Positions 1-48,537 of a stretch of 48,537 nucleotides of DNA are shown here, in pieces (within the stretch, counting starts at the first letter, position 1; each line of letters opens with the position of its first letter). The stretch covers positions 1 to 48,537 of the forward strand of contig OMOD01000101.1 in the NCBI GenBank assembly GCA_900290255.1, given 5' to 3'. Position numbers and translations under genes: made by a program. The notes under the pieces were generated by a model, which ran no database searches, had not been told where the DNA came from, and saw only the letters and a list, made by a program, of their open reading frames with translations. Source of the stretch: Candidatus Sulfotelmatobacter kueseliae (GTDB taxonomy: Bacteria; Acidobacteriota; Terriglobia; Terriglobales; Acidobacteriaceae).

Positions 1-334
1 TCGAATGCAGGGAGACGCTGGCATCGGCGGGCACCAGGATTTCGTAATCCACGTGTCCCGACTGCTCGTTCGCGCCCGGCAACAAGTGAGACTGGATGTC
101 CACACGATTGCCCGTCTGGTTGCTGTCGATCTCGACTTTGTCGGAAGACAGCACGGCATTGACCGACACGGTATTGCCGGCGGAAGGTTTCACCGAAATG
201 GATCCGTAGGGGTTGTTCACGGAAACAACCGCCCTGGCCCCCACGTTGAAGTGAAGCTCCTTGCGGGTTTCCGCGACTAGCGTTCCTGCCATCATGGCGC
301 CGATTGCTGCCAGTCGGATTGTGCGCCCGCTCAT
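1..334 (-). CDS. DUF4097-like secreted beta-strand protein, partial
   Basis: The reading frame starts at ATG 334-332 on the minus strand, about 12 nt after a GGAG, and stays open to the left edge of the window, so the C-terminus is missing. The visible 111 residues begin with a short signal-like hydrophobic stretch (about residues 5-20) and continue with a pattern typical of DUF4097 (adhesin-like right-handed beta) proteins: NNPYGSISVKP, then VDYEILVPADASV. These proteins are commonly exported and encoded beside ECF sigma/anti-sigma pairs in Acidobacteria. Here the gene lies 21 nt after the anti-sigma factor and is probably the last visible member of that operon. Its molecular function is unknown. 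The family call is by pattern only. Confidence 0.7.
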   Translation of the reverse strand, partial: MSGRTIRLAAIGAMMAGTLVAETRKELHFNVGARAVVSVNNPYGSISVKPSAGNTVSVNAVLSSDKVEIDSNQTGNRVDIQSHLLPGANEQSGHVDYEILVPADASVSLHS

Positions 335-355
335 ATGATTTCCCAAGCTCCTAGA

Positions 356-1096
356 TTATGGCAGAGAACGGTCCAGGGCCAACTCAAAAAGCATGGCCTT
401 TTGCTGATAGGCCGCCAACAGTGAGCGATGAGCCTCCTCGTCGTTCGGGTTGGCGGCGACGTCGCTCTCCGCGTCCTGAATGTACTGGTTGGCGTGGCGG
501 AGATTGTCTTCGTATTGTGCCCGGAGCGCGGGCGCCTCTTGCGAGATTTCCTGCAAGAGGTCGTCATCGGTCAGCCCCGCGGTGTCCAAGCCGGGCACGA
601 CCGCAGAAACCGCAGGCGGAACGGTATTCGTGGCGACTTGCACGGGCAAGGAATGCTGGCGAACGTAAATGCCGACCGTGATCAGCAAAGCGGCCGCCGC
701 AGGGACTGCCCAGCGTGTCCATCCCCAGCGGCTCCCGAATGACGGGATAAGCGAACGGCTGGGACGCGGCGCCCGGATCAGTCCTTCCTGCCGCAGCGCG
801 ATTTCAATGGAATTCCACACCCGGGGACTGGGTTCCTCGGCCTCGCGCAGTTCGATTGCGGAGGATGCAATCAGGCTTAGTTCGGCCTCGGTTTGCCGCA
901 GGGCAACCGCAATGGAATTCCACACCCGGGGACTGGGTTCATCCGAAGCGCGCAACTCGATCGCGGCGGACGCAATCCGGTTCCATTCCGTGACCAGAGC
1001 CGAGCACTCCGGGCACGATTTCAGGTGAGCCTGCTGTTCGGCGCTGCCGCCATCTTCGACCTCCGCCAGGCTCGTTCGCAGCTCAATGCAATTCAT
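356..1096 (-). CDS. Membrane-anchored anti-sigma factor with zinc-finger (ZAS-like) motif
   Basis: This 246-residue protein has an N-terminal cytoplasmic zinc-binding signature: C3, H24, C28 and C31 in the order HxxxCxxC (AHLKSCPEC), the hallmark of zinc anti-sigma factors. A single membrane segment follows at about residues 129-146, then a 100-residue extracytoplasmic part with helical, charged composition. Between finger and membrane is a nearly exact tandem duplication of 35 residues (41-75 and 76-110), each containing EPSPRVWNSI and ALRQ. It should bind and hold the ECF sigma factor encoded upstream, from which it is separated by 150 nt. The family role is established; the identity of the signal is not visible. 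The duplication in the stalk is unusual and may alter sigma binding. Confidence 0.85.
   Translation of the reverse strand: MNCIELRTSLAEVEDGGSAEQQAHLKSCPECSALVTEWNRIASAAIELRASDEPSPRVWNSIAVALRQTEAELSLIASSAIELREAEEPSPRVWNSIEIALRQEGLIRAPRPSRSLIPSFGSRWGWTRWAVPAAAALLITVGIYVRQHSLPVQVATNTVPPAVSAVVPGLDTAGLTDDDLLQEISQEAPALRAQYEDNLRHANQYIQDAESDVAANPNDEEAHRSLLAAYQQKAMLFELALDRSLP
767..976 (-). repeat. Two tandem 105-bp in-frame repeats inside the anti-sigma gene
   Basis: Copies lie at 976-872 and 871-767. The core AATGGAATTCCACACCCGGG occurs at 806 and again at 911, exactly 105 bp apart, and neighbouring bases match with scattered substitutions. The repeat encodes the 35-residue duplication of the stalk. 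Exact DNA identity over about 30 bp with divergence elsewhere suggests a duplication that is not brand new but is partly conserved or homogenised. Confidence 0.85.
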
Positions 1097-1246
1097 ACTG
1101 CTCTCCCCAAGCCCCTGCTGAATCAGTGTACTTCTGCTTCCACTCAGCTTTCAGCACTTACTCATCCGCCAAAGGTTACTGCTATTACCAGTCTTTGCTG
1201 GCTTAAGGCTTTACCCTTGGCTTCGTCGTTGCCGTTTTCTCCGTGC

Positions 1247-1864
1247 TCAGGATTTTTCGGCCTTTCCGGCCCGATTCATCTTGAGCAGATCGCGCAGCTT
1301 CATTCGCGCTTTGTGCAACTGCGATTTGCTGTTGCCGATAGAACAGCCGACGATCTCGGCAATTTCATTATGTTCGTAACCTTCCACATCGTGCAGGACG
1401 AAGATGGTGCGGTAACCGGGAGGCAAGTCTTCCACTGCCCTCTGCAACTGCAGCCGATCAATGGATCCGGCCAACGCCAGGTCTTGCGTCCCAAAATCCT
1501 TCTTCGGCGAATCTTCTTCGGTTCCCTGCGTGGTCTCTTCCAGCGAAACCACCGGGAGGCCTTTCTTTCTTAGATGCATCAGCACCACGTTCACTGACAG
1601 CCGGTGCAGCCAGGTCGAGAACGCCGATTCGCCGCGGAAGGTCGCGATCTTGCGGTAGAGCTGCAGGAAAGCTTCCTGTGTCAAATCCTCGGCCTCGGCG
1701 ACGTTCGCAGTCATGCGCAAACACAGCGAGTAGACACGGCGTTTGTGCTTATCGTAGAGAGCCTGGAAGGCTTCCGCATCCCCTTGCTTGGCTCTCTCGA
1801 TGGCATCGGCTTCGTTAAGCTCGTTGCCCTGTCGCTGTCGTTCCTGTGGCTCTCGGTCGGTCAA
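1247..1864 (-). CDS. ECF-family RNA polymerase sigma factor
   Basis: This 205-residue protein carries sigma region 2 at about residues 31-101 (core [15 protein letters not shown], then [11 protein letters not shown]) and region 4 at about 138-195 ([17 protein letters not shown], then the helix-turn-helix [20 protein letters not shown]). There is no region 1 or 3, as usual for ECF (group 4) factors. The chosen start is TTG 1864-1862, preceded by AAAAGG; no good ATG precedes region 2, so the exact N-terminus is uncertain. It heads a minus-strand operon with its cognate zinc anti-sigma factor and the DUF4097-like protein. It probably directs RNA polymerase to envelope or stress promoters when released. 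Confidence 0.92.
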
Positions 1865-2125
1865 GTCGCCTTTTCCGGCCGCACTCCTACAGATGCGGCT
1901 AACTATCTTTACGTTGTATGGCTTGCGGGCCGTGGCATCGGCACGAAAGTAATATCCCCATTCACAATATCAGAGCCTTTCTACCGTTCTTGGGATTCCC
2001 CGTCTTGCCGCTGCGCCGCCGGAAATCCTTTGCCCACTCAAGGTTGAACGCTTCGAGCATTCCCACTCGCACCGGATTCCGGATTTTGCGTCGCACTCTC
2101 CGAAAATTGGTAAATCCATTCCGGT

Positions 2126-3406
2126 CTAACTGGCATGCGTGGCCGTCGTAATAGTTTCCAATCCGTGTCCGTGAGGGGACAGTTCCCGCTGCCGCAGCAG
2201 GAAAGCGAAGCCCAAGCCCAAGAATCCCAAGGTTGAGAAAATCCACATGCCCAGATGGTAGCCGCCTGGATTGTCAGGGCCGGCGTGGCTATAGTCATTC
2301 GCCCAGCCGACCATCAGGTTAAAGCCAAACAACCCGATGTTCTGAATCATCGTCATCAGCCCATACGCCGTTCCCAGCTTGGACTGATCGACGATGTAAG
2401 CGACCGAAGGCCACATTACGGCCGGGATCAGCGAGAACGCCACACCCATGAGCGCCATAGGTACGTACAGATTCACATGGGTATACGCCATCATCAGGTA
2501 GACCGGGACCAGGAGCAGGGAGCCAAACATCATTAGCATGGCGCGCTTGCCCACACGATCAACCCAGAGGCCGAATAGCGGCGTGGCAATCATGGCGAAA
2601 AGCGTCAACATGCTGGACAAAAATCCTCCAAATTCCCGTGAGGTACCATGCGCCTCGATGAAGAACTTCACGGCGAAGGTCTGGAATGGAAAGATGGCCG
2701 AGTAGAAGGTGACGCAAAGAGCAACGATATACCAGTAACTCACGCCAAACTTGAACAGGTCGGCAAAGACGACTTTGTCGGTGGAGGCTTCTCCCAAGTG
2801 GAAGTTCTTCTCCGCTTGCGCCTCCATGATCCAATAAACGATGGCCCCGACGACGCAGAAGACAGAGAGGGCAAGGGCAATCAGGAACGGCCAGCGCCAG
2901 TTGGCATAAGCCGCGCGCGCCCAAGTTGGGGAATTGAGCGCGGCGAACGAGCCCAATCGGCAGATGGTCAGGTTGATCCCGAAAGCGAAGCTCAGTTCCT
3001 TGCCCTTGAACCACCTCGCCAAAGCAGCCGTGACCGCAACGTTCAGCGATTCAGCTCCCATGCCGAAGATAAGCCGTCCCGCCGCCATGACCGAGAGGTG
3101 ACCCGACGATGCGGTAATGGCAGGGCCGACCAGGCAGAGCACGCCGAAAATCATCAGTGACTTCCGCAAGCCGAGGCGGTCGATGATGAAGCCACCGATC
3201 ACGACGGTAAAAATGTTGGGAAAGCTGTAAATCGCCTGGAGCAGGCCGATGTTTTCGTCCGAGAACCGGAGTTGCTGCTTTAAGACGTCGGCCAGTGGAC
3301 TGAGAGCGTCGTAGGCATAGTAACTGCCAAACATCGCCAGGCTGAGGAACAGCAGCACCATCCAGCGGTAAAGGCGGCTGGGCTCAGGACGAGTGGTTGC
3401 GTGCAT
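2126..3406 (-). CDS. Major facilitator superfamily transporter
   Basis: A 426-residue, very hydrophobic protein with about twelve predicted membrane helices. It has the MFS loop-2/3 signature region (GGFIIDRLGLRKSLMIFG, about residues 73-90) and its second-half counterpart (GLWVDRVGKRAMLMMFG). The overall style resembles MFSD1-like and related sugar-phosphate/dipeptide MFS carriers, but the substrate cannot be read from sequence. It is a single gene, with ThiF upstream on the same strand across a hairpin-containing gap and an empty 261-bp gap downstream towards the sigma operon. Start is ATG 3406. Confidence 0.88.
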   Translation of the reverse strand: MHATTRPEPSRLYRWMVLLFLSLAMFGSYYAYDALSPLADVLKQQLRFSDENIGLLQAIYSFPNIFTVVIGGFIIDRLGLRKSLMIFGVLCLVGPAITASSGHLSVMAAGRLIFGMGAESLNVAVTAALARWFKGKELSFAFGINLTICRLGSFAALNSPTWARAAYANWRWPFLIALALSVFCVVGAIVYWIMEAQAEKNFHLGEASTDKVVFADLFKFGVSYWYIVALCVTFYSAIFPFQTFAVKFFIEAHGTSREFGGFLSSMLTLFAMIATPLFGLWVDRVGKRAMLMMFGSLLLVPVYLMMAYTHVNLYVPMALMGVAFSLIPAVMWPSVAYIVDQSKLGTAYGLMTMIQNIGLFGFNLMVGWANDYSHAGPDNPGGYHLGMWIFSTLGFLGLGFAFLLRQRELSPHGHGLETITTATHAS

Positions 3407-3502
3407 TAGGGCCCTTTTGCGAGCAGATTGAACTCCGGGGAGTCACGAGCAAAGAAGATTAGCAGAGACAAGTAGTGGATACCAACTGCGTCGCTTGGCC
3501 GC

Positions 3503-3565
3503 TGTCATGCTGAGCGCAGCGGTGAGGATCGCTTCGCTCTGCCCCCCGCTCCGCTCAGCATGACA
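3503..3565. terminator. Long hairpin repeat (TGTCATGCTGAGCG inverted repeat)
   Basis: Perfect 14-bp arms TGTCATGCTGAGCG (3503-3516) and CGCTCAGCATGACA (3552-3565). The arms continue inward for about 6 bp with one mismatch, around an interior with GAGGATCGCTTCGCTC. The element lies just downstream of the ThiF-like gene and upstream of the MFS gene. It resembles the GTCATCCTGAGCG-type intergenic repeats that are frequent in acidobacterial genomes. It may terminate thiF-like transcription. There is no U-tract, so it may instead be a mobile or REP-like repeat. Confidence 0.6.
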
Positions 3566-3582
3566 AGCGGGCGAAATAGTGC

Positions 3583-4758
3583 TCAGCTTCCTACGTACCT
3601 CGCGTACAGGCTCCGCGCGACCGCCGTGTCGGTAGTGCCTTTGATGATTGCGCGGCCGTCGGGGAAGAGCGTCATCTCGTAGGGATCGTGCCAGAACTTC
3701 AGGACGAAGTCGTTGTGGCGAACCGTACCGTGGGGCTGCAGGCGGCGGTCCATTTCGGCGAAGTCGATGGGACGCTGGCGCTCGTGGATTTGTACCGAAT
3801 TTCTGCCGCACAAGGTGATGTGCGGTCGTCCTTTGCCCGCCAGATGAATGAAATCATGTTCGCCGCAGGCGCGGCAGCCGGGGCGGGGTTTGGCGGCCGA
3901 GATCTCGGCATGCTCGTTGGTCCAGACATCGAAGGAAAACAGTGTCTGGCGCAGCGGCGGCGCAAGGGCAGCCTGCTTTTGGGTGGCGGGGCGCTTCAGC
4001 GCTGCGATTGCGTCTTCCTCTTGTACATGGGCTTTAGCCGCTGAGGTTGGCGCACGGACCAGCAGTTTGAGCGCTTCCGTCGCCGCGATTGACGCCACCA
4101 GGTTCGCGGCTGAATTCAGAATCCCGGAAGTCTCGCAGGTCTCGACCATCCCTCGCGGCGAATCCGGAAAAATGCAGGCCAGGCAGGCGGTTTGGCCCGG
4201 CAGAACGTTCAGGGTGACGGCATAGCTTCCTACGGCGGCCGAATAGACCCACGGCAGCGCGCGCTCGACGGCATAATCATTGATCAGGTAGCGGGTCTCG
4301 AAGTTGTCGGTGCCGTCGAGGATCAACTGCATTCCCTCCAGCAAGCCCTCAATGTTGGCGGGGACAAGATCGTCGACCTTCGGCTCAACCACGATCTGAG
4401 AATTGAAGGCGGCGATCTTGCGGCCCGCGGCGATGGCCTTGGGCAGGGATTCCGCCGCGTCTTTTTCGTCGAACAGCGACTGGCGCTGCAGGTTGCTCGT
4501 CTCAACGTAGTCGCGGTCAATGATGCGCAGTGTGCCCACGCCAGCCCGAGCCAGAAGACCGGCCAGGGCGGAACCGGTGGCGCCGCAGCCGACAATGGCC
4601 ACCCGGGCTGCCGCCAGCTTCCGCTGGCCTTCTTCGCCGATGCCGCGGAACAAGATCTGGCGCGAATAACGGTCGTCTTCGCGAGGATAACGCTCCATGA
4701 GATCGCGGTCTGAAGAGCCGAACTGCTGTTCGCGTGCCAAAGAGGTCACCAGTTCCAC
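3583..4758 (-). CDS. ThiF/MoeB/HesA-family E1-like adenylyltransferase
   Basis: The protein has up to 391 residues. The Rossmann nucleotide-binding motif GCGATGSALAG lies at about residues 58-68, with D81 and the N89/R92 pair (DYVETSNLQR) that bind ATP in E1-like enzymes. D149 lies in LDGTDNFETR. C208 of ETCETSG is a candidate thioester or sulfur-transfer cysteine. CLAC (192-195) and CRAC (295-298) form the usual two-CxxC structural zinc site. A C-terminal region of about 90 residues follows instead of a rhodanese domain. Family members adenylate the C-terminal Gly-Gly of ubiquitin-like sulfur carriers (ThiS, MoaD), but no such carrier is next to it. ThiD at 45527 is far away. Start is GTG 4758; ATG 4698 (MERYPRE) is an alternative. 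Confidence 0.85.
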   Translation of the reverse strand: MELVTSLAREQQFGSSDRDLMERYPREDDRYSRQILFRGIGEEGQRKLAAARVAIVGCGATGSALAGLLARAGVGTLRIIDRDYVETSNLQRQSLFDEKDAAESLPKAIAAGRKIAAFNSQIVVEPKVDDLVPANIEGLLEGMQLILDGTDNFETRYLINDYAVERALPWVYSAAVGSYAVTLNVLPGQTACLACIFPDSPRGMVETCETSGILNSAANLVASIAATEALKLLVRAPTSAAKAHVQEEDAIAALKRPATQKQAALAPPLRQTLFSFDVWTNEHAEISAAKPRPGCRACGEHDFIHLAGKGRPHITLCGRNSVQIHERQRPIDFAEMDRRLQPHGTVRHNDFVLKFWHDPYEMTLFPDGRAIIKGTTDTAVARSLYARYVGS

Positions 4759-4772
4759 ACTCCAAAACCTTT

Positions 4773-4778
4773 ATTATA
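4773..4778 (-). promoter_or_regulatory. Candidate -10 box for the ThiF-like gene
   Basis: Minus-strand TATAAT (perfect match) ends 14 nt before the GTG at 4758. No convincing -35 is seen at 16-18 nt. If used, the 5' leader would be only about 8 nt. Confidence 0.4.
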
Positions 4779-4890
4779 AGTGACGGTTTTGCTGAGGATG
4801 AGCGCCGCTCGCCTGGAAGGACGTGATTGGTACAACAACGAGCAGGCGCTTACCATCAAAGTCAAGCAGCCCCTGAACCCAAGGAAACCT

Positions 4891-7800
4891 TTGAGCAGAA
4901 CGTACGCGCCATTACTGACCATCGCACTGCTGCTGTCGGCGACTTTGCAGTTGCCGGCCAGGGAATGGCGTATTCAGTCGCTCTCAGCCCTTGCCATGGG
5001 AGCTTCTCAAGCGGGGCACGGGTCGGCCACGGGGCAGGAACCGCAGGCGGCATCACCCGATGCGATCTCACGATATGAGGGGAAGGTGGTCCGAGCGATC
5101 CAGCTTCCCGGAGTCCAGGACCGCGACCGCGACCACCTGCTGCAATTGCTGGCGCAGAAGGCCGGGGAGCCGCTTGATCGCAATCGCGTTCGCGACAGCA
5201 TGCGGGCGCTCTTTGCCACCGGACGGTTTGCCGACATTCAGGCAGAAGTCGTGCCATCCGGCGAGGGCGTCGTACTTACGTTCACGACCTCGGCGAACTT
5301 CTTCGTGGGTGCGGTTGAGGTGGAAGGCGGCCCCACTCGACCCACCTCGAACCAGATCGTGAACGCCGCGAAGTTGCAGTTGGGAGAACGCTACACCCAG
5401 GACAAGCTGGACCGCGCCCTTGAGGGCATCCGGCGACTCATGCAAGAGAACGGTTACTACCGGGCGCGCGTCACCGCCGAGAGCACGTCGGATACGGCCA
5501 CTCAACAGGTGAACATTTTGTTCCACATCACGCCCGGTGCACCGGCTCACGTGGGCGAGGTGAAAGTGACTGGCAGTTCGGGCCTTTCGTCCGGTGATGT
5601 GCAGAGCATCGCGCACATGGATAGCGGTAACCGCGTCACGGGCACTCTGGTCAGCAATTCACTCCAACGCCTGCGCAAGAGATTTCAGAAGCAGAACCGC
5701 GCCCTGGCCCAGGTTTCCGTTGCCGAGCAGCAATACCACGCGGAAACCAACGCCGTCGATTTCACTTTCCAGATTGATCCCGGTCCGGTGGTGGTGATCT
5801 CGACGCAGGGATACCACGTCAGCCGTGGAGTTTTGAAAAAAGAAATTCCTGTCTACGAGGAGGACGCGGTTGACGATGACCTGCTGAATGAGGGTAAGGG
5901 GAACTTGCTCGATTACCTGCAGACGCGCGGCCATTTCGATGCCACGGTCGAAATCCGAAAGGAGTTTGATCCGAAGACCATGCGCGTGATTTATCAGATC
6001 AATCCCGGCCCGCTGCACAAGCTGGTGCTGGTGGAAATCAGCGGCAACAAGGAGTTTCTTGATACGGCGAAACTGCGCTCCTATCTGCAGATTCAGGAAG
6101 CGAGCCGCTTCCTGAGCCATGGGCGCTTTAGCGCTGCTCTGCTCAACAGTGACGTGGCGACGCTGGAGGGCCTGTATCGCTCCAACGGATTTCGTCAGGT
6201 ACAGATGCAGACCAAAGTGGACGACGACTACCGGGGCGTGGCGAACCATCTGGCGGTGCACCTGCACATCGAGGAGGGACTGCGGACGCGTGTGGGCGCG
6301 GTGCAGGTTGTGGGCAACGAGAATTTCACGACCGAGCAACTGCCCGAACTGAGCACGCATCCGGGCCAGCCCTATTCCGAACTAGACTTGGCGAATGACC
6401 GGGAGCGGATCCTCAATTACTACTTCAACAACGGTTTCCCTAACGCCACACTGGACCTCACCACCAGAGCATCTGCCAGCCAGCCCAATCGGGAGGATGT
6501 CACCTTCACCATTCATGAAGGCGAGCGTTTTACCGTAAATCGGGTGATGGTGGCCGGAACCGAACACACCCGTGATTTCATCGTCGAGCGCGAAGTACAG
6601 GTGCGGGAGGGGCAACCGCTGAGCCAGCAAGGGATGCTCGATACCCAGACGCGGCTCTACAATCTGGGAATTTTCAATCAGGTGGATGCGGCAGTGCAGA
6701 ATCCCGAGGGCACCGATCCGCAAAAGAATGTTCTGGTGCAAGTGCAGGAGGCCAAACGCTACACCTTTACTTACGGCCTGGGATTGGAATTCCAGACCGG
6801 CCAGCCCTCGGGGACAACAGCTCCGCAAGGTGCTACAGGAGTAAGTCCGAGGGTAGGCTTCGACGTAACCCGGCTGAACTTCCTGGGCAAGGATCAAACC
6901 CTGACGTTCCAGTCGCACGTTGGGCGATTGCAACAGCGTGGGCTGATCAGTTACACGACGCCCAAGCTGTTCGACAGCGACAAGTGGAAGCTGGTCTACA
7001 CGATCTTCTACGACAACAGTCTGGACGTGGCCACCTTCACCTCGCAGCGGCTGGAAGGAAAGATCGACCTGCGGCAACAGATCGGAAACCCCGGAACCGA
7101 GCCGGGGTCGCGGCCCGGACCGAGTTCGACCAGCTACCGCTTTGAATTTCGGAGGGTGAAGGCCAGCAATTTCGCCAGTGGTTTTGATCCAAACCTGATC
7201 CCGCTGGCATCGGCACCGGCAAGAGTGGGCGGACCGGGTTTCACGTTCATCCGCGACAAGCGCGATAATCCGCTGGAAAGCACCAAGGGTAACTACTTCA
7301 CTCTCGATGGGTTTGCCGCTTCAAGGTATTTTGGATCGCAGGCCGATTTCGGCAGGGTTCTGGCACAGAATTCGACTTACCAGGCATTTGGAGGCGAGGG
7401 CAAGGCTGGGCACCAGTTTGTCTTCGCGCGCTCGACCACGATTGGCTTGCAGCAACTCGTGAGCGGGACCCGGATACTACCTCCGGGTGCTTGCCTGCCC
7501 ACCGCGACCGTCGCGGATCCCTGCCAAGGCATCTCGCTGGTTCCGCTGCCCGAACTTTTCTTCTCCGGCGGCGGCAACTCTCATCGCGGATTCGGGTTAA
7601 ATCAGGCAGGACCTCGCGACCCGGATTCCGGTTTCCCCGTCGGGGGCACAGCGCTGTTTGTCAATAACCTCGAACTGCGTTTTCCTCCGATGACCTTGCC
7701 CTATCTGGGAGAAGGGTTTGGCTTGGCCATTTTTCACGATATGGGGAACGTCTTCACCGCTCCGCACGACATGCTGAAGGGATTGATGCGCTGGCATCAG

Positions 7801-8085
7801 CCCGATCCGCAACAGTGCTTGTCCGGTGGTACAACGAACCAACAGTGCTACACCTACTTCAATAACTCCGGGTATGATTACACTTCGCATGCGGTTGGAG
7901 TCGGGGTGCGTTACAAGACCCCGATCGGGCCCTTGCGTTTTGACTTTGGATATAATCTGAACCCGACCAGCTACTTCCAGGTGTTTACGTATCCGGCCCT
8001 GTTCGGGCTGGGCACGACGAATGTTCTGGAGACCCAGCGTCTGCACCATTTCAACATGTTTTTCAGCATAGGCCAGCCGTTCTGA
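4891..8085 (+). CDS. BamA/TamA-like outer-membrane assembly protein with seven POTRA domains
   Basis: This Omp85-superfamily protein inserts or translocates outer-membrane proteins. I place the start at TTG 4891: it follows AAGGAAACC closely and opens a clean signal peptide (about residues 4-24, LLTIALLLSATLQLPA). The frame stays open upstream to GTG 4780, which would give 1101 residues but bury the signal. Seven consecutive POTRA-type repeats can be traced before the barrel, each starting with a V-x-G strand (for example VGAVEVEG, VGEVKVTG, VGAVQVVGN, VNRVMVAG). BamA has five and TamA three. The C-terminal barrel ends with the family signature VRYKTPIGPLRFDFGYNL and a terminal phenylalanine. 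It overlaps the next gene by one base and heads the envelope operon with tamB, so a TamA-like role is the best inference. Confidence 0.9.
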   Translation: MSRTYAPLLTIALLLSATLQLPAREWRIQSLSALAMGASQAGHGSATGQEPQAASPDAISRYEGKVVRAIQLPGVQDRDRDHLLQLLAQKAGEPLDRNRVRDSMRALFATGRFADIQAEVVPSGEGVVLTFTTSANFFVGAVEVEGGPTRPTSNQIVNAAKLQLGERYTQDKLDRALEGIRRLMQENGYYRARVTAESTSDTATQQVNILFHITPGAPAHVGEVKVTGSSGLSSGDVQSIAHMDSGNRVTGTLVSNSLQRLRKRFQKQNRALAQVSVAEQQYHAETNAVDFTFQIDPGPVVVISTQGYHVSRGVLKKEIPVYEEDAVDDDLLNEGKGNLLDYLQTRGHFDATVEIRKEFDPKTMRVIYQINPGPLHKLVLVEISGNKEFLDTAKLRSYLQIQEASRFLSHGRFSAALLNSDVATLEGLYRSNGFRQVQMQTKVDDDYRGVANHLAVHLHIEEGLRTRVGAVQVVGNENFTTEQLPELSTHPGQPYSELDLANDRERILNYYFNNGFPNATLDLTTRASASQPNREDVTFTIHEGERFTVNRVMVAGTEHTRDFIVEREVQVREGQPLSQQGMLDTQTRLYNLGIFNQVDAAVQNPEGTDPQKNVLVQVQEAKRYTFTYGLGLEFQTGQPSGTTAPQGATGVSPRVGFDVTRLNFLGKDQTLTFQSHVGRLQQRGLISYTTPKLFDSDKWKLVYTIFYDNSLDVATFTSQRLEGKIDLRQQIGNPGTEPGSRPGPSSTSYRFEFRRVKASNFASGFDPNLIPLASAPARVGGPGFTFIRDKRDNPLESTKGNYFTLDGFAASRYFGSQADFGRVLAQNSTYQAFGGEGKAGHQFVFARSTTIGLQQLVSGTRILPPGACLPTATVADPCQGISLVPLPELFFSGGGNSHRGFGLNQAGPRDPDSGFPVGGTALFVNNLELRFPPMTLPYLGEGFGLAIFHDMGNVFTAPHDMLKGLMRWHQPDPQQCLSGGTTNQQCYTYFNNSGYDYTSHAVGVGVRYKTPIGPLRFDFGYNLNPTSYFQVFTYPALFGLGTTNVLETQRLHHFNMFFSIGQPF

Positions 8086-8795
8086 TGACAGGAATCTTCA
8101 CCAAGAATCGGGTTACGATTGCCGCCCTCGCGGTTCTGCTGGCCGCCTTTTCGGGGTCAAAGACAGCGCAGGCGGAGGTGGTTGACCGCATCGTGGCCAC
8201 CGTAAACCGGCACGTCATCCTGCAGAGCGATTGGGACGAGGCGCTGCGTTACGAGGCGCTGCTCAACGGGCGCGCCCTCAGCGAGTTCACCGATGAGGAC
8301 CGCCGCGCGGTCCTCGACCGCCTGATTGATCAGGAATTACTTTCCGAGCAGATGAAGTCTGCTTATTTCCAGCATGCCTCGGAGTCGGAGGCCGCCGCGC
8401 GCGTGGACGAGGCACGGAAACAGTATCCGGAAGCTGCTACCGACGAAGGCTGGCAGTCGCTCCTGGCCGGCTTTCGCTTGACGGGGAAGGATCTGATCGC
8501 GCACGTGCAGCAGCAGATGGACCTCATGCGCCTGGTGGATGCGCACCTCCGTCCCACCGTGCAGATCGATTCCAAATCCATCGAAGCGTATTACCGGGAG
8601 AAATTTGTCCCGCAGTTGAAGCAATCCGGCGCGGGCGAAGTTCCCCTGGCCGATGTCGCCGCCAAGATTCGTGAACTCCTCACCCAGGAAAAAGTCAGTG
8701 AACTGCTGGTTTCCTGGCTGCAGACCCTGCGTTCGGAAAGCAAGGTAAGCATGCCTGGGGTGACCGAATCTGGGGGCGAGGGAGTACAGGAGTAG
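8085..8795 (+). CDS. SurA-N-like periplasmic chaperone lacking a PPIase domain
   Basis: A 236-residue protein with a signal peptide (about 10-30, ending TAQA) followed by the SurA N-terminal signature: EVVDRIVATVNRHVILQSDW, then a helical segment ending LDRLIDQELLSEQM. The C-terminal helices (LTQEKVSELLVSWLQTLR) complete the SurA-type chaperone core. The parvulin peptidyl-prolyl isomerase domain found in full SurA/PpiD proteins is absent. SurA carries unfolded outer-membrane proteins across the periplasm. The stop of the upstream barrel gene and this ATG overlap in TGATG, and the next gene overlaps in TAGTG, so the three are translationally coupled. This fits a dedicated client-delivery chaperone for the barrel and TamB. 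Confidence 0.85.
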   Translation: MTGIFTKNRVTIAALAVLLAAFSGSKTAQAEVVDRIVATVNRHVILQSDWDEALRYEALLNGRALSEFTDEDRRAVLDRLIDQELLSEQMKSAYFQHASESEAAARVDEARKQYPEAATDEGWQSLLAGFRLTGKDLIAHVQQQMDLMRLVDAHLRPTVQIDSKSIEAYYREKFVPQLKQSGAGEVPLADVAAKIRELLTQEKVSELLVSWLQTLRSESKVSMPGVTESGGEGVQE

Positions 8796-11700
8796 TGAGC
8801 GAACCCGCCGCCAGATCCCGGCGCTGGTGGATGTATGCACTGATTGTGGGCGGAGCCGGCCTGCTCGCTTTGATGGCCGGGTTGTGGTACACCACCACGG
8901 ATTCCTTCCAAACCTATGCCCGCCGCCGTCTGGTCTCCGAACTGGAGCGGATTACCGGCGGCCGTGCCGAAATCGGCAGCTTCCACATCGTTCCCTTCCA
9001 CATGCAAGTCGAAGTGCGCGACATCACTGTCCACGGGACGGAGGCGCCGGCTGACGCACCCCTGCTTCATGCCGACCATCTGTTTGCCCAGATCAAAGTC
9101 ATTTCATTTCTGCGCACGGAATTTGGTTTCTACTCCCTGAGTCTCGAGCGTCCGGTGGTCCACATTGCGATTGCCCCGGACGGCACAACGAATATCCCCG
9201 GCACCAGGGTGTTGCGGTCGTCCTCGGAAAAAACTCCCATCGAACAGCTTTTCACACTTTCCGTTGACCATCTGTCCGTGCGCAATGGTGAGCTCCTCTG
9301 GTCTGACCGGAAGATTCCTCTGGATTTTGCTGTGGATGACGCCGGCCTGCAAATGGATTATTCCTACCTGCGGGGCCGCTACGAGAGTCATCTCAAGCTG
9401 GGCAAAGTGGATACTGTGGTCGCCGACTTCCGCCCATTTTCCTGGATGACTACAGCCGAGATCAGCCTCGGGCCTAGCTTCGCCGAAATCAAGTCTTTCC
9501 AGTGGAACTCGGGCCGGTCGCGTGTGGAGGCGAATGGACGCGTCAGCGATTTTCGCAACCCCCACGTGGATGGAAAGTACGATGCTCGGATTGATCTCGG
9601 CGAGGCCGCCGCGATTGCCCGTCAGCAGGATCTGCGCGCGGGCGTCGCCGAGTTCAAAGGCAACGGCCGCTGGTCGCTGGATGAGTTTGCGGCTACGGGC
9701 TCTATGGCGCTGAGCGACCTTAGCTGGAAGGATGTGCAGTTTGTGCTCAAGAAGGCCAGCGCCACCACCGATTATTCGGTAACGGATCAACAAATCAAGC
9801 TGTCGAAACTGCAGGGCAAGCTACTGGGCGGAGGCTTCGCCGGCGATGTGCAGGTGGATAACTGGTTGCACAGTCTTCCGGTTTCGCCGTCGGGCCAGAC
9901 GAAGAAGGGTGGGGAAGACATTCCCGTGATTACGGCTGCGCGGCCTGCAACCAAGAAAGGCGAAAAGGAAAAGCTGCCAGGCGTGCAGATCGGTGCGGTG
10001 CATCTGCGTCTGCATGATGTCTCGGCCGGAGAGACCACGGCCGCCTTGGATGTACCCGAGCATCGGCTGGGCCGTTTTCACCCGGCGGGGTTGATGGCAG
10101 GTGCGGTGGATGCCGTCTGGAGAGGTTCGCCCAAAGATGCTGAGGTGGCGTTTGCCATCGATATGAACCCGCCGCCGAACGCGGCCCCGGGCGAGTTACC
10201 GCTGACGGCTCATGCCCAGGGGCGGTATCTTGCCGGTCCTCAGGTAGTGGAACTTGCGCAATTCAGACTGTCCACGCCGTCATCACGCATTCAAGCTGCG
10301 GGGACACTTTCGCCTTCTTCCGCTCTGCATCTTTCGGTTTCGACGTCCAATCTTGAGGAATGGCGTCCGCTGGTCACGGCACTGGGAGGGCCTACCAACG
10401 TGCCTTTCCGCGTGGATGGCATGGCCACGTTCAATGGTTCGGCTGGAGGCACTCTCTCTAACCCGACGCTGGCCGGGACCGTGGTCGCGCAGGATTTCGA
10501 ATTCACGGTGCCTGCGACTTCGCGCACACGCGAGCAACAGGTTCATTGGGATTCCCTGGCGGCCAGCATCCAGTTCTCCCCGTATGAGGGTAACCTCCGG
10601 GGCGGCACGCTGCGGCGTGGCGATACCAGCGCCGACTTCGACGTCAGCGCCAGCCTGCAGCGGGGACAGTTCACCGCCGACAGTCCCTATACGGCACGGG
10701 TGAGTCTGCACAATGTGGACGTTGCCTCAACCGCTGCTTTGGCGGGCTTCGACTACCCGGTTTCAGGGAACGCAGATGTTTCCTTGCACGTCAGCGGAAC
10801 CCGCGCCAATCCCGAAGTTCAGGGACACGTCCACGCCACCAGGGCTTCGGCCTATGAGGAGCCGATCGAGAACTTCGATGCCGACCTGCGCATCGCTGAA
10901 GGCGAGACGGCTCTCAACAACATTCGGCTCACGCACGGGGACGCGGATGTCAGCGGCAACGCCGCCTATACGCCGGCGACACGTGGGTTCCGGCTCGACC
11001 TGCGGGGAACGAATTTCGATCTGGCGCGCATTCGCCAGATCCATCTCGAACGCCTGCCCATCGAGGGCCGTGCCGATTTCACTCTGCAAGGTTCAGGAAC
11101 GGTCGATGCGCCGAACCTCAATGCCGCGGTTCAGGTGCGTGATCTGACGCTTGATCGCGAACTCTCCGGCGGGGTCGAACTGGAGGCTGTGACCCAAGGT
11201 GGCGAACTGCACCTCAAGGGACACTCCGAGTTTCCTCATGGCACGCTCTTTGTGGAAGGCAACGTCGGGATGCAGGGCGATTATCCCGCGAACATCTCCG
11301 TGCGCACGGATTACGTTGACCTCGACGCCCTGTGGCGCGCCTATCTGGGCCGGCAACTGACTGGGCATTCCGCAGTCGGCGGGACGCTGACCATGCAGGG
11401 GCCGTTACGCTATCCGCGACAATGGGCGCTGAACGGCGACGCGACTGACGTCTATGTGGAAGTGGAACACGCCAAGTTGCACAATCAGGGCCCGGTACGG
11501 TTCACCTATGTGCAGCAGGTCGCACACATCGAGCCGCTGCATATGATCGGCGAGGGAACAGACATCACCGGGCAAGGCTCCATCAGCTTCGCGGGCGCGC
11601 GTGCGCTCGATCTCACGGCCGACGGACAATTTGACCTCAGGTTGCTCACCGGCCTGGATCCCGACATCTCCTCCGCGGGGCTGGTAAGCGTTCATATGAC

Positions 11701-12895
11701 AGTGGGCGGGAGCCTGGATCAGCCGCTGCCCCACGGCAGCATCCAGGTGAAAAACGGAGCCCTCAACTATGCTGGGTTGCCAAGCGGGTTGAGCGAGATG
11801 AACGGCTCGCTGGCCTTTACGCGCGACCGTCTGCACATTGAGACCATGACCGCCCGCACTGGCGGCGGCACGCTCGACCTGAAGGGCGACGCTACCAACT
11901 ATAACCAGCAGCTCGCTTTCAATCTCACGGCTGTGGGCAAGGATGTGCGCTTGCGCTATCCGCCGGGCGTCAGCTCCACTGCCGACGGGGAATTGCACTG
12001 GGTGGGAACCGGTTCGAGTTCGACCGTTTCGGGCAACATCCTGGTGACGAAGCTGGCTGTCACGCCGGGTTTTGATTTCGGATCCTATCTGGAACGCAGC
12101 CGTCAGTCGGCCGCGATCGCGCCCGCCAACTCTCCGCTTTACAACGTGAAGCTGGATGTCGGCGTCCGCACCGCGCCTGAACTTCAAATGAAGACCGCCG
12201 TGGCGCGGCTCTCCGGCGACGCCGATCTTCACCTGCGCGGCTCAGCGGCGCGTCCCAGTGTCCTTGGCCGGGCTGACATTCTTGAAGGGGACGCGACCTT
12301 CAACGGCATCAAGTTCCGCCTGGAGCGCGGCGACATCACCTTTGCCAACCCGGTCGCGATCGAACCTCAGATGAACCTCCAGGCCACGACTCACGTTCGC
12401 AACTATGATCTCGACGTTACGGTTACGGGAACCGCCGACCACCTGGCGGTCAACTATCGCTCTGAACCGCCGTTGCCCAAGTCGGACATCATCGCTCTGC
12501 TCGCTCTGGGACGCACCGGCGAGGAATCCGCCCAGTTGCAGCAGCAGTCCGGCCAGCAGCCTTTCACCGACGAAGCAACCGCCATGATCATCAATCAGGC
12601 GATCAACTCCACCGTGAGCACTCGCCTGCAAAAACTGTTCGGCGTCGGACGCATCAAGATTGATCCGCAAGGCCTGACCACCGAGACCAACCCCACGGCA
12701 CGGGGGCCGCAAGTCACCATCGAGCAGCAGTTCGCCAACAACCTTTCTCTTACCTACAGCACCAACGTTTCGCAGAGTTCAGAGCAGATCATTCAGGCCG
12801 AGTACTATTTCACCCGCAACATTTCCGCAGTCGGCACGCGCGATCAGAACGGGGTGGTCAGCTTCGATGTTCGCGTTCGGCGCCGCAAGAAATAG
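8795..12895 (+). CDS. tamB: TamB-family translocation and assembly module protein (DUF490)
   Basis: A 1366-residue protein anchored by one N-terminal membrane helix (about 12-33). A very long beta-rich region of AsmA/DUF490 type follows, with repeated gDA.vsGna-like strands. The C-terminal TamB domain (about 1090-1366) contains GRADILEGDATFNGIKFRLERG, TVTGTADHLAVNY, PLPKSDIIALLALGR and a barrel-like tail ending in RVRRRKK. TamB-like proteins bridge the inner and outer membrane, and are implicated in barrel assembly and lipid transport. Start is GTG 8795, overlapping the previous stop by one base. Co-transcription with the Omp85 protein matches the known tamA-tamB pairing. Confidence 0.92.
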   Translation: MSEPAARSRRWWMYALIVGGAGLLALMAGLWYTTTDSFQTYARRRLVSELERITGGRAEIGSFHIVPFHMQVEVRDITVHGTEAPADAPLLHADHLFAQIKVISFLRTEFGFYSLSLERPVVHIAIAPDGTTNIPGTRVLRSSSEKTPIEQLFTLSVDHLSVRNGELLWSDRKIPLDFAVDDAGLQMDYSYLRGRYESHLKLGKVDTVVADFRPFSWMTTAEISLGPSFAEIKSFQWNSGRSRVEANGRVSDFRNPHVDGKYDARIDLGEAAAIARQQDLRAGVAEFKGNGRWSLDEFAATGSMALSDLSWKDVQFVLKKASATTDYSVTDQQIKLSKLQGKLLGGGFAGDVQVDNWLHSLPVSPSGQTKKGGEDIPVITAARPATKKGEKEKLPGVQIGAVHLRLHDVSAGETTAALDVPEHRLGRFHPAGLMAGAVDAVWRGSPKDAEVAFAIDMNPPPNAAPGELPLTAHAQGRYLAGPQVVELAQFRLSTPSSRIQAAGTLSPSSALHLSVSTSNLEEWRPLVTALGGPTNVPFRVDGMATFNGSAGGTLSNPTLAGTVVAQDFEFTVPATSRTREQQVHWDSLAASIQFSPYEGNLRGGTLRRGDTSADFDVSASLQRGQFTADSPYTARVSLHNVDVASTAALAGFDYPVSGNADVSLHVSGTRANPEVQGHVHATRASAYEEPIENFDADLRIAEGETALNNIRLTHGDADVSGNAAYTPATRGFRLDLRGTNFDLARIRQIHLERLPIEGRADFTLQGSGTVDAPNLNAAVQVRDLTLDRELSGGVELEAVTQGGELHLKGHSEFPHGTLFVEGNVGMQGDYPANISVRTDYVDLDALWRAYLGRQLTGHSAVGGTLTMQGPLRYPRQWALNGDATDVYVEVEHAKLHNQGPVRFTYVQQVAHIEPLHMIGEGTDITGQGSISFAGARALDLTADGQFDLRLLTGLDPDISSAGLVSVHMTVGGSLDQPLPHGSIQVKNGALNYAGLPSGLSEMNGSLAFTRDRLHIETMTARTGGGTLDLKGDATNYNQQLAFNLTAVGKDVRLRYPPGVSSTADGELHWVGTGSSSTVSGNILVTKLAVTPGFDFGSYLERSRQSAAIAPANSPLYNVKLDVGVRTAPELQMKTAVARLSGDADLHLRGSAARPSVLGRADILEGDATFNGIKFRLERGDITFANPVAIEPQMNLQATTHVRNYDLDVTVTGTADHLAVNYRSEPPLPKSDIIALLALGRTGEESAQLQQQSGQQPFTDEATAMIINQAINSTVSTRLQKLFGVGRIKIDPQGLTTETNPTARGPQVTIEQQFANNLSLTYSTNVSQSSEQIIQAEYYFTRNISAVGTRDQNGVVSFDVRVRRRKK

Positions 12896-12903
12896 AATAA
12901 GCG

Positions 12904-13596
12904 TTGGTGGAGGTGTTCAACGCCTTGACCCAGATGACTCCCGCTGCCGAACCTGCCATATACGTCACCTTGCGCCTGCGCATGGTTGACTCTCAAATTC
13001 GCGCACGCGGCATCGAGGACGAACGCGTGCTCAGCGCCATGTCGCGTGTTCCGCGCCACGAGTTCACCGCCGGGCGCTATCGCGATCAGGCCTATGAAGA
13101 CTACCCTTTGCCGATCGGCGAAGGGCAGACGATCTCGCAGCCCTACATCGTGGCGTTGATGCTGGAGGCGCTGGCGCTCACTCCGTCCGATCGGGTTCTC
13201 GAGATCGGGACCGGCTCCGGCTATGTGACTGCGTTGCTCGCCGAACTGGCGGCGGAGATAGTCTCGCTGGAGCGCTACGCCGTCCTTGCTGATGAGGCCC
13301 GAGGTTTGCTCGCCGACTTGGGGCACTCCAACGTGAAGGTGATTGTGGGCGACGGGACGTTTGGTTTTCCGCCAGGAGCGCCCTACGACGCGATCATCGT
13401 CTCTGCGGCAGGCCCCGAGGTGCCGCGCCCATTGCTGGCGCAGCTCGCCGAAGGCGGGCGCATGATTATCCCCGTCGGCTCCTGCGACTCACAGCAATTG
13501 CAACTGATCCGCATGCGCAATGGCCAGCCGCATACCCAGTGGCGGGAACTCTGCCGGTTTGTGCCGCTGGTGGCGGGCGGGGCGATTGGGTCTTAG
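12904..13596 (+). CDS. pcm: Protein-L-isoaspartate O-methyltransferase
   Basis: This enzyme repairs isoaspartyl residues in damaged proteins using S-adenosylmethionine. The 230-residue product shows the family pattern: MVDSQIRARGIEDERVLSAM, then PRHEF, then PLPIGEGQTISQPYIVALM, and the SAM-binding motif VLEIGTGSGYVTALLA (about residues 98-113). IPVG lies near the C-terminus. Start is TTG 12904 or GTG 12907; both are weak and an internal ATG is possible. It begins 8 nt after tamB, so it may be a read-through member of that operon. The C-terminus is followed by a repeat-rich gap. Confidence 0.93.
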   Translation: MVEVFNALTQMTPAAEPAIYVTLRLRMVDSQIRARGIEDERVLSAMSRVPRHEFTAGRYRDQAYEDYPLPIGEGQTISQPYIVALMLEALALTPSDRVLEIGTGSGYVTALLAELAAEIVSLERYAVLADEARGLLADLGHSNVKVIVGDGTFGFPPGAPYDAIIVSAAGPEVPRPLLAQLAEGGRMIIPVGSCDSQQLQLIRMRNGQPHTQWRELCRFVPLVAGGAIGS

Positions 13597-13735
13597 GTGT
13601 CAGGTCTCAGGTCTTGGGCCTGAGGTCTCGGGGTTCGGTTCAAGCTGCTGACCCTGGAATGAGGAAGCGTGACGCCCAAGACCAAGACAGGAGACCTAGG
13701 CCCCAAGACCCAAGTCCCAAGACCTGACCTTGCAT
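13597..13735. repeat. GGTCTC/GGTCTT-iterated inverted repeat region
   Basis: The left half carries several GGTCT(C/T) units in a row and the right half carries their complements (CCAAGACC, GAGACC, CAAGACC). The best arms are TCAGGTCTTGGG (13607-13618) and CCCAAGACCTGA (13716-13727), a perfect 12-bp inverted repeat. The apparent open reading frame across it (from 13669) is low-complexity and lies upstream of the true start of the next gene, so it is not considered coding. It may act as a hairpin between pcm and the prenyltransferase gene. Confidence 0.65.
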
Positions 13736-13749
13736 TTACAATCTACCGA

Positions 13750-14613
13750 GTGCCTGTCCTGCACAACCTGCGCGTGACCCTGGAGATGATCAAGTGGGAG
13801 CACTCCGTTTTCGCGCTTCCGTTTGCCCTGTGCGGGGCCATGCTGGCGGCGCGAGGACTGCCGACCGCGCATCAACTCATTTGGATCGTGGTCGCCATGG
13901 TCGCGGCTCGTTCGGCTGCGATGGCATTCAATCGCCTGGTCGACGCTTCCATTGATGCTGCCAACCCGCGCACCAGCGCCCGCGCCTTGCCGGCAGGCCA
14001 TCTCAGCCCCGCATTCGTGGCCACCTTCGTCGTCGGGTCGAGTGGCGTCTTCGTTCTTGCCGCTGCCCAATTGAACCGCTTGGCGTTGTGGCTCTCGCCA
14101 GGCGCGCTAGCGGTACTGTTGCTCTACTCCTATACCAAGCGCTTCACTCGCTGGTCGCATCTGGTGCTCGGCTTCGCGTTGGGTATGGCTCCTGCCGCCG
14201 CGTGGATCGCGGTGCGCGGGTCGCTCGACGCTCGGATTCTGCTGCTCACTGCCGCGGTCACATTCTGGGTGGGCGGCTTCGACGTCCTCTACGCCTGCCA
14301 GGATTTCGATTTTGACCGGCAAACCGGCCTGCATTCCATCCCGCGCCATTTGGGCATTCCTGCGGCTTTGTGGATCGCGCGCAGCTTTCACCTGGTGATG
14401 GTGGGCCTCCTCGTAGCCCTGCTGATCGTCTTTGCCATGGGGAAGTTGGCGGCCTGCGGCATTCTGGTGGTGATTCTGCTTCTGCTCTACGAGCATTCCC
14501 TGGTTAAGCCCAACGATTTGTCGAAGCTCAATGCTGCGTTCTTCACCATGAACGGGGTTATTTCGGTGCTGTTTTTCTTTTTTGTGGCAGGGGATTTGCT
14601 GCTGCGGAAATGA
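13750..14613 (+). CDS. mqnP: UbiA-family polyprenyltransferase, probable menaquinone (futalosine pathway) enzyme
   Basis: Integral membrane prenyltransferase of about 287 residues with eight or nine hydrophobic helices. The two Asp-rich UbiA motifs are visible: NRLVDASIDAANPRTSARALPAG in the first half (NxxxDxxxD pattern) and DVLYACQDFDFDRQTG in the second. The closest named group is the MqnP/4-hydroxybenzoate polyprenyltransferase-like set. MqnE only 1.2 kb downstream supports the futalosine menaquinone route. Start is chosen at GTG 13750 (VPVLHNLRVTLEMIKWEHS) because the upstream extension is repeat DNA. A TACAAT lies 7 nt before the GTG. The symbol is a context-based inference. Confidence 0.82.
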   Translation: MPVLHNLRVTLEMIKWEHSVFALPFALCGAMLAARGLPTAHQLIWIVVAMVAARSAAMAFNRLVDASIDAANPRTSARALPAGHLSPAFVATFVVGSSGVFVLAAAQLNRLALWLSPGALAVLLLYSYTKRFTRWSHLVLGFALGMAPAAAWIAVRGSLDARILLLTAAVTFWVGGFDVLYACQDFDFDRQTGLHSIPRHLGIPAALWIARSFHLVMVGLLVALLIVFAMGKLAACGILVVILLLLYEHSLVKPNDLSKLNAAFFTMNGVISVLFFFFVAGDLLLRK

Positions 14614-14679
14614 GTGGTCCCCTGCTCTTACCTTGTTCCTACGTACCGTGGCATAATCGCTGACACCTTTGGAGGTTCT

Positions 14680-15609
14680 ATGCTCCGTGTGACCTGCGCT
14701 CTTTTCTTGCTCGTAACTCTTTCTTCAGCCCAGCAGCCGGCTCCGGCTCCAGCGCCCGCTCCCGGCAGCCCGGCCGACCTGGTTCAGCAAGGACAGAAGC
14801 TCAGCCGCGAAGGCAAGCAGGACGAGGCTCTTGCCCTTTTTCGCCAGGCGCTTGACAAGGATTCCAGTCTTTACGAGGCGCATCTCGCGGCGGGCGCGGC
14901 GCTTGATTTAAAGGGCGACTACGCGGAGGCGCAAGAGCACTTCACCAAGGCGATTGAGGTCGCTCCAGCAGATTCGAAGCAGCAGGCGCTGCGCGCGATG
15001 GCATTTTCCTACACATTCGCGGGCAATGCCGATAAGGCTGCGGCGGCAGAGACCGAGGTTTTCAATGCGCGTATCGCCAAGAACGACCTGGTTGGCGCTG
15101 CGGAAACTTGCAACGAACTTGCCCGCATCTATCTTGAGTTGGGCGACGTCGACAACGCCAACAAGTGGTACAAGACGGGATACGAGACGGTATCGCGCAA
15201 GCCCGATCTGAGCGAGGCCGACAGAAATCTCTTCCTCTTCCGCTGGGAGAATGCCCAGGCGCGCATCGCCGCCCGCCGCGGCCAAGCCGGCGAGGCCCAG
15301 CAACACGTGGCTGCGGCAAAAGCCGCACTAGATAAGGCGAATAACCCGAATCAGGCGCGTTTCTACCCGTATCTCACCGGCTATGTGGCTTTCTATACCG
15401 GAGACTACAAGACGGCGATTGCCGAATTGCAGAAAGCCGACCAGCGCGATCCATTTATTTTGGTCTTGCTGGGCCAGGCTTATGAGAAATCCGGCGACAC
15501 GGCCCAGGCGAAGGATTACTACCGCAAAGTTCTCGAGATCAACACCCACAATCCCACCAACGCCTTCGCCCGGCCGCTGGCCAGGAAGAAACTCGAAGGG
15601 AGAGCCTGA
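14680..15609 (+). CDS. Secreted tetratricopeptide-repeat protein
   Basis: ATG 14680 follows GGAGG by 4 nt and begins a signal peptide (LRVTCALFLLVTLSSA). A Pro-Ala-rich linker follows, then about six TPR-like helical pairs (for example AHLAAGAALDLKGDYAEAQEHFTKAIEVAP and ILVLLGQAYEKSGDTAQAKDYYRKVLEIN, abridged from about residues 68-97 and 265-293). TPR arrays are protein-binding scaffolds; the partner is unknown. It sits between the two menaquinone genes but nothing ties it functionally to them. The frame extends upstream to 14614, but that part lacks a ribosome site and would mask the signal peptide. Confidence 0.85.
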   Translation: MLRVTCALFLLVTLSSAQQPAPAPAPAPGSPADLVQQGQKLSREGKQDEALALFRQALDKDSSLYEAHLAAGAALDLKGDYAEAQEHFTKAIEVAPADSKQQALRAMAFSYTFAGNADKAAAAETEVFNARIAKNDLVGAAETCNELARIYLELGDVDNANKWYKTGYETVSRKPDLSEADRNLFLFRWENAQARIAARRGQAGEAQQHVAAAKAALDKANNPNQARFYPYLTGYVAFYTGDYKTAIAELQKADQRDPFILVLLGQAYEKSGDTAQAKDYYRKVLEINTHNPTNAFARPLARKKLEGRA

Positions 15610-15687
15610 AGCGCGGTTGGAATCATGTTGCTGAGCCTACACGAGGGGGAAGTTCAGGGAGGGGCGTTCGAATTTCTCGGATGATTT

Positions 15688-15777
15688 CTTTGCGCCCTTT
15701 GCGATGCGTTCGCGTACTTCGCGGTTTCAGATCTTTTACCGCAAGGCCCGCGAAGAATGGCCGCGAAGTCCGCAAAG
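15688..15777. repeat. Degenerate nested inverted repeat between TPR gene and mqnE
   Basis: Outer arms CTTTGCG (15688-15694) and CGCAAAG (15771-15777) enclose inner arms ACTTCGCGG (15716-15724) and CCGCGAAGT (15761-15769). This looks like the ctttgcg...cgcaaag intergenic element common in many GC-rich bacterial genomes. The rest of the 205-bp gap (15610-15814) shows no gene. Confidence 0.5.
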
Positions 15778-15814
15778 CAGGGGGCACCGCCCGCAATAGA
15801 CTGCATGCGGTATC

Positions 15815-16954
15815 ATGAAAATGATGTCAGCGACGCGTCCTTTTCAGACCGATGATCCTCGCCTCGCGCCCATCCACGCCAAGGTCATGGCTGGAGTGCG
15901 GCTCGATGCTGACGACGCTCTGGCTTTTTATCGCACGGGCGACATTCTCGCTGTCGGCTGGATAGCGAACTCCGTGCGCGAGCGCTTGCACGGCAACAAG
16001 ACATATTTCAACGTCAATCGCCACATCAATCCCACGAACGTCTGCATCGCCGCCTGCCGCCTGTGTGCGTTTGGCCGCAAGAAGGACACGGCCGGCGCCT
16101 ACACCATGGCACTCGAAGAAGCTTTCGCGACGGCGGCTTCCGGATATTCCGAGGCGGTCACGGAATTCCACATCGTTGGCGGGCTTCATCCCGACCTGCC
16201 GTTTCAGTATTTCCTCGATCTGTGTTCCGGCCTGAAACAACGCTTTCCGCAGGTGCATCTCAAAGCCTTCACCATGGTCGAAATCGCTTATCTGGCGCGG
16301 CGGGCCAAGCTCTCGATCCGAGAGACGCTGGAACAACTCAAAAGGTCAGGCGTGGATTCTCTCCCCGGCGGCGGTGCCGAGATTTTCGCCGACCGCGTGC
16401 GCCACATCATTTGCGACCATAAAATCGACGGCGACCAGTGGCTCGATACCGCGCGGCTCGCTCATCAGATCGGCCTGAAATCGAATGCGACCATGCTCTA
16501 CGGTCACGTCGAGAACGACGAAGACCGCGTTGACCACCTGCTCAAGCTGCGCGCCCTGCAGGACGAGACCGGAGGCTTCCAGACCTTTATTCCGCTGGCG
16601 TTTCATCCCGAAAACACTCCGCTGCAGCACCTCCCGAAGACCACCGGGATGCAGGACATCAAGCAAATCGCGGTCAGCCGGCTGGTGCTCGACAATTTTC
16701 CGCACATCAAGTCTTACTGGCAGATGATGACGCCGAAGATCGCGCAGATTTCTCTGCGTTTCGGCGCCGACGACATGGATGGCACGGTGATCGAAGAGAA
16801 GATTTACCACGACGCCGGCGCCACCACGCCGCAAGGCATGCGCCGCGAAGAACTGGAGCGGTTGATACGCGAGGCGGGACGCGAGCCTGTCGAACGCGAC
16901 ACGCTCTACCGCCCGGTCACGAGGACGGAGACCTCGGTCACTGTCGCGGTGTAG
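15815..16954 (+). CDS. mqnE: Aminofutalosine synthase, radical SAM enzyme MqnE
   Basis: MqnE converts chorismate-derived 3-[(1-carboxyvinyl)oxy]benzoate to aminofutalosine, the first committed radical SAM step of the futalosine menaquinone pathway. The 379-residue protein has the radical SAM cluster motif C77-x3-C81-x2-C84 (CIAACRLC), then EFHIVGGLHPDLPF, TMVEIAYLARR, DSLPGGGAEIF and FHPENTPLQ, all typical of the MqnE/MqnC family and closest to MqnE. The start could be ATG 15815, 15821 or 15824. A TATCAT at 15811-15816 lies 7 nt before 15824 and there is no Shine-Dalgarno site, which favours a leaderless start at 15824. It converges on the PIN gene with an 18-bp gap. Confidence 0.92.
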   Translation: MKMMSATRPFQTDDPRLAPIHAKVMAGVRLDADDALAFYRTGDILAVGWIANSVRERLHGNKTYFNVNRHINPTNVCIAACRLCAFGRKKDTAGAYTMALEEAFATAASGYSEAVTEFHIVGGLHPDLPFQYFLDLCSGLKQRFPQVHLKAFTMVEIAYLARRAKLSIRETLEQLKRSGVDSLPGGGAEIFADRVRHIICDHKIDGDQWLDTARLAHQIGLKSNATMLYGHVENDEDRVDHLLKLRALQDETGGFQTFIPLAFHPENTPLQHLPKTTGMQDIKQIAVSRLVLDNFPHIKSYWQMMTPKIAQISLRFGADDMDGTVIEEKIYHDAGATTPQGMRREELERLIREAGREPVERDTLYRPVTRTETSVTVAV

Positions 16955-16972
16955 GGAACTCCTGCCTCTATG

Positions 16973-17731
16973 TTAGTAGTACGTACGGGGCCCAGACTCC
17001 GTATAGGGGTACTGATCTCTTTCCGTGACACCCAAAGCATTCAGCAGTTGCTCGGGTGAAACAGCTCTGCAGCGAAAATCAAGCTCATGACAGTTTCGGA
17101 GAGCGTTGACGAATTTCTTGTCGATCATGAGAAAGAAGTCCAATCCGTTAGCCTCTGCCGTCCAAAGGTGGAATGCGTCGGGATAATGTGTTCTTGCGAG
17201 GTGTCGGCACAGCGACTTAAATCGCCCTAGCTGAGTTAGGTTCGTCTGCTCGGAAGCAGGCAGCTTCGCCCAGAACTCGCGGGCGCGCGGTAGCAGGGGT
17301 TCGGGTAGGTTTAGGAGGAAATCACAGAACTCAAGCAACTCTTCCTTCTTCAAATAGTAGTCAAAGTCTATGTTCTGGCGAAACCTTGGCCTGTTTACGG
17401 CAGCTTGGCATTTCTTAATCTCAACATCCAAAAACAAATCTCCGAAGGTATTAGCCATTCCACGGCTAGCCCTCATCTCCTCAAACTCAAGCTCCGAATA
17501 GGTGTAGGGTACAAGTGCACCCTCGTGAGTCATCCGCACTATCGTTGGTAAACACTCGACCTGCTGTCGAAGCCACGGATCATGCGGTAGGGGTTTCGGT
17601 TGCCACGCTGCAATGCGACTGACGAGATCACGGTTTGCCCATCTGATTCTCCTTTCGATCTGTGCCTCGTGTGTGAACACGCCACGACGGAGCACGCTCA
17701 GGTCTATGAGCACTGTCTTAGCGCGGGTCAC
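16973..17731 (-). CDS. PIN-domain protein (putative ribonuclease)
   Basis: The N-terminus VTRAKTVLIDLSVL gives the first PIN aspartate. The C-terminal half has YPDAFHLWTAEANGLDFFLM followed by IDKKF, matching the conserved D..H..A...G.D.fLt.D pattern of PIN nucleases. Between them is an unusually long helical insert, making a protein of about 252 residues instead of the 130-150 of VapC toxins. I place the start at GTG 17731, overlapping the brnA stop by 14 nt. The frame continues upstream to 17785 inside brnA. Coupling to an antitoxin gene suggests a toxin or accessory nuclease, but a longer PIN protein may have another role. The region looks less GC-rich than its neighbours, consistent with lateral acquisition. 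Confidence 0.65.
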   Translation of the reverse strand: MTRAKTVLIDLSVLRRGVFTHEAQIERRIRWANRDLVSRIAAWQPKPLPHDPWLRQQVECLPTIVRMTHEGALVPYTYSELEFEEMRASRGMANTFGDLFLDVEIKKCQAAVNRPRFRQNIDFDYYLKKEELLEFCDFLLNLPEPLLPRAREFWAKLPASEQTNLTQLGRFKSLCRHLARTHYPDAFHLWTAEANGLDFFLMIDKKFVNALRNCHELDFRCRAVSPEQLLNALGVTERDQYPYTESGPRTYY

Positions 17732-18020
17732 GTGCCTTGCCTCGCCGCACAGCACGGCTTCCAATCTCCGCGCTTGCCATCGCATGCCTCAGCAGGAAGT
17801 TAACTCTCGTCTGATAGCCTCTGCCGTACCCCTTCAGCCATTCCAGAACGTCGGCATCCAAGCGCATCGTCACGGCCTTCTTTGGCGGACGGTAGAACTT
17901 GCCCATCTCGGCCTTGCTCCAGTCCACCACCTCCGGCATATCAGTGAGGTCGATATCTTCGTCTCTGATTGCCGCAAGAGCGGCGATGTCTCGTTTTTGT
18001 TCCTTGCTTAGCTTCCTCAT
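17718..18020 (-). CDS. brnA: BrnA-family antitoxin
   Basis: About 100 residues from ATG 18020, which is preceded by AAAGGAG. The longer frame from GTG 18035 adds five residues that are really the ribosome site. The C-terminal half has the BrnA ribbon-helix-helix signature: KKAVTMRLDADVLEWLKGYG then GYQTRVNFLLRHAM (about residues 47-81). BrnA neutralises the BrnT ribonuclease and represses the operon by binding a palindrome. Here it lies directly downstream of a frameshifted brnT and overlaps the PIN gene. The antitoxin itself looks intact. Confidence 0.85.
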   Translation of the reverse strand: MRKLSKEQKRDIAALAAIRDEDIDLTDMPEVVDWSKAEMGKFYRPPKKAVTMRLDADVLEWLKGYGRGYQTRVNFLLRHAMASAEIGSRAVRRGKARDPR

Positions 18021-18289
18021 ATGCTCTCCTTTCACGCGGAGTCGCCGCGCGGGCCGAAATGATTCTTATGACTTCTTCGTTACCCCGCTCAGAGGATTTG
18101 TGAACCACAAAGAGCACGGTACCCGGGCTCACTGACCCAAGCGTGATCCAACGCTCTTCCTCGCTTGCCGATTCGTCGCGCTGGGTTAACGCATGCAGAT
18201 CGTCGAAGACAAGGGTCGCCGTTTCGAAGCGAAATCCATGTTTGAGTAAGTTTCGCCGGTCTCTTTTCGTCGTCCCATTCAAAACGCAT
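17941..18289 (-). pseudogene. brnT: BrnT-family toxin gene with a frameshift near its 5' end
   Basis: The canonical BrnT N-terminus MRFEWDDEKR reads from ATG 18289, but the rest of the toxin (NLLKHGFRFETATLVFDD, then the core ending RIISARAATPRERRAYEE) is in the next frame and runs to 17941. The frames join at about 18259, where one extra base (within the CCGG after AGA on the minus strand) would account for the shift. Read across it, the protein matches a normal BrnT of about 110 residues. The last 80 nt overlap brnA. It is either a disabled toxin retained with its antitoxin, or a base error in the assembly. The long single-frame ORF from 18318 has a non-BrnT N-terminus and is unlikely to be native. 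Confidence 0.72.
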
Positions 18290-18316
18290 AGCCGTTTCCG
18301 GCGTCGCAGTAGTTCC

Positions 18317-18360
18317 AAGATACCCTGGAATCGTGCGCTATGTCAATACATGTGTATGTA
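18317..18360 (-). promoter_or_regulatory. brnT-brnA promoter with adjacent palindromic operator
   Basis: Minus strand: -35 TTGACA (18346-18341, perfect), 18-nt spacer, -10 TATCTT (18322-18317), about 28 nt before the brnT ATG. Immediately upstream of the -35 is the palindrome TACAT-ACAC-ATGTA (18360-18347), well placed as the operator for BrnA autoregulation. The promoter call is by motif; BrnA binding is inferred from the family. Confidence 0.6.
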
Positions 18361-18388
18361 CAATCGTCGGGCTGTCGCGGCTCCTGCC

Positions 18389-19726
18389 TCAGTGAGATGC
18401 CTGTTCGGCAGTCAGCTTCCGCAGTTCCTTCGCCGACGTATTCAGCAGATTCCGCAGAACCGTGACTTCGCCGATGATTCCCGTCCGCAGCGCAGGGTCC
18501 GCGGCAGGAGCAAACAGCGGCGAATGATTCGACGGCAGCATCGTTCCCGTGGCCTTGGCTTGGGCGAACTTCTCGGGATCGGCCCCTCCCAGACTGAAGT
18601 AGAAGCCCGGAACACCCTGCGCGACAAAAACCGAGAAATCCTCCGAGGGCGTGATCGGCTCTGCCGTGACGACGTTGTTCTTGCCCAGGGCGGCTTCGAG
18701 CGGTATGCGCAGGCGCTCGGCCAGCGCCGGATTGTTGTAGACCGAGTCTGTGCCCTCATAGCGGTCAGTTAAAGGCTCGCGCGGAGCGCCGGCAGCCTCA
18801 GCCTCCGCCTTGGTGATGCGGGTGATGGCGGCGAGCACCTGCTTGCGCACATCCTGCTTGAAGGTTCGCACCGTCAAGCCCATTTCCGCCTGGTCGGGGA
18901 TAATGTTGTTTTTTGTTCCGGCTTGGACATAGCCGACCGTCACTACCGCCATCTCGCCCGGGTTGACCTCGCGTGAAACGATGGTCTGCAGCGCCAGAAT
19001 GGTCCGCGCTGCAATCACCACGGGGTCGATGGTCGTGTTCGGCTTCGCCCCGTGCCCGCCCTTGCCGTAGATCACGATGCGTACCGAGTCTGCATTCGTG
19101 TTGTAGGTTCCAGGAGTGATGGCCACCATCCCCGCGGGAAGTTCGTTGCCTACGTGCAAGGCCACGGCCACATCCGGCTTGGCGAAGCGCGTGAACAAGC
19201 CATCGCGAACCATGCCCTCCGCCCCGCCGATCGTCTCTTCCGCGGGCTGGCCAATTAACATCAGGGTTCCGTGCCACGTGTCCTTGCTGTGTGCCATGAT
19301 CTCGGCGGTACCGAGAAGCGCCGCCATGTGCAAATCGTGGCCGCAGGCGTGCATGACCGGGACATCGTGTCCGGCGTCGTCTTTCGTGCGCACCTTGCTG
19401 GAGTAGGGAAGTCCGGTTTTTTCTTCCACTGGCAGGGCATCCAGTTCGGTGCGCAGCATGATGGTGGGGCCCGGACCGTTCTTCAGAATGGCGACGACTC
19501 CGGTGCCTCCGACATGCTCGGTTACGTCATAGCCTGAGCTGCGCAGTCGTGCCGCCAGCTTCGCCGCCGTTTGTGTCTCGTGCGCCGAAAGTTCGGGATT
19601 CTGGTGCAGGTCGAGGTACAGCGCATGCGCGTCAGGGTAAACGGGTTCGATTTCCTTGGAAGTGGGAGCCTGGGCAAACGCCGCGGCGGTGAACAAAGGC
19701 AGCAATAAGAGTCTTGACCGGATCAT
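18389..19726 (-). CDS. Secreted M20D-family amidohydrolase/peptidase
   Basis: A 445-residue zinc hydrolase with a signal peptide (LLLLPLFTAAAFAQ). Family motifs: LHQNPELSAHE near residue 40, ACGHDLHMAALLGTA with metal-binding C/H/D residues (about 128-142), QPAEETIGGAEGM, the dimerisation-domain stretch GKGGHGAKPNTTIDP, and a final EDFSVF. M20D enzymes cleave N-acyl amino acids or similar amides (hippurate, IAA-amino-acid conjugates); the substrate here is unknown. Export suggests an extracytoplasmic scavenging role. Start is ATG 19726 with no Shine-Dalgarno site; a TATGAT lies 8 nt before it. Confidence 0.9.
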   Translation of the reverse strand: MIRSRLLLLPLFTAAAFAQAPTSKEIEPVYPDAHALYLDLHQNPELSAHETQTAAKLAARLRSSGYDVTEHVGGTGVVAILKNGPGPTIMLRTELDALPVEEKTGLPYSSKVRTKDDAGHDVPVMHACGHDLHMAALLGTAEIMAHSKDTWHGTLMLIGQPAEETIGGAEGMVRDGLFTRFAKPDVAVALHVGNELPAGMVAITPGTYNTNADSVRIVIYGKGGHGAKPNTTIDPVVIAARTILALQTIVSREVNPGEMAVVTVGYVQAGTKNNIIPDQAEMGLTVRTFKQDVRKQVLAAITRITKAEAEAAGAPREPLTDRYEGTDSVYNNPALAERLRIPLEAALGKNNVVTAEPITPSEDFSVFVAQGVPGFYFSLGGADPEKFAQAKATGTMLPSNHSPLFAPAADPALRTGIIGEVTVLRNLLNTSAKELRKLTAEQASH

Positions 19727-19734
19727 GGTCCCGG

Positions 19735-19764
19735 ATCATACATTCCGCGCTCTGCCGCCTGCAA
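19735..19764 (-). promoter_or_regulatory. Candidate promoter of the M20D gene, near-leaderless
   Basis: Minus strand: TTGCAG (19764-19759), 18-nt spacer, TATGAT (19740-19735). The expected start of transcription falls at or within a few bases of the ATG at 19726. Confidence 0.4.
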
Positions 19765-19927
19765 ACTGGTTGCCAGACAAAAAGGTTGCCTTATGCCATC
19801 AATTCCGGAAAGGAACTGTCATTCTTGACGGTCCCCCAATTCTCCAGTTGCGTTTTTTTGACCGGGTGTACAATCGGCCTTAGAAAGCACTTGGTTGCGC
19901 ACTTCGTAAAGCAAGGCCGAGGCGCTC

Positions 19928-20980
19928 ATGAACGTCCACGTCAGTTACCGGGTTCAAAAAACTCCCAGCGTAGAAAAAGACATCCAGTACCAGATCGAGA
20001 AACTGCGCAAACGCCTGCAGGTCTTCCGTCCCGAACTGATTCACCTGAAGGGAGTTGTGGAAGAAGTATCCGCCCGCGAGGGGACCAGTGTTTCGCTGAA
20101 CCTGCGCTTGCCTTCGGGCCAGCTGGCGGTGCAGACTTCCGCGCCGACCGCGGCCGCTGCGGTGAAGAGCGCATTTGAAGATCTGCTGGAGCAGGTCAAC
20201 AAGCACAAGGAGATTTTGCGTTCGTCCCACAAATGGCAGCGCGGACGCCGGGGCGACAGTGCCCGCCCCGGTATCACGGTGTCCGAGGTTCCGTTCGAGC
20301 AGACGTTAGCGGCAGTCTACCCCCCGATGGTCTCTGCCGACGACATTCGGTCCTACGTGAACGTGAATCTGGCACGCCTGGAGCGCTTTGTCGAGCGCGA
20401 AATCTACTTCCGCGAGGCGCTGGAGGCCGTGCCGCCCGACACGCTGATCAAGGATGAAGTGATTGATGAGACTATCGCTGCGGCTTTGGGCAATGGTCAG
20501 GAAAAGCCTGAGCGGCTGGCGCTTGAACCCTGGCTTTACCGGCTGGCCCTGCAGGCCCTCGACGAGCTTTCCCGCACCGATGAAAGCAATAGCAACGCGG
20601 TATGCCTGGAAGAATCCACGCGCCGCCGCAACGTCAAGGCCAGCGACGAAGCCGAGCTGCAATTTCATCAGCCCGACGAATCCATCACCGGCGAGACGGT
20701 GATTCCTGACGCTCGCGTGGCTACGCCCGAGCAGATCCTGGCTTCCGATGAGATGCTGCGCCTGATTGCGTCCGCGCTGCGCGATGTGGGTTCCGGTCCG
20801 CGCGAGGCCTTCATCCTGCACGCCATCGAAGGCTTTACGGTTGACGAGATTACGGTGATTACCGGTCATCCGGCCGACCGCGTATTCCAGTTCATTTCTG
20901 CTGCGCGCGAGCACCTGCGCTCAGCACCGGGCCTGGCTGGAGAGTTCCGGGCCCGCCTCGCCCCGACCGGCGCCGCTTAG
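19928..20980 (+). CDS. Ribosome hibernation (HPF/RaiA) domain fused to ECF sigma-like regions
   Basis: A 350-residue protein in three parts. Residues 1-97 are an HPF/RaiA/YfiA-type domain (MNVHVSYRVQKTPSVEKDIQ, ending SAFEDLLEQVNKHKEILR), the fold that binds the 30S decoding centre of idle ribosomes. Residues about 138-215 resemble sigma region 2 (ARLERFVEREIYFREALE, then EPWLYRLALQALDEL). Residues about 268-332 resemble sigma region 4 (REAFILHAIEGFTVDEITVI, then VFQFISAAREHLR) and align well with region 4 of the ECF factor at 1247-1864. The recognition helix lacks the basic KS/R pattern of the true ECF factor, so DNA binding may be lost. ATG 19928 follows GAGG. It is the first gene of a pair with the release-factor-like gene. 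Confidence 0.83.
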   Translation: MNVHVSYRVQKTPSVEKDIQYQIEKLRKRLQVFRPELIHLKGVVEEVSAREGTSVSLNLRLPSGQLAVQTSAPTAAAAVKSAFEDLLEQVNKHKEILRSSHKWQRGRRGDSARPGITVSEVPFEQTLAAVYPPMVSADDIRSYVNVNLARLERFVEREIYFREALEAVPPDTLIKDEVIDETIAAALGNGQEKPERLALEPWLYRLALQALDELSRTDESNSNAVCLEESTRRRNVKASDEAELQFHQPDESITGETVIPDARVATPEQILASDEMLRLIASALRDVGSGPREAFILHAIEGFTVDEITVITGHPADRVFQFISAAREHLRSAPGLAGEFRARLAPTGAA

Positions 20981-21008
20981 ACACAATTTCAATTTCTGGG
21001 GGATATCC

Positions 21009-22241
21009 ATGAGTATTACTCGCGAACAAGTCCGAGAGTTGGCCGAATTTCAAGATGCACAATGCTCAGCTGTGAGCTTTTATTTCCAACCTTCCACACC
21101 CCGCAACAAGGCGCACAAAGAAGACACGATTCTGGTCAAAGACCTGGCCCGCGAAGCGGTGCGCAACCTGGAAACCAAGAGCAAGAAGGAGCCTGCCCGC
21201 GCCGACATTGAACGCATCCAGCGCCTGTCGGGAGAACTGCGCAGCAATGGCGCCCATGCCAAAGCCGTGTTCGCCTGCGCTGCACAAGATATTTGGCGGG
21301 AGTATGATTTGCCCGCCAGCCTGCCGGGCACACAACTTTTCGTAGACCGGCATTTTCATTTGAAGCCGCTGGCCCGGCTCGTGGGCGCATTTCCGCGGCT
21401 GGGCGTGGTGCTGGTGGACCGCCACCGGGCGCGCATTTTCGACCTTCGCCTCGGCGAGTTGACCGAGCGCGAAGGCCTGTTTCAGTCGCTTTCCCGCAAG
21501 GGGCGCAGCGATGGCTATGCCGGCTACGACGGCGGCCACGCCCAGCGCAGGGTCGAGGACGAAGCGCGCCAGCATTTCAAGGCGGTCGCCGAAACGCTGA
21601 AGGAATCTCTGGAAAAAGGCGTATTCGAAAAGTGGATTCTCGGCTGTCAGGATGTTCACCGTTCGCAATTGGAGCCACAGCTGCACCCCTATGTGAGTCA
21701 GACCCTGCTGGGCCGCTTCCAGGCCGATATGACTCGCGTCACCGCCGATGAGATCCGCACTCGCGCCCAGCAGATCGTAGAGCAATGGCAAGCGGAGCGT
21801 TGCCGCGAACTGGTCAGCCAGGTCTTAAGCCAGGCGCGCAGCAACGGCCGCGGCGCGACCGGACTGCGCCGCGTATTGCGGTCGCTCGAAATGGGAGAAG
21901 TGCAGGCCCTGCTGATTGGCGAGAATCTTCAGGCGCATGCTGTGGAATGTTCCGGTTGCGGCCACCTGGATGCGCATATCGTAAGCTTCTGCCCGGTCTG
22001 CGGCCGGACCACGCAGGAGATTGTAGACGTCGGCGAAGCGGTTCTCCCTTGGGCGATTCGCCGGGATATCGAGACCTTCTATGTGAAGGATGATCCGGAG
22101 TTCGACAAGGTCGGCAATATTGCGGCGCTGCTGCGCTTCCGGGCAGCCAAAGTGCAGCCAATTACTTCCTCCGCCGCGGACGATCTGGCCAGAGCAGGGG
22201 CGGCGTATCCGGGACGTCTGCGAAGGTTTGCCAGCCGGTGA
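21009..22241 (+). CDS. aeRF1/Pelota-like bacterial protein (Balon/baeRF type)
   Basis: This 410-residue protein shows the three-domain plan of archaeal-eukaryotic release factor 1 relatives. The N-terminal domain is about 1-125. The middle domain (about 128-265) carries VVLVDRHRARIFDLRLGEL and the loop YDGGHAQRRVEDEARQHF. The C-terminal domain has a zinc ribbon (C314, C317, C328, C331) and the VGNIAALLRFR strand that corresponds to the GAILR motif of Pelota/eRF1. The catalytic GGQ is GGH at 175-177, so peptidyl-tRNA hydrolysis is not expected. Bacterial homologues include Balon, which occupies the A site of hibernating ribosomes. The gene lies 28 nt after the HPF-sigma fusion, with GGGGGA before its ATG, so the two are probably co-transcribed. 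Confidence 0.8.
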   Translation: MSITREQVRELAEFQDAQCSAVSFYFQPSTPRNKAHKEDTILVKDLAREAVRNLETKSKKEPARADIERIQRLSGELRSNGAHAKAVFACAAQDIWREYDLPASLPGTQLFVDRHFHLKPLARLVGAFPRLGVVLVDRHRARIFDLRLGELTEREGLFQSLSRKGRSDGYAGYDGGHAQRRVEDEARQHFKAVAETLKESLEKGVFEKWILGCQDVHRSQLEPQLHPYVSQTLLGRFQADMTRVTADEIRTRAQQIVEQWQAERCRELVSQVLSQARSNGRGATGLRRVLRSLEMGEVQALLIGENLQAHAVECSGCGHLDAHIVSFCPVCGRTTQEIVDVGEAVLPWAIRRDIETFYVKDDPEFDKVGNIAALLRFRAAKVQPITSSAADDLARAGAAYPGRLRRFASR

Positions 22242-22561
22242 AAGTAGCGGGACGACCCGGTGCTTAACACGGCCTGGCAGACTGCGCTGGCGTTCCATCC
22301 TCGATTTATACGAGCGTAGTGCCGCCGTGGGCGTTGGCTGAGGTGCCCGTGGATTCCTTCGTCCCTCACCCTGCCAAGCTACCTGCGCCCAGCAGCATTA
22401 CATTCGCCGACATGCCAGGTGTGACTTCGTCATCGGGCGTGAACCTTGAGCAGGCTCGCTGCTCCGGAACCAGTTCAAAAACGGACTTGAGACCCGCGAT
22501 GGAGAAGCCATAGAATAGGCCCGCTTTCAAATGACCGATCAGTCAGTCGGAAAGGGTGCCC
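22242..22561. other. Intergenic gap holding a promoter, no gene seen
   Basis: Small frames here (for example 22319-22513) have no ribosome site and no protein-like composition. The only supported signal is the promoter at 22487-22516 serving the receptor gene. A loose dyad CCGATCAGTCAGTCGG lies between that promoter and the start codon. Confidence 0.6.
22487..22516 (+). promoter_or_regulatory. Sigma-70-type promoter for the first Oar-like receptor
   Basis: TTGAGA (22487-22492), 18-nt spacer, TAGAAT (22511-22516); five of six bases match in each box. The predicted transcript starts near 22523 and has a leader of about 40 nt with GGAAAGGG before ATG 22562. Confidence 0.55.
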
Positions 22562-25500
22562 ATGTCTGCCTATGATCTCCGCCGTACCGCCGCGAACTCC
22601 TCCCGCTTGTTCTGGATGATCTTCTCGGCTGCGTTATTGATCTCGCTGCTATTGTGCATGCCCGTGTTATCCCAAACGACCGCCAGTCAGGGCAGCATTC
22701 AGGGAACGGTGAGTGACCAGACCAACGCGGTTGTAACCGATGCGATTATCACGATCGCCTCTCGCACCACAGGACAGGTCGTTACCGTCAAGACATCCTC
22801 CGCGGGTACGTACAACTCCGGCGGGTTGCCCGTCGGCGACTACCTGGTGCGCGTGCAGGCCAAGGGATTCAAGACGGCGCAGCTCACTATAGCGGTGCAG
22901 ATTGCGGTGACCTCCTCGGGCAACGTGAAGCTGGAAGTTGGCCAGGAGACCACCACGATCGATGTGCAGACTTCGGCGATCGTAGTCAACGCCGAGCAAT
23001 CCACGGTGCAGGGGGTGCTCAACGCCGAACAAATTGACAATATGCCGGTCAACGGGCGCAGCTTTCTCGACTTGGCGCAACTCGAACCCGGCGTCCAGAT
23101 GCAGGATGGAGGAAACTTCGATCCCACGAAGGTCGGTTACAACTCGCTTTCCATCAATGGCGATTACGGCCGAACGCCACGCATCGAGGTAGATGGTCTC
23201 GACGTCAGCGACGAGACGGTGGGCACGACTACGCAAAACGTTGCGTTAAGTTCCATTCAGGAATTCAATATTGGCCGCTCTTCGTTCGATATTTCCTCGG
23301 AGATCACCGGCACCGGAACCGTCAATGTGGCGACACGTTCTGGCACGAACGACTATCATGGCCAGGCTTTTTACCAGTTCCGTGACTACCGCGCCGGCTT
23401 CGCCAACCTTCCCGGAGGCATCTCTCCACAGTTTCAGCGCAACCAGTTCGGCGGCCGTTTTGGTGGCGCGATCATCAAGAACAAGCTGTTTTTCTTCATC
23501 GATTCGGAACGGCTCAAGCAGGATACGGCTTACGACGTGGTGGTGGGGCCTCCCTTCCAGGCCTTGACCCAGGGCCTTGACTCTCCCTTCAAGACCTCGC
23601 AGGCCAGCGGCCGGCTGGATTGGCAAGCCACGGATAAAATCCGTGTGTTTTACAAATTTGCCTACGACTGGAACTACTCGACGAATTCGGCCGGCTACGG
23701 ATTCTCGCTTTACGCCAACCGCGACTACACACCGACACATGCCGTCGGCATCGACATCAATGAGGGCAACTGGTCGCACACCATCCGCATGGGGTTCTTC
23801 AAGTTCCACAACCAGATCATCGGCGCCACCAACGGCCAGCCTGCCAGCATCAATCCTTTTCCCTCAGTCGAAGTTGGTTTCAACGACGTCAGCCTGACCA
23901 CGGGACCGAACAACCTGGCGCCGCAGCAGACCCTTCAGACGAACAAGCAACTCAAGTACGATGCCAGCCGCGTCTGGGGAGCGCACATTATTCGCTTTGG
24001 AGCCACGCTCAACGGCATCGTTACCGGCGGATTCGCCTCGTTTAACGGCCTGGGACCCTTCCTGAATACCTATGTCAACGCGGCGGGTTTGTCGGCAGGC
24101 GTCCAGCCTACGCCGTTCTATTCGTGCGGTCTTACCAATTTCGCTGGTTGCTCCACCAACATCGGCGACTATCCCTTGACCAGCGCCTACATCGGCAACG
24201 GGCAAGGCTTCAGCGACGAGTTGCCAGCCTTCGGCTATCCCGCGGGTGGTTTGTTCGATGACCGGTTAGAAGCCTACGTTGGAGATTCCTGGAAGATCAA
24301 ACCAAACCTTACGGTGAACTATGGGCTGCGCTACCTGCGCGATACCGGCCGCACCGATGCTGACTTGGCCCCCATCCCCTGCTCGGCTGTGACGCAGTCA
24401 ATTCTGAGCGACGGCTATCCGGGCTGTACGGGCAACCTGCTGGATCAGTGGGGGCCGGGATTGGGCAACCGCATTCGCCAGCCCAACCTCAACTTTGCTC
24501 CGCAGGTTGGATTTGCCTGGGATCCGTGGCACAACGGGAAAACGTCGATCCGCGGCGGAGGGGGGCTCTACTACGAAAACAACATCTTCGAAAACGTGTC
24601 TTTCGAGCGCGAAAACAAGCTGGCGACAGGTTTGTTCAATCAGATTCCTTTCCTCTATTGCGACCCGAACGCTGCCGGTACCTCGCCCAACCCGTCGAAT
24701 CCCTATTACCAGTCGCTGCCCTTCCCGATGCCCGGTGGCCCTCCGGTTACCTCCGTTGATGGCTATGATTTGGCCACTCAGGTTTGCTACTCGCCGCTAG
24801 GGCCGACCGGCAGTTACGAGGGCGCAGCCAAAGCGATCGCCGATCTACAGGCCGAGTATGTGGCGGCAACCAACGCCGTTGGTACTAAGGGTCCGAATCC
24901 GAATTTTGTGGGCAACACTCTGACCCTTGGCTACCCCTACTACCCGAACTTCCGCACTGCCCGCTCTTACCAGATGAATCTTGGTTTTGAGCGCCAGATC
25001 GGCAAGGGGGGCGTGTTGAGCGTGGATTATTTGCGCAACATTGGCCTGCACTTTCAGGTTGGCATCGACGTGAACCGCATTGGTGATTCCCGGTATTTGA
25101 ATCTGGCGGCGGCGCAGAACGCCATTGCCAGTACGCTAGCGGCTTGTCAAGTTTCCACCATTGACCAGGCGATACAAGGTTGCCCAGGGCTGTATCCCGC
25201 GACTCCCACCACCCCGGCCGGACCCGCCAGCATCACCGATTTCGCCAACAACGGCTTGGACTCCGGGAACGTCTACAACGCGGGATACTCTGTTTACTAT
25301 GCGTGGGGTGGACAGTTTAACCCCGATACCGGCGCGGCTTTTGCTGGCGTGAACCCCAGTCTCGGCAACTTGAACATGAACTATCCTATGGGCCGCTCGG
25401 TTTACGACGGCTTGCAAAGCGAATACCGGTTGCAGGTCGCGGATCCTTTCCGCGGGGTTAAGAATCTCAACCTCCAACTCAACTACACGCTGTCCCGCTT

Positions 25501-26266
25501 CGAAAGCAATAACGGTTACGATCAGCACTTCACCACCAACGCCTGGGACTACCGCAATCCCACGGCCTTCATGGGCCCCACGCTGCAGGATCGCACCCAC
25601 CAGTTCAAGTTCGGAGCCATCTTTGACATTGCCCATCACGGCCCTCGCCTCAGCCTGATTGGCAGCTTTGCCTCACCCCAGCCCTCTGACCTGAGAATAC
25701 CGGTGTATACGAGCACGGGAGAAATCTTCCGTTCCGACCTGACCGGAGATGGTACAACCGGCGACTTCCTGAACACCGCCAATGGCATCGGCCATCCGGG
25801 AACGTTTATGCGCTCGATTACTCCCAAGAACCTGGATGCTTACCTCCAGAACTTCAACAACACCGTGGCTGGCACGCTCACGCCCGCGGGGCATGCGTTG
25901 GTCAACGCTGCCTTGTTCAGGCCGGATCAGCTGGTCTCCCTGGGGGCGGTAGTTCAGCCCATCCAGGTTCCGACCGGGAGCAATGCCGGGAATGGCTACT
26001 ACAAGGATGTTGATACTGTTCTGAGTTGGCCTTTCAAGATTCGCGAAGGGATCTCCATTCTGCCCAGCATTTCGTTCTTCAACGTATTCAATTTTGTGAA
26101 CTACGGGACTCTGGGCGGCGTTTTGTTGGGAGGGCCCGGGGCCATCAATGGTACGCCGGCCGGGGTGAACGACGCGACCAACACGATCCGCATCGGCCGC
26201 GGCAGTGGCGTGTTTGCAGTCGGCGCTCCCCGGGAAGCAGAATTCGGCCTGCGCATCGATTTCTAG
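22562..26266 (+). CDS. Oar-like TonB-dependent-receptor-type outer-membrane protein with carboxypeptidase-regulatory domain
   Basis: About 1234 residues from ATG 22562, with a signal peptide (about 15-38). A CarboxypepD-regulatory-like domain follows (about 44-125: GSIQGTVSDQTNAVVTDAII, then GTYNSGGLPVGDYLVRVQA), then a plug-like region (LNAEQIDNMPVNGRSFLDL; LSINGDYGRTPRIEVDGLDV) and a long barrel that ends GLRIDF with a terminal phenylalanine. These giant receptors are hugely expanded in Acidobacteria and are thought to import or sense large polymers. The ligand is unknown. A Tat-exported amidase follows 43 nt downstream and may form a functional unit with it. Confidence 0.9.
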   Translation: MSAYDLRRTAANSSRLFWMIFSAALLISLLLCMPVLSQTTASQGSIQGTVSDQTNAVVTDAIITIASRTTGQVVTVKTSSAGTYNSGGLPVGDYLVRVQAKGFKTAQLTIAVQIAVTSSGNVKLEVGQETTTIDVQTSAIVVNAEQSTVQGVLNAEQIDNMPVNGRSFLDLAQLEPGVQMQDGGNFDPTKVGYNSLSINGDYGRTPRIEVDGLDVSDETVGTTTQNVALSSIQEFNIGRSSFDISSEITGTGTVNVATRSGTNDYHGQAFYQFRDYRAGFANLPGGISPQFQRNQFGGRFGGAIIKNKLFFFIDSERLKQDTAYDVVVGPPFQALTQGLDSPFKTSQASGRLDWQATDKIRVFYKFAYDWNYSTNSAGYGFSLYANRDYTPTHAVGIDINEGNWSHTIRMGFFKFHNQIIGATNGQPASINPFPSVEVGFNDVSLTTGPNNLAPQQTLQTNKQLKYDASRVWGAHIIRFGATLNGIVTGGFASFNGLGPFLNTYVNAAGLSAGVQPTPFYSCGLTNFAGCSTNIGDYPLTSAYIGNGQGFSDELPAFGYPAGGLFDDRLEAYVGDSWKIKPNLTVNYGLRYLRDTGRTDADLAPIPCSAVTQSILSDGYPGCTGNLLDQWGPGLGNRIRQPNLNFAPQVGFAWDPWHNGKTSIRGGGGLYYENNIFENVSFERENKLATGLFNQIPFLYCDPNAAGTSPNPSNPYYQSLPFPMPGGPPVTSVDGYDLATQVCYSPLGPTGSYEGAAKAIADLQAEYVAATNAVGTKGPNPNFVGNTLTLGYPYYPNFRTARSYQMNLGFERQIGKGGVLSVDYLRNIGLHFQVGIDVNRIGDSRYLNLAAAQNAIASTLAACQVSTIDQAIQGCPGLYPATPTTPAGPASITDFANNGLDSGNVYNAGYSVYYAWGGQFNPDTGAAFAGVNPSLGNLNMNYPMGRSVYDGLQSEYRLQVADPFRGVKNLNLQLNYTLSRFESNNGYDQHFTTNAWDYRNPTAFMGPTLQDRTHQFKFGAIFDIAHHGPRLSLIGSFASPQPSDLRIPVYTSTGEIFRSDLTGDGTTGDFLNTANGIGHPGTFMRSITPKNLDAYLQNFNNTVAGTLTPAGHALVNAALFRPDQLVSLGAVVQPIQVPTGSNAGNGYYKDVDTVLSWPFKIREGISILPSISFFNVFNFVNYGTLGGVLLGGPGAINGTPAGVNDATNTIRIGRGSGVFAVGAPREAEFGLRIDF

Positions 26267-26309
26267 AACACAGAGTGTCAGACACAACTGATTGCCCGAA
26301 GGAGGAATC

Positions 26310-27548
26310 GTGACTGTTTCGCGCCGTGATTTTGTGAAGACGTCAGTTCTCGGTGCTGTCGCCGCCGGAGTTGGCAGACCAGCGGCGCTCAGCGCTGCAA
26401 CGGAACAGGCGTCTCCGGCGAGTTCCCCGAAACGTCCGGTCATCATCTGCGCGCACAACGGGCGTGCTTCCATCGAGGCGGCCTACGATTTCCTCAAGGG
26501 CGGCGGCGATACGCTGGACGCCGCCATCCGAGTGGTCAAGGGTCCGGAGGACGATCCCAACGACGATTCCGTCGGCCTGGGCGGTTTGCCCAACGAAGAC
26601 GGCGTGGTCGAACTCGATGCCTGTTGCATGCACGGGCCCACGCGGCGAGCCGGTTCCGTGGGGGCCGTTCGCAACATCAAGAACGTGTCGCTGGTGTCGA
26701 AGGCCGTGATGGAGCACACCGGCCACGTCATGCTGGTCGGCGAAGGCGCGGAGCGGTTTGCGGTGGCGGTGGGATTTCCCCGCGAAAATCTGCTGACCGA
26801 ACATTCGCGCAAGATCTGGCTGCTATGGAAGGAATTTCATTCGGATCGCGACTGGTGGGGGCCGGGCCTTGCCGATCCGCGCTGGCGTCCGCCGGCTCCG
26901 GAGTCCAAGCCGCAATCCGAGTTGTGGCAGGATCGCATTGAGCAACTCCGGCAGCGCGCCGCCGATCTCGGCATTGAACCTGAGTTCCAACTCGCGGCTG
27001 TCCGCCGCGTGCTGTTTCCGCCTACCGGCACGATCCATTGTTCGGCGCTGAATGAGAAGGGAGAAATCTCCGGCGTCACCACGACCAGCGGTCTGGCCTT
27101 CAAACTGCCCGGCCGTTGCGGTGATTCGCCCATCATCGGCGCCGGATGCTATACCGACCAGGATGTAGGTTCGGCCGGCGCGACCGGCAGCGGGGAAGAG
27201 AACATCAAAGTCGCCGGCGCCCATACGATTGTCGAGAACATGCGCCACGGCATGTCTCCTCAGGAAGCAGGAATGGATGCGCTTAAGCGCATCGTGCGCA
27301 ACTACAACAACGACATGGACCGGCTGCACTTCGTCTCCATGACCTACTACATCCTGCGCAAGGATGGAGCCTACGCCGGGGTTTCGCTCTGGCAAGGCGC
27401 CGAGGGACGTCCGCACCGCTTTGTGGTGCACGACGGTACCGCTCGCTTTGAGCCTGCCGTCGGGTTGCTCAAAGGCGAGGCGCAGGAATGGCCGCCGTTC
27501 CCGCGCATTCCGGAAGAATTGAAGAAGGATTCGGAGTATCTGAAATAG
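26310..27548 (+). CDS. Tat-exported N4-(beta-N-acetylglucosaminyl)-L-asparaginase-type Ntn hydrolase
   Basis: GTG 26310 follows GAAGGAGG and opens a twin-arginine signal (SRRDFVKTSVLGAVAAG). The rest is an aspartylglucosaminidase/isoaspartyl-peptidase-type N-terminal-nucleophile hydrolase of about 412 residues. Supporting motifs are IICAHNGRASIEAAYDFLK, SVGLGGLPNEDGVVELDA, and the autoprocessing site before T241 (PTGTIHCSAL). After it come TTSGLAFKLPGRCGDSPIIG and GAGCYTDQDVGSAGATGSG. The enzyme class cleaves the glycan-Asn amide or Asn-type side chains after self-cleavage at the threonine. Its position behind an Oar-like receptor suggests processing of imported or surface-captured glycopeptides. 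Confidence 0.9.
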   Translation: MTVSRRDFVKTSVLGAVAAGVGRPAALSAATEQASPASSPKRPVIICAHNGRASIEAAYDFLKGGGDTLDAAIRVVKGPEDDPNDDSVGLGGLPNEDGVVELDACCMHGPTRRAGSVGAVRNIKNVSLVSKAVMEHTGHVMLVGEGAERFAVAVGFPRENLLTEHSRKIWLLWKEFHSDRDWWGPGLADPRWRPPAPESKPQSELWQDRIEQLRQRAADLGIEPEFQLAAVRRVLFPPTGTIHCSALNEKGEISGVTTTSGLAFKLPGRCGDSPIIGAGCYTDQDVGSAGATGSGEENIKVAGAHTIVENMRHGMSPQEAGMDALKRIVRNYNNDMDRLHFVSMTYYILRKDGAYAGVSLWQGAEGRPHRFVVHDGTARFEPAVGLLKGEAQEWPPFPRIPEELKKDSEYLK

Positions 27549-27588
27549 GGGATTGCCCACGGGTTCAGCGCCATAGCGCTGCACAGGC

Positions 27589-27594
27589 TATAAT
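27589..27594 (+). promoter_or_regulatory. Candidate -10 box for the Ser/Thr kinase gene
   Basis: Perfect TATAAT, 11 nt before ATG 27606, with no ribosome site between. No good -35 is visible. Transcription would start only a few bases before the ATG. Confidence 0.45.
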
Positions 27595-27605
27595 TGCGCG
27601 CACGC

Positions 27606-30278
27606 ATGGCTCTGACCACGGGCACCAAACTCGGGCCGTATGAGATTGAATCACCCCTCGGCGCCGGGGGAATGGGTGAAGTGTATCGGGCGCGCGACGC
27701 GCGGCTGGGGCGCACTGTCGCGATCAAGATCCTGCCGGCGCATCTTTCTTCAAACGCCGAAGCCAAACAACGCTTAGAGCGCGAGGCGCGTGCCATCTCA
27801 TCGTTGAATCACCCCAACATCTGCACGCTGTACGACGTCGGCCACCAGGATGGCGCCGATTTTCTGGTCATGGAGTATCTGGAGGGCGAGACGCTGGCCG
27901 ACCGGCTGGCCAAAGGTCCGCTGCCGCCGGAGCAGGTATTGAAGTACGGCATTGAGATTTGTGAGGGATTGGAGAGAGCGCATCGCGGCGGGGTGACGCA
28001 TCGTGATCTGAAGCCGGGCAACATCATGCTGACGAAAACCGGCGCGAAGCTGATGGACTTCGGCCTGGCGAAGGCAGCGACGGCGGGTGCGCCGCCGTCT
28101 TCCAGTTTGACGGCCACGCTTTCCGGTCCCTCGGCTGATCAGCCGCTGACGGCGCACGGCATGGTGGTGGGGACGTTCCAGTACATGTCGCCGGAGCAGG
28201 TGGAAGGAAAGGAAGCGGACGCACGCTCGGATATTTTCGCGCTGGGCGCGGTGCTGTATGAGATGGCGACGGGGAAGCGGGCGTTCACGGGGAAGACGCA
28301 GGCCAGCATCGTGGCGGCGATTCTGGCGTCGGAACCACAGCCGATCTCGGTGGTGCAGCCGATGTCGCCGCCGGCGCTGGATCGTGTGGTGAAAGTTTGC
28401 CTGGCGAAGGATCCAGACGAACGCTTCCAAACCGTTCACGATCTGAAGCTGCAGTTGAAGTGGATCGTGGAAGGCGGATCGCAGGCTGGCGTGCCCGCTC
28501 CCCTGGCAGCGCGCAGAAAGAGCCGCGAGCAGTGGGCTTGGGCCCTGGCGGGGCTGGCGCTGTTGGGTGCTGTGGCGCTGGGTTTCCTGTACTGGCGGGT
28601 GCCGCGTCCCGAGGCGCGACCGGTGCATTCCAGTATTCTTCCGCCAGAAAAGGCGACTTTTGCTTTTCTGGGACCCAACGGTTCCGCTGTGCTCTCGCCG
28701 GACGGGCGGAATGTCGCCTTTTCGGCCAGGCTGGAAGGCATCCAGCGGCTGTGGGTGCGTCCGTTGAATGACTTTGTCGCGCGTCCCCTGGCGGGTACAG
28801 AGGACGCTTACGGCGTGTTCTGGTCCGCCGACGGCCGCAACCTGGGATACTTCGCGCAAGGCAGGCTGAAGCGGGTGGCGGCGGCAGGAGGGCCGCCCTT
28901 GACTGTCTGCGATGTGGAGCAGGCTAGGGGTGGGAGTTGGAGCAGTCAGGACGTGATTATTTTCGCCAAGTATCCGGGCGAGATTTATCGTGTCCCGGCG
29001 TCCGGGGGCACGCCGCAAAAGCTCACCTCATTCGATCCAGCACGCCATGACACAACCCACCGCTGGCCGTATTTTCTTCCCGACGGAAACCACTTCCTTT
29101 ACATGGCTTCGGTGTTCGGATCGGCCAACGAGGACAATGTTTTCGTTCTGGGTTCGCTGGACGGAAAAGTCAATCGCATCCTGTTTCATGGCAGCTCCAA
29201 CATTGCCTACGGTGATGGGCATCTGGTCTATGCTGTCGACAAAACCCTGCTGGCACGTCCGTTTGATGCGGGAAAGCTGGAATTCACCGGAGACGCGGTC
29301 CCGATCGCGGAGAGCGTGCAGTTCGATCCAATTTTCAGCGACGCGGTATTCTCGGTTTCTGAAAATGGCGCGCTGCTCTACCAGACCGGCACTTCTTTCA
29401 GCGCGCGCACCGTGGCGCTGTTCAGCCCGGACGGCAAGGCGCTGCAGAGCGTAACCACAGGGGGCACGTACTTCCCCCGATTTTCTCCCGATGGCAAACG
29501 CCTCGCCTACACGTTGATTGACACCACCAATGGGAAAGCCGATGTCTGGATTCAGGACATCGCCACTGGCAGCCGCATCCGGCTGACCGTGGATCCGGTA
29601 CGCAGCTATCGGCCGATATGGTCCCGCGATGGGTCGCAAGTGGCCTACTATTCCACGCGTTCCGGAAAGCCGACCGTGTATATCAAGGCGGCGAATGGGA
29701 TGGGCGTGGAGCAGAGGCTCTGGAAGGGATCTGCAGCCATCGCCGTCTGTGATTGGACGCCGGACTCGAAGGCTCTGGTTTTGGAGGATCGTTCCGCGGC
29801 GACCGGAAGAACTGGTCTCAAGCTGCTTCCGTTGGATGGCAAAGAACCCACCCCTCTGCTCGAGGCGCCGAATGCCAGCATATACTCCGCCGAGATTTCT
29901 GCGGATGGACGATGGATTGCCTACCAGTCCGACGAATCGGGCAAGTACGAAATTTACATTTCGCCCTTCCCCAAGCTGGTGGGAAGGCTGCAGATTTCGC
30001 TGGCGGGTGGCAAAGAACCGCGCTGGCGGCACGACGGAAAAGTTCTCTACTATGTTACGCCCGACGGGAAACTAACAGCCGCCGAATTGAAGGAGTTGAA
30101 TGGTTCGCTGCAGGTGGTGTCGCTTCGAACTTTGTTCCAAACAAAGATCAGCTGGTTCAACGACACCTACGATGTCTCTCCAGACGCAAGCAGGTTCGTA
30201 GTGGATTCGTTGTCAACCGATGAGACCCCAGCGCCGATCAGCCTGGTCCTGAACTGGGCGGCGGAATTAAGGAAATGA
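27606..30278 (+). CDS. Membrane Ser/Thr protein kinase with PD40/WD40-like propeller
   Basis: About 890 residues from ATG 27606 (MALTTGTKLGPYEIESPLG). The Hanks-type kinase domain occupies about 12-285: glycine loop G19-x-G-x-x-G24, K41 in VAIK, catalytic HRDLKPGN (132-139, D134), DFG at 151-153 and MSPEQ at 194-198, all intact. A membrane helix at about 310-330 is followed by an extracytoplasmic PD40-type beta-propeller of about 550 residues, with repeated SPDGRNVAF or SPDGKRLAY strands. This kinase-propeller architecture is a hallmark of Acidobacteria. It likely senses an extracellular ligand and phosphorylates cytoplasmic targets. It converges on glpX with a 16-bp gap. Confidence 0.95.
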   Translation: MALTTGTKLGPYEIESPLGAGGMGEVYRARDARLGRTVAIKILPAHLSSNAEAKQRLEREARAISSLNHPNICTLYDVGHQDGADFLVMEYLEGETLADRLAKGPLPPEQVLKYGIEICEGLERAHRGGVTHRDLKPGNIMLTKTGAKLMDFGLAKAATAGAPPSSSLTATLSGPSADQPLTAHGMVVGTFQYMSPEQVEGKEADARSDIFALGAVLYEMATGKRAFTGKTQASIVAAILASEPQPISVVQPMSPPALDRVVKVCLAKDPDERFQTVHDLKLQLKWIVEGGSQAGVPAPLAARRKSREQWAWALAGLALLGAVALGFLYWRVPRPEARPVHSSILPPEKATFAFLGPNGSAVLSPDGRNVAFSARLEGIQRLWVRPLNDFVARPLAGTEDAYGVFWSADGRNLGYFAQGRLKRVAAAGGPPLTVCDVEQARGGSWSSQDVIIFAKYPGEIYRVPASGGTPQKLTSFDPARHDTTHRWPYFLPDGNHFLYMASVFGSANEDNVFVLGSLDGKVNRILFHGSSNIAYGDGHLVYAVDKTLLARPFDAGKLEFTGDAVPIAESVQFDPIFSDAVFSVSENGALLYQTGTSFSARTVALFSPDGKALQSVTTGGTYFPRFSPDGKRLAYTLIDTTNGKADVWIQDIATGSRIRLTVDPVRSYRPIWSRDGSQVAYYSTRSGKPTVYIKAANGMGVEQRLWKGSAAIAVCDWTPDSKALVLEDRSAATGRTGLKLLPLDGKEPTPLLEAPNASIYSAEISADGRWIAYQSDESGKYEIYISPFPKLVGRLQISLAGGKEPRWRHDGKVLYYVTPDGKLTAAELKELNGSLQVVSLRTLFQTKISWFNDTYDVSPDASRFVVDSLSTDETPAPISLVLNWAAELRK

Positions 30279-30294
30279 CTTCCGGCCCGGCTGC

Positions 30295-31320
30295 TTACGA
30301 GAACCTCACCTTCACGTCCGGTTTTTTCTCCAGGTGGATGCTCTCCACGAAGCGCACTTTACCCGTACGGAGTGTCATGATGACCGACGAGGTTCGCGTT
30401 CCTTCGCCGAAGAAACGCACGCCCTTGAGCAGCGCGCCGTCGGTGACGCCGGTAGCGGCGAAGATCAATTGGCTGCCGGGGGCAAGATCTTCGGCTTTGT
30501 AGATGCGGCTTTTGTCTCGAATGCCCATGCGGGCGAGGCGCTCTTCCTGCTCAGGCTTCACCACCAGGCGCCCGAGCATGAACCCGTTAAGGCAGCGGAT
30601 GGCAGCGGCCGTGATCACACCCTCGGGCGCGCCGCCTGAACCCATGACTGCGTGCACGCCGGTGCCGATGACGGCCGCGGCAATGCCAGCCGAAAGGTCG
30701 CCGTCTCCAATCAGGCGAATGCGCGCTCCGGCCGCGCGAATGTCGGCAATCAGCTTTTCGTGCCGGGGGCGGTCGAGCACGATTACGACCAGATCTTCCA
30801 CATCGCGCTCCAGACGCTTCGCGATGTTCTTCAGATTGTCGGCAACAGGAGCGTCGAGTTCGACCGCGTTCTTGCATGACGGCCCCACGACAATCTTCTC
30901 CATGTAGCAGTCAGGCGCGTTGAGCAGGCCTCCTCGCTCGGAAGCGGCGAGCACGGTGATGGACCCGGGTGCACCGGTAGCGCACAGGTTTGTGCCCTCC
31001 AGCGGATCGACGGCAATGTCCACTTCCGGAACGTCGGAGCCGTCGGGAAATTCCGCGCCCACTCGTTCCCCGATGTAGAGCATGGGCGCCTCGTCACGTT
31101 CGCCCTCGCCGATCACTATGGTGCCGCGCATGGGGATGGACTCCATGATCTTTCGCATCGCTTCGGTCGCCACCTGGTCGCTCAACTTGCGCTCGCCTTG
31201 CCCCATAGTGCGGGCCGAGGCGATGGCGGCCACTTCCACCACCCGCAGGAAGCGTGGCGACAGGTCGCTCTCAATGTTTTCTCCGAAACTGCGGGCTTTG
31301 CCTTCCGGACGAGTCCCCAT
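30295..31320 (-). CDS. glpX: Class II fructose-1,6-bisphosphatase (GlpX)
   Basis: GlpX hydrolyses fructose 1,6-bisphosphate to fructose 6-phosphate in gluconeogenesis. The 341-residue product has the metal-binding motifs [10 protein letters not shown] (71-80) and DPLEGTN (105-111), plus [11 protein letters not shown] and [14 protein letters not shown], all family hallmarks. Length matches the family. Start is ATG 31320, about 8 nt after a G-rich ribosome site. It is a single gene, divergent from the ATP-grasp gene across a 165-bp gap that should contain both promoters. Confidence 0.96.
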
Positions 31321-31485
31321 GAGGTATTCCCCCCAGGCGCGGTTGATTGGCGGGCGCGCCGGGTTGAGACTATAGCGCAGTTTGACGATGAATGAAAAGA
31401 ACCGTTTCGGTTCGTCGGAATCGCCGATACCATCGTCCGCGTCTTCCGTGGTATTCTCCTAGCCCTGATCCAGAACTCATCCTCC

Positions 31486-32688
31486 ATGGCCGACCCTCGC
31501 CCGCTGACCTTTCTCTGTATCACGACCTACGAGAAAGGGCAGGAGTTCATGCGCGAGTGCAAGCGCCAGGGCTGCCGCGTGATTTTGCTGACGGCAGAGA
31601 AACTGCGCGATGCCAACTGGCCCCGCGAGAGCCTCGAGGATAGCTTCTACCTCCCGGCTGAAATTCCTCTTGCCGACATCGTGAAGGCGGTGACGCACCT
31701 TGCCCGCACGCGCAAGCTAAACCGCATTGTCGCGCTCGACGAGTACGACATGGAGACCGCCGCGACCCTGCGCGAACATCTGCGCGTCCCGGGCATGGGC
31801 TTGACCACCATGCGCTATTTCCGCGACAAGCTGGCCATGCGCATGCGGGCGCTCGATCGCCACGTTCGCGTGCCGGACTTTGTGCCTGTCGTAAATCACG
31901 ATGACATCCGCTACTACCTCGAGCACGTGCCCGGACCCTGGGTGCTCAAGCCGCGGCAGGAGGCGTCGGCAATCGGAATCAAGAAAATTCACGCCGCTGA
32001 CCAGTTGTGGCCAGTGCTCCATCAACTGGGCGACAAGCAGTCTTCGTTCCTGATCGAGAAGTTCGTCCCCGGCGAGGTCTATCACGTCGATTCGGCGGTA
32101 TCAGAGAACGAGATCGTCTTTGCCAACGTCAGCAAATACGGTCAGCCGCCGATGAACGTGGCGCACGGAGGAGTCTTCACCACTTTGACCGTGCCCCGGG
32201 GAAGTGACGCTGACAACGGACTGCGGGCGATGAATCGCGATCTGATTGCAGCGCTGGGCCTGGTGCGCGGAGTCGCGCATGCAGAATTCATCCAGGCACA
32301 TGACGACGGCAATTTCTACTTTCTGGAATGCGCCGCGCGCGTGGGCGGAGCCTACATCAACGAGATGGTCGAGGCTGCGACCGGCATCAATCTGTGGCGC
32401 GAGTGGGCGCGCATCGAAATCGCCGGCGGCGACGGCAGCTATAAATTGCCACCGGCGCGCGAGGAGTATGCCGGAGTGATTCTTTCGCTGGCGCGGCAGG
32501 AAGATCCCGATACATCAGGCTACAACGATCCGGAAGTCTGCCTGCGGATCAGGCGCCATCATCACGCCGGGCTGGTGTTGCGGTCAGCCGATCCAGAACG
32601 GATTCCCGCGCTGCTCGCCGATTACGCGCGACGCTTCGCCGAAGAATTCCTCGCCGTCGAACCCCCGCGCGACAAGCCAACTGCTTAG
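31486..32688 (+). CDS. ATP-grasp carboxylate-amine ligase-like protein
   Basis: The 400-residue protein has the ATP-grasp fold: a pre-ATP-grasp N-terminal part (LTFLCITTYEKGQEFMREC), the lysine strand GPWVLKPRQEASAIGIKK (about 146-163), the hinge-region SSFLIEKFVPGEVYHVDSAV, and the metal-binding C-terminal part NFYFLECAARVGGAYINEM. Family members join a carboxylate to an amine, thiol or imine via an acyl-phosphate. The substrate cannot be inferred. No peptide precursor or biosynthetic partner is adjacent, so this is an orphan ligase. It is followed at once by a cloverleaf hairpin repeat. Confidence 0.85.
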   Translation: MADPRPLTFLCITTYEKGQEFMRECKRQGCRVILLTAEKLRDANWPRESLEDSFYLPAEIPLADIVKAVTHLARTRKLNRIVALDEYDMETAATLREHLRVPGMGLTTMRYFRDKLAMRMRALDRHVRVPDFVPVVNHDDIRYYLEHVPGPWVLKPRQEASAIGIKKIHAADQLWPVLHQLGDKQSSFLIEKFVPGEVYHVDSAVSENEIVFANVSKYGQPPMNVAHGGVFTTLTVPRGSDADNGLRAMNRDLIAALGLVRGVAHAEFIQAHDDGNFYFLECAARVGGAYINEMVEAATGINLWREWARIEIAGGDGSYKLPPAREEYAGVILSLARQEDPDTSGYNDPEVCLRIRRHHHAGLVLRSADPERIPALLADYARRFAEEFLAVEPPRDKPTA

Positions 32689-32691
32689 GTT

Positions 32692-32769
32692 GTGTGGGGC
32701 GGGCACTCTTGCCCGCCCCGGCAGTTCACTGCCGCGTGCAGAGCCCGGGCGAGAGCGCCCGCGCCACAC
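32692..32769. terminator. Cloverleaf-shaped hairpin cluster at convergent gene ends
   Basis: Outer arms GTGTGG (32692-32697) and CCACAC (32764-32769) enclose three tetraloop hairpins. GGGGCGGGCA-CTCT-TGCCCGCCCC covers 32696-32719. CGGCAG-TTCA-CTGCCG covers 32719-32734. CGGGCG-AGAG-CGCCCG covers 32746-32761. It fills the gap between the ATP-grasp stop and the second receptor's stop, so it can serve as a bidirectional terminator, though U-tracts are absent. It may also be a dispersed repeat; a related hairpin occurs at 36876. Confidence 0.65.
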
Positions 32770-32777
32770 GTTACTAA

Positions 32778-35700
32778 TCAGAAAATGTACCTCATGCTCA
32801 ACTGAATCTGCCGCGGCGGTTTATCGCCGTAGCCATTCGCAGAGAGCACCTTTCCGAAGCTCCCTCCGCCATAGGGTTCGCCGCAGCTCTGTGAGGTGAC
32901 GGGGCAATTAAAAACGTGCCCGGGAATGTCGAAATTTGGATGATTGAACAGGTTGAAGAAATCTCCCCGGAACATGAGACGGTGGTTTTCGGAGCGCAGC
33001 GCCATGCTCTTGGCCAAACCGAAATCAAGATTTGTGAATCCCGGGCCAGTGAGAATGTTCCTGCCCTCATTCCCGTATAAGAATGTTCCGCCGACCGCGC
33101 CCGCCGGAGGATTCACGAAAGCGCACGGATTGAACCAGCTTTGCGGCACCTTCACCTGACTGGGCGCCGGGCAGCCAGCATTCGCCGCCACGGTTCCGGG
33201 TTCAAACGGATTGCCGACCAAGTCGGGCCGAGCCGGATTGCCAAACGCCGCGTCAGCGGACGAAGCCCCGCCAGCAAGAACCACGGTAAACGGCGATCCC
33301 GTCTGGGCGGTTGCGATTCCGCTCGCCTGCCAGTTGCCCAGAATTCTTGCGCTCCACCCTGGACCATGGGCCCATAGCTTCTGCAGAGGCAGGTCATAGA
33401 CGAAGCTGCCGATGAAGCGGTGCACGGCGTTGAAGTCGGATGGTCCGCGGTCCGCCGGCAGATAATACGAGTTCTGCGGCAAGCCGGAACCCACGCTGCC
33501 GCCAAAGACCGACGAAATGTCGTCAAAGGACTTGGAGTACGTGTACGCCAGTAGCAGCGACAGCCCACTGCGGGTTCGCTTCTCGGAGCGTAGTTGCAAC
33601 GAGTTGTACGAACTGGCCGCGTCCGATCCCACATAGAGGATCGAAGCAAACTGGGGGTAGGGGTACAGGCCGGTCGCGGGATCCTGCTGGTTCAAGTCAA
33701 TCACGTCGCTCAGATGCGTCCCCTTCGACCCGACATAGGCCGCGTCCACCATCCAGTCGGGCAGCACCTCATATTGCAGGTCAGCGTTCCACTGCTGCAT
33801 GTATCCGTTGCGGAACTTGGGCGAAATCATGTTGTCCTGCACCACGCCTCCCGGCTGGAGAAGGATGGCCTGCGGCGTCCAGAGAGGCGGGGCGTTCGCA
33901 TTCTGTTCATACAGCCCCAGGTCGTAATACGGCGGATTGATGCGTGGGAAGACATTCATTTGGGCAATGGAAGAATCGTAGAAGATACCGTAAGCGGAAC
34001 GGACCACCCAGCGCTCCGTCCTGAGCGGCCGCCAGGCGATGCCGATGCGGGGCCCAAAGTTGGTATAAGTTGGCGAGTATGTGGCCCGGGAAACTCCATC
34101 GGTGCCGGCCTGGATGAACGTGGCCGGCGTGGTGCATGGAAGCGGGCACGGGACCAGATCCGGCACGCTGAAGCGGTTCAGCGCTTCGATCGGCGGGCTG
34201 TCGTATTCGTAGCGCAGCCCAACATTGAGCAGGAGCCGCGGAACCACGTGGATGTCGTCCTGAACATACGAACTCACGCCATGGCTGCGCAGGCTGTTAA
34301 AGGTATTGCCCTTCGTCGTCGAGCCCGGGTTGGGAACGCCGCCCAGCGTGGCGGCGTCCGGAATGGCGGCGAGCAATTCACTCAATGAGTACGTGGTCGG
34401 GTCACAGCCGGGTGACGTGGTGTCGCCTTTTTTGCAAAAGGCACCGGCAGCCCCAGCGCCGACATATCCCAGATAAAGCCATTCGCCACGTGCCAGAAAG
34501 TCGAGGTAGTTGTCCAGCCGGAGATGGTGAACGTCAGCGCCAATTTTGAACTGGTTGCGCCCGACCGTCCAGGCTACGTTGTCGGCGACTTGCAGAGTAG
34601 TGTCGTGACGGTCCTGCGGATAGTTGACCGGTTCGCCGATGCCGTCAAAACCTTGCACTTCGAGATCGGGATATCCCAGGTCCACCGGGTTCGTAAGAAC
34701 AGTGGGGAAACCCAGCGCCGCGTTATAGTCCGTGCCATGATTCTGCTGCAGCACGTTCGCGCGCATCCGGATGAAGCCCAAACGCAACTCGTTGAGCAAT
34801 TTGGAGTGGAACACTCGTGTCCATTCCAGTCCCGCGTTCTGACCATGATTCAGCGTGTAGCTGCCGTAACCCGGCAGGGACGAGAAAGCATTGACCGGAT
34901 CGAAAGGACTGAAAATGTCGTTATCCACCAGCGAATAGTGGGCCGACAGTGAGTCGACCGAACTGAAATGGTGATCCAGCTTCGCCGAATAGTAATTTTC
35001 CGTCTGGCGAATGACTGGAGCGGAAAGATACGTATTCGAACTGCTGGGGTCCCCGACGTTGGCCGCGGGATAAAGGTTGCGAACGTTCTGTCCGGACTGG
35101 CATGACGGATCGGAGGCACTGGGACAACCGGCGATTCCCGGCAGGCGGGCCAAGATTGGGTTCATCGGGGTGTCGACCGATTTCCACTGATTTTGCGAAG
35201 GCACGGTGGCTTGCCGCGTCTCGGCCTGCCGCAGGCGCAGTCCCTCATACGAGATGAAGAAGAAAGTCCGATCTTTGATAATCGGCCCGCCCAGCGTCCC
35301 GCCGAATTGATTGCGCTGCAGAGCAGGAACGCCTCCGCATGTACCGGGCACCGAATCGGCAGTGCAATACGGGAAGTCGAAGTAATTCTTGGCATCCATG
35401 CTCCGGTTGCGGAAGTACTCGAACAGCGTGCCGTGGAACGCGTTGGTGCCGCTTTTCAACACGACGTTGATCTGGGCGCCGCCGCCCCGGCCATACTCTG
35501 CCGAGTAATCGCTGGATTCAACCTTGAACTCCTGAATTGCATCCACCGAGGGCAGAGCCACGTATTGGTTGATGTAGGGATCGTTATTGTCGACACCGTC
35601 GAGCAGGAAATTGTTCGATTGCTCGCGGGCGCCGTTGACGCTGAGTGATCCGCCCTCGGTCGAGTTCTCCGACCCTTCGGCCGGCAGTTGGCTTCCCGGA

Positions 35701-36179
35701 ACCAACAACGCGAAACTCAGGAAGTTCCGTGCGTTCAGCGGCAACTCTTGCACCAACCGATTGTTGACCACCTGGCCCAGGGTCGAGGTGTCAGTCTGGA
35801 TCGCCGGAGGAGTGTCTTTGACTCTTACCTCCTCGGTCGCGGCGCCGATCACAAGCGCGAAGTCCACCCGCATAGTCTGGTCCACATCCACGGTGACATC
35901 GCTGAAGATGCTTTTGCGGAAGCCCGCACTTTCGGCCGTCACGCGATACCGGCCCGGCGGGAGCAACGCGACCGTGTAATCGCCATCGTCGTTGCTTTCC
36001 GCATTGCGGATGGCGTTGGTCGCCTCATTGACCACGGTGATTCGCGCCTTTGGAACAACCGCCCCGGATGGATCCGTGACGGTTCCTGTGATCGTCCCCG
36101 TGGGACCGCTGGCGAAGACAGTAGTAGTCAGAATAAGAACAAGTCCCAGCGACGAGAATAGCAACCAGCGACGAGCCAT
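32778..36179 (-). CDS. Second Oar-like TonB-dependent-receptor-type protein
   Basis: I place the start at ATG 36179 (MARRWLLFSSLGLVLILTT), after GAGGAG and opening a signal peptide. The longer frame to 36332 has no ribosome site. The product has about 1133 residues. It contains a carboxypeptidase-regulatory-like domain (about 27-110: GTITGTVTDPSGAVVPKARI, then GDYTVALLPPGRYRVTAES), a plug region (VVNNRLVQELPLNARNFLSF; LSVNGAREQSNNFLLDGVDN), and a barrel ending LSMRYIF. It is a paralogue in type of the receptor at 22562, but the sequences differ widely. Ligand unknown. No enzyme gene follows it, unlike the first receptor. Confidence 0.9.
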   Translation of the reverse strand: MARRWLLFSSLGLVLILTTTVFASGPTGTITGTVTDPSGAVVPKARITVVNEATNAIRNAESNDDGDYTVALLPPGRYRVTAESAGFRKSIFSDVTVDVDQTMRVDFALVIGAATEEVRVKDTPPAIQTDTSTLGQVVNNRLVQELPLNARNFLSFALLVPGSQLPAEGSENSTEGGSLSVNGAREQSNNFLLDGVDNNDPYINQYVALPSVDAIQEFKVESSDYSAEYGRGGGAQINVVLKSGTNAFHGTLFEYFRNRSMDAKNYFDFPYCTADSVPGTCGGVPALQRNQFGGTLGGPIIKDRTFFFISYEGLRLRQAETRQATVPSQNQWKSVDTPMNPILARLPGIAGCPSASDPSCQSGQNVRNLYPAANVGDPSSSNTYLSAPVIRQTENYYSAKLDHHFSSVDSLSAHYSLVDNDIFSPFDPVNAFSSLPGYGSYTLNHGQNAGLEWTRVFHSKLLNELRLGFIRMRANVLQQNHGTDYNAALGFPTVLTNPVDLGYPDLEVQGFDGIGEPVNYPQDRHDTTLQVADNVAWTVGRNQFKIGADVHHLRLDNYLDFLARGEWLYLGYVGAGAAGAFCKKGDTTSPGCDPTTYSLSELLAAIPDAATLGGVPNPGSTTKGNTFNSLRSHGVSSYVQDDIHVVPRLLLNVGLRYEYDSPPIEALNRFSVPDLVPCPLPCTTPATFIQAGTDGVSRATYSPTYTNFGPRIGIAWRPLRTERWVVRSAYGIFYDSSIAQMNVFPRINPPYYDLGLYEQNANAPPLWTPQAILLQPGGVVQDNMISPKFRNGYMQQWNADLQYEVLPDWMVDAAYVGSKGTHLSDVIDLNQQDPATGLYPYPQFASILYVGSDAASSYNSLQLRSEKRTRSGLSLLLAYTYSKSFDDISSVFGGSVGSGLPQNSYYLPADRGPSDFNAVHRFIGSFVYDLPLQKLWAHGPGWSARILGNWQASGIATAQTGSPFTVVLAGGASSADAAFGNPARPDLVGNPFEPGTVAANAGCPAPSQVKVPQSWFNPCAFVNPPAGAVGGTFLYGNEGRNILTGPGFTNLDFGLAKSMALRSENHRLMFRGDFFNLFNHPNFDIPGHVFNCPVTSQSCGEPYGGGSFGKVLSANGYGDKPPRQIQLSMRYIF

Positions 36180-36414
36180 GTAGTTCTCCTCGAGAGATCG
36201 CCGTTCGGGATGAAATCCGGGCGATCGAAAACCCGCATTCCGGGATCTCACCATGGTCAGCAGGATTCCCCTCCCGTTCCAGGAACTGAGAATCTTACCG
36301 ACACTAGATTGTTTCTGGGCTTCTGAAAGCATATTGAAGCCGCGACGGGGCGGGTGTCAACCGCGCCTCGAGTTTCCTGCGATGACCGACTCCCTCCTCT
36401 GCTACTATTTGCCC

Positions 36415-36867
36415 ATGAGCACAACGATTGCCGAACACTCCCTGCCAGAGCAGGCAACTCCCGAGCGTCCTGCTCCAGAACGCAAAGAGCCGACTTACGT
36501 GTTTACCGAGAAGCAGGTGGCCGAGAAAAGCGAAATTGCGCGCCGCTTCCTCGAGACCCGGGCGCGTCTCAACGCCAACGTAGAAAAGGCCAACAACTTC
36601 CTGGTAAAGCGCTTCTATAACCTCGATCACAACGCGTACCTGGAAGGCACGCTACCAGCTAAGACGAAGGAACTGATGGGACTGGTTGCCTCGGCGTGTC
36701 TGCGCTGTGACGATTGCATCGTCTACCACGCGATCCACGCCTACCGCTTGGGCGTGACCCGCGCCGAGCAGGAAGAGTCGCTCAACGTCGCTTTGGTGAT
36801 CGGTGGCAGCATCGTCATCCCGCATCTCCGGCGTGCCTACGAGTTGCTGGAGGAGTTGTACGGCTGA
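36415..36867 (+). CDS. AhpD-like carboxymuconolactone decarboxylase family protein
   Basis: About 150 residues from ATG 36415. The core signature is KTKELMGLVASACLRCDDC then H105 (YHAIHAYRLGVT), with the redox CxxC at C98-C101 and the nearby histidine typical of AhpD-type alkylhydroperoxidase-like proteins. The first 60 residues form a charged helical extension. A TACTAT lies 6 nt before the ATG without a Shine-Dalgarno site; ATG 36382 is an alternative start. The likely role is thiol-dependent peroxide defence, or an enzyme of the wider CMD family. The gene ends in a perfect hairpin. Confidence 0.82.
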   Translation: MSTTIAEHSLPEQATPERPAPERKEPTYVFTEKQVAEKSEIARRFLETRARLNANVEKANNFLVKRFYNLDHNAYLEGTLPAKTKELMGLVASACLRCDDCIVYHAIHAYRLGVTRAEQEESLNVALVIGGSIVIPHLRRAYELLEELYG

Positions 36868-36875
36868 ACATGTGG

Positions 36876-36897
36876 GGACAGCCGCCCCCGGCTGTCC
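36876..36897. terminator. Hairpin downstream of the AhpD-like gene
   Basis: GGACAGCCG-CCCC-CGGCTGTCC, a perfect 9-bp stem and tetraloop, preceded by TGTGGG as in the cloverleaf element at 32692. It lies 9 nt after the stop codon. The remaining gap to 37053 shows no gene. Confidence 0.6.
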
Positions 36898-37053
36898 GGC
36901 CGGGCGCAGCCTGGCAGTGCGGATAATCGGCGTCAATCCAGACTTAGCGCACCTTCGAATCGGGTGCGCCCTCGCCCATTCTGACCAAACGGTCGTTGTC
37001 GAATTCTGGCCTGGATCCGTAGCGGAAATCCGAAAGGAATTTGGTGTAGTCTC

Positions 37054-38235
37054 CTAGAACCCGTCGATCCCCGTCACGCTCTGCGCGATGATCAGCGAGT
37101 GTATGTCGTGCGTGCCTTCGTAGGTCTTGACCGACTCCAGGTTCATCAGGTGGCGCATGACCGGGTAATCGTCGGCGATGCCGTTGGCGCCAAGAATGTC
37201 GCGCGACAGCCGTGCGCACTCCAGCGCCATCCAGACGTTGTTGCGCTTCGCCATCGAAATGTGCTGAGGTTCGACCTTGCCCGCATCCTTCAGCCGACCC
37301 ACTTGCAGCACGAGCAGTTGCGCCTTTGTAATCTCGCTGATCATCCACGTGAGCTTGTCCTGCACCAGTTGATGGGAAGCGATCGGCTGATCATGCCATT
37401 GTTTGCGCAGCAGCGAATATTGCAGCGCGCAGTCGTAGCAAGCCATGGCGGCGCCGACGGCTCCCCACGCGATGCCGTAACGCGCCTGGTTCAGGCACAT
37501 CAGCGGCGACTTCAGCCCGCCGCTCTTGGGCAGCACGTTCGACTCGGGCACGTGCACATCCTGCAGCGACAGTCCGGAGGTGACCGACGCGCGCAGCGAC
37601 CACTTGCCGTGAATGTCGTCGGCGGTGAATCCGGGGCGGTCGGTCTCCACCAGAAATCCGCGGATGCGGTCGTTCTCGCTCTCGACCTTCGCCCAGATGA
37701 TGGCCACGTCGGCGATCGAGCCGGAAGTGATCCACATCTTCTCGCCGTTGATCACATATTCATTGCCGACTTTGCGCGCGCGGGTGCGCATGCCTCCGGG
37801 ATTCGAACCAAAATCGGGCTCGGTCAGGCCGAAGCAGCCGAGCTTTTCGCCTTTCTGCATCGCGGGCAGCCATTTGTGTTTCTGTTCTTCGCTGCCGAAT
37901 TCGTAAATCGGGTACATGCACAACCCCGATTGCACGCTCACAAAACTGCGCACGCCCGAGTCTCCGCGCTCCAGTTCCTGGTTCATCAGTCCATACTCGA
38001 CGTTGCCCATGCCCGCGCAGCCGTAGCCTTTGAGCGACGCGCCAAAGAAGCCCAGTTCGCCCATCGGCTTGACCAGTTCCCGCGGAAAGCGCCCGGCGCG
38101 GTTGCACTCCTCGATGATCGGAACGAGATTGTCTTCAATGAACTGGCGCGTGGTGTCGCGGACGAGCCGCTCCTCGTCCGTGAGCAGCGAGTCGAACTGC
38201 AGAAAATCAACGCCGCGAAACTTGATAGCAGGCAT
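37054..38235 (-). CDS. Acyl-CoA dehydrogenase, glutaryl-CoA dehydrogenase-like
   Basis: A flavin enzyme of 393 residues from ATG 38235 (MPAIKFRGVDF); the frame extends further up but without support. Family motifs: CFGLTEPDFGSNPGGM for FAD and substrate contacts, GEKMWITSGSIADVAIIWA, and the C-terminal TYEGTHDIHSLIIA with the catalytic base E373. That last position and context match glutaryl-CoA dehydrogenases, which oxidise and decarboxylate glutaryl-CoA to crotonyl-CoA in lysine and tryptophan breakdown. A general short-chain acyl-CoA dehydrogenase is also possible. Single gene with a 261-bp empty divergent gap towards the hydrolase. Confidence 0.9.
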   Translation of the reverse strand: MPAIKFRGVDFLQFDSLLTDEERLVRDTTRQFIEDNLVPIIEECNRAGRFPRELVKPMGELGFFGASLKGYGCAGMGNVEYGLMNQELERGDSGVRSFVSVQSGLCMYPIYEFGSEEQKHKWLPAMQKGEKLGCFGLTEPDFGSNPGGMRTRARKVGNEYVINGEKMWITSGSIADVAIIWAKVESENDRIRGFLVETDRPGFTADDIHGKWSLRASVTSGLSLQDVHVPESNVLPKSGGLKSPLMCLNQARYGIAWGAVGAAMACYDCALQYSLLRKQWHDQPIASHQLVQDKLTWMISEITKAQLLVLQVGRLKDAGKVEPQHISMAKRNNVWMALECARLSRDILGANGIADDYPVMRHLMNLESVKTYEGTHDIHSLIIAQSVTGIDGF

Positions 38236-38496
38236 GAGAGGTCTCCATGACTGTGAACTGGGCCCCAGACCCAGCAGAGTGAGCTGCCCACAGGCCGGTC
38301 GCGCGCCGCAGGGCAAACAAATGACGGTAGCAGGGGCAAGGGAGGGGGGTCAACGGGCATATCGCTCAAAGTCAATTTCCCTTTTCAATAACAGCCAGGA
38401 GCCGTTCGGTGTATCCTTGTCTGCTTCATCCAGAATCCGAGTCGTTCTGCCGCGAAGCGAAAAGTTCAAGCGAGCGGCGAAGCTCCAGGAGGCATC

Positions 38497-40626
38497 ATGA
38501 CGTCCTTCATTCGGGACAAATTTGTTGCGGTTTGTACAGCCGCCATCGTTTTAATTTGGTCGGTAGACGCAGCCCACGCCCAAAAAGTCGTCGTGGACGC
38601 CGATCCTTCCCATGTGGCGAACACCTTCAGTCCAGTTCGCTCCCTCGGCGCGGCGATTGACCGACTGCGCACCGGGACTCCCGACAAATTGCTTCACGAT
38701 CCGCTGCTGAAGGAAATCCTTGGCGCGGGATGGCAGAGCGTGACTTATCGACAGAACACCGAGCTCATGGTCGAGGCCTGGCACTGGAATCCGGCAGGGA
38801 AGTGGAGCAATCCCGACAAGCAGGAGGGCTACTTCGTCGGCAACGCCGAGCCGGCCGAAGAGATTCACAGCTCCTGGGCTTACCCGTTGCCGCATCGCGG
38901 ATTCAGCCGCGGCGACGGCAACGGCTGGTCGCGGCTCACCGACGGCGATCCCAAGTCCTACTGGAAAAGCAATCCATACCTGACCAAGGCCTTCACCGGC
39001 GAGGACGACTCGCTGCACCCGCAATGGGTGATCATTGATCTGGGCAGCAAGATCGACGTCAACGCCATTCGCATCGTCTGGGCCGATCCCTACGCGAAGC
39101 GCTACGCGGTGCAGTTCTGGACTGGCGAGCTGGAGCCTTTCTACGACGGCACGACCAAAGGCACGTGGCAGACGTTCCCGCTGGGCAACGTCAGCGAAGG
39201 CAAGGGTGGTACGGTCACGCTGAAGCTCGTCTCCTGGACGATCCCGGTCCGCTGGATCCGCATCTGGATGACCGAGTCTTCGAATACCTGCGACAGCCAC
39301 GGTTCATCGGACATTCGCAACTGTGTGGGCTATGCCATCAACGAACTCTACGCCGGGGCGCTCTCGGCTGACGGCTCCTTCAACGACTACGTCACACACT
39401 TCCCCAGCCGCCATCAGACGGTCACGTGGCCTTCATCCGTGGATCCCTGGACTGCCGCTTCTGATCTCGATTACGGCCGCGGCGATCAGGTCGGTTTCGA
39501 TTTCTTCTTCAACTGCGGCGTCACGCGCGGCCTGCCCACCATGGTGCCGATCGCGATGCTCTATGCCACGCCCGAGGATGCGGCCAACGAAATTGCCTAC
39601 CTTTACAAACGGCACTATCCCATCTCCTGGATCGAGATGGGGGAAGAAGCCGACGGTCAGCACATGCTGCCCGAGGATTACGCCGCTCTCTATATTCAAT
39701 TTGCTGCGGCGATTCACAAACTGGTTCCCGAGGCCAAGCTAGGTGGCCCGCCGTTCGAAGGCACGCTCGGCGACGTTGAAGTCTGGCCCGACGCAAACGG
39801 AAAAGTCTCGTGGCTCGGCCGCTTCGTGGATTATCTGAAAGCCCACGGCCGCCTCAGCGACTTCGCGTTCTTTTCTTTCGAGCATTACCCGTACCAGGAC
39901 ATGCCGACCTATTCCTGGGCTGATCTTTATCCCGAGCCGCGCTACGTCAGCCACATCATCGAAGTCTGGAAAGACAACGGCCTGCCGCCCAACATTCCGT
40001 TCTTCATGACCGAAGGCAACATCGGAGGCGGCGCTCCCCCATCGACCGTGAAGAGCGGCCTGTGGCTCGCTGACTACGTCGGCAGCATGATGGCCGCAGG
40101 CGCCGGCGCAACTTACTACTTCCATTACATGCCGTACCCGGGAGGGGTTGGGGGCTTCGGGAATTTCTTGATGATCGACCAGAACTATAAGGTGGTGGGC
40201 TATCCCCCGCAATACCTGGCGGCGCAGGTCATCACCAAAGAATGGGTGCAGCCAGTCGACGCGCCTCACAAGCAGTTCAAGGCCGCGAGCGATGTTAACG
40301 ATGCTGCTGGAAATGTGTTGGTCACCGCTTATGCAGTCGAGCGGCCGGACGGGCAGTGGTCAGTGATGCTGGTCAACCGCGACCAATACAACGATCACGC
40401 CGTGAAAGTCGCATTCAACACGGGCAAGCAGGAGCGCCATTTCGCCGGACAAGTCGACCGCATCACTTTCGGCTCCAACGAATATCAGTGGCACGAGGAG
40501 GGAACCAGTGGACATGCCGACCCCGACGGTCCGCCATCGAAGTCAAAGGTAGACGGAGGTGCCGAAGCGCTCTACCAGCTTCCGAAAGCGTCGATTACCG
40601 TGCTGCGCGGCCACATCGTACCGTGA
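38497..40626 (+). CDS. Secreted clan-A-type glycoside hydrolase with inserted discoidin-like domain
   Basis: The 709-residue product has a signal peptide (about 8-28, ending AHA). ATG 38497 follows AGGAGG. An F5/8-type-C (discoidin-like) module lies at about 140-290 (WSRLTDGDPKSYWKSNP; PQWVIIDLGSKIDVNAIRIV). It appears inserted into the start of a TIM-barrel hydrolase, because residues 45-100 (SLGAAIDRL, VTYRQNTELMVEAWHWNP) look like the first barrel part. Candidate acid/base is E384 in EMGEEADG and candidate nucleophile E506 in FMTEGN, placed as in clan GH-A. C265 and C276 could form a disulfide. The exact GH family and substrate are not identifiable by eye. A polysaccharide-degrading role is inferred. 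Confidence 0.75.
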   Translation: MTSFIRDKFVAVCTAAIVLIWSVDAAHAQKVVVDADPSHVANTFSPVRSLGAAIDRLRTGTPDKLLHDPLLKEILGAGWQSVTYRQNTELMVEAWHWNPAGKWSNPDKQEGYFVGNAEPAEEIHSSWAYPLPHRGFSRGDGNGWSRLTDGDPKSYWKSNPYLTKAFTGEDDSLHPQWVIIDLGSKIDVNAIRIVWADPYAKRYAVQFWTGELEPFYDGTTKGTWQTFPLGNVSEGKGGTVTLKLVSWTIPVRWIRIWMTESSNTCDSHGSSDIRNCVGYAINELYAGALSADGSFNDYVTHFPSRHQTVTWPSSVDPWTAASDLDYGRGDQVGFDFFFNCGVTRGLPTMVPIAMLYATPEDAANEIAYLYKRHYPISWIEMGEEADGQHMLPEDYAALYIQFAAAIHKLVPEAKLGGPPFEGTLGDVEVWPDANGKVSWLGRFVDYLKAHGRLSDFAFFSFEHYPYQDMPTYSWADLYPEPRYVSHIIEVWKDNGLPPNIPFFMTEGNIGGGAPPSTVKSGLWLADYVGSMMAAGAGATYYFHYMPYPGGVGGFGNFLMIDQNYKVVGYPPQYLAAQVITKEWVQPVDAPHKQFKAASDVNDAAGNVLVTAYAVERPDGQWSVMLVNRDQYNDHAVKVAFNTGKQERHFAGQVDRITFGSNEYQWHEEGTSGHADPDGPPSKSKVDGGAEALYQLPKASITVLRGHIVP

Positions 40627-40684
40627 GAGAAAACCGGCTGGGACCGCGAGAGAAATAAGACCGTGTCGTGCCCGGACAGCCGTC

Positions 40685-42799
40685 TCAGTACTTCGAGTGA
40701 AGATACACGCGCAAGAAGAAGTATTCATTCTGAGGGCGGTCATCGTGCAGGGCAGGCGTGCGCGGCGCGCCTGAAGTCATGAATTCCAGCGGCAACTCGC
40801 GGCCAAGAATGATGGCAAACTGCTGCGCTGCGCTCGGGGCAGGTCCCCACTCGATCAAATCCTGAGCAGCCCCGGGGGGCATGCGCTCCGCTAACTCTTG
40901 CGCAGTGCGCTGCACGATAGGGTGTTCGCTCGCCAGGATGTGGAAACCCTCGTTGTCCAGGGAGTGGAACACGCGGACGTACGGGAAAGACTCTTGCACC
41001 GCGCGAGCGACCGCAGCCTGCAGCACAGCATCGCCGCGGGGCAGCCATTGTTGCAGAATGCCGCCGGCGGTCAACCGGCGCCGCGCAGCCGAATAGAACT
41101 CCTTCGAGTAGAGCAGGCTGATGCCCGCCCCTGATACCGGAGGTGGAGGGTCAATCGTGATGACGTCATACTGTGCGGCCGTGCGTTCCAGGTAGCGTCG
41201 TCCGTCGTCGATCACGACGTGCGACAACGGCGATCGCAGCAGTTGTGGTCCGTCCGCATGAAAATACCAAAACAGCTGCGGAACACTGGGCACCAATTCC
41301 ACTGCGGTTGTGGACGTATTCCAGGACATGAGCGAGCGATAGGTCGTGCCCATGCCAAAACACACAACCAACGCGCTAGAGGGTGGGTGATCGAGGAAGG
41401 CCATCGGCAAGTGCGCCATAAGCTTGGTCATGGGAGTCAAATAGGTCATGGCGGTTCCATTCACGGCCAAATGCTTCAGCATGCCTTCTCCGCTGGCGAC
41501 GACGGTCGCAGTATTGTCACGAAGCACCTGCTGACCGGAAGAAGTGTCTTCGTAGTAGCCCCGCACGGTAAAGGCCAGGATCAGGGCTGCTGCCGCCAGT
41601 CCGTAGCTGGCGTAACGCGTGCTTGGCTCCGGTCTCCGCAAACCCGCCGCCCACCCAGGGTTGAGCCCGATCGCCAGCCAGGGCGCAGCGAAAGCCAACA
41701 GCACCCAGCGGTCGCTGATCAGAGGCAACAATACAAAACCTGCGAGCAGAGGGCCGAGTATGCAGCCCACCACGTTGACCGCATAAGCCCGTCCGGCTCG
41801 GTCGGGGTCGCCTCCAGACCAGTGGTCGACCAACATAGGAGTCACAAACCCGAGAAGGCCTGAAAAGGGTGCGATGCCGAGCACCAACCGCATGATCTCT
41901 AGCAATTGGTACCCCGGCAACACGAACTGTTGGCTGGCCGCAGCCAACGGCAACAGCGTCGCAAACGCAAGAAAGGCCCAAAGCAGCGTTCCAGATTGTG
42001 CGCCAGCCCGACTCCGGTAACGGTAGATCCGCGATCCAACAAAAGTGGAAGCCAGGTAGACTCCGAGAATCAAGGCAAAGGCATATACGAGGGTACCCAG
42101 ATATGGCGTAAACAGCCGAATCCACACCACCTCAGCTCCCATGCTGGTCAACCCTGTTGTAAACAGCAGCAAGAGCGGCCTTCGCGATCGCTCCGTCACT
42201 GCGCTTCCCGGAGCAGGCTCAGAAGAGGGAGTAGGACGGGTGTCCCTCGGCGTGCTCGAGAGGCGATACGACAGGGCCAAGGCTGAGACAAACAACAGAC
42301 CATTCAACATGGCACCTATTCTCAGGGTGTGGCGAAATCCGTAGACTTCGACCAGCAGCGGAGGCAAGGTTGCTCCCGCACCCGCGCCAAAGACATTGGC
42401 GAGATAAAGAAAACTGAACGATCGCTTGGTTCCCTGGCTGAAGCTCCGACGTATGGCCCACATCCCGATGGGAATTGTCGCACCCATGCAAGCGCACCAC
42501 GGGATCAGCGTAAGCGCGATCCATGCTCCGGAAACGGCGTAGTAGGCGGGGGAAGAGGGAACCTCAAGCCAGTTGAGCAGGCGTCGTCCTAGCAGCAACT
42601 GATAGGGCACGATCAGCGCTGAAATGCCGATCATCAGTTCGACGACCGCATAGGCGCCTAAGGCCGAGGCCTTGATGCGTTCGCCGTATCTCCTTATCGC
42701 GACGCCGCTTCCCCACGAACCCAGGCCCAGACCCGCCATAAACATCGACAGGACAATGGAGACGAGCGCACTCGTAACCCCGAACTGCGCCATGCACAA
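40685..42799 (-). CDS. Membrane-fused spermidine-synthase-like protein (N-terminus probably frameshifted)
   Basis: Polytopic N-terminal part (about ten helices with MFS-like loops) fused to a C-terminal SAM-dependent spermidine-synthase-like domain (about 430-690). That domain shows VVCFGMGTTYRS, then AVELVPSVPQL, YDVITIDPPPP and LLYSKEFYSAARRRL. The in-frame ATG is 42799, but homologous sequence continues upstream in the same frame (SGFCSLLCEVIWLRL) without a proper start. In the other frame a GTG at 42870 has an ideal GGAGG 4 nt upstream, and the two frames meet at a run of eight T (42852-42845). One more T would give a continuous protein starting GTG GGC TGG. So the true start is probably 42870. 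Whether it makes polyamines is uncertain; such fusions are mostly uncharacterised. Confidence 0.8.
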   Translation of the reverse strand: MCMAQFGVTSALVSIVLSMFMAGLGLGSWGSGVAIRRYGERIKASALGAYAVVELMIGISALIVPYQLLLGRRLLNWLEVPSSPAYYAVSGAWIALTLIPWCACMGATIPIGMWAIRRSFSQGTKRSFSFLYLANVFGAGAGATLPPLLVEVYGFRHTLRIGAMLNGLLFVSALALSYRLSSTPRDTRPTPSSEPAPGSAVTERSRRPLLLLFTTGLTSMGAEVVWIRLFTPYLGTLVYAFALILGVYLASTFVGSRIYRYRSRAGAQSGTLLWAFLAFATLLPLAAASQQFVLPGYQLLEIMRLVLGIAPFSGLLGFVTPMLVDHWSGGDPDRAGRAYAVNVVGCILGPLLAGFVLLPLISDRWVLLAFAAPWLAIGLNPGWAAGLRRPEPSTRYASYGLAAAALILAFTVRGYYEDTSSGQQVLRDNTATVVASGEGMLKHLAVNGTAMTYLTPMTKLMAHLPMAFLDHPPSSALVVCFGMGTTYRSLMSWNTSTTAVELVPSVPQLFWYFHADGPQLLRSPLSHVVIDDGRRYLERTAAQYDVITIDPPPPVSGAGISLLYSKEFYSAARRRLTAGGILQQWLPRGDAVLQAAVARAVQESFPYVRVFHSLDNEGFHILASEHPIVQRTAQELAERMPPGAAQDLIEWGPAPSAAQQFAIILGRELPLEFMTSGAPRTPALHDDRPQNEYFFLRVYLHSKY

Positions 42800-42970
42800 T
42801 CGGAGCCAGATGACTTCACAGAGAAGGCTGCAAAACCCTGAGATAAAAAAAAGATGAACAACCAGCCCACAAGACCTCCAAGAACTCGTTTCCGCGCTGC
42901 GATTTTAGGATTCCAGCAAGCGCCTATGTAAGCATAGTCGCGACGAACGGCACAATAGGCCGATGTCCGC

Positions 42971-43135
42971 TCACTCGATTTCCTGTTGTTGGACTTTCAG
43001 TTTCGGGATCCAGCGCGCGACCCTGCGGCGGTATTCCTCGTACGATTCGCCGAACTGGCGGCGCAGCGTGGGTTCTTCGTAGAGGAAGACGAAGAGATGG
43101 AATGCCACGCTCTAGAATGCGGCATATTCCACGAG
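42971..43135 (-). pseudogene. C-terminal remnant of an isoprenylcysteine-methyltransferase-like (ICMT/PEMT) gene
   Basis: The minus-strand frame ending at TGA 42973-42971 reads FHLFVFLYEEPTLRRQFG, then YEEYRRRVARWIPKL. This is the conserved tail of ICMT-type membrane methyltransferases. Going upstream the frame meets a TAG at 43114-43112 and then only a few plausible codons (VLVEYAAF), with no catalytic N-terminal part. It appears to be the last 45-50 codons of a decayed gene. The remaining DNA in the 42871-43364 gap shows no other gene. Confidence 0.65.
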
Positions 43136-43364
43136 CACAATTGCGCGATTGGCTCGCTTCCCTAGTAGCAAGACAGCCGCCCTAGCCTTACTGTAAAATC
43201 AAACCCGAAGGAAGCAAATCAAGACGCAGCCTCAGAGTCTTCCCGAGTGGATTCCGCGAGTTTTCGGGCGAAGGTTTCAGAAACATCCCATCCACAATCG
43301 TCTGCGGTAATAACGACGCAGATTGCGCTGCGCAGATATTCGAGCCATCAGGAGACATGCAACT

Positions 43365-43553
43365 ATGGCAATAGGGGCCAAGATCGCAAAGACAGCCGAC
43401 CGCAAGAAGGTCATGGACACCACCAAGAGCACGGATTGCCCCAAGTGCGGCAAACCCACGCGCATCGTCAAGCGCGTGAAGGACCGCGAACGCGGCATCC
43501 CCGGCGGGGTTTACATCTCCTGCTCGGCCTGCGAGTTCTTCGAAAAGCTGTAG
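43365..43553 (+). CDS. Small zinc-ribbon protein
   Basis: ATG 43365 opens a 62-residue protein with a basic N-terminus (MAIGAKIAKTADRKKVMDTT). A two-CxxC zinc knuckle follows (CPKC at about 27-30 and CSAC at about 54-57), separated by a basic stretch. The in-frame extension to 43323 is less likely because AGGAG lies before 43365. Proteins of this size and pattern are often nucleic-acid- or ribosome-associated, but no specific function is known to me. It stands alone between the methyltransferase remnant and the pyrF operon. Confidence 0.7.
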   Translation: MAIGAKIAKTADRKKVMDTTKSTDCPKCGKPTRIVKRVKDRERGIPGGVYISCSACEFFEKL

Positions 43554-43572
43554 CGGAGACTAAGTTCGCAGA

Positions 43573-43779
43573 TCAACCGGAACGACGCCCCTTCCGACTC
43601 CGGCTTGTCTTGTTGTCTTGCTGCTGGGGGCGTCGTTCCTCGTCGGCATACAGATCGGCCTGATATTCGAGGCAGTCCAGCACTTCCACGTTGAGTTCGC
43701 CCGCGTACCGATTAATTAGTTCGACATCGCGTGCGTCGCGTTCTGATTTGGCGGGATCGGCCTTTCCAGCATTTCTCAC
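43573..43779 (-). CDS. Small hypothetical protein downstream of pyrF
   Basis: A 68-residue, highly charged protein from GTG 43779, one nucleotide after the pyrF stop. The middle (ERDARDVELINRYAGELNVE) is predicted helical, and the tail is basic and low in complexity (QQQDNKTSRSRKGRRSG). No recognised domain. Tight linkage to pyrF and sensible composition support it as real, but there is no clear family. Confidence 0.5.
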   Translation of the reverse strand: MRNAGKADPAKSERDARDVELINRYAGELNVEVLDCLEYQADLYADEERRPQQQDNKTSRSRKGRRSG

Positions 43780-43780
43780 G

Positions 43781-44530
43781 TTACCGGCTGATCTGGCCCA
43801 GAATCGCTCTCGCCTCGGCCGCCGGATCGGCGGCCTCCGTGATCGGCCTTCCCACCACGATGTGGCTGGCTCCCGAGGCCATCGCTTCTGCCGGAGTGAC
43901 GATGCGGACCTGATCGCCGGCGCTTGTGCCCGCCGGACGCACGCCCGGAGTCACGATGGCAAAGTTGCCGCCCAGTTCCGAACGCAAGGTCGAGGCTTCG
44001 CGGGCCGAGGCCACCACGCCCTGGCAGCCATTGGCCAGCGCAATCGTGGCCAGGCGCACCACACTGTCTTCAACCGAGCCGCGAATGCCGATCTTGTCCA
44101 GATCGTAGGCGTCCAGGCTGGTGAGCACGGTGACGGCGAGCACCATCAGTCCCGGACGCACCTGTGCCGCCTCCACTGCCGCCCGCAGCATTTTGCCGCT
44201 GCCCGCCGCATGTACCGTCAGCATGCTTACGCCGAGATTGGCTGCTTCAGCCACCGCGCCGGCAACCGTATTGGGAATGTCGTGATATTTCAGGTCGAGA
44301 AAGACCCGTCGCCCGGAGGCCACCAGATCGTGCACCACTTGTGGCCCTTCAGCGGTGTAGAGCTGCATCCCGACTTTGTAGGTCAGCGCAGAGTCTCCCA
44401 CCGCTGCCACAATCCTTTGTGCGGCAGCGGCGGTGGAAACATCCAGGGCGACGATCAACCGCTGGCGCGGGTCGCCGCCCAAGCTGGTAAGACCACTGTA
44501 CGGGATGCGATTCGGCAAAGCCACTGGCAT
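43781..44530 (-). CDS. pyrF: Orotidine-5'-phosphate decarboxylase
   Basis: PyrF carries out the last step of de novo UMP synthesis. The 249-residue product shows the OMP decarboxylase core: RLIVALDVSTAAAA (24-37), KVGMQLY, and the catalytic FLDLKYHDIPNT (77-88) with D79, K81 and D84. Then come TVHAAGSGKML, VVASAREA, TPGVRP and SHIVVGRPIT near the C-terminus, where R contacts the phosphate. All catalytic residues are present. It lies 19 nt downstream of the rlpA stop on the same strand, so both may be transcribed together. Confidence 0.96.
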   Translation of the reverse strand: MPVALPNRIPYSGLTSLGGDPRQRLIVALDVSTAAAAQRIVAAVGDSALTYKVGMQLYTAEGPQVVHDLVASGRRVFLDLKYHDIPNTVAGAVAEAANLGVSMLTVHAAGSGKMLRAAVEAAQVRPGLMVLAVTVLTSLDAYDLDKIGIRGSVEDSVVRLATIALANGCQGVVASAREASTLRSELGGNFAIVTPGVRPAGTSAGDQVRIVTPAEAMASGASHIVVGRPITEAADPAAEARAILGQISR

Positions 44531-44549
44531 CCCGGCCAGTCTACGTCTT

Positions 44550-45080
44550 TTACGGGAGTTGCGCTAGGGGCGGGCGGCTATAAGCCACGGTCTGGAACGT
44601 GGGCTTGGATTTAGACTTAGCCAGATTGGCCTGAGGGGGATTCACCAGATCCAGCCGCACCCGCTGCAGACCCCTGGCGCGGAATTGCAGCGCCTGGGCA
44701 GCGCCGTAGGAAACGTCAATGATGCGGCCTGGAACGATAGGCCCCCGGTCATTGACCCGCACCACTACCGACCGGCCATTGCGCAGGTTCGTGACCCGCA
44801 CAAAGCTTCCCATAGGAAGCGTCAAGTGGGCCGCGGTCATGTCATACATATCGTAAAGCTCCCCGCTGGCGGTCGGTTTTCCGTGGAAATTCTCGCCGTA
44901 CCAGGAGGCCGTCCCAACTTGATACGGTCCGGCCTTGCCGGCCTGCTTGCCAACCTCGGATTTCGTTTGGACTGAACTACTTGGAGCTGGTGTCGCCTCC
45001 GAGATGTTCGGTCCCTGAGCCGCTCCTAGGCTGGCGACCGTAAAGGCAAGCGCCAGTCCGTGAGCCATACATCTTCGCAT
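44550..45080 (-). CDS. rlpA: RlpA-family septal ring lytic transglycosylase-like protein
   Basis: A 176-residue exported protein: signal peptide about 6-22, a low-complexity linker, and a double-psi beta-barrel domain at about 51-140. Its motifs are GTASWYGENFHGKPTASGE, TAAHLTLPMGSFVRVTNL and VVVRVNDRGPIVPGRIIDVS (109-112 = VNDR). RlpA cleaves peptidoglycan strands lacking stem peptides in some bacteria. There is no SPOR domain. ATG 45080 follows GAGGAG. A good promoter is present upstream. Confidence 0.93.
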   Translation of the reverse strand: MRRCMAHGLALAFTVASLGAAQGPNISEATPAPSSSVQTKSEVGKQAGKAGPYQVGTASWYGENFHGKPTASGELYDMYDMTAAHLTLPMGSFVRVTNLRNGRSVVVRVNDRGPIVPGRIIDVSYGAAQALQFRARGLQRVRLDLVNPPQANLAKSKSKPTFQTVAYSRPPLAQLP

Positions 45081-45526
45081 TCAGTTCTCCTCGCATACTC
45101 AAAAGTGTCCTAGCCGAGCTGTACTGTTGGACGTGATTGTGAGATGCTACCGGCCTACCGAATGCGTGTCAAGGCGAATTGGACGGTCGAACGATAACCT
45201 CCTAGTAATATAGTTCTCACGTAACCTATTGGTAATTTAGCTAGATGCAGCGGATGACCTTTGTTTAAAGCTGGTTACGTATTGAGTATATAGTAAATAA
45301 TCCAGCCGAGCGGCCCAAGGTAGAATTTACAAGATCAATGCAATCAATGGCTTACGGTCGACGTAGCGGCAACTAACATGAAATCATAGAGTTACAGGTT
45401 GACTTGGAGGGCAGCACCGAAGATTTTCTTCGCACTCGCGGGTCCGAAAGTAACTTCAGCGCCTGTCGATCTGGAATCCTAGCCTCCTGAGAAGGCGTAT
45501 GATCGGCTCGATAGAAACGGAAGGGC
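45081..45526. other. AT-rich divergent intergenic region between rlpA and thiD
   Basis: No gene is supported. The 45200-45310 part is clearly poorer in GC than its surroundings. It contains two related motifs (CTAGTAATATAG at 45212 and CTATTGGTAATTTAG at about 45226) and AT runs such as GTATATAGTAAATAAT. The rlpA promoter is at 45144-45172. A TTGACT at 45399 and a TATGAT at 45498-45503 could contribute to thiD expression, but neither forms a complete strong promoter. Confidence 0.5.
45144..45172 (-). promoter_or_regulatory. Sigma-70-type promoter of rlpA
   Basis: Minus strand: TTGACA (45172-45167, perfect), 17-nt spacer, TAGCAT (45149-45144). The transcript would start about 45137 and have a leader of roughly 57 nt to ATG 45080. 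Confidence 0.6.
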
Positions 45527-46411
45527 ATGGCCGAAAAACCACCCGTTGTACTGACCATCGCAGGCTTTGACCCCTCTTCCGGAGCGGGGGTAACAGCCGA
45601 CATCAAGACTATCGCCGCCCACGCCTGCTATGGAGTGGCCTGCATAACGGCTATGACCGTGCAATCAACCTCCGGGGTGCGCCGGGTTGAGCCCGTCGAT
45701 CCCGGCCTGCTCACCGACTCGCTGGAAGAACTGGCAGCCGACCTTGACATCGCCGCCGTTCACATCGGCATGCTGGGGTCGGGGAAGATCGTAAAGGCGC
45801 TGACCGACTTCCTCCTCGAAAAGCCAGCCCGTGAACCTGGCAGCCGCCCCGCCGACCGGCCCGGGAAGCGCCTCCGGAACATCGTGCTGGACCCCATCCT
45901 CAAATCATCCTCGGGGACTGACTTGCTGGATGCCGCGGGTACCCGGCTGATGATCGAACGCCTCATCCCGCTGGCCGACGTGATTACGCCCAACCTCGAT
46001 GAAGCCGCCGTGCTCACCGGAATGAAGGTCAGCGAACTCGATGAAATGAAGGCCGCCGCGGCCAAACTTCACGAAATGGGAGCACCCGCCGTGGTCATCA
46101 CCGGTGGCCACCTCGAAAAAGCGATTGATCTGTTGAGCTTCACCACGAAGAAGGGAATCGAACAGGAGGTCTTCAAAGCCGAGCGCCAGCGTTCCAACTC
46201 AACGCACGGCACCGGATGCGCGTTCGCTACCGCCATGGCCTGCCATCTGGCGCTCGACCGCGGCTTGGCCGAGGCTGCGCTGCTGGCGAAAACCTACGTC
46301 ACCGCCGCGATCTCCTATGGGCATCCGCTCGGCCACGGAATCGGCCCCGTCCATCATCTCTACCGCATGAGCCAGCAACGTCGCGCCGCCGGAACCGGCG
46401 GCGAATCGTAA
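45527..46411 (+). CDS. thiD: Hydroxymethylpyrimidine/phosphomethylpyrimidine kinase
   Basis: ThiD phosphorylates HMP and HMP-P in thiamine pyrophosphate synthesis. The 294-residue product has the ribokinase-like motifs LTIAGFDPSSGAGVTADIKT (9-28), GMLGSGKIV (81-89), VLDPILKSSSG (120-130), ITPNLDEAAVLTG (153-165) and HGTGC (227-231), the anion hole and catalytic region. An Arg/Pro-rich insert at about 99-117 is longer than in typical ThiD. No complete TPP riboswitch was found upstream. Start is ATG 45527 after GGAAGGGC. Confidence 0.95.
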   Translation: MAEKPPVVLTIAGFDPSSGAGVTADIKTIAAHACYGVACITAMTVQSTSGVRRVEPVDPGLLTDSLEELAADLDIAAVHIGMLGSGKIVKALTDFLLEKPAREPGSRPADRPGKRLRNIVLDPILKSSSGTDLLDAAGTRLMIERLIPLADVITPNLDEAAVLTGMKVSELDEMKAAAAKLHEMGAPAVVITGGHLEKAIDLLSFTTKKGIEQEVFKAERQRSNSTHGTGCAFATAMACHLALDRGLAEAALLAKTYVTAAISYGHPLGHGIGPVHHLYRMSQQRRAAGTGGES

Positions 46412-46481
46412 CCGCTTCCGGAGCTGCATCCGTCACGCAACGCACCATGATAATCGCCCGGCGCTTCAACGCCAGGGGTGC

Positions 46482-48537
46482 TCACCACGAACGCCCAACG
46501 TAGACGTTGAACGTTCGTAGAGTCCCGTTCAAGTTTGGATTCCAGTAGTCCCGATAGCTGCCGTAATAGAAGAGCAACCCTCCCTCAAACTTGTGGGGAA
46601 AGACGTAATACGCCTTCGATTGCCCAATCCACTGCGGAACGATCACCTCCGAGATCTGGGTCGCGCTGAAGTTCAAGTTGCCCAGGGCCGCGGCGAACAT
46701 GGTTGGGCTAAAGCAAGGCGGCGGTGCACCGATGTCACAATTGCCTTGCGAAATCAAATACTGATTGCCGAGCAGGGCTGCGTCGTTCGGATTCAAATCG
46801 GTCCGGAAGCCACTGCGCGCCGAGTTATAGGTGAGCCTGAGATTCAGCCCCAGACGCTGTCTCAGCATGTAGTTGGTCTCTCCCCAATACGCCTGGGTGA
46901 GTTGCTTGTAGAGGACGGTGGGCTCCTCCACCACATATCCCACGCTGCTATCGTTCTGAAATGCCATGTAGGTTGTCAGGTTGTTCTGCTGGTAGGAATA
47001 TCCCAGGCCGACATTCCAGGCCGGCAAAACTCTCAACGTAGCGGTGGCCGTGTCAATGTAGAAGCGGTTACGCCGCTCAAAATCAGGTGGCAGACCAGCG
47101 ATGTCCGTGCCGAATCCCGGCCCTGCAGCAGCGCCGGGGGTGTTGGGGAGTGCAATCGAGCGAAAATCGTTCTGCGCGATGATGCTGAGGTCGTTGGCAA
47201 ACACCAGCAACGAGGAAGGCGTAAACGTGAGGTCAGCAAAAATCCGGTTGTTGCTTTGCGGGACGATCAGGAAACCGGGGTCGTGCGTGCCGGTCCACTC
47301 ATATCCGGCCCGCGCGCTCCACGGGCCGCGGTCGCGATAATGCAACGCCAGCCCGGCAGTATTGCTGGACGACGAAGGCACGACCGTCTGCAAGTCTGTG
47401 TTGTCCATCGAGTAGACCTGCGGCCACAGCGAGGAATTCGAGCGCGTGATTCCGTTGCGCTGGTAGTGTGCCTCGACGTCGAAACCCTGACCTAATTCAT
47501 ATTCCAGACGCAAGCCTTCCCAATGATTGTGATAGGACATATTGCCGTACATGCTGTAGTACGGCGTGAAATTGTTGACCAGATTCTGTTGATGGTAGTC
47601 GGCGGTCAGGCGCAGCCGGTTCGTCGGAACCCAGTTCAGCACTTCGTCTGAGCCGAACCCGTTCTGCGGGTAGCTGGTCAACACATCGCGAAGGCGCGAG
47701 TAGCTCAGGCTGCCGTTGAAGCTCAGCGTCGGGGAAGCCGCCCAGTTCAGGTTCAGGCTGTCGGTCTGCGACTGGCTGGGCGACGGGATGTTAATCGGAT
47801 AGTTCCCGACCGCGACATCCATCGGAAACGGTCCGTAGGGCGGCGGATTATTGACGGAACTTCCTTCGTTTTCCGGAGTAAACGGTCCGGTAAACGTTGC
47901 GATCGGAACAATCCGGTCATTGAAGCTGCTGTACTTGTGTTCGTAGGTGAGCCGCACTGGCCCCAAATCAGCGTGGGCTCCTCCGCCGATATTCCGGGTC
48001 GTGTAGTTCATTGACTGGAATTGGGATTGGTAATGGCATTGAGCGCCGCAGGTGGTGTTCACGCCGCCCACGTAAACGGCTGGAGTGGTGTTCTCGTCCA
48101 AATAAGCGAGCTGACTTACGCCGGCTCTCGCCTGCCAGTCTCCCTTCACGAACAGTTCGATCGGCAGCCTCGGCATCTTGACCTGAGCTTGCGCCTTGCC
48201 GAGCCGTCTCACCACTCCAAAAGTCGTGTGCGAAGGGATCAAATCCGTCGTGCTGTCCGGCGGAGTAGTGCTGCCGGGAGGCACATCCAGCACGGGAAAT
48301 GCGTAGAAAGGATAGTGATCCTGTTGCTGCATGAAGCTGCGCAGGTCAAAGCCGAGCCGTGCCCAATGTCCCGCGGTGAGCTGTGAGGCAGCCTGGTAAT
48401 CCTTGCTGCTCAGCACATTGCCGCGGGAGACGATGGTGACGTGGTTCAGCGATGACACGTATGCGGTTGCCGCATCGGCTCCCGCCGATTGCTCGAGCGT
48501 GTCGTACTCACCCACTCGTCCGCCAAAGCCGCTCTGG
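46482..48537 (-). CDS. Large outer-membrane beta-barrel protein, partial at 5' end
   Basis: The frame runs from the right edge of the window (reading SGFGGRVGEYDTLEQSAGAD just inside it) to the stop at 46482. At least 677 residues are present and the true start lies outside. Alternating hydrophobic/polar strands (for example RLRLTADYHQQNLVN; SARAGYEWTGTHDP) continue to the end, which is VYVGRSW with a terminal aromatic residue. The arrangement suggests a 20-plus-stranded porin-like barrel. MtrB/PioB-type porins of extracellular electron transfer are one possible group, but no heme protein is in view, so the role stays open. Confidence 0.7.
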   Translation of the reverse strand, partial: QSGFGGRVGEYDTLEQSAGADAATAYVSSLNHVTIVSRGNVLSSKDYQAASQLTAGHWARLGFDLRSFMQQQDHYPFYAFPVLDVPPGSTTPPDSTTDLIPSHTTFGVVRRLGKAQAQVKMPRLPIELFVKGDWQARAGVSQLAYLDENTTPAVYVGGVNTTCGAQCHYQSQFQSMNYTTRNIGGGAHADLGPVRLTYEHKYSSFNDRIVPIATFTGPFTPENEGSSVNNPPPYGPFPMDVAVGNYPINIPSPSQSQTDSLNLNWAASPTLSFNGSLSYSRLRDVLTSYPQNGFGSDEVLNWVPTNRLRLTADYHQQNLVNNFTPYYSMYGNMSYHNHWEGLRLEYELGQGFDVEAHYQRNGITRSNSSLWPQVYSMDNTDLQTVVPSSSSNTAGLALHYRDRGPWSARAGYEWTGTHDPGFLIVPQSNNRIFADLTFTPSSLLVFANDLSIIAQNDFRSIALPNTPGAAAGPGFGTDIAGLPPDFERRNRFYIDTATATLRVLPAWNVGLGYSYQQNNLTTYMAFQNDSSVGYVVEEPTVLYKQLTQAYWGETNYMLRQRLGLNLRLTYNSARSGFRTDLNPNDAALLGNQYLISQGNCDIGAPPPCFSPTMFAAALGNLNFSATQISEVIVPQWIGQSKAYYVFPHKFEGGLLFYYGSYRDYWNPNLNGTLRTFNVYVGRSW

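Follow-up and report, generated by a model that had tools for sequence, protein, structure and literature searches.

A tandem gene pair encoding an HPF-sigma-like fusion and a baeRF family 10 protein in Acidobacteriota, and the wider distribution of the fusion

The window analyzed here, a stretch of 48,537 nucleotides from a soil bacterium, carries two tandem genes, the first of which encodes a fusion of an HPF/RaiA domain with a diverged sigma-like region and the second a member of baeRF family 10. The HPF-baeRF linkage is already known: such adjacency was published in 2019 (PMC6514570) and 2024 (PMC10901736), as the available parts of these papers attest, so the statement in an earlier note on this DNA that the two are “normally unlinked” is wrong. 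The new elements, as far as the open-licence literature shows, are the HPF-sigma architecture, its spread across phyla, the QPDE motif in its linker, and its association with stress genes; no description of an HPF-sigma fusion turned up in searches of the open-licence papers of PubMed Central. The earlier note thus under-rated the more novel part, the cross-phylum fusion.

The gene pair may constitute a stress-hibernation operon, a reading that is put forward tentatively and has almost an even chance of being correct. On idle ribosomes, the baeRF10 protein would take up the A site in the manner of Balon, with no peptide released, and in these same particles the HPF domain of the fusion would fill the mRNA/tRNA channel of the 30S subunit. 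A flexible linker and a sigma-fold module would replace the dimerization domain of long HPF. Having lost its -35-reading residues, this module would most likely be a sigma mimic onto which an anti-sigma factor or the RNA polymerase core could dock, and the resulting docking tail would tie ribosome idleness to stress transcription. Three points are inferences here: binding to ribosomes, its simultaneity, and what the sigma-like tail docks to.

Organization of the gene pair

The stop codon of the fusion gene occupies positions 20978 to 20980 and the ATG of the baeRF10 gene lies at 21009 on the same strand (Table 1), in agreement with the tandem arrangement and the spacing given in the earlier note. 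Upstream of the fusion gene, the sequence GGGTGTA[CG]AAT is found in exact form at 33 of the 37 aligned loci. It occurs twice in the whole genome (the reversed control, 0 times) and precedes unrelated genes too in 10 relatives, the latter being a weak reading that accepts any start codon within 250 nt. Since it is present only twice in the genome and stands before unrelated genes in relatives, this block is probably a general, ordinary promoter element. The idea of a self-recognized promoter and a regulon was dropped on the same grounds.

Table 1. Features of the gene pair and of the encoded proteins
Feature	Coordinates in the window	Strand	Evidence
Promoter-like block GGGTGTACAAT, 53 nt 5' of the first ATG	19864..19874	+	Conserved upstream alignment
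Gene 1, HPF-sigma-like fusion (350 aa, P0001)	19928..20980	+	ORF, Pfam, alignments
HPF/RaiA (S30AE) domain, residues 1-100; K92-H93-K94 and R98 conserved	19928..20227	+	
Linker 1, residues 101-135; pLDDT low for the most part (<50 at 102-129)	20228..20332	+	
Sigma2-like helical region, residues 136-216	20333..20575	+	Sub-cut-off ECF profile, AF2 helices, VIA rows
FHQPDE motif, residues 246-251, in low-pLDDT linker	20663..20680	+	Alignments
Sigma4-like region, residues 267-344; usual -35 contact residues lacking	20726..20959	+	Pfam, AF2, alignments
Intergenic gap, 28 nt, with a GGGGG run 5' of the second ATG	20981..21008	+	
Gene 2, baeRF family 10/Balon-superfamily protein (410 aa, P0002)	21009..22241	+	ORF, Pfam, structure
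baeRF_family10 central release-factor-like domain, residues 117-253	21357..21767	+	Pfam
Loop G175-G176-H177-A178-Q179-R180, region of the catalytic-loop counterpart; 179 E/Q in orthologues	21531..21548	+	
eRF1 domain 3/Pelota-like domain, residues 267-377; zinc ribbon C314, C317, C328, C331	21807..22139	+	

Domain architecture of the fusion protein

The fusion protein matches Ribosomal_S30AE above the Pfam cut-off (30.5 versus 23.7 bits, residues 9 to 97), and its HPF domain shows the beta-alpha-beta3-alpha arrangement of the S30AE fold. The rest of the protein contains a diverged sigma2/sigma4-like region, so the earlier description of an HPF/RaiA domain joined to a transcription-like one was accurate. 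In the window protein, PhyR_sigma-like (25.7 versus 27) and Sigma70_r4_2 (21.0 versus 25.7) both remain below their Pfam cut-offs, and the ECF profiles of NCBIfam match residues 174 to 332 with sub-threshold scores. The AF2 model places helices of the sigma2-like region at residues 137 to 164, 175 to 187, and 196 to 215. The VIA-align rows fall mainly on residues 1 to 108 and 267 to 336, those on the sigma-like part spanning about 136 to 343, and residues 109 to 266 are less covered.

Pfam searches detected neither the Ribosom_S30AE_C dimerization domain in P0001, at E values of up to 10, nor a response-regulator receiver domain in this protein. The same genome encodes a separate true long HPF with both S30AE and S30AE_C (204 aa, at G000:C157), so the fusion is no replacement for the normal HPF of this organism. 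The gene for the long HPF is located downstream of one that appears to resemble rpoN.

Working sigma factor or sigma mimic

The motif K-[ST]-R-x-x-R, which contacts the -35 box, is found in all six ordinary ECF sigma factors compared (loci L237 to L242, from which the pattern was derived) versus none of the 114 fusions. Similarly, the region-2.2 Gln is present in 6/6 of these ECFs and has been replaced in all 33 fusion representatives, which were picked by hand. Some of the fusion homologues retain a basic helix, a point in favor of a working sigma factor. Given the loss of both signatures and the PhyR-like scores, a PhyR-like sigma mimic appears likelier than a working sigma factor.

According to the alternative view, the fusion is a genuine DNA-binding sigma factor of the ECF type, gated by its HPF domain through sequestration on, or release from, idle ribosomes, so that the state of the ribosomes would set a stress regulon. 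Sigma70_r4_2 is indeed matched, as is S30AE, by all 27 aligned fusions, including the one in the window, at E values of ≤0.01; Sigma70 region 4 exceeds its cut-off in some homologues (e.g., L132, L176, L243, and L260), and a single one, L177, passes the curated ECF cut-off of TIGR02937. Both sigma2 and sigma4 are recognizable and evolve under purifying selection, and the upstream promoter-like block is conserved. However, Sigma70_r2 is reached at the same threshold by only 1 of the 27 aligned fusions and is not listed for the window protein, the -35 contact motif and the region-2.2 Gln are missing from every fusion compared for them, and no regulon signal was found, because the upstream block has just the two genomic occurrences and precedes unrelated genes in relatives. 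Taken together, this makes a genuine ECF sigma factor unlikely.

The sigma mimic remains the preferred interpretation, albeit not as part of a PhyR-NepR pathway, which was rejected because a search of this one genome revealed no NepR (among 14 controls, it gave a signal in Caulobacter only). At locus L243, the fusion gene is followed after 10 nt by a gene for a 95-aa zf-HC2-like protein (E value of 0.0049, below the cut-off) and then by baeRF10. This small protein presumably resembles zinc anti-sigma factors and is a weak pointer to an anti-sigma partner. Proteins with STAS domains come next after two other fusions.

The baeRF family 10 protein

The product of the second gene matches baeRF_family10 well above the Pfam cut-off (75.7 versus 27.1), as do, at the level of a match, all 28 aligned sequences, window included; the match to eRF1_3 is weak (E value of 0.0071, below the cut-off). 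The protein has the aeRF1 fold, and its top structural matches are Balon and Msmeg1130. The earlier note called it Balon-like, which holds as regards membership in the Balon/baeRF superfamily and goes too far beyond that: the scores against the NCBIfam Balon equivalogs NF052287 to NF052289 are 53.7 versus 320, 52.3 versus 480, and 45.8 versus 330, far below the respective cut-offs.

Neither NIKS nor GGQ, the signatures sought for a release factor of the aeRF1 type, is found in any of the 66 distinct baeRF sequences. The candidate catalytic position 179 lies in a loop whose alignment is uncertain; among these orthologues, E occurs there 36 times, Q 28 times, and D and K once each. Arg180 is conserved in 66/66 and each of the zinc-binding Cys residues in 65/66. 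The absence of NIKS and GGQ and the variable position 179 lend no support to the “rescue,” i.e., peptide release, that the earlier note had included in the proposed function. The stretch just preceding the GGHAQR loop (residues 165 to 173) is modeled with low confidence, and residues 1 to 110 contain no His-Pro dipeptide, as judged by reading, whereas Balon-like hibernation factors are characterized by an HP motif at the decoding center and a bL27 trap. Since NIKS and GGQ are absent, the zinc Cys residues and Arg180 are retained, and position 179 alternates between E and Q, a non-releasing ribosome plug would fit better than a release factor.

A role as an alternative peptidyl-tRNA hydrolase with a VLRF-like GGxxQ, which would turn the operon into a rescue module, is decidedly unlikely. 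It draws on the resemblance of the GGHAQ of the window protein to the GGxSQ pattern that, in the available part of the 2019 survey, is described for VLRF-1 families, and on the well-conserved catalytic Gln ascribed there to family 10 (PMC6514570). However, the variation at position 179 next to an invariant Arg appears at odds with such a Gln. A catalytic release factor with a VLRF-type Gln was likewise rejected, E being the commoner residue at this position.

The linker motif and selection on the fusion

Between the sigma2-like and sigma4-like parts, the fusions carry the linker motif [FYW][FYWH]QPDE, after which many homologues have an acidic stretch of the LEDL type. In total, QPD[ED] is found in 93 of the 114 distinct fusions. 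Counted strictly as QPD[DE], which leaves out looser variants such as YQFDE, YLPEE, and HQPGE, the motif is present in 32/32 fusions from the same genus, 21/23 from other genera of the family, 17/17 at further named-contig loci, 15/16 from other Acidobacteriota, and 8/8 from Proteobacteria. By the same strict count, it is missing from the sister family (0/14) and from families f8 (0/3) and f6 (0/1), and none of the six ordinary ECF sigma factors has it. The retention of QPDE across phyla within a linker predicted to be disordered suggests a binding motif.

Median dN/dS values, calculated for 12 close sequences (66 pairs, of which only those with dS of <1.5 were used), are 0.073 for the HPF domain (46 pairs), 0.060 for the sigma2-like region (23 pairs), 0.106 for the sigma4-like region (47 pairs), and 0.073 for the QPDE stretch (40 pairs). 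Every part of the fusion is therefore under purifying selection. These values and the near-universal QPD[ED] in the Proteobacterial and other acidobacterial fusions make a functionless vestigial tail on what would be a plain short HPF highly improbable, even though the DNA-contact residues have been lost and family f7 and locus L096 provide homologues consisting of HPF alone.

Conservation of the pair

The 33 distinct loci from the same genus include 32 full fusions. Thirty of these have 400 nt or more of sequence beyond the fusion, and at all 30 the next gene encodes a baeRF on the same strand, after a gap of 28 to 84 nt. The contamination of the genome is 8.46%; given these 30/30 loci, the pair is neither a chance association nor a binning artefact. 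In other genera of the family, a same-strand baeRF follows the fusion at 18 of 23 loci (12 genera, gaps of 10 to 69 nt), and it does so at 14 of 15 further named-contig loci. The adjacency of the two genes in relatives, on which the earlier note had staked its proposal, is thus common inside the family and, by contrast, rare outside it, where a baeRF is found beside the fusion in 0/14 loci of the sister family, 1/16 of other Acidobacteriota, and 0/8 of Proteobacteria; the figure for family f8 is 2/3.

Only full fusions with 400 nt or more of following sequence entered the baeRF counts, and loci that duplicated one already counted, as judged by identity over the first 200 aligned residues, were dropped. 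Left out were L079 (sigma4 only), L097, L096, and L133 to L150 except L144 (HPF only), L174 (2 bases), and the split or truncated fusions L100, L257, and L259; L144 is a partial case at a contig end. Two of the 36 other genomes of the genus, G009 and G032 (72% and 82% complete, respectively), lack a match to the fusion.

Among 39 loci, all selected for possessing the pair, the M20 peptidase gene that lies upstream of the pair in the window recurs at 14 of the 21 named-contig loci and at none of the 18 loci from other genera, so the pair outlives its genomic surroundings. Phylogenetic inertia without any joint function, the least probable of the explanations considered, could invoke the shared ancestry of the loci and the missing baeRF at 5/23 other-genus and 14/14 sister-family loci. 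However, those 18 loci from 12 other genera have kept the pair without the upstream neighbor seen in the window, the baeRF also pairs with an unfused HPF and, in f8, with the fusion, and wide baeRF-HPF linkage has been reported, as far as the available texts go (PMC6514570 and PMC10901736). The unfused HPF (122 aa) is encoded 37 nt before the baeRF at locus L096, in a relative from the same class; this looks like a simpler arrangement.

Spread of the fusion beyond the pair

The fusion is distributed more widely than the pair and outside the family mostly occurs without a baeRF. A sequence search returned 47 loci, 46 of them from Acidobacteriota (many labelled “Candidatus Sulfotelmatobacter”) and the other one a sigma4-only match. 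In the sister family, which belongs to the same order, the fusion is present in 13 of the 14 genomes searched, and the ORF that follows it reads as a lytic transglycosylase at 12 of 14 loci (by Pfam for one, L087). Two-part matches were detected in 37 of 399 genomes of the same class, three of them confirmed on fetched loci only, along with one partial match; the large genera g18, g20, g22, and g24 of the same family gave no fusion-length match. Outside the class, a survey of 396 genomes revealed near full-length matches in 14 and partial ones in 3, and baeRF10 is encoded downstream at 1 of 16 full loci, with a gap of 313 nt.

In the reverse direction, an alignment search for the baeRF in 32 chosen genomes produced three matches, all in genomes with the pair. 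No A2-type baeRF was detected at E values of ≤0.001 in 19 genomes that carry a baeRF-less fusion, a threshold that more distant baeRFs may escape. A role of the sigma-like tail as an adaptor for baeRF was rejected, given how common baeRF-less fusions are and the lack of an A2-type baeRF in these 19 genomes.

In PLSDB, 25 plasmid records match the fusion, 20 of them over 80% or more of the protein. The 20 matches listed show identities of 23.5 to 30.2% and belong to alpha- or betaproteobacterial genera. All six plasmid proteins scanned match both S30AE and sigma-4, two of the six reaching the S30AE cut-off and two the sigma-4 cut-off.

The full-length homologues in other Acidobacteriota and on these Proteobacterial plasmids mostly adjoin chaperone and stress genes. 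On plasmids of Burkholderia and Paraburkholderia, the fusion is flanked by Hsp20 genes and groES-groEL-dnaK. In Paracoccus, Shinella, and Roseomonas, it is preceded by ftsH and a gene for an AAA ATPase, which in Paracoccus is ClpK-like (1603.8 bits; cut-off, 1900), with hdeD downstream. In Sphingobium, the fusion is followed by hdeD and, farther on, a yfdX gene. Annotation of the Methylorubrum stretch is limited to yfdX1, and the one from Cupriavidus carries none.

In a bolder reading, HPF-sigma proteins would be an undescribed cross-phylum family of ribosome-docking sigma mimics, their QPDE linker and sigma fold binding either an anti-sigma factor or the core of RNA polymerase, with a Balon-like A-site plug as partner in one acidobacterial family. 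In this form, the proposal is rather unlikely. If true, a single polypeptide would couple idle ribosomes to stress transcription or park both machines together. Small molecules and separate regulators are the usual explanation for how stress transcription and ribosome parking are coordinated. The combination of HPF and a sigma fold in one conserved protein, which occurs in two or more phyla and frequently lies near genes for chaperones and proteases, represents a direct and testable candidate link, for which the QPDE motif offers a precise target for mutation. The pairing with baeRF10 provides a natural two-factor system in which to study a possible joint action of HPF and a Balon-type plug.

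Relation to known systems

Like Balon of P. urativorans and the mycobacterial Rv2629/Msmeg1130, the gene 2 product combines the aeRF1 fold with the absence of NIKS and GGQ, but it is only 14 to 18% identical to them in structural alignments and its best family is baeRF_family10. Balon genes most often adjoin raiA, and Balon and RaiA have been seen on the same ribosomes, according to the available part of the 2024 paper (PMC10901736). Gene 2 likewise lies beside a gene for an HPF domain, which in this case, unlike in Balon neighborhoods, is a fusion. With the pair conserved as well, the joint role in hibernation that the earlier note ascribed to the operon is likely. Conserved baeRF-HPF neighborhoods with the same pairing, and the same suggestion of joint action on the ribosome, were described by Burroughs and Aravind in 2019; the available text mentions no sigma-like domain on the HPF (PMC6514570).

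Bacterial HPF fusions have been surveyed for their domains, and the accessible portion of that paper mentions no sigma-like fusion (PMC13324472). The HibA protein described there, an archaeal HPF/RaiA-CBS fusion, similarly joins HPF to a second domain and has no long-HPF tail, but differs in being archaeal, in the C-terminal position of its HPF, and in its CBS domains. The long HPF (S30AE plus S30AE_C) shares with the fusion the succession of N-terminal domain, linker, and C-terminal module, whereas that module is sigma-like in the fusion.

In its sigma-like fold and sequence, the C terminus of the fusion resembles the anti-anti-sigma factor PhyR, albeit with a sub-cut-off PhyR_sigma-like score; PhyR is not known to read promoters. 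In contrast to PhyR, the fusion lacks a receiver domain and carries an added HPF domain, and its genome lacks NepR. Finally, the Proteobacterial fusions are found among genes for ClpK-like, FtsH, HdeD, Hsp20, and YfdX proteins and cation:proton antiporters, similarly to the tLST, or locus of heat resistance, although the window itself is no such island.

Gene neighborhoods of the HPF-sigma-like fusion

In several other Acidobacteriota, the gene for the HPF-sigma-like fusion is preceded by a gene for a YhaM-like OB-HD exoribonuclease. This identity was checked in a single homologous locus, L256, where YhaM was the best NCBIfam match of the upstream ORF at 222.8 bits, under the cut-off of 460; similar upstream ORFs are found in L247, L249, L254, and L259. 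Staphylococcal YhaM has reportedly been linked to hpf mRNA in a 2024 paper. An aminotransferase-like ORF, so assigned by a Pfam/NCBIfam check on L256 alone, comes next after the fusion in eight loci (L245, L247, L248, L249, L250, L251, L254, and L256) and is followed in several of them by a candidate RNA methyltransferase ORF, judged by appearance.

Genome G772 encodes two fusion paralogues, one (L243) next to a zf-HC2-like gene and baeRF10, and the other (L260) next to a STAS gene. A distant partial fusion, interrupted by the contig end, is seen in another bacterial family (L144, genome G365, family f6), with the variant form YQFDE of the linker motif.

Flanks of the operon

The BrnT-BrnA pair (E values of 6.9e-20 for BrnT_toxin and 4.3e-16 for BrnA_antitoxin) lies ∼1.6 kb upstream of the fusion/baeRF operon. 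The large beta-barrel gene located after the operon was found near the fusion-baeRF pair in 1 of the 21 named-contig loci and none of the 18 loci from other genera, both sets having been chosen for the presence of this pair.

Features neighboring the fusion gene
Feature	Location	Strand	Position	Source
YhaM-like ORF	L256:1192-2181		upstream of fusion	NCBIfam
BrnT-BrnA type II toxin-antitoxin pair	window 17721-18318	-		Pfam
Large outer-membrane beta-barrel protein with carboxypeptidase-regulatory-like domain	window 22556-26266	+	after operon	

The sequence GGGTGTA(C/G)AAT, present at positions 19864 to 19874 of the window and in relatives, occurs as a rare promoter-like element within this genus. 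Its exact copies number 1 to 4 per genome in 10 relatives, versus 0 to 2 for the reversed control.
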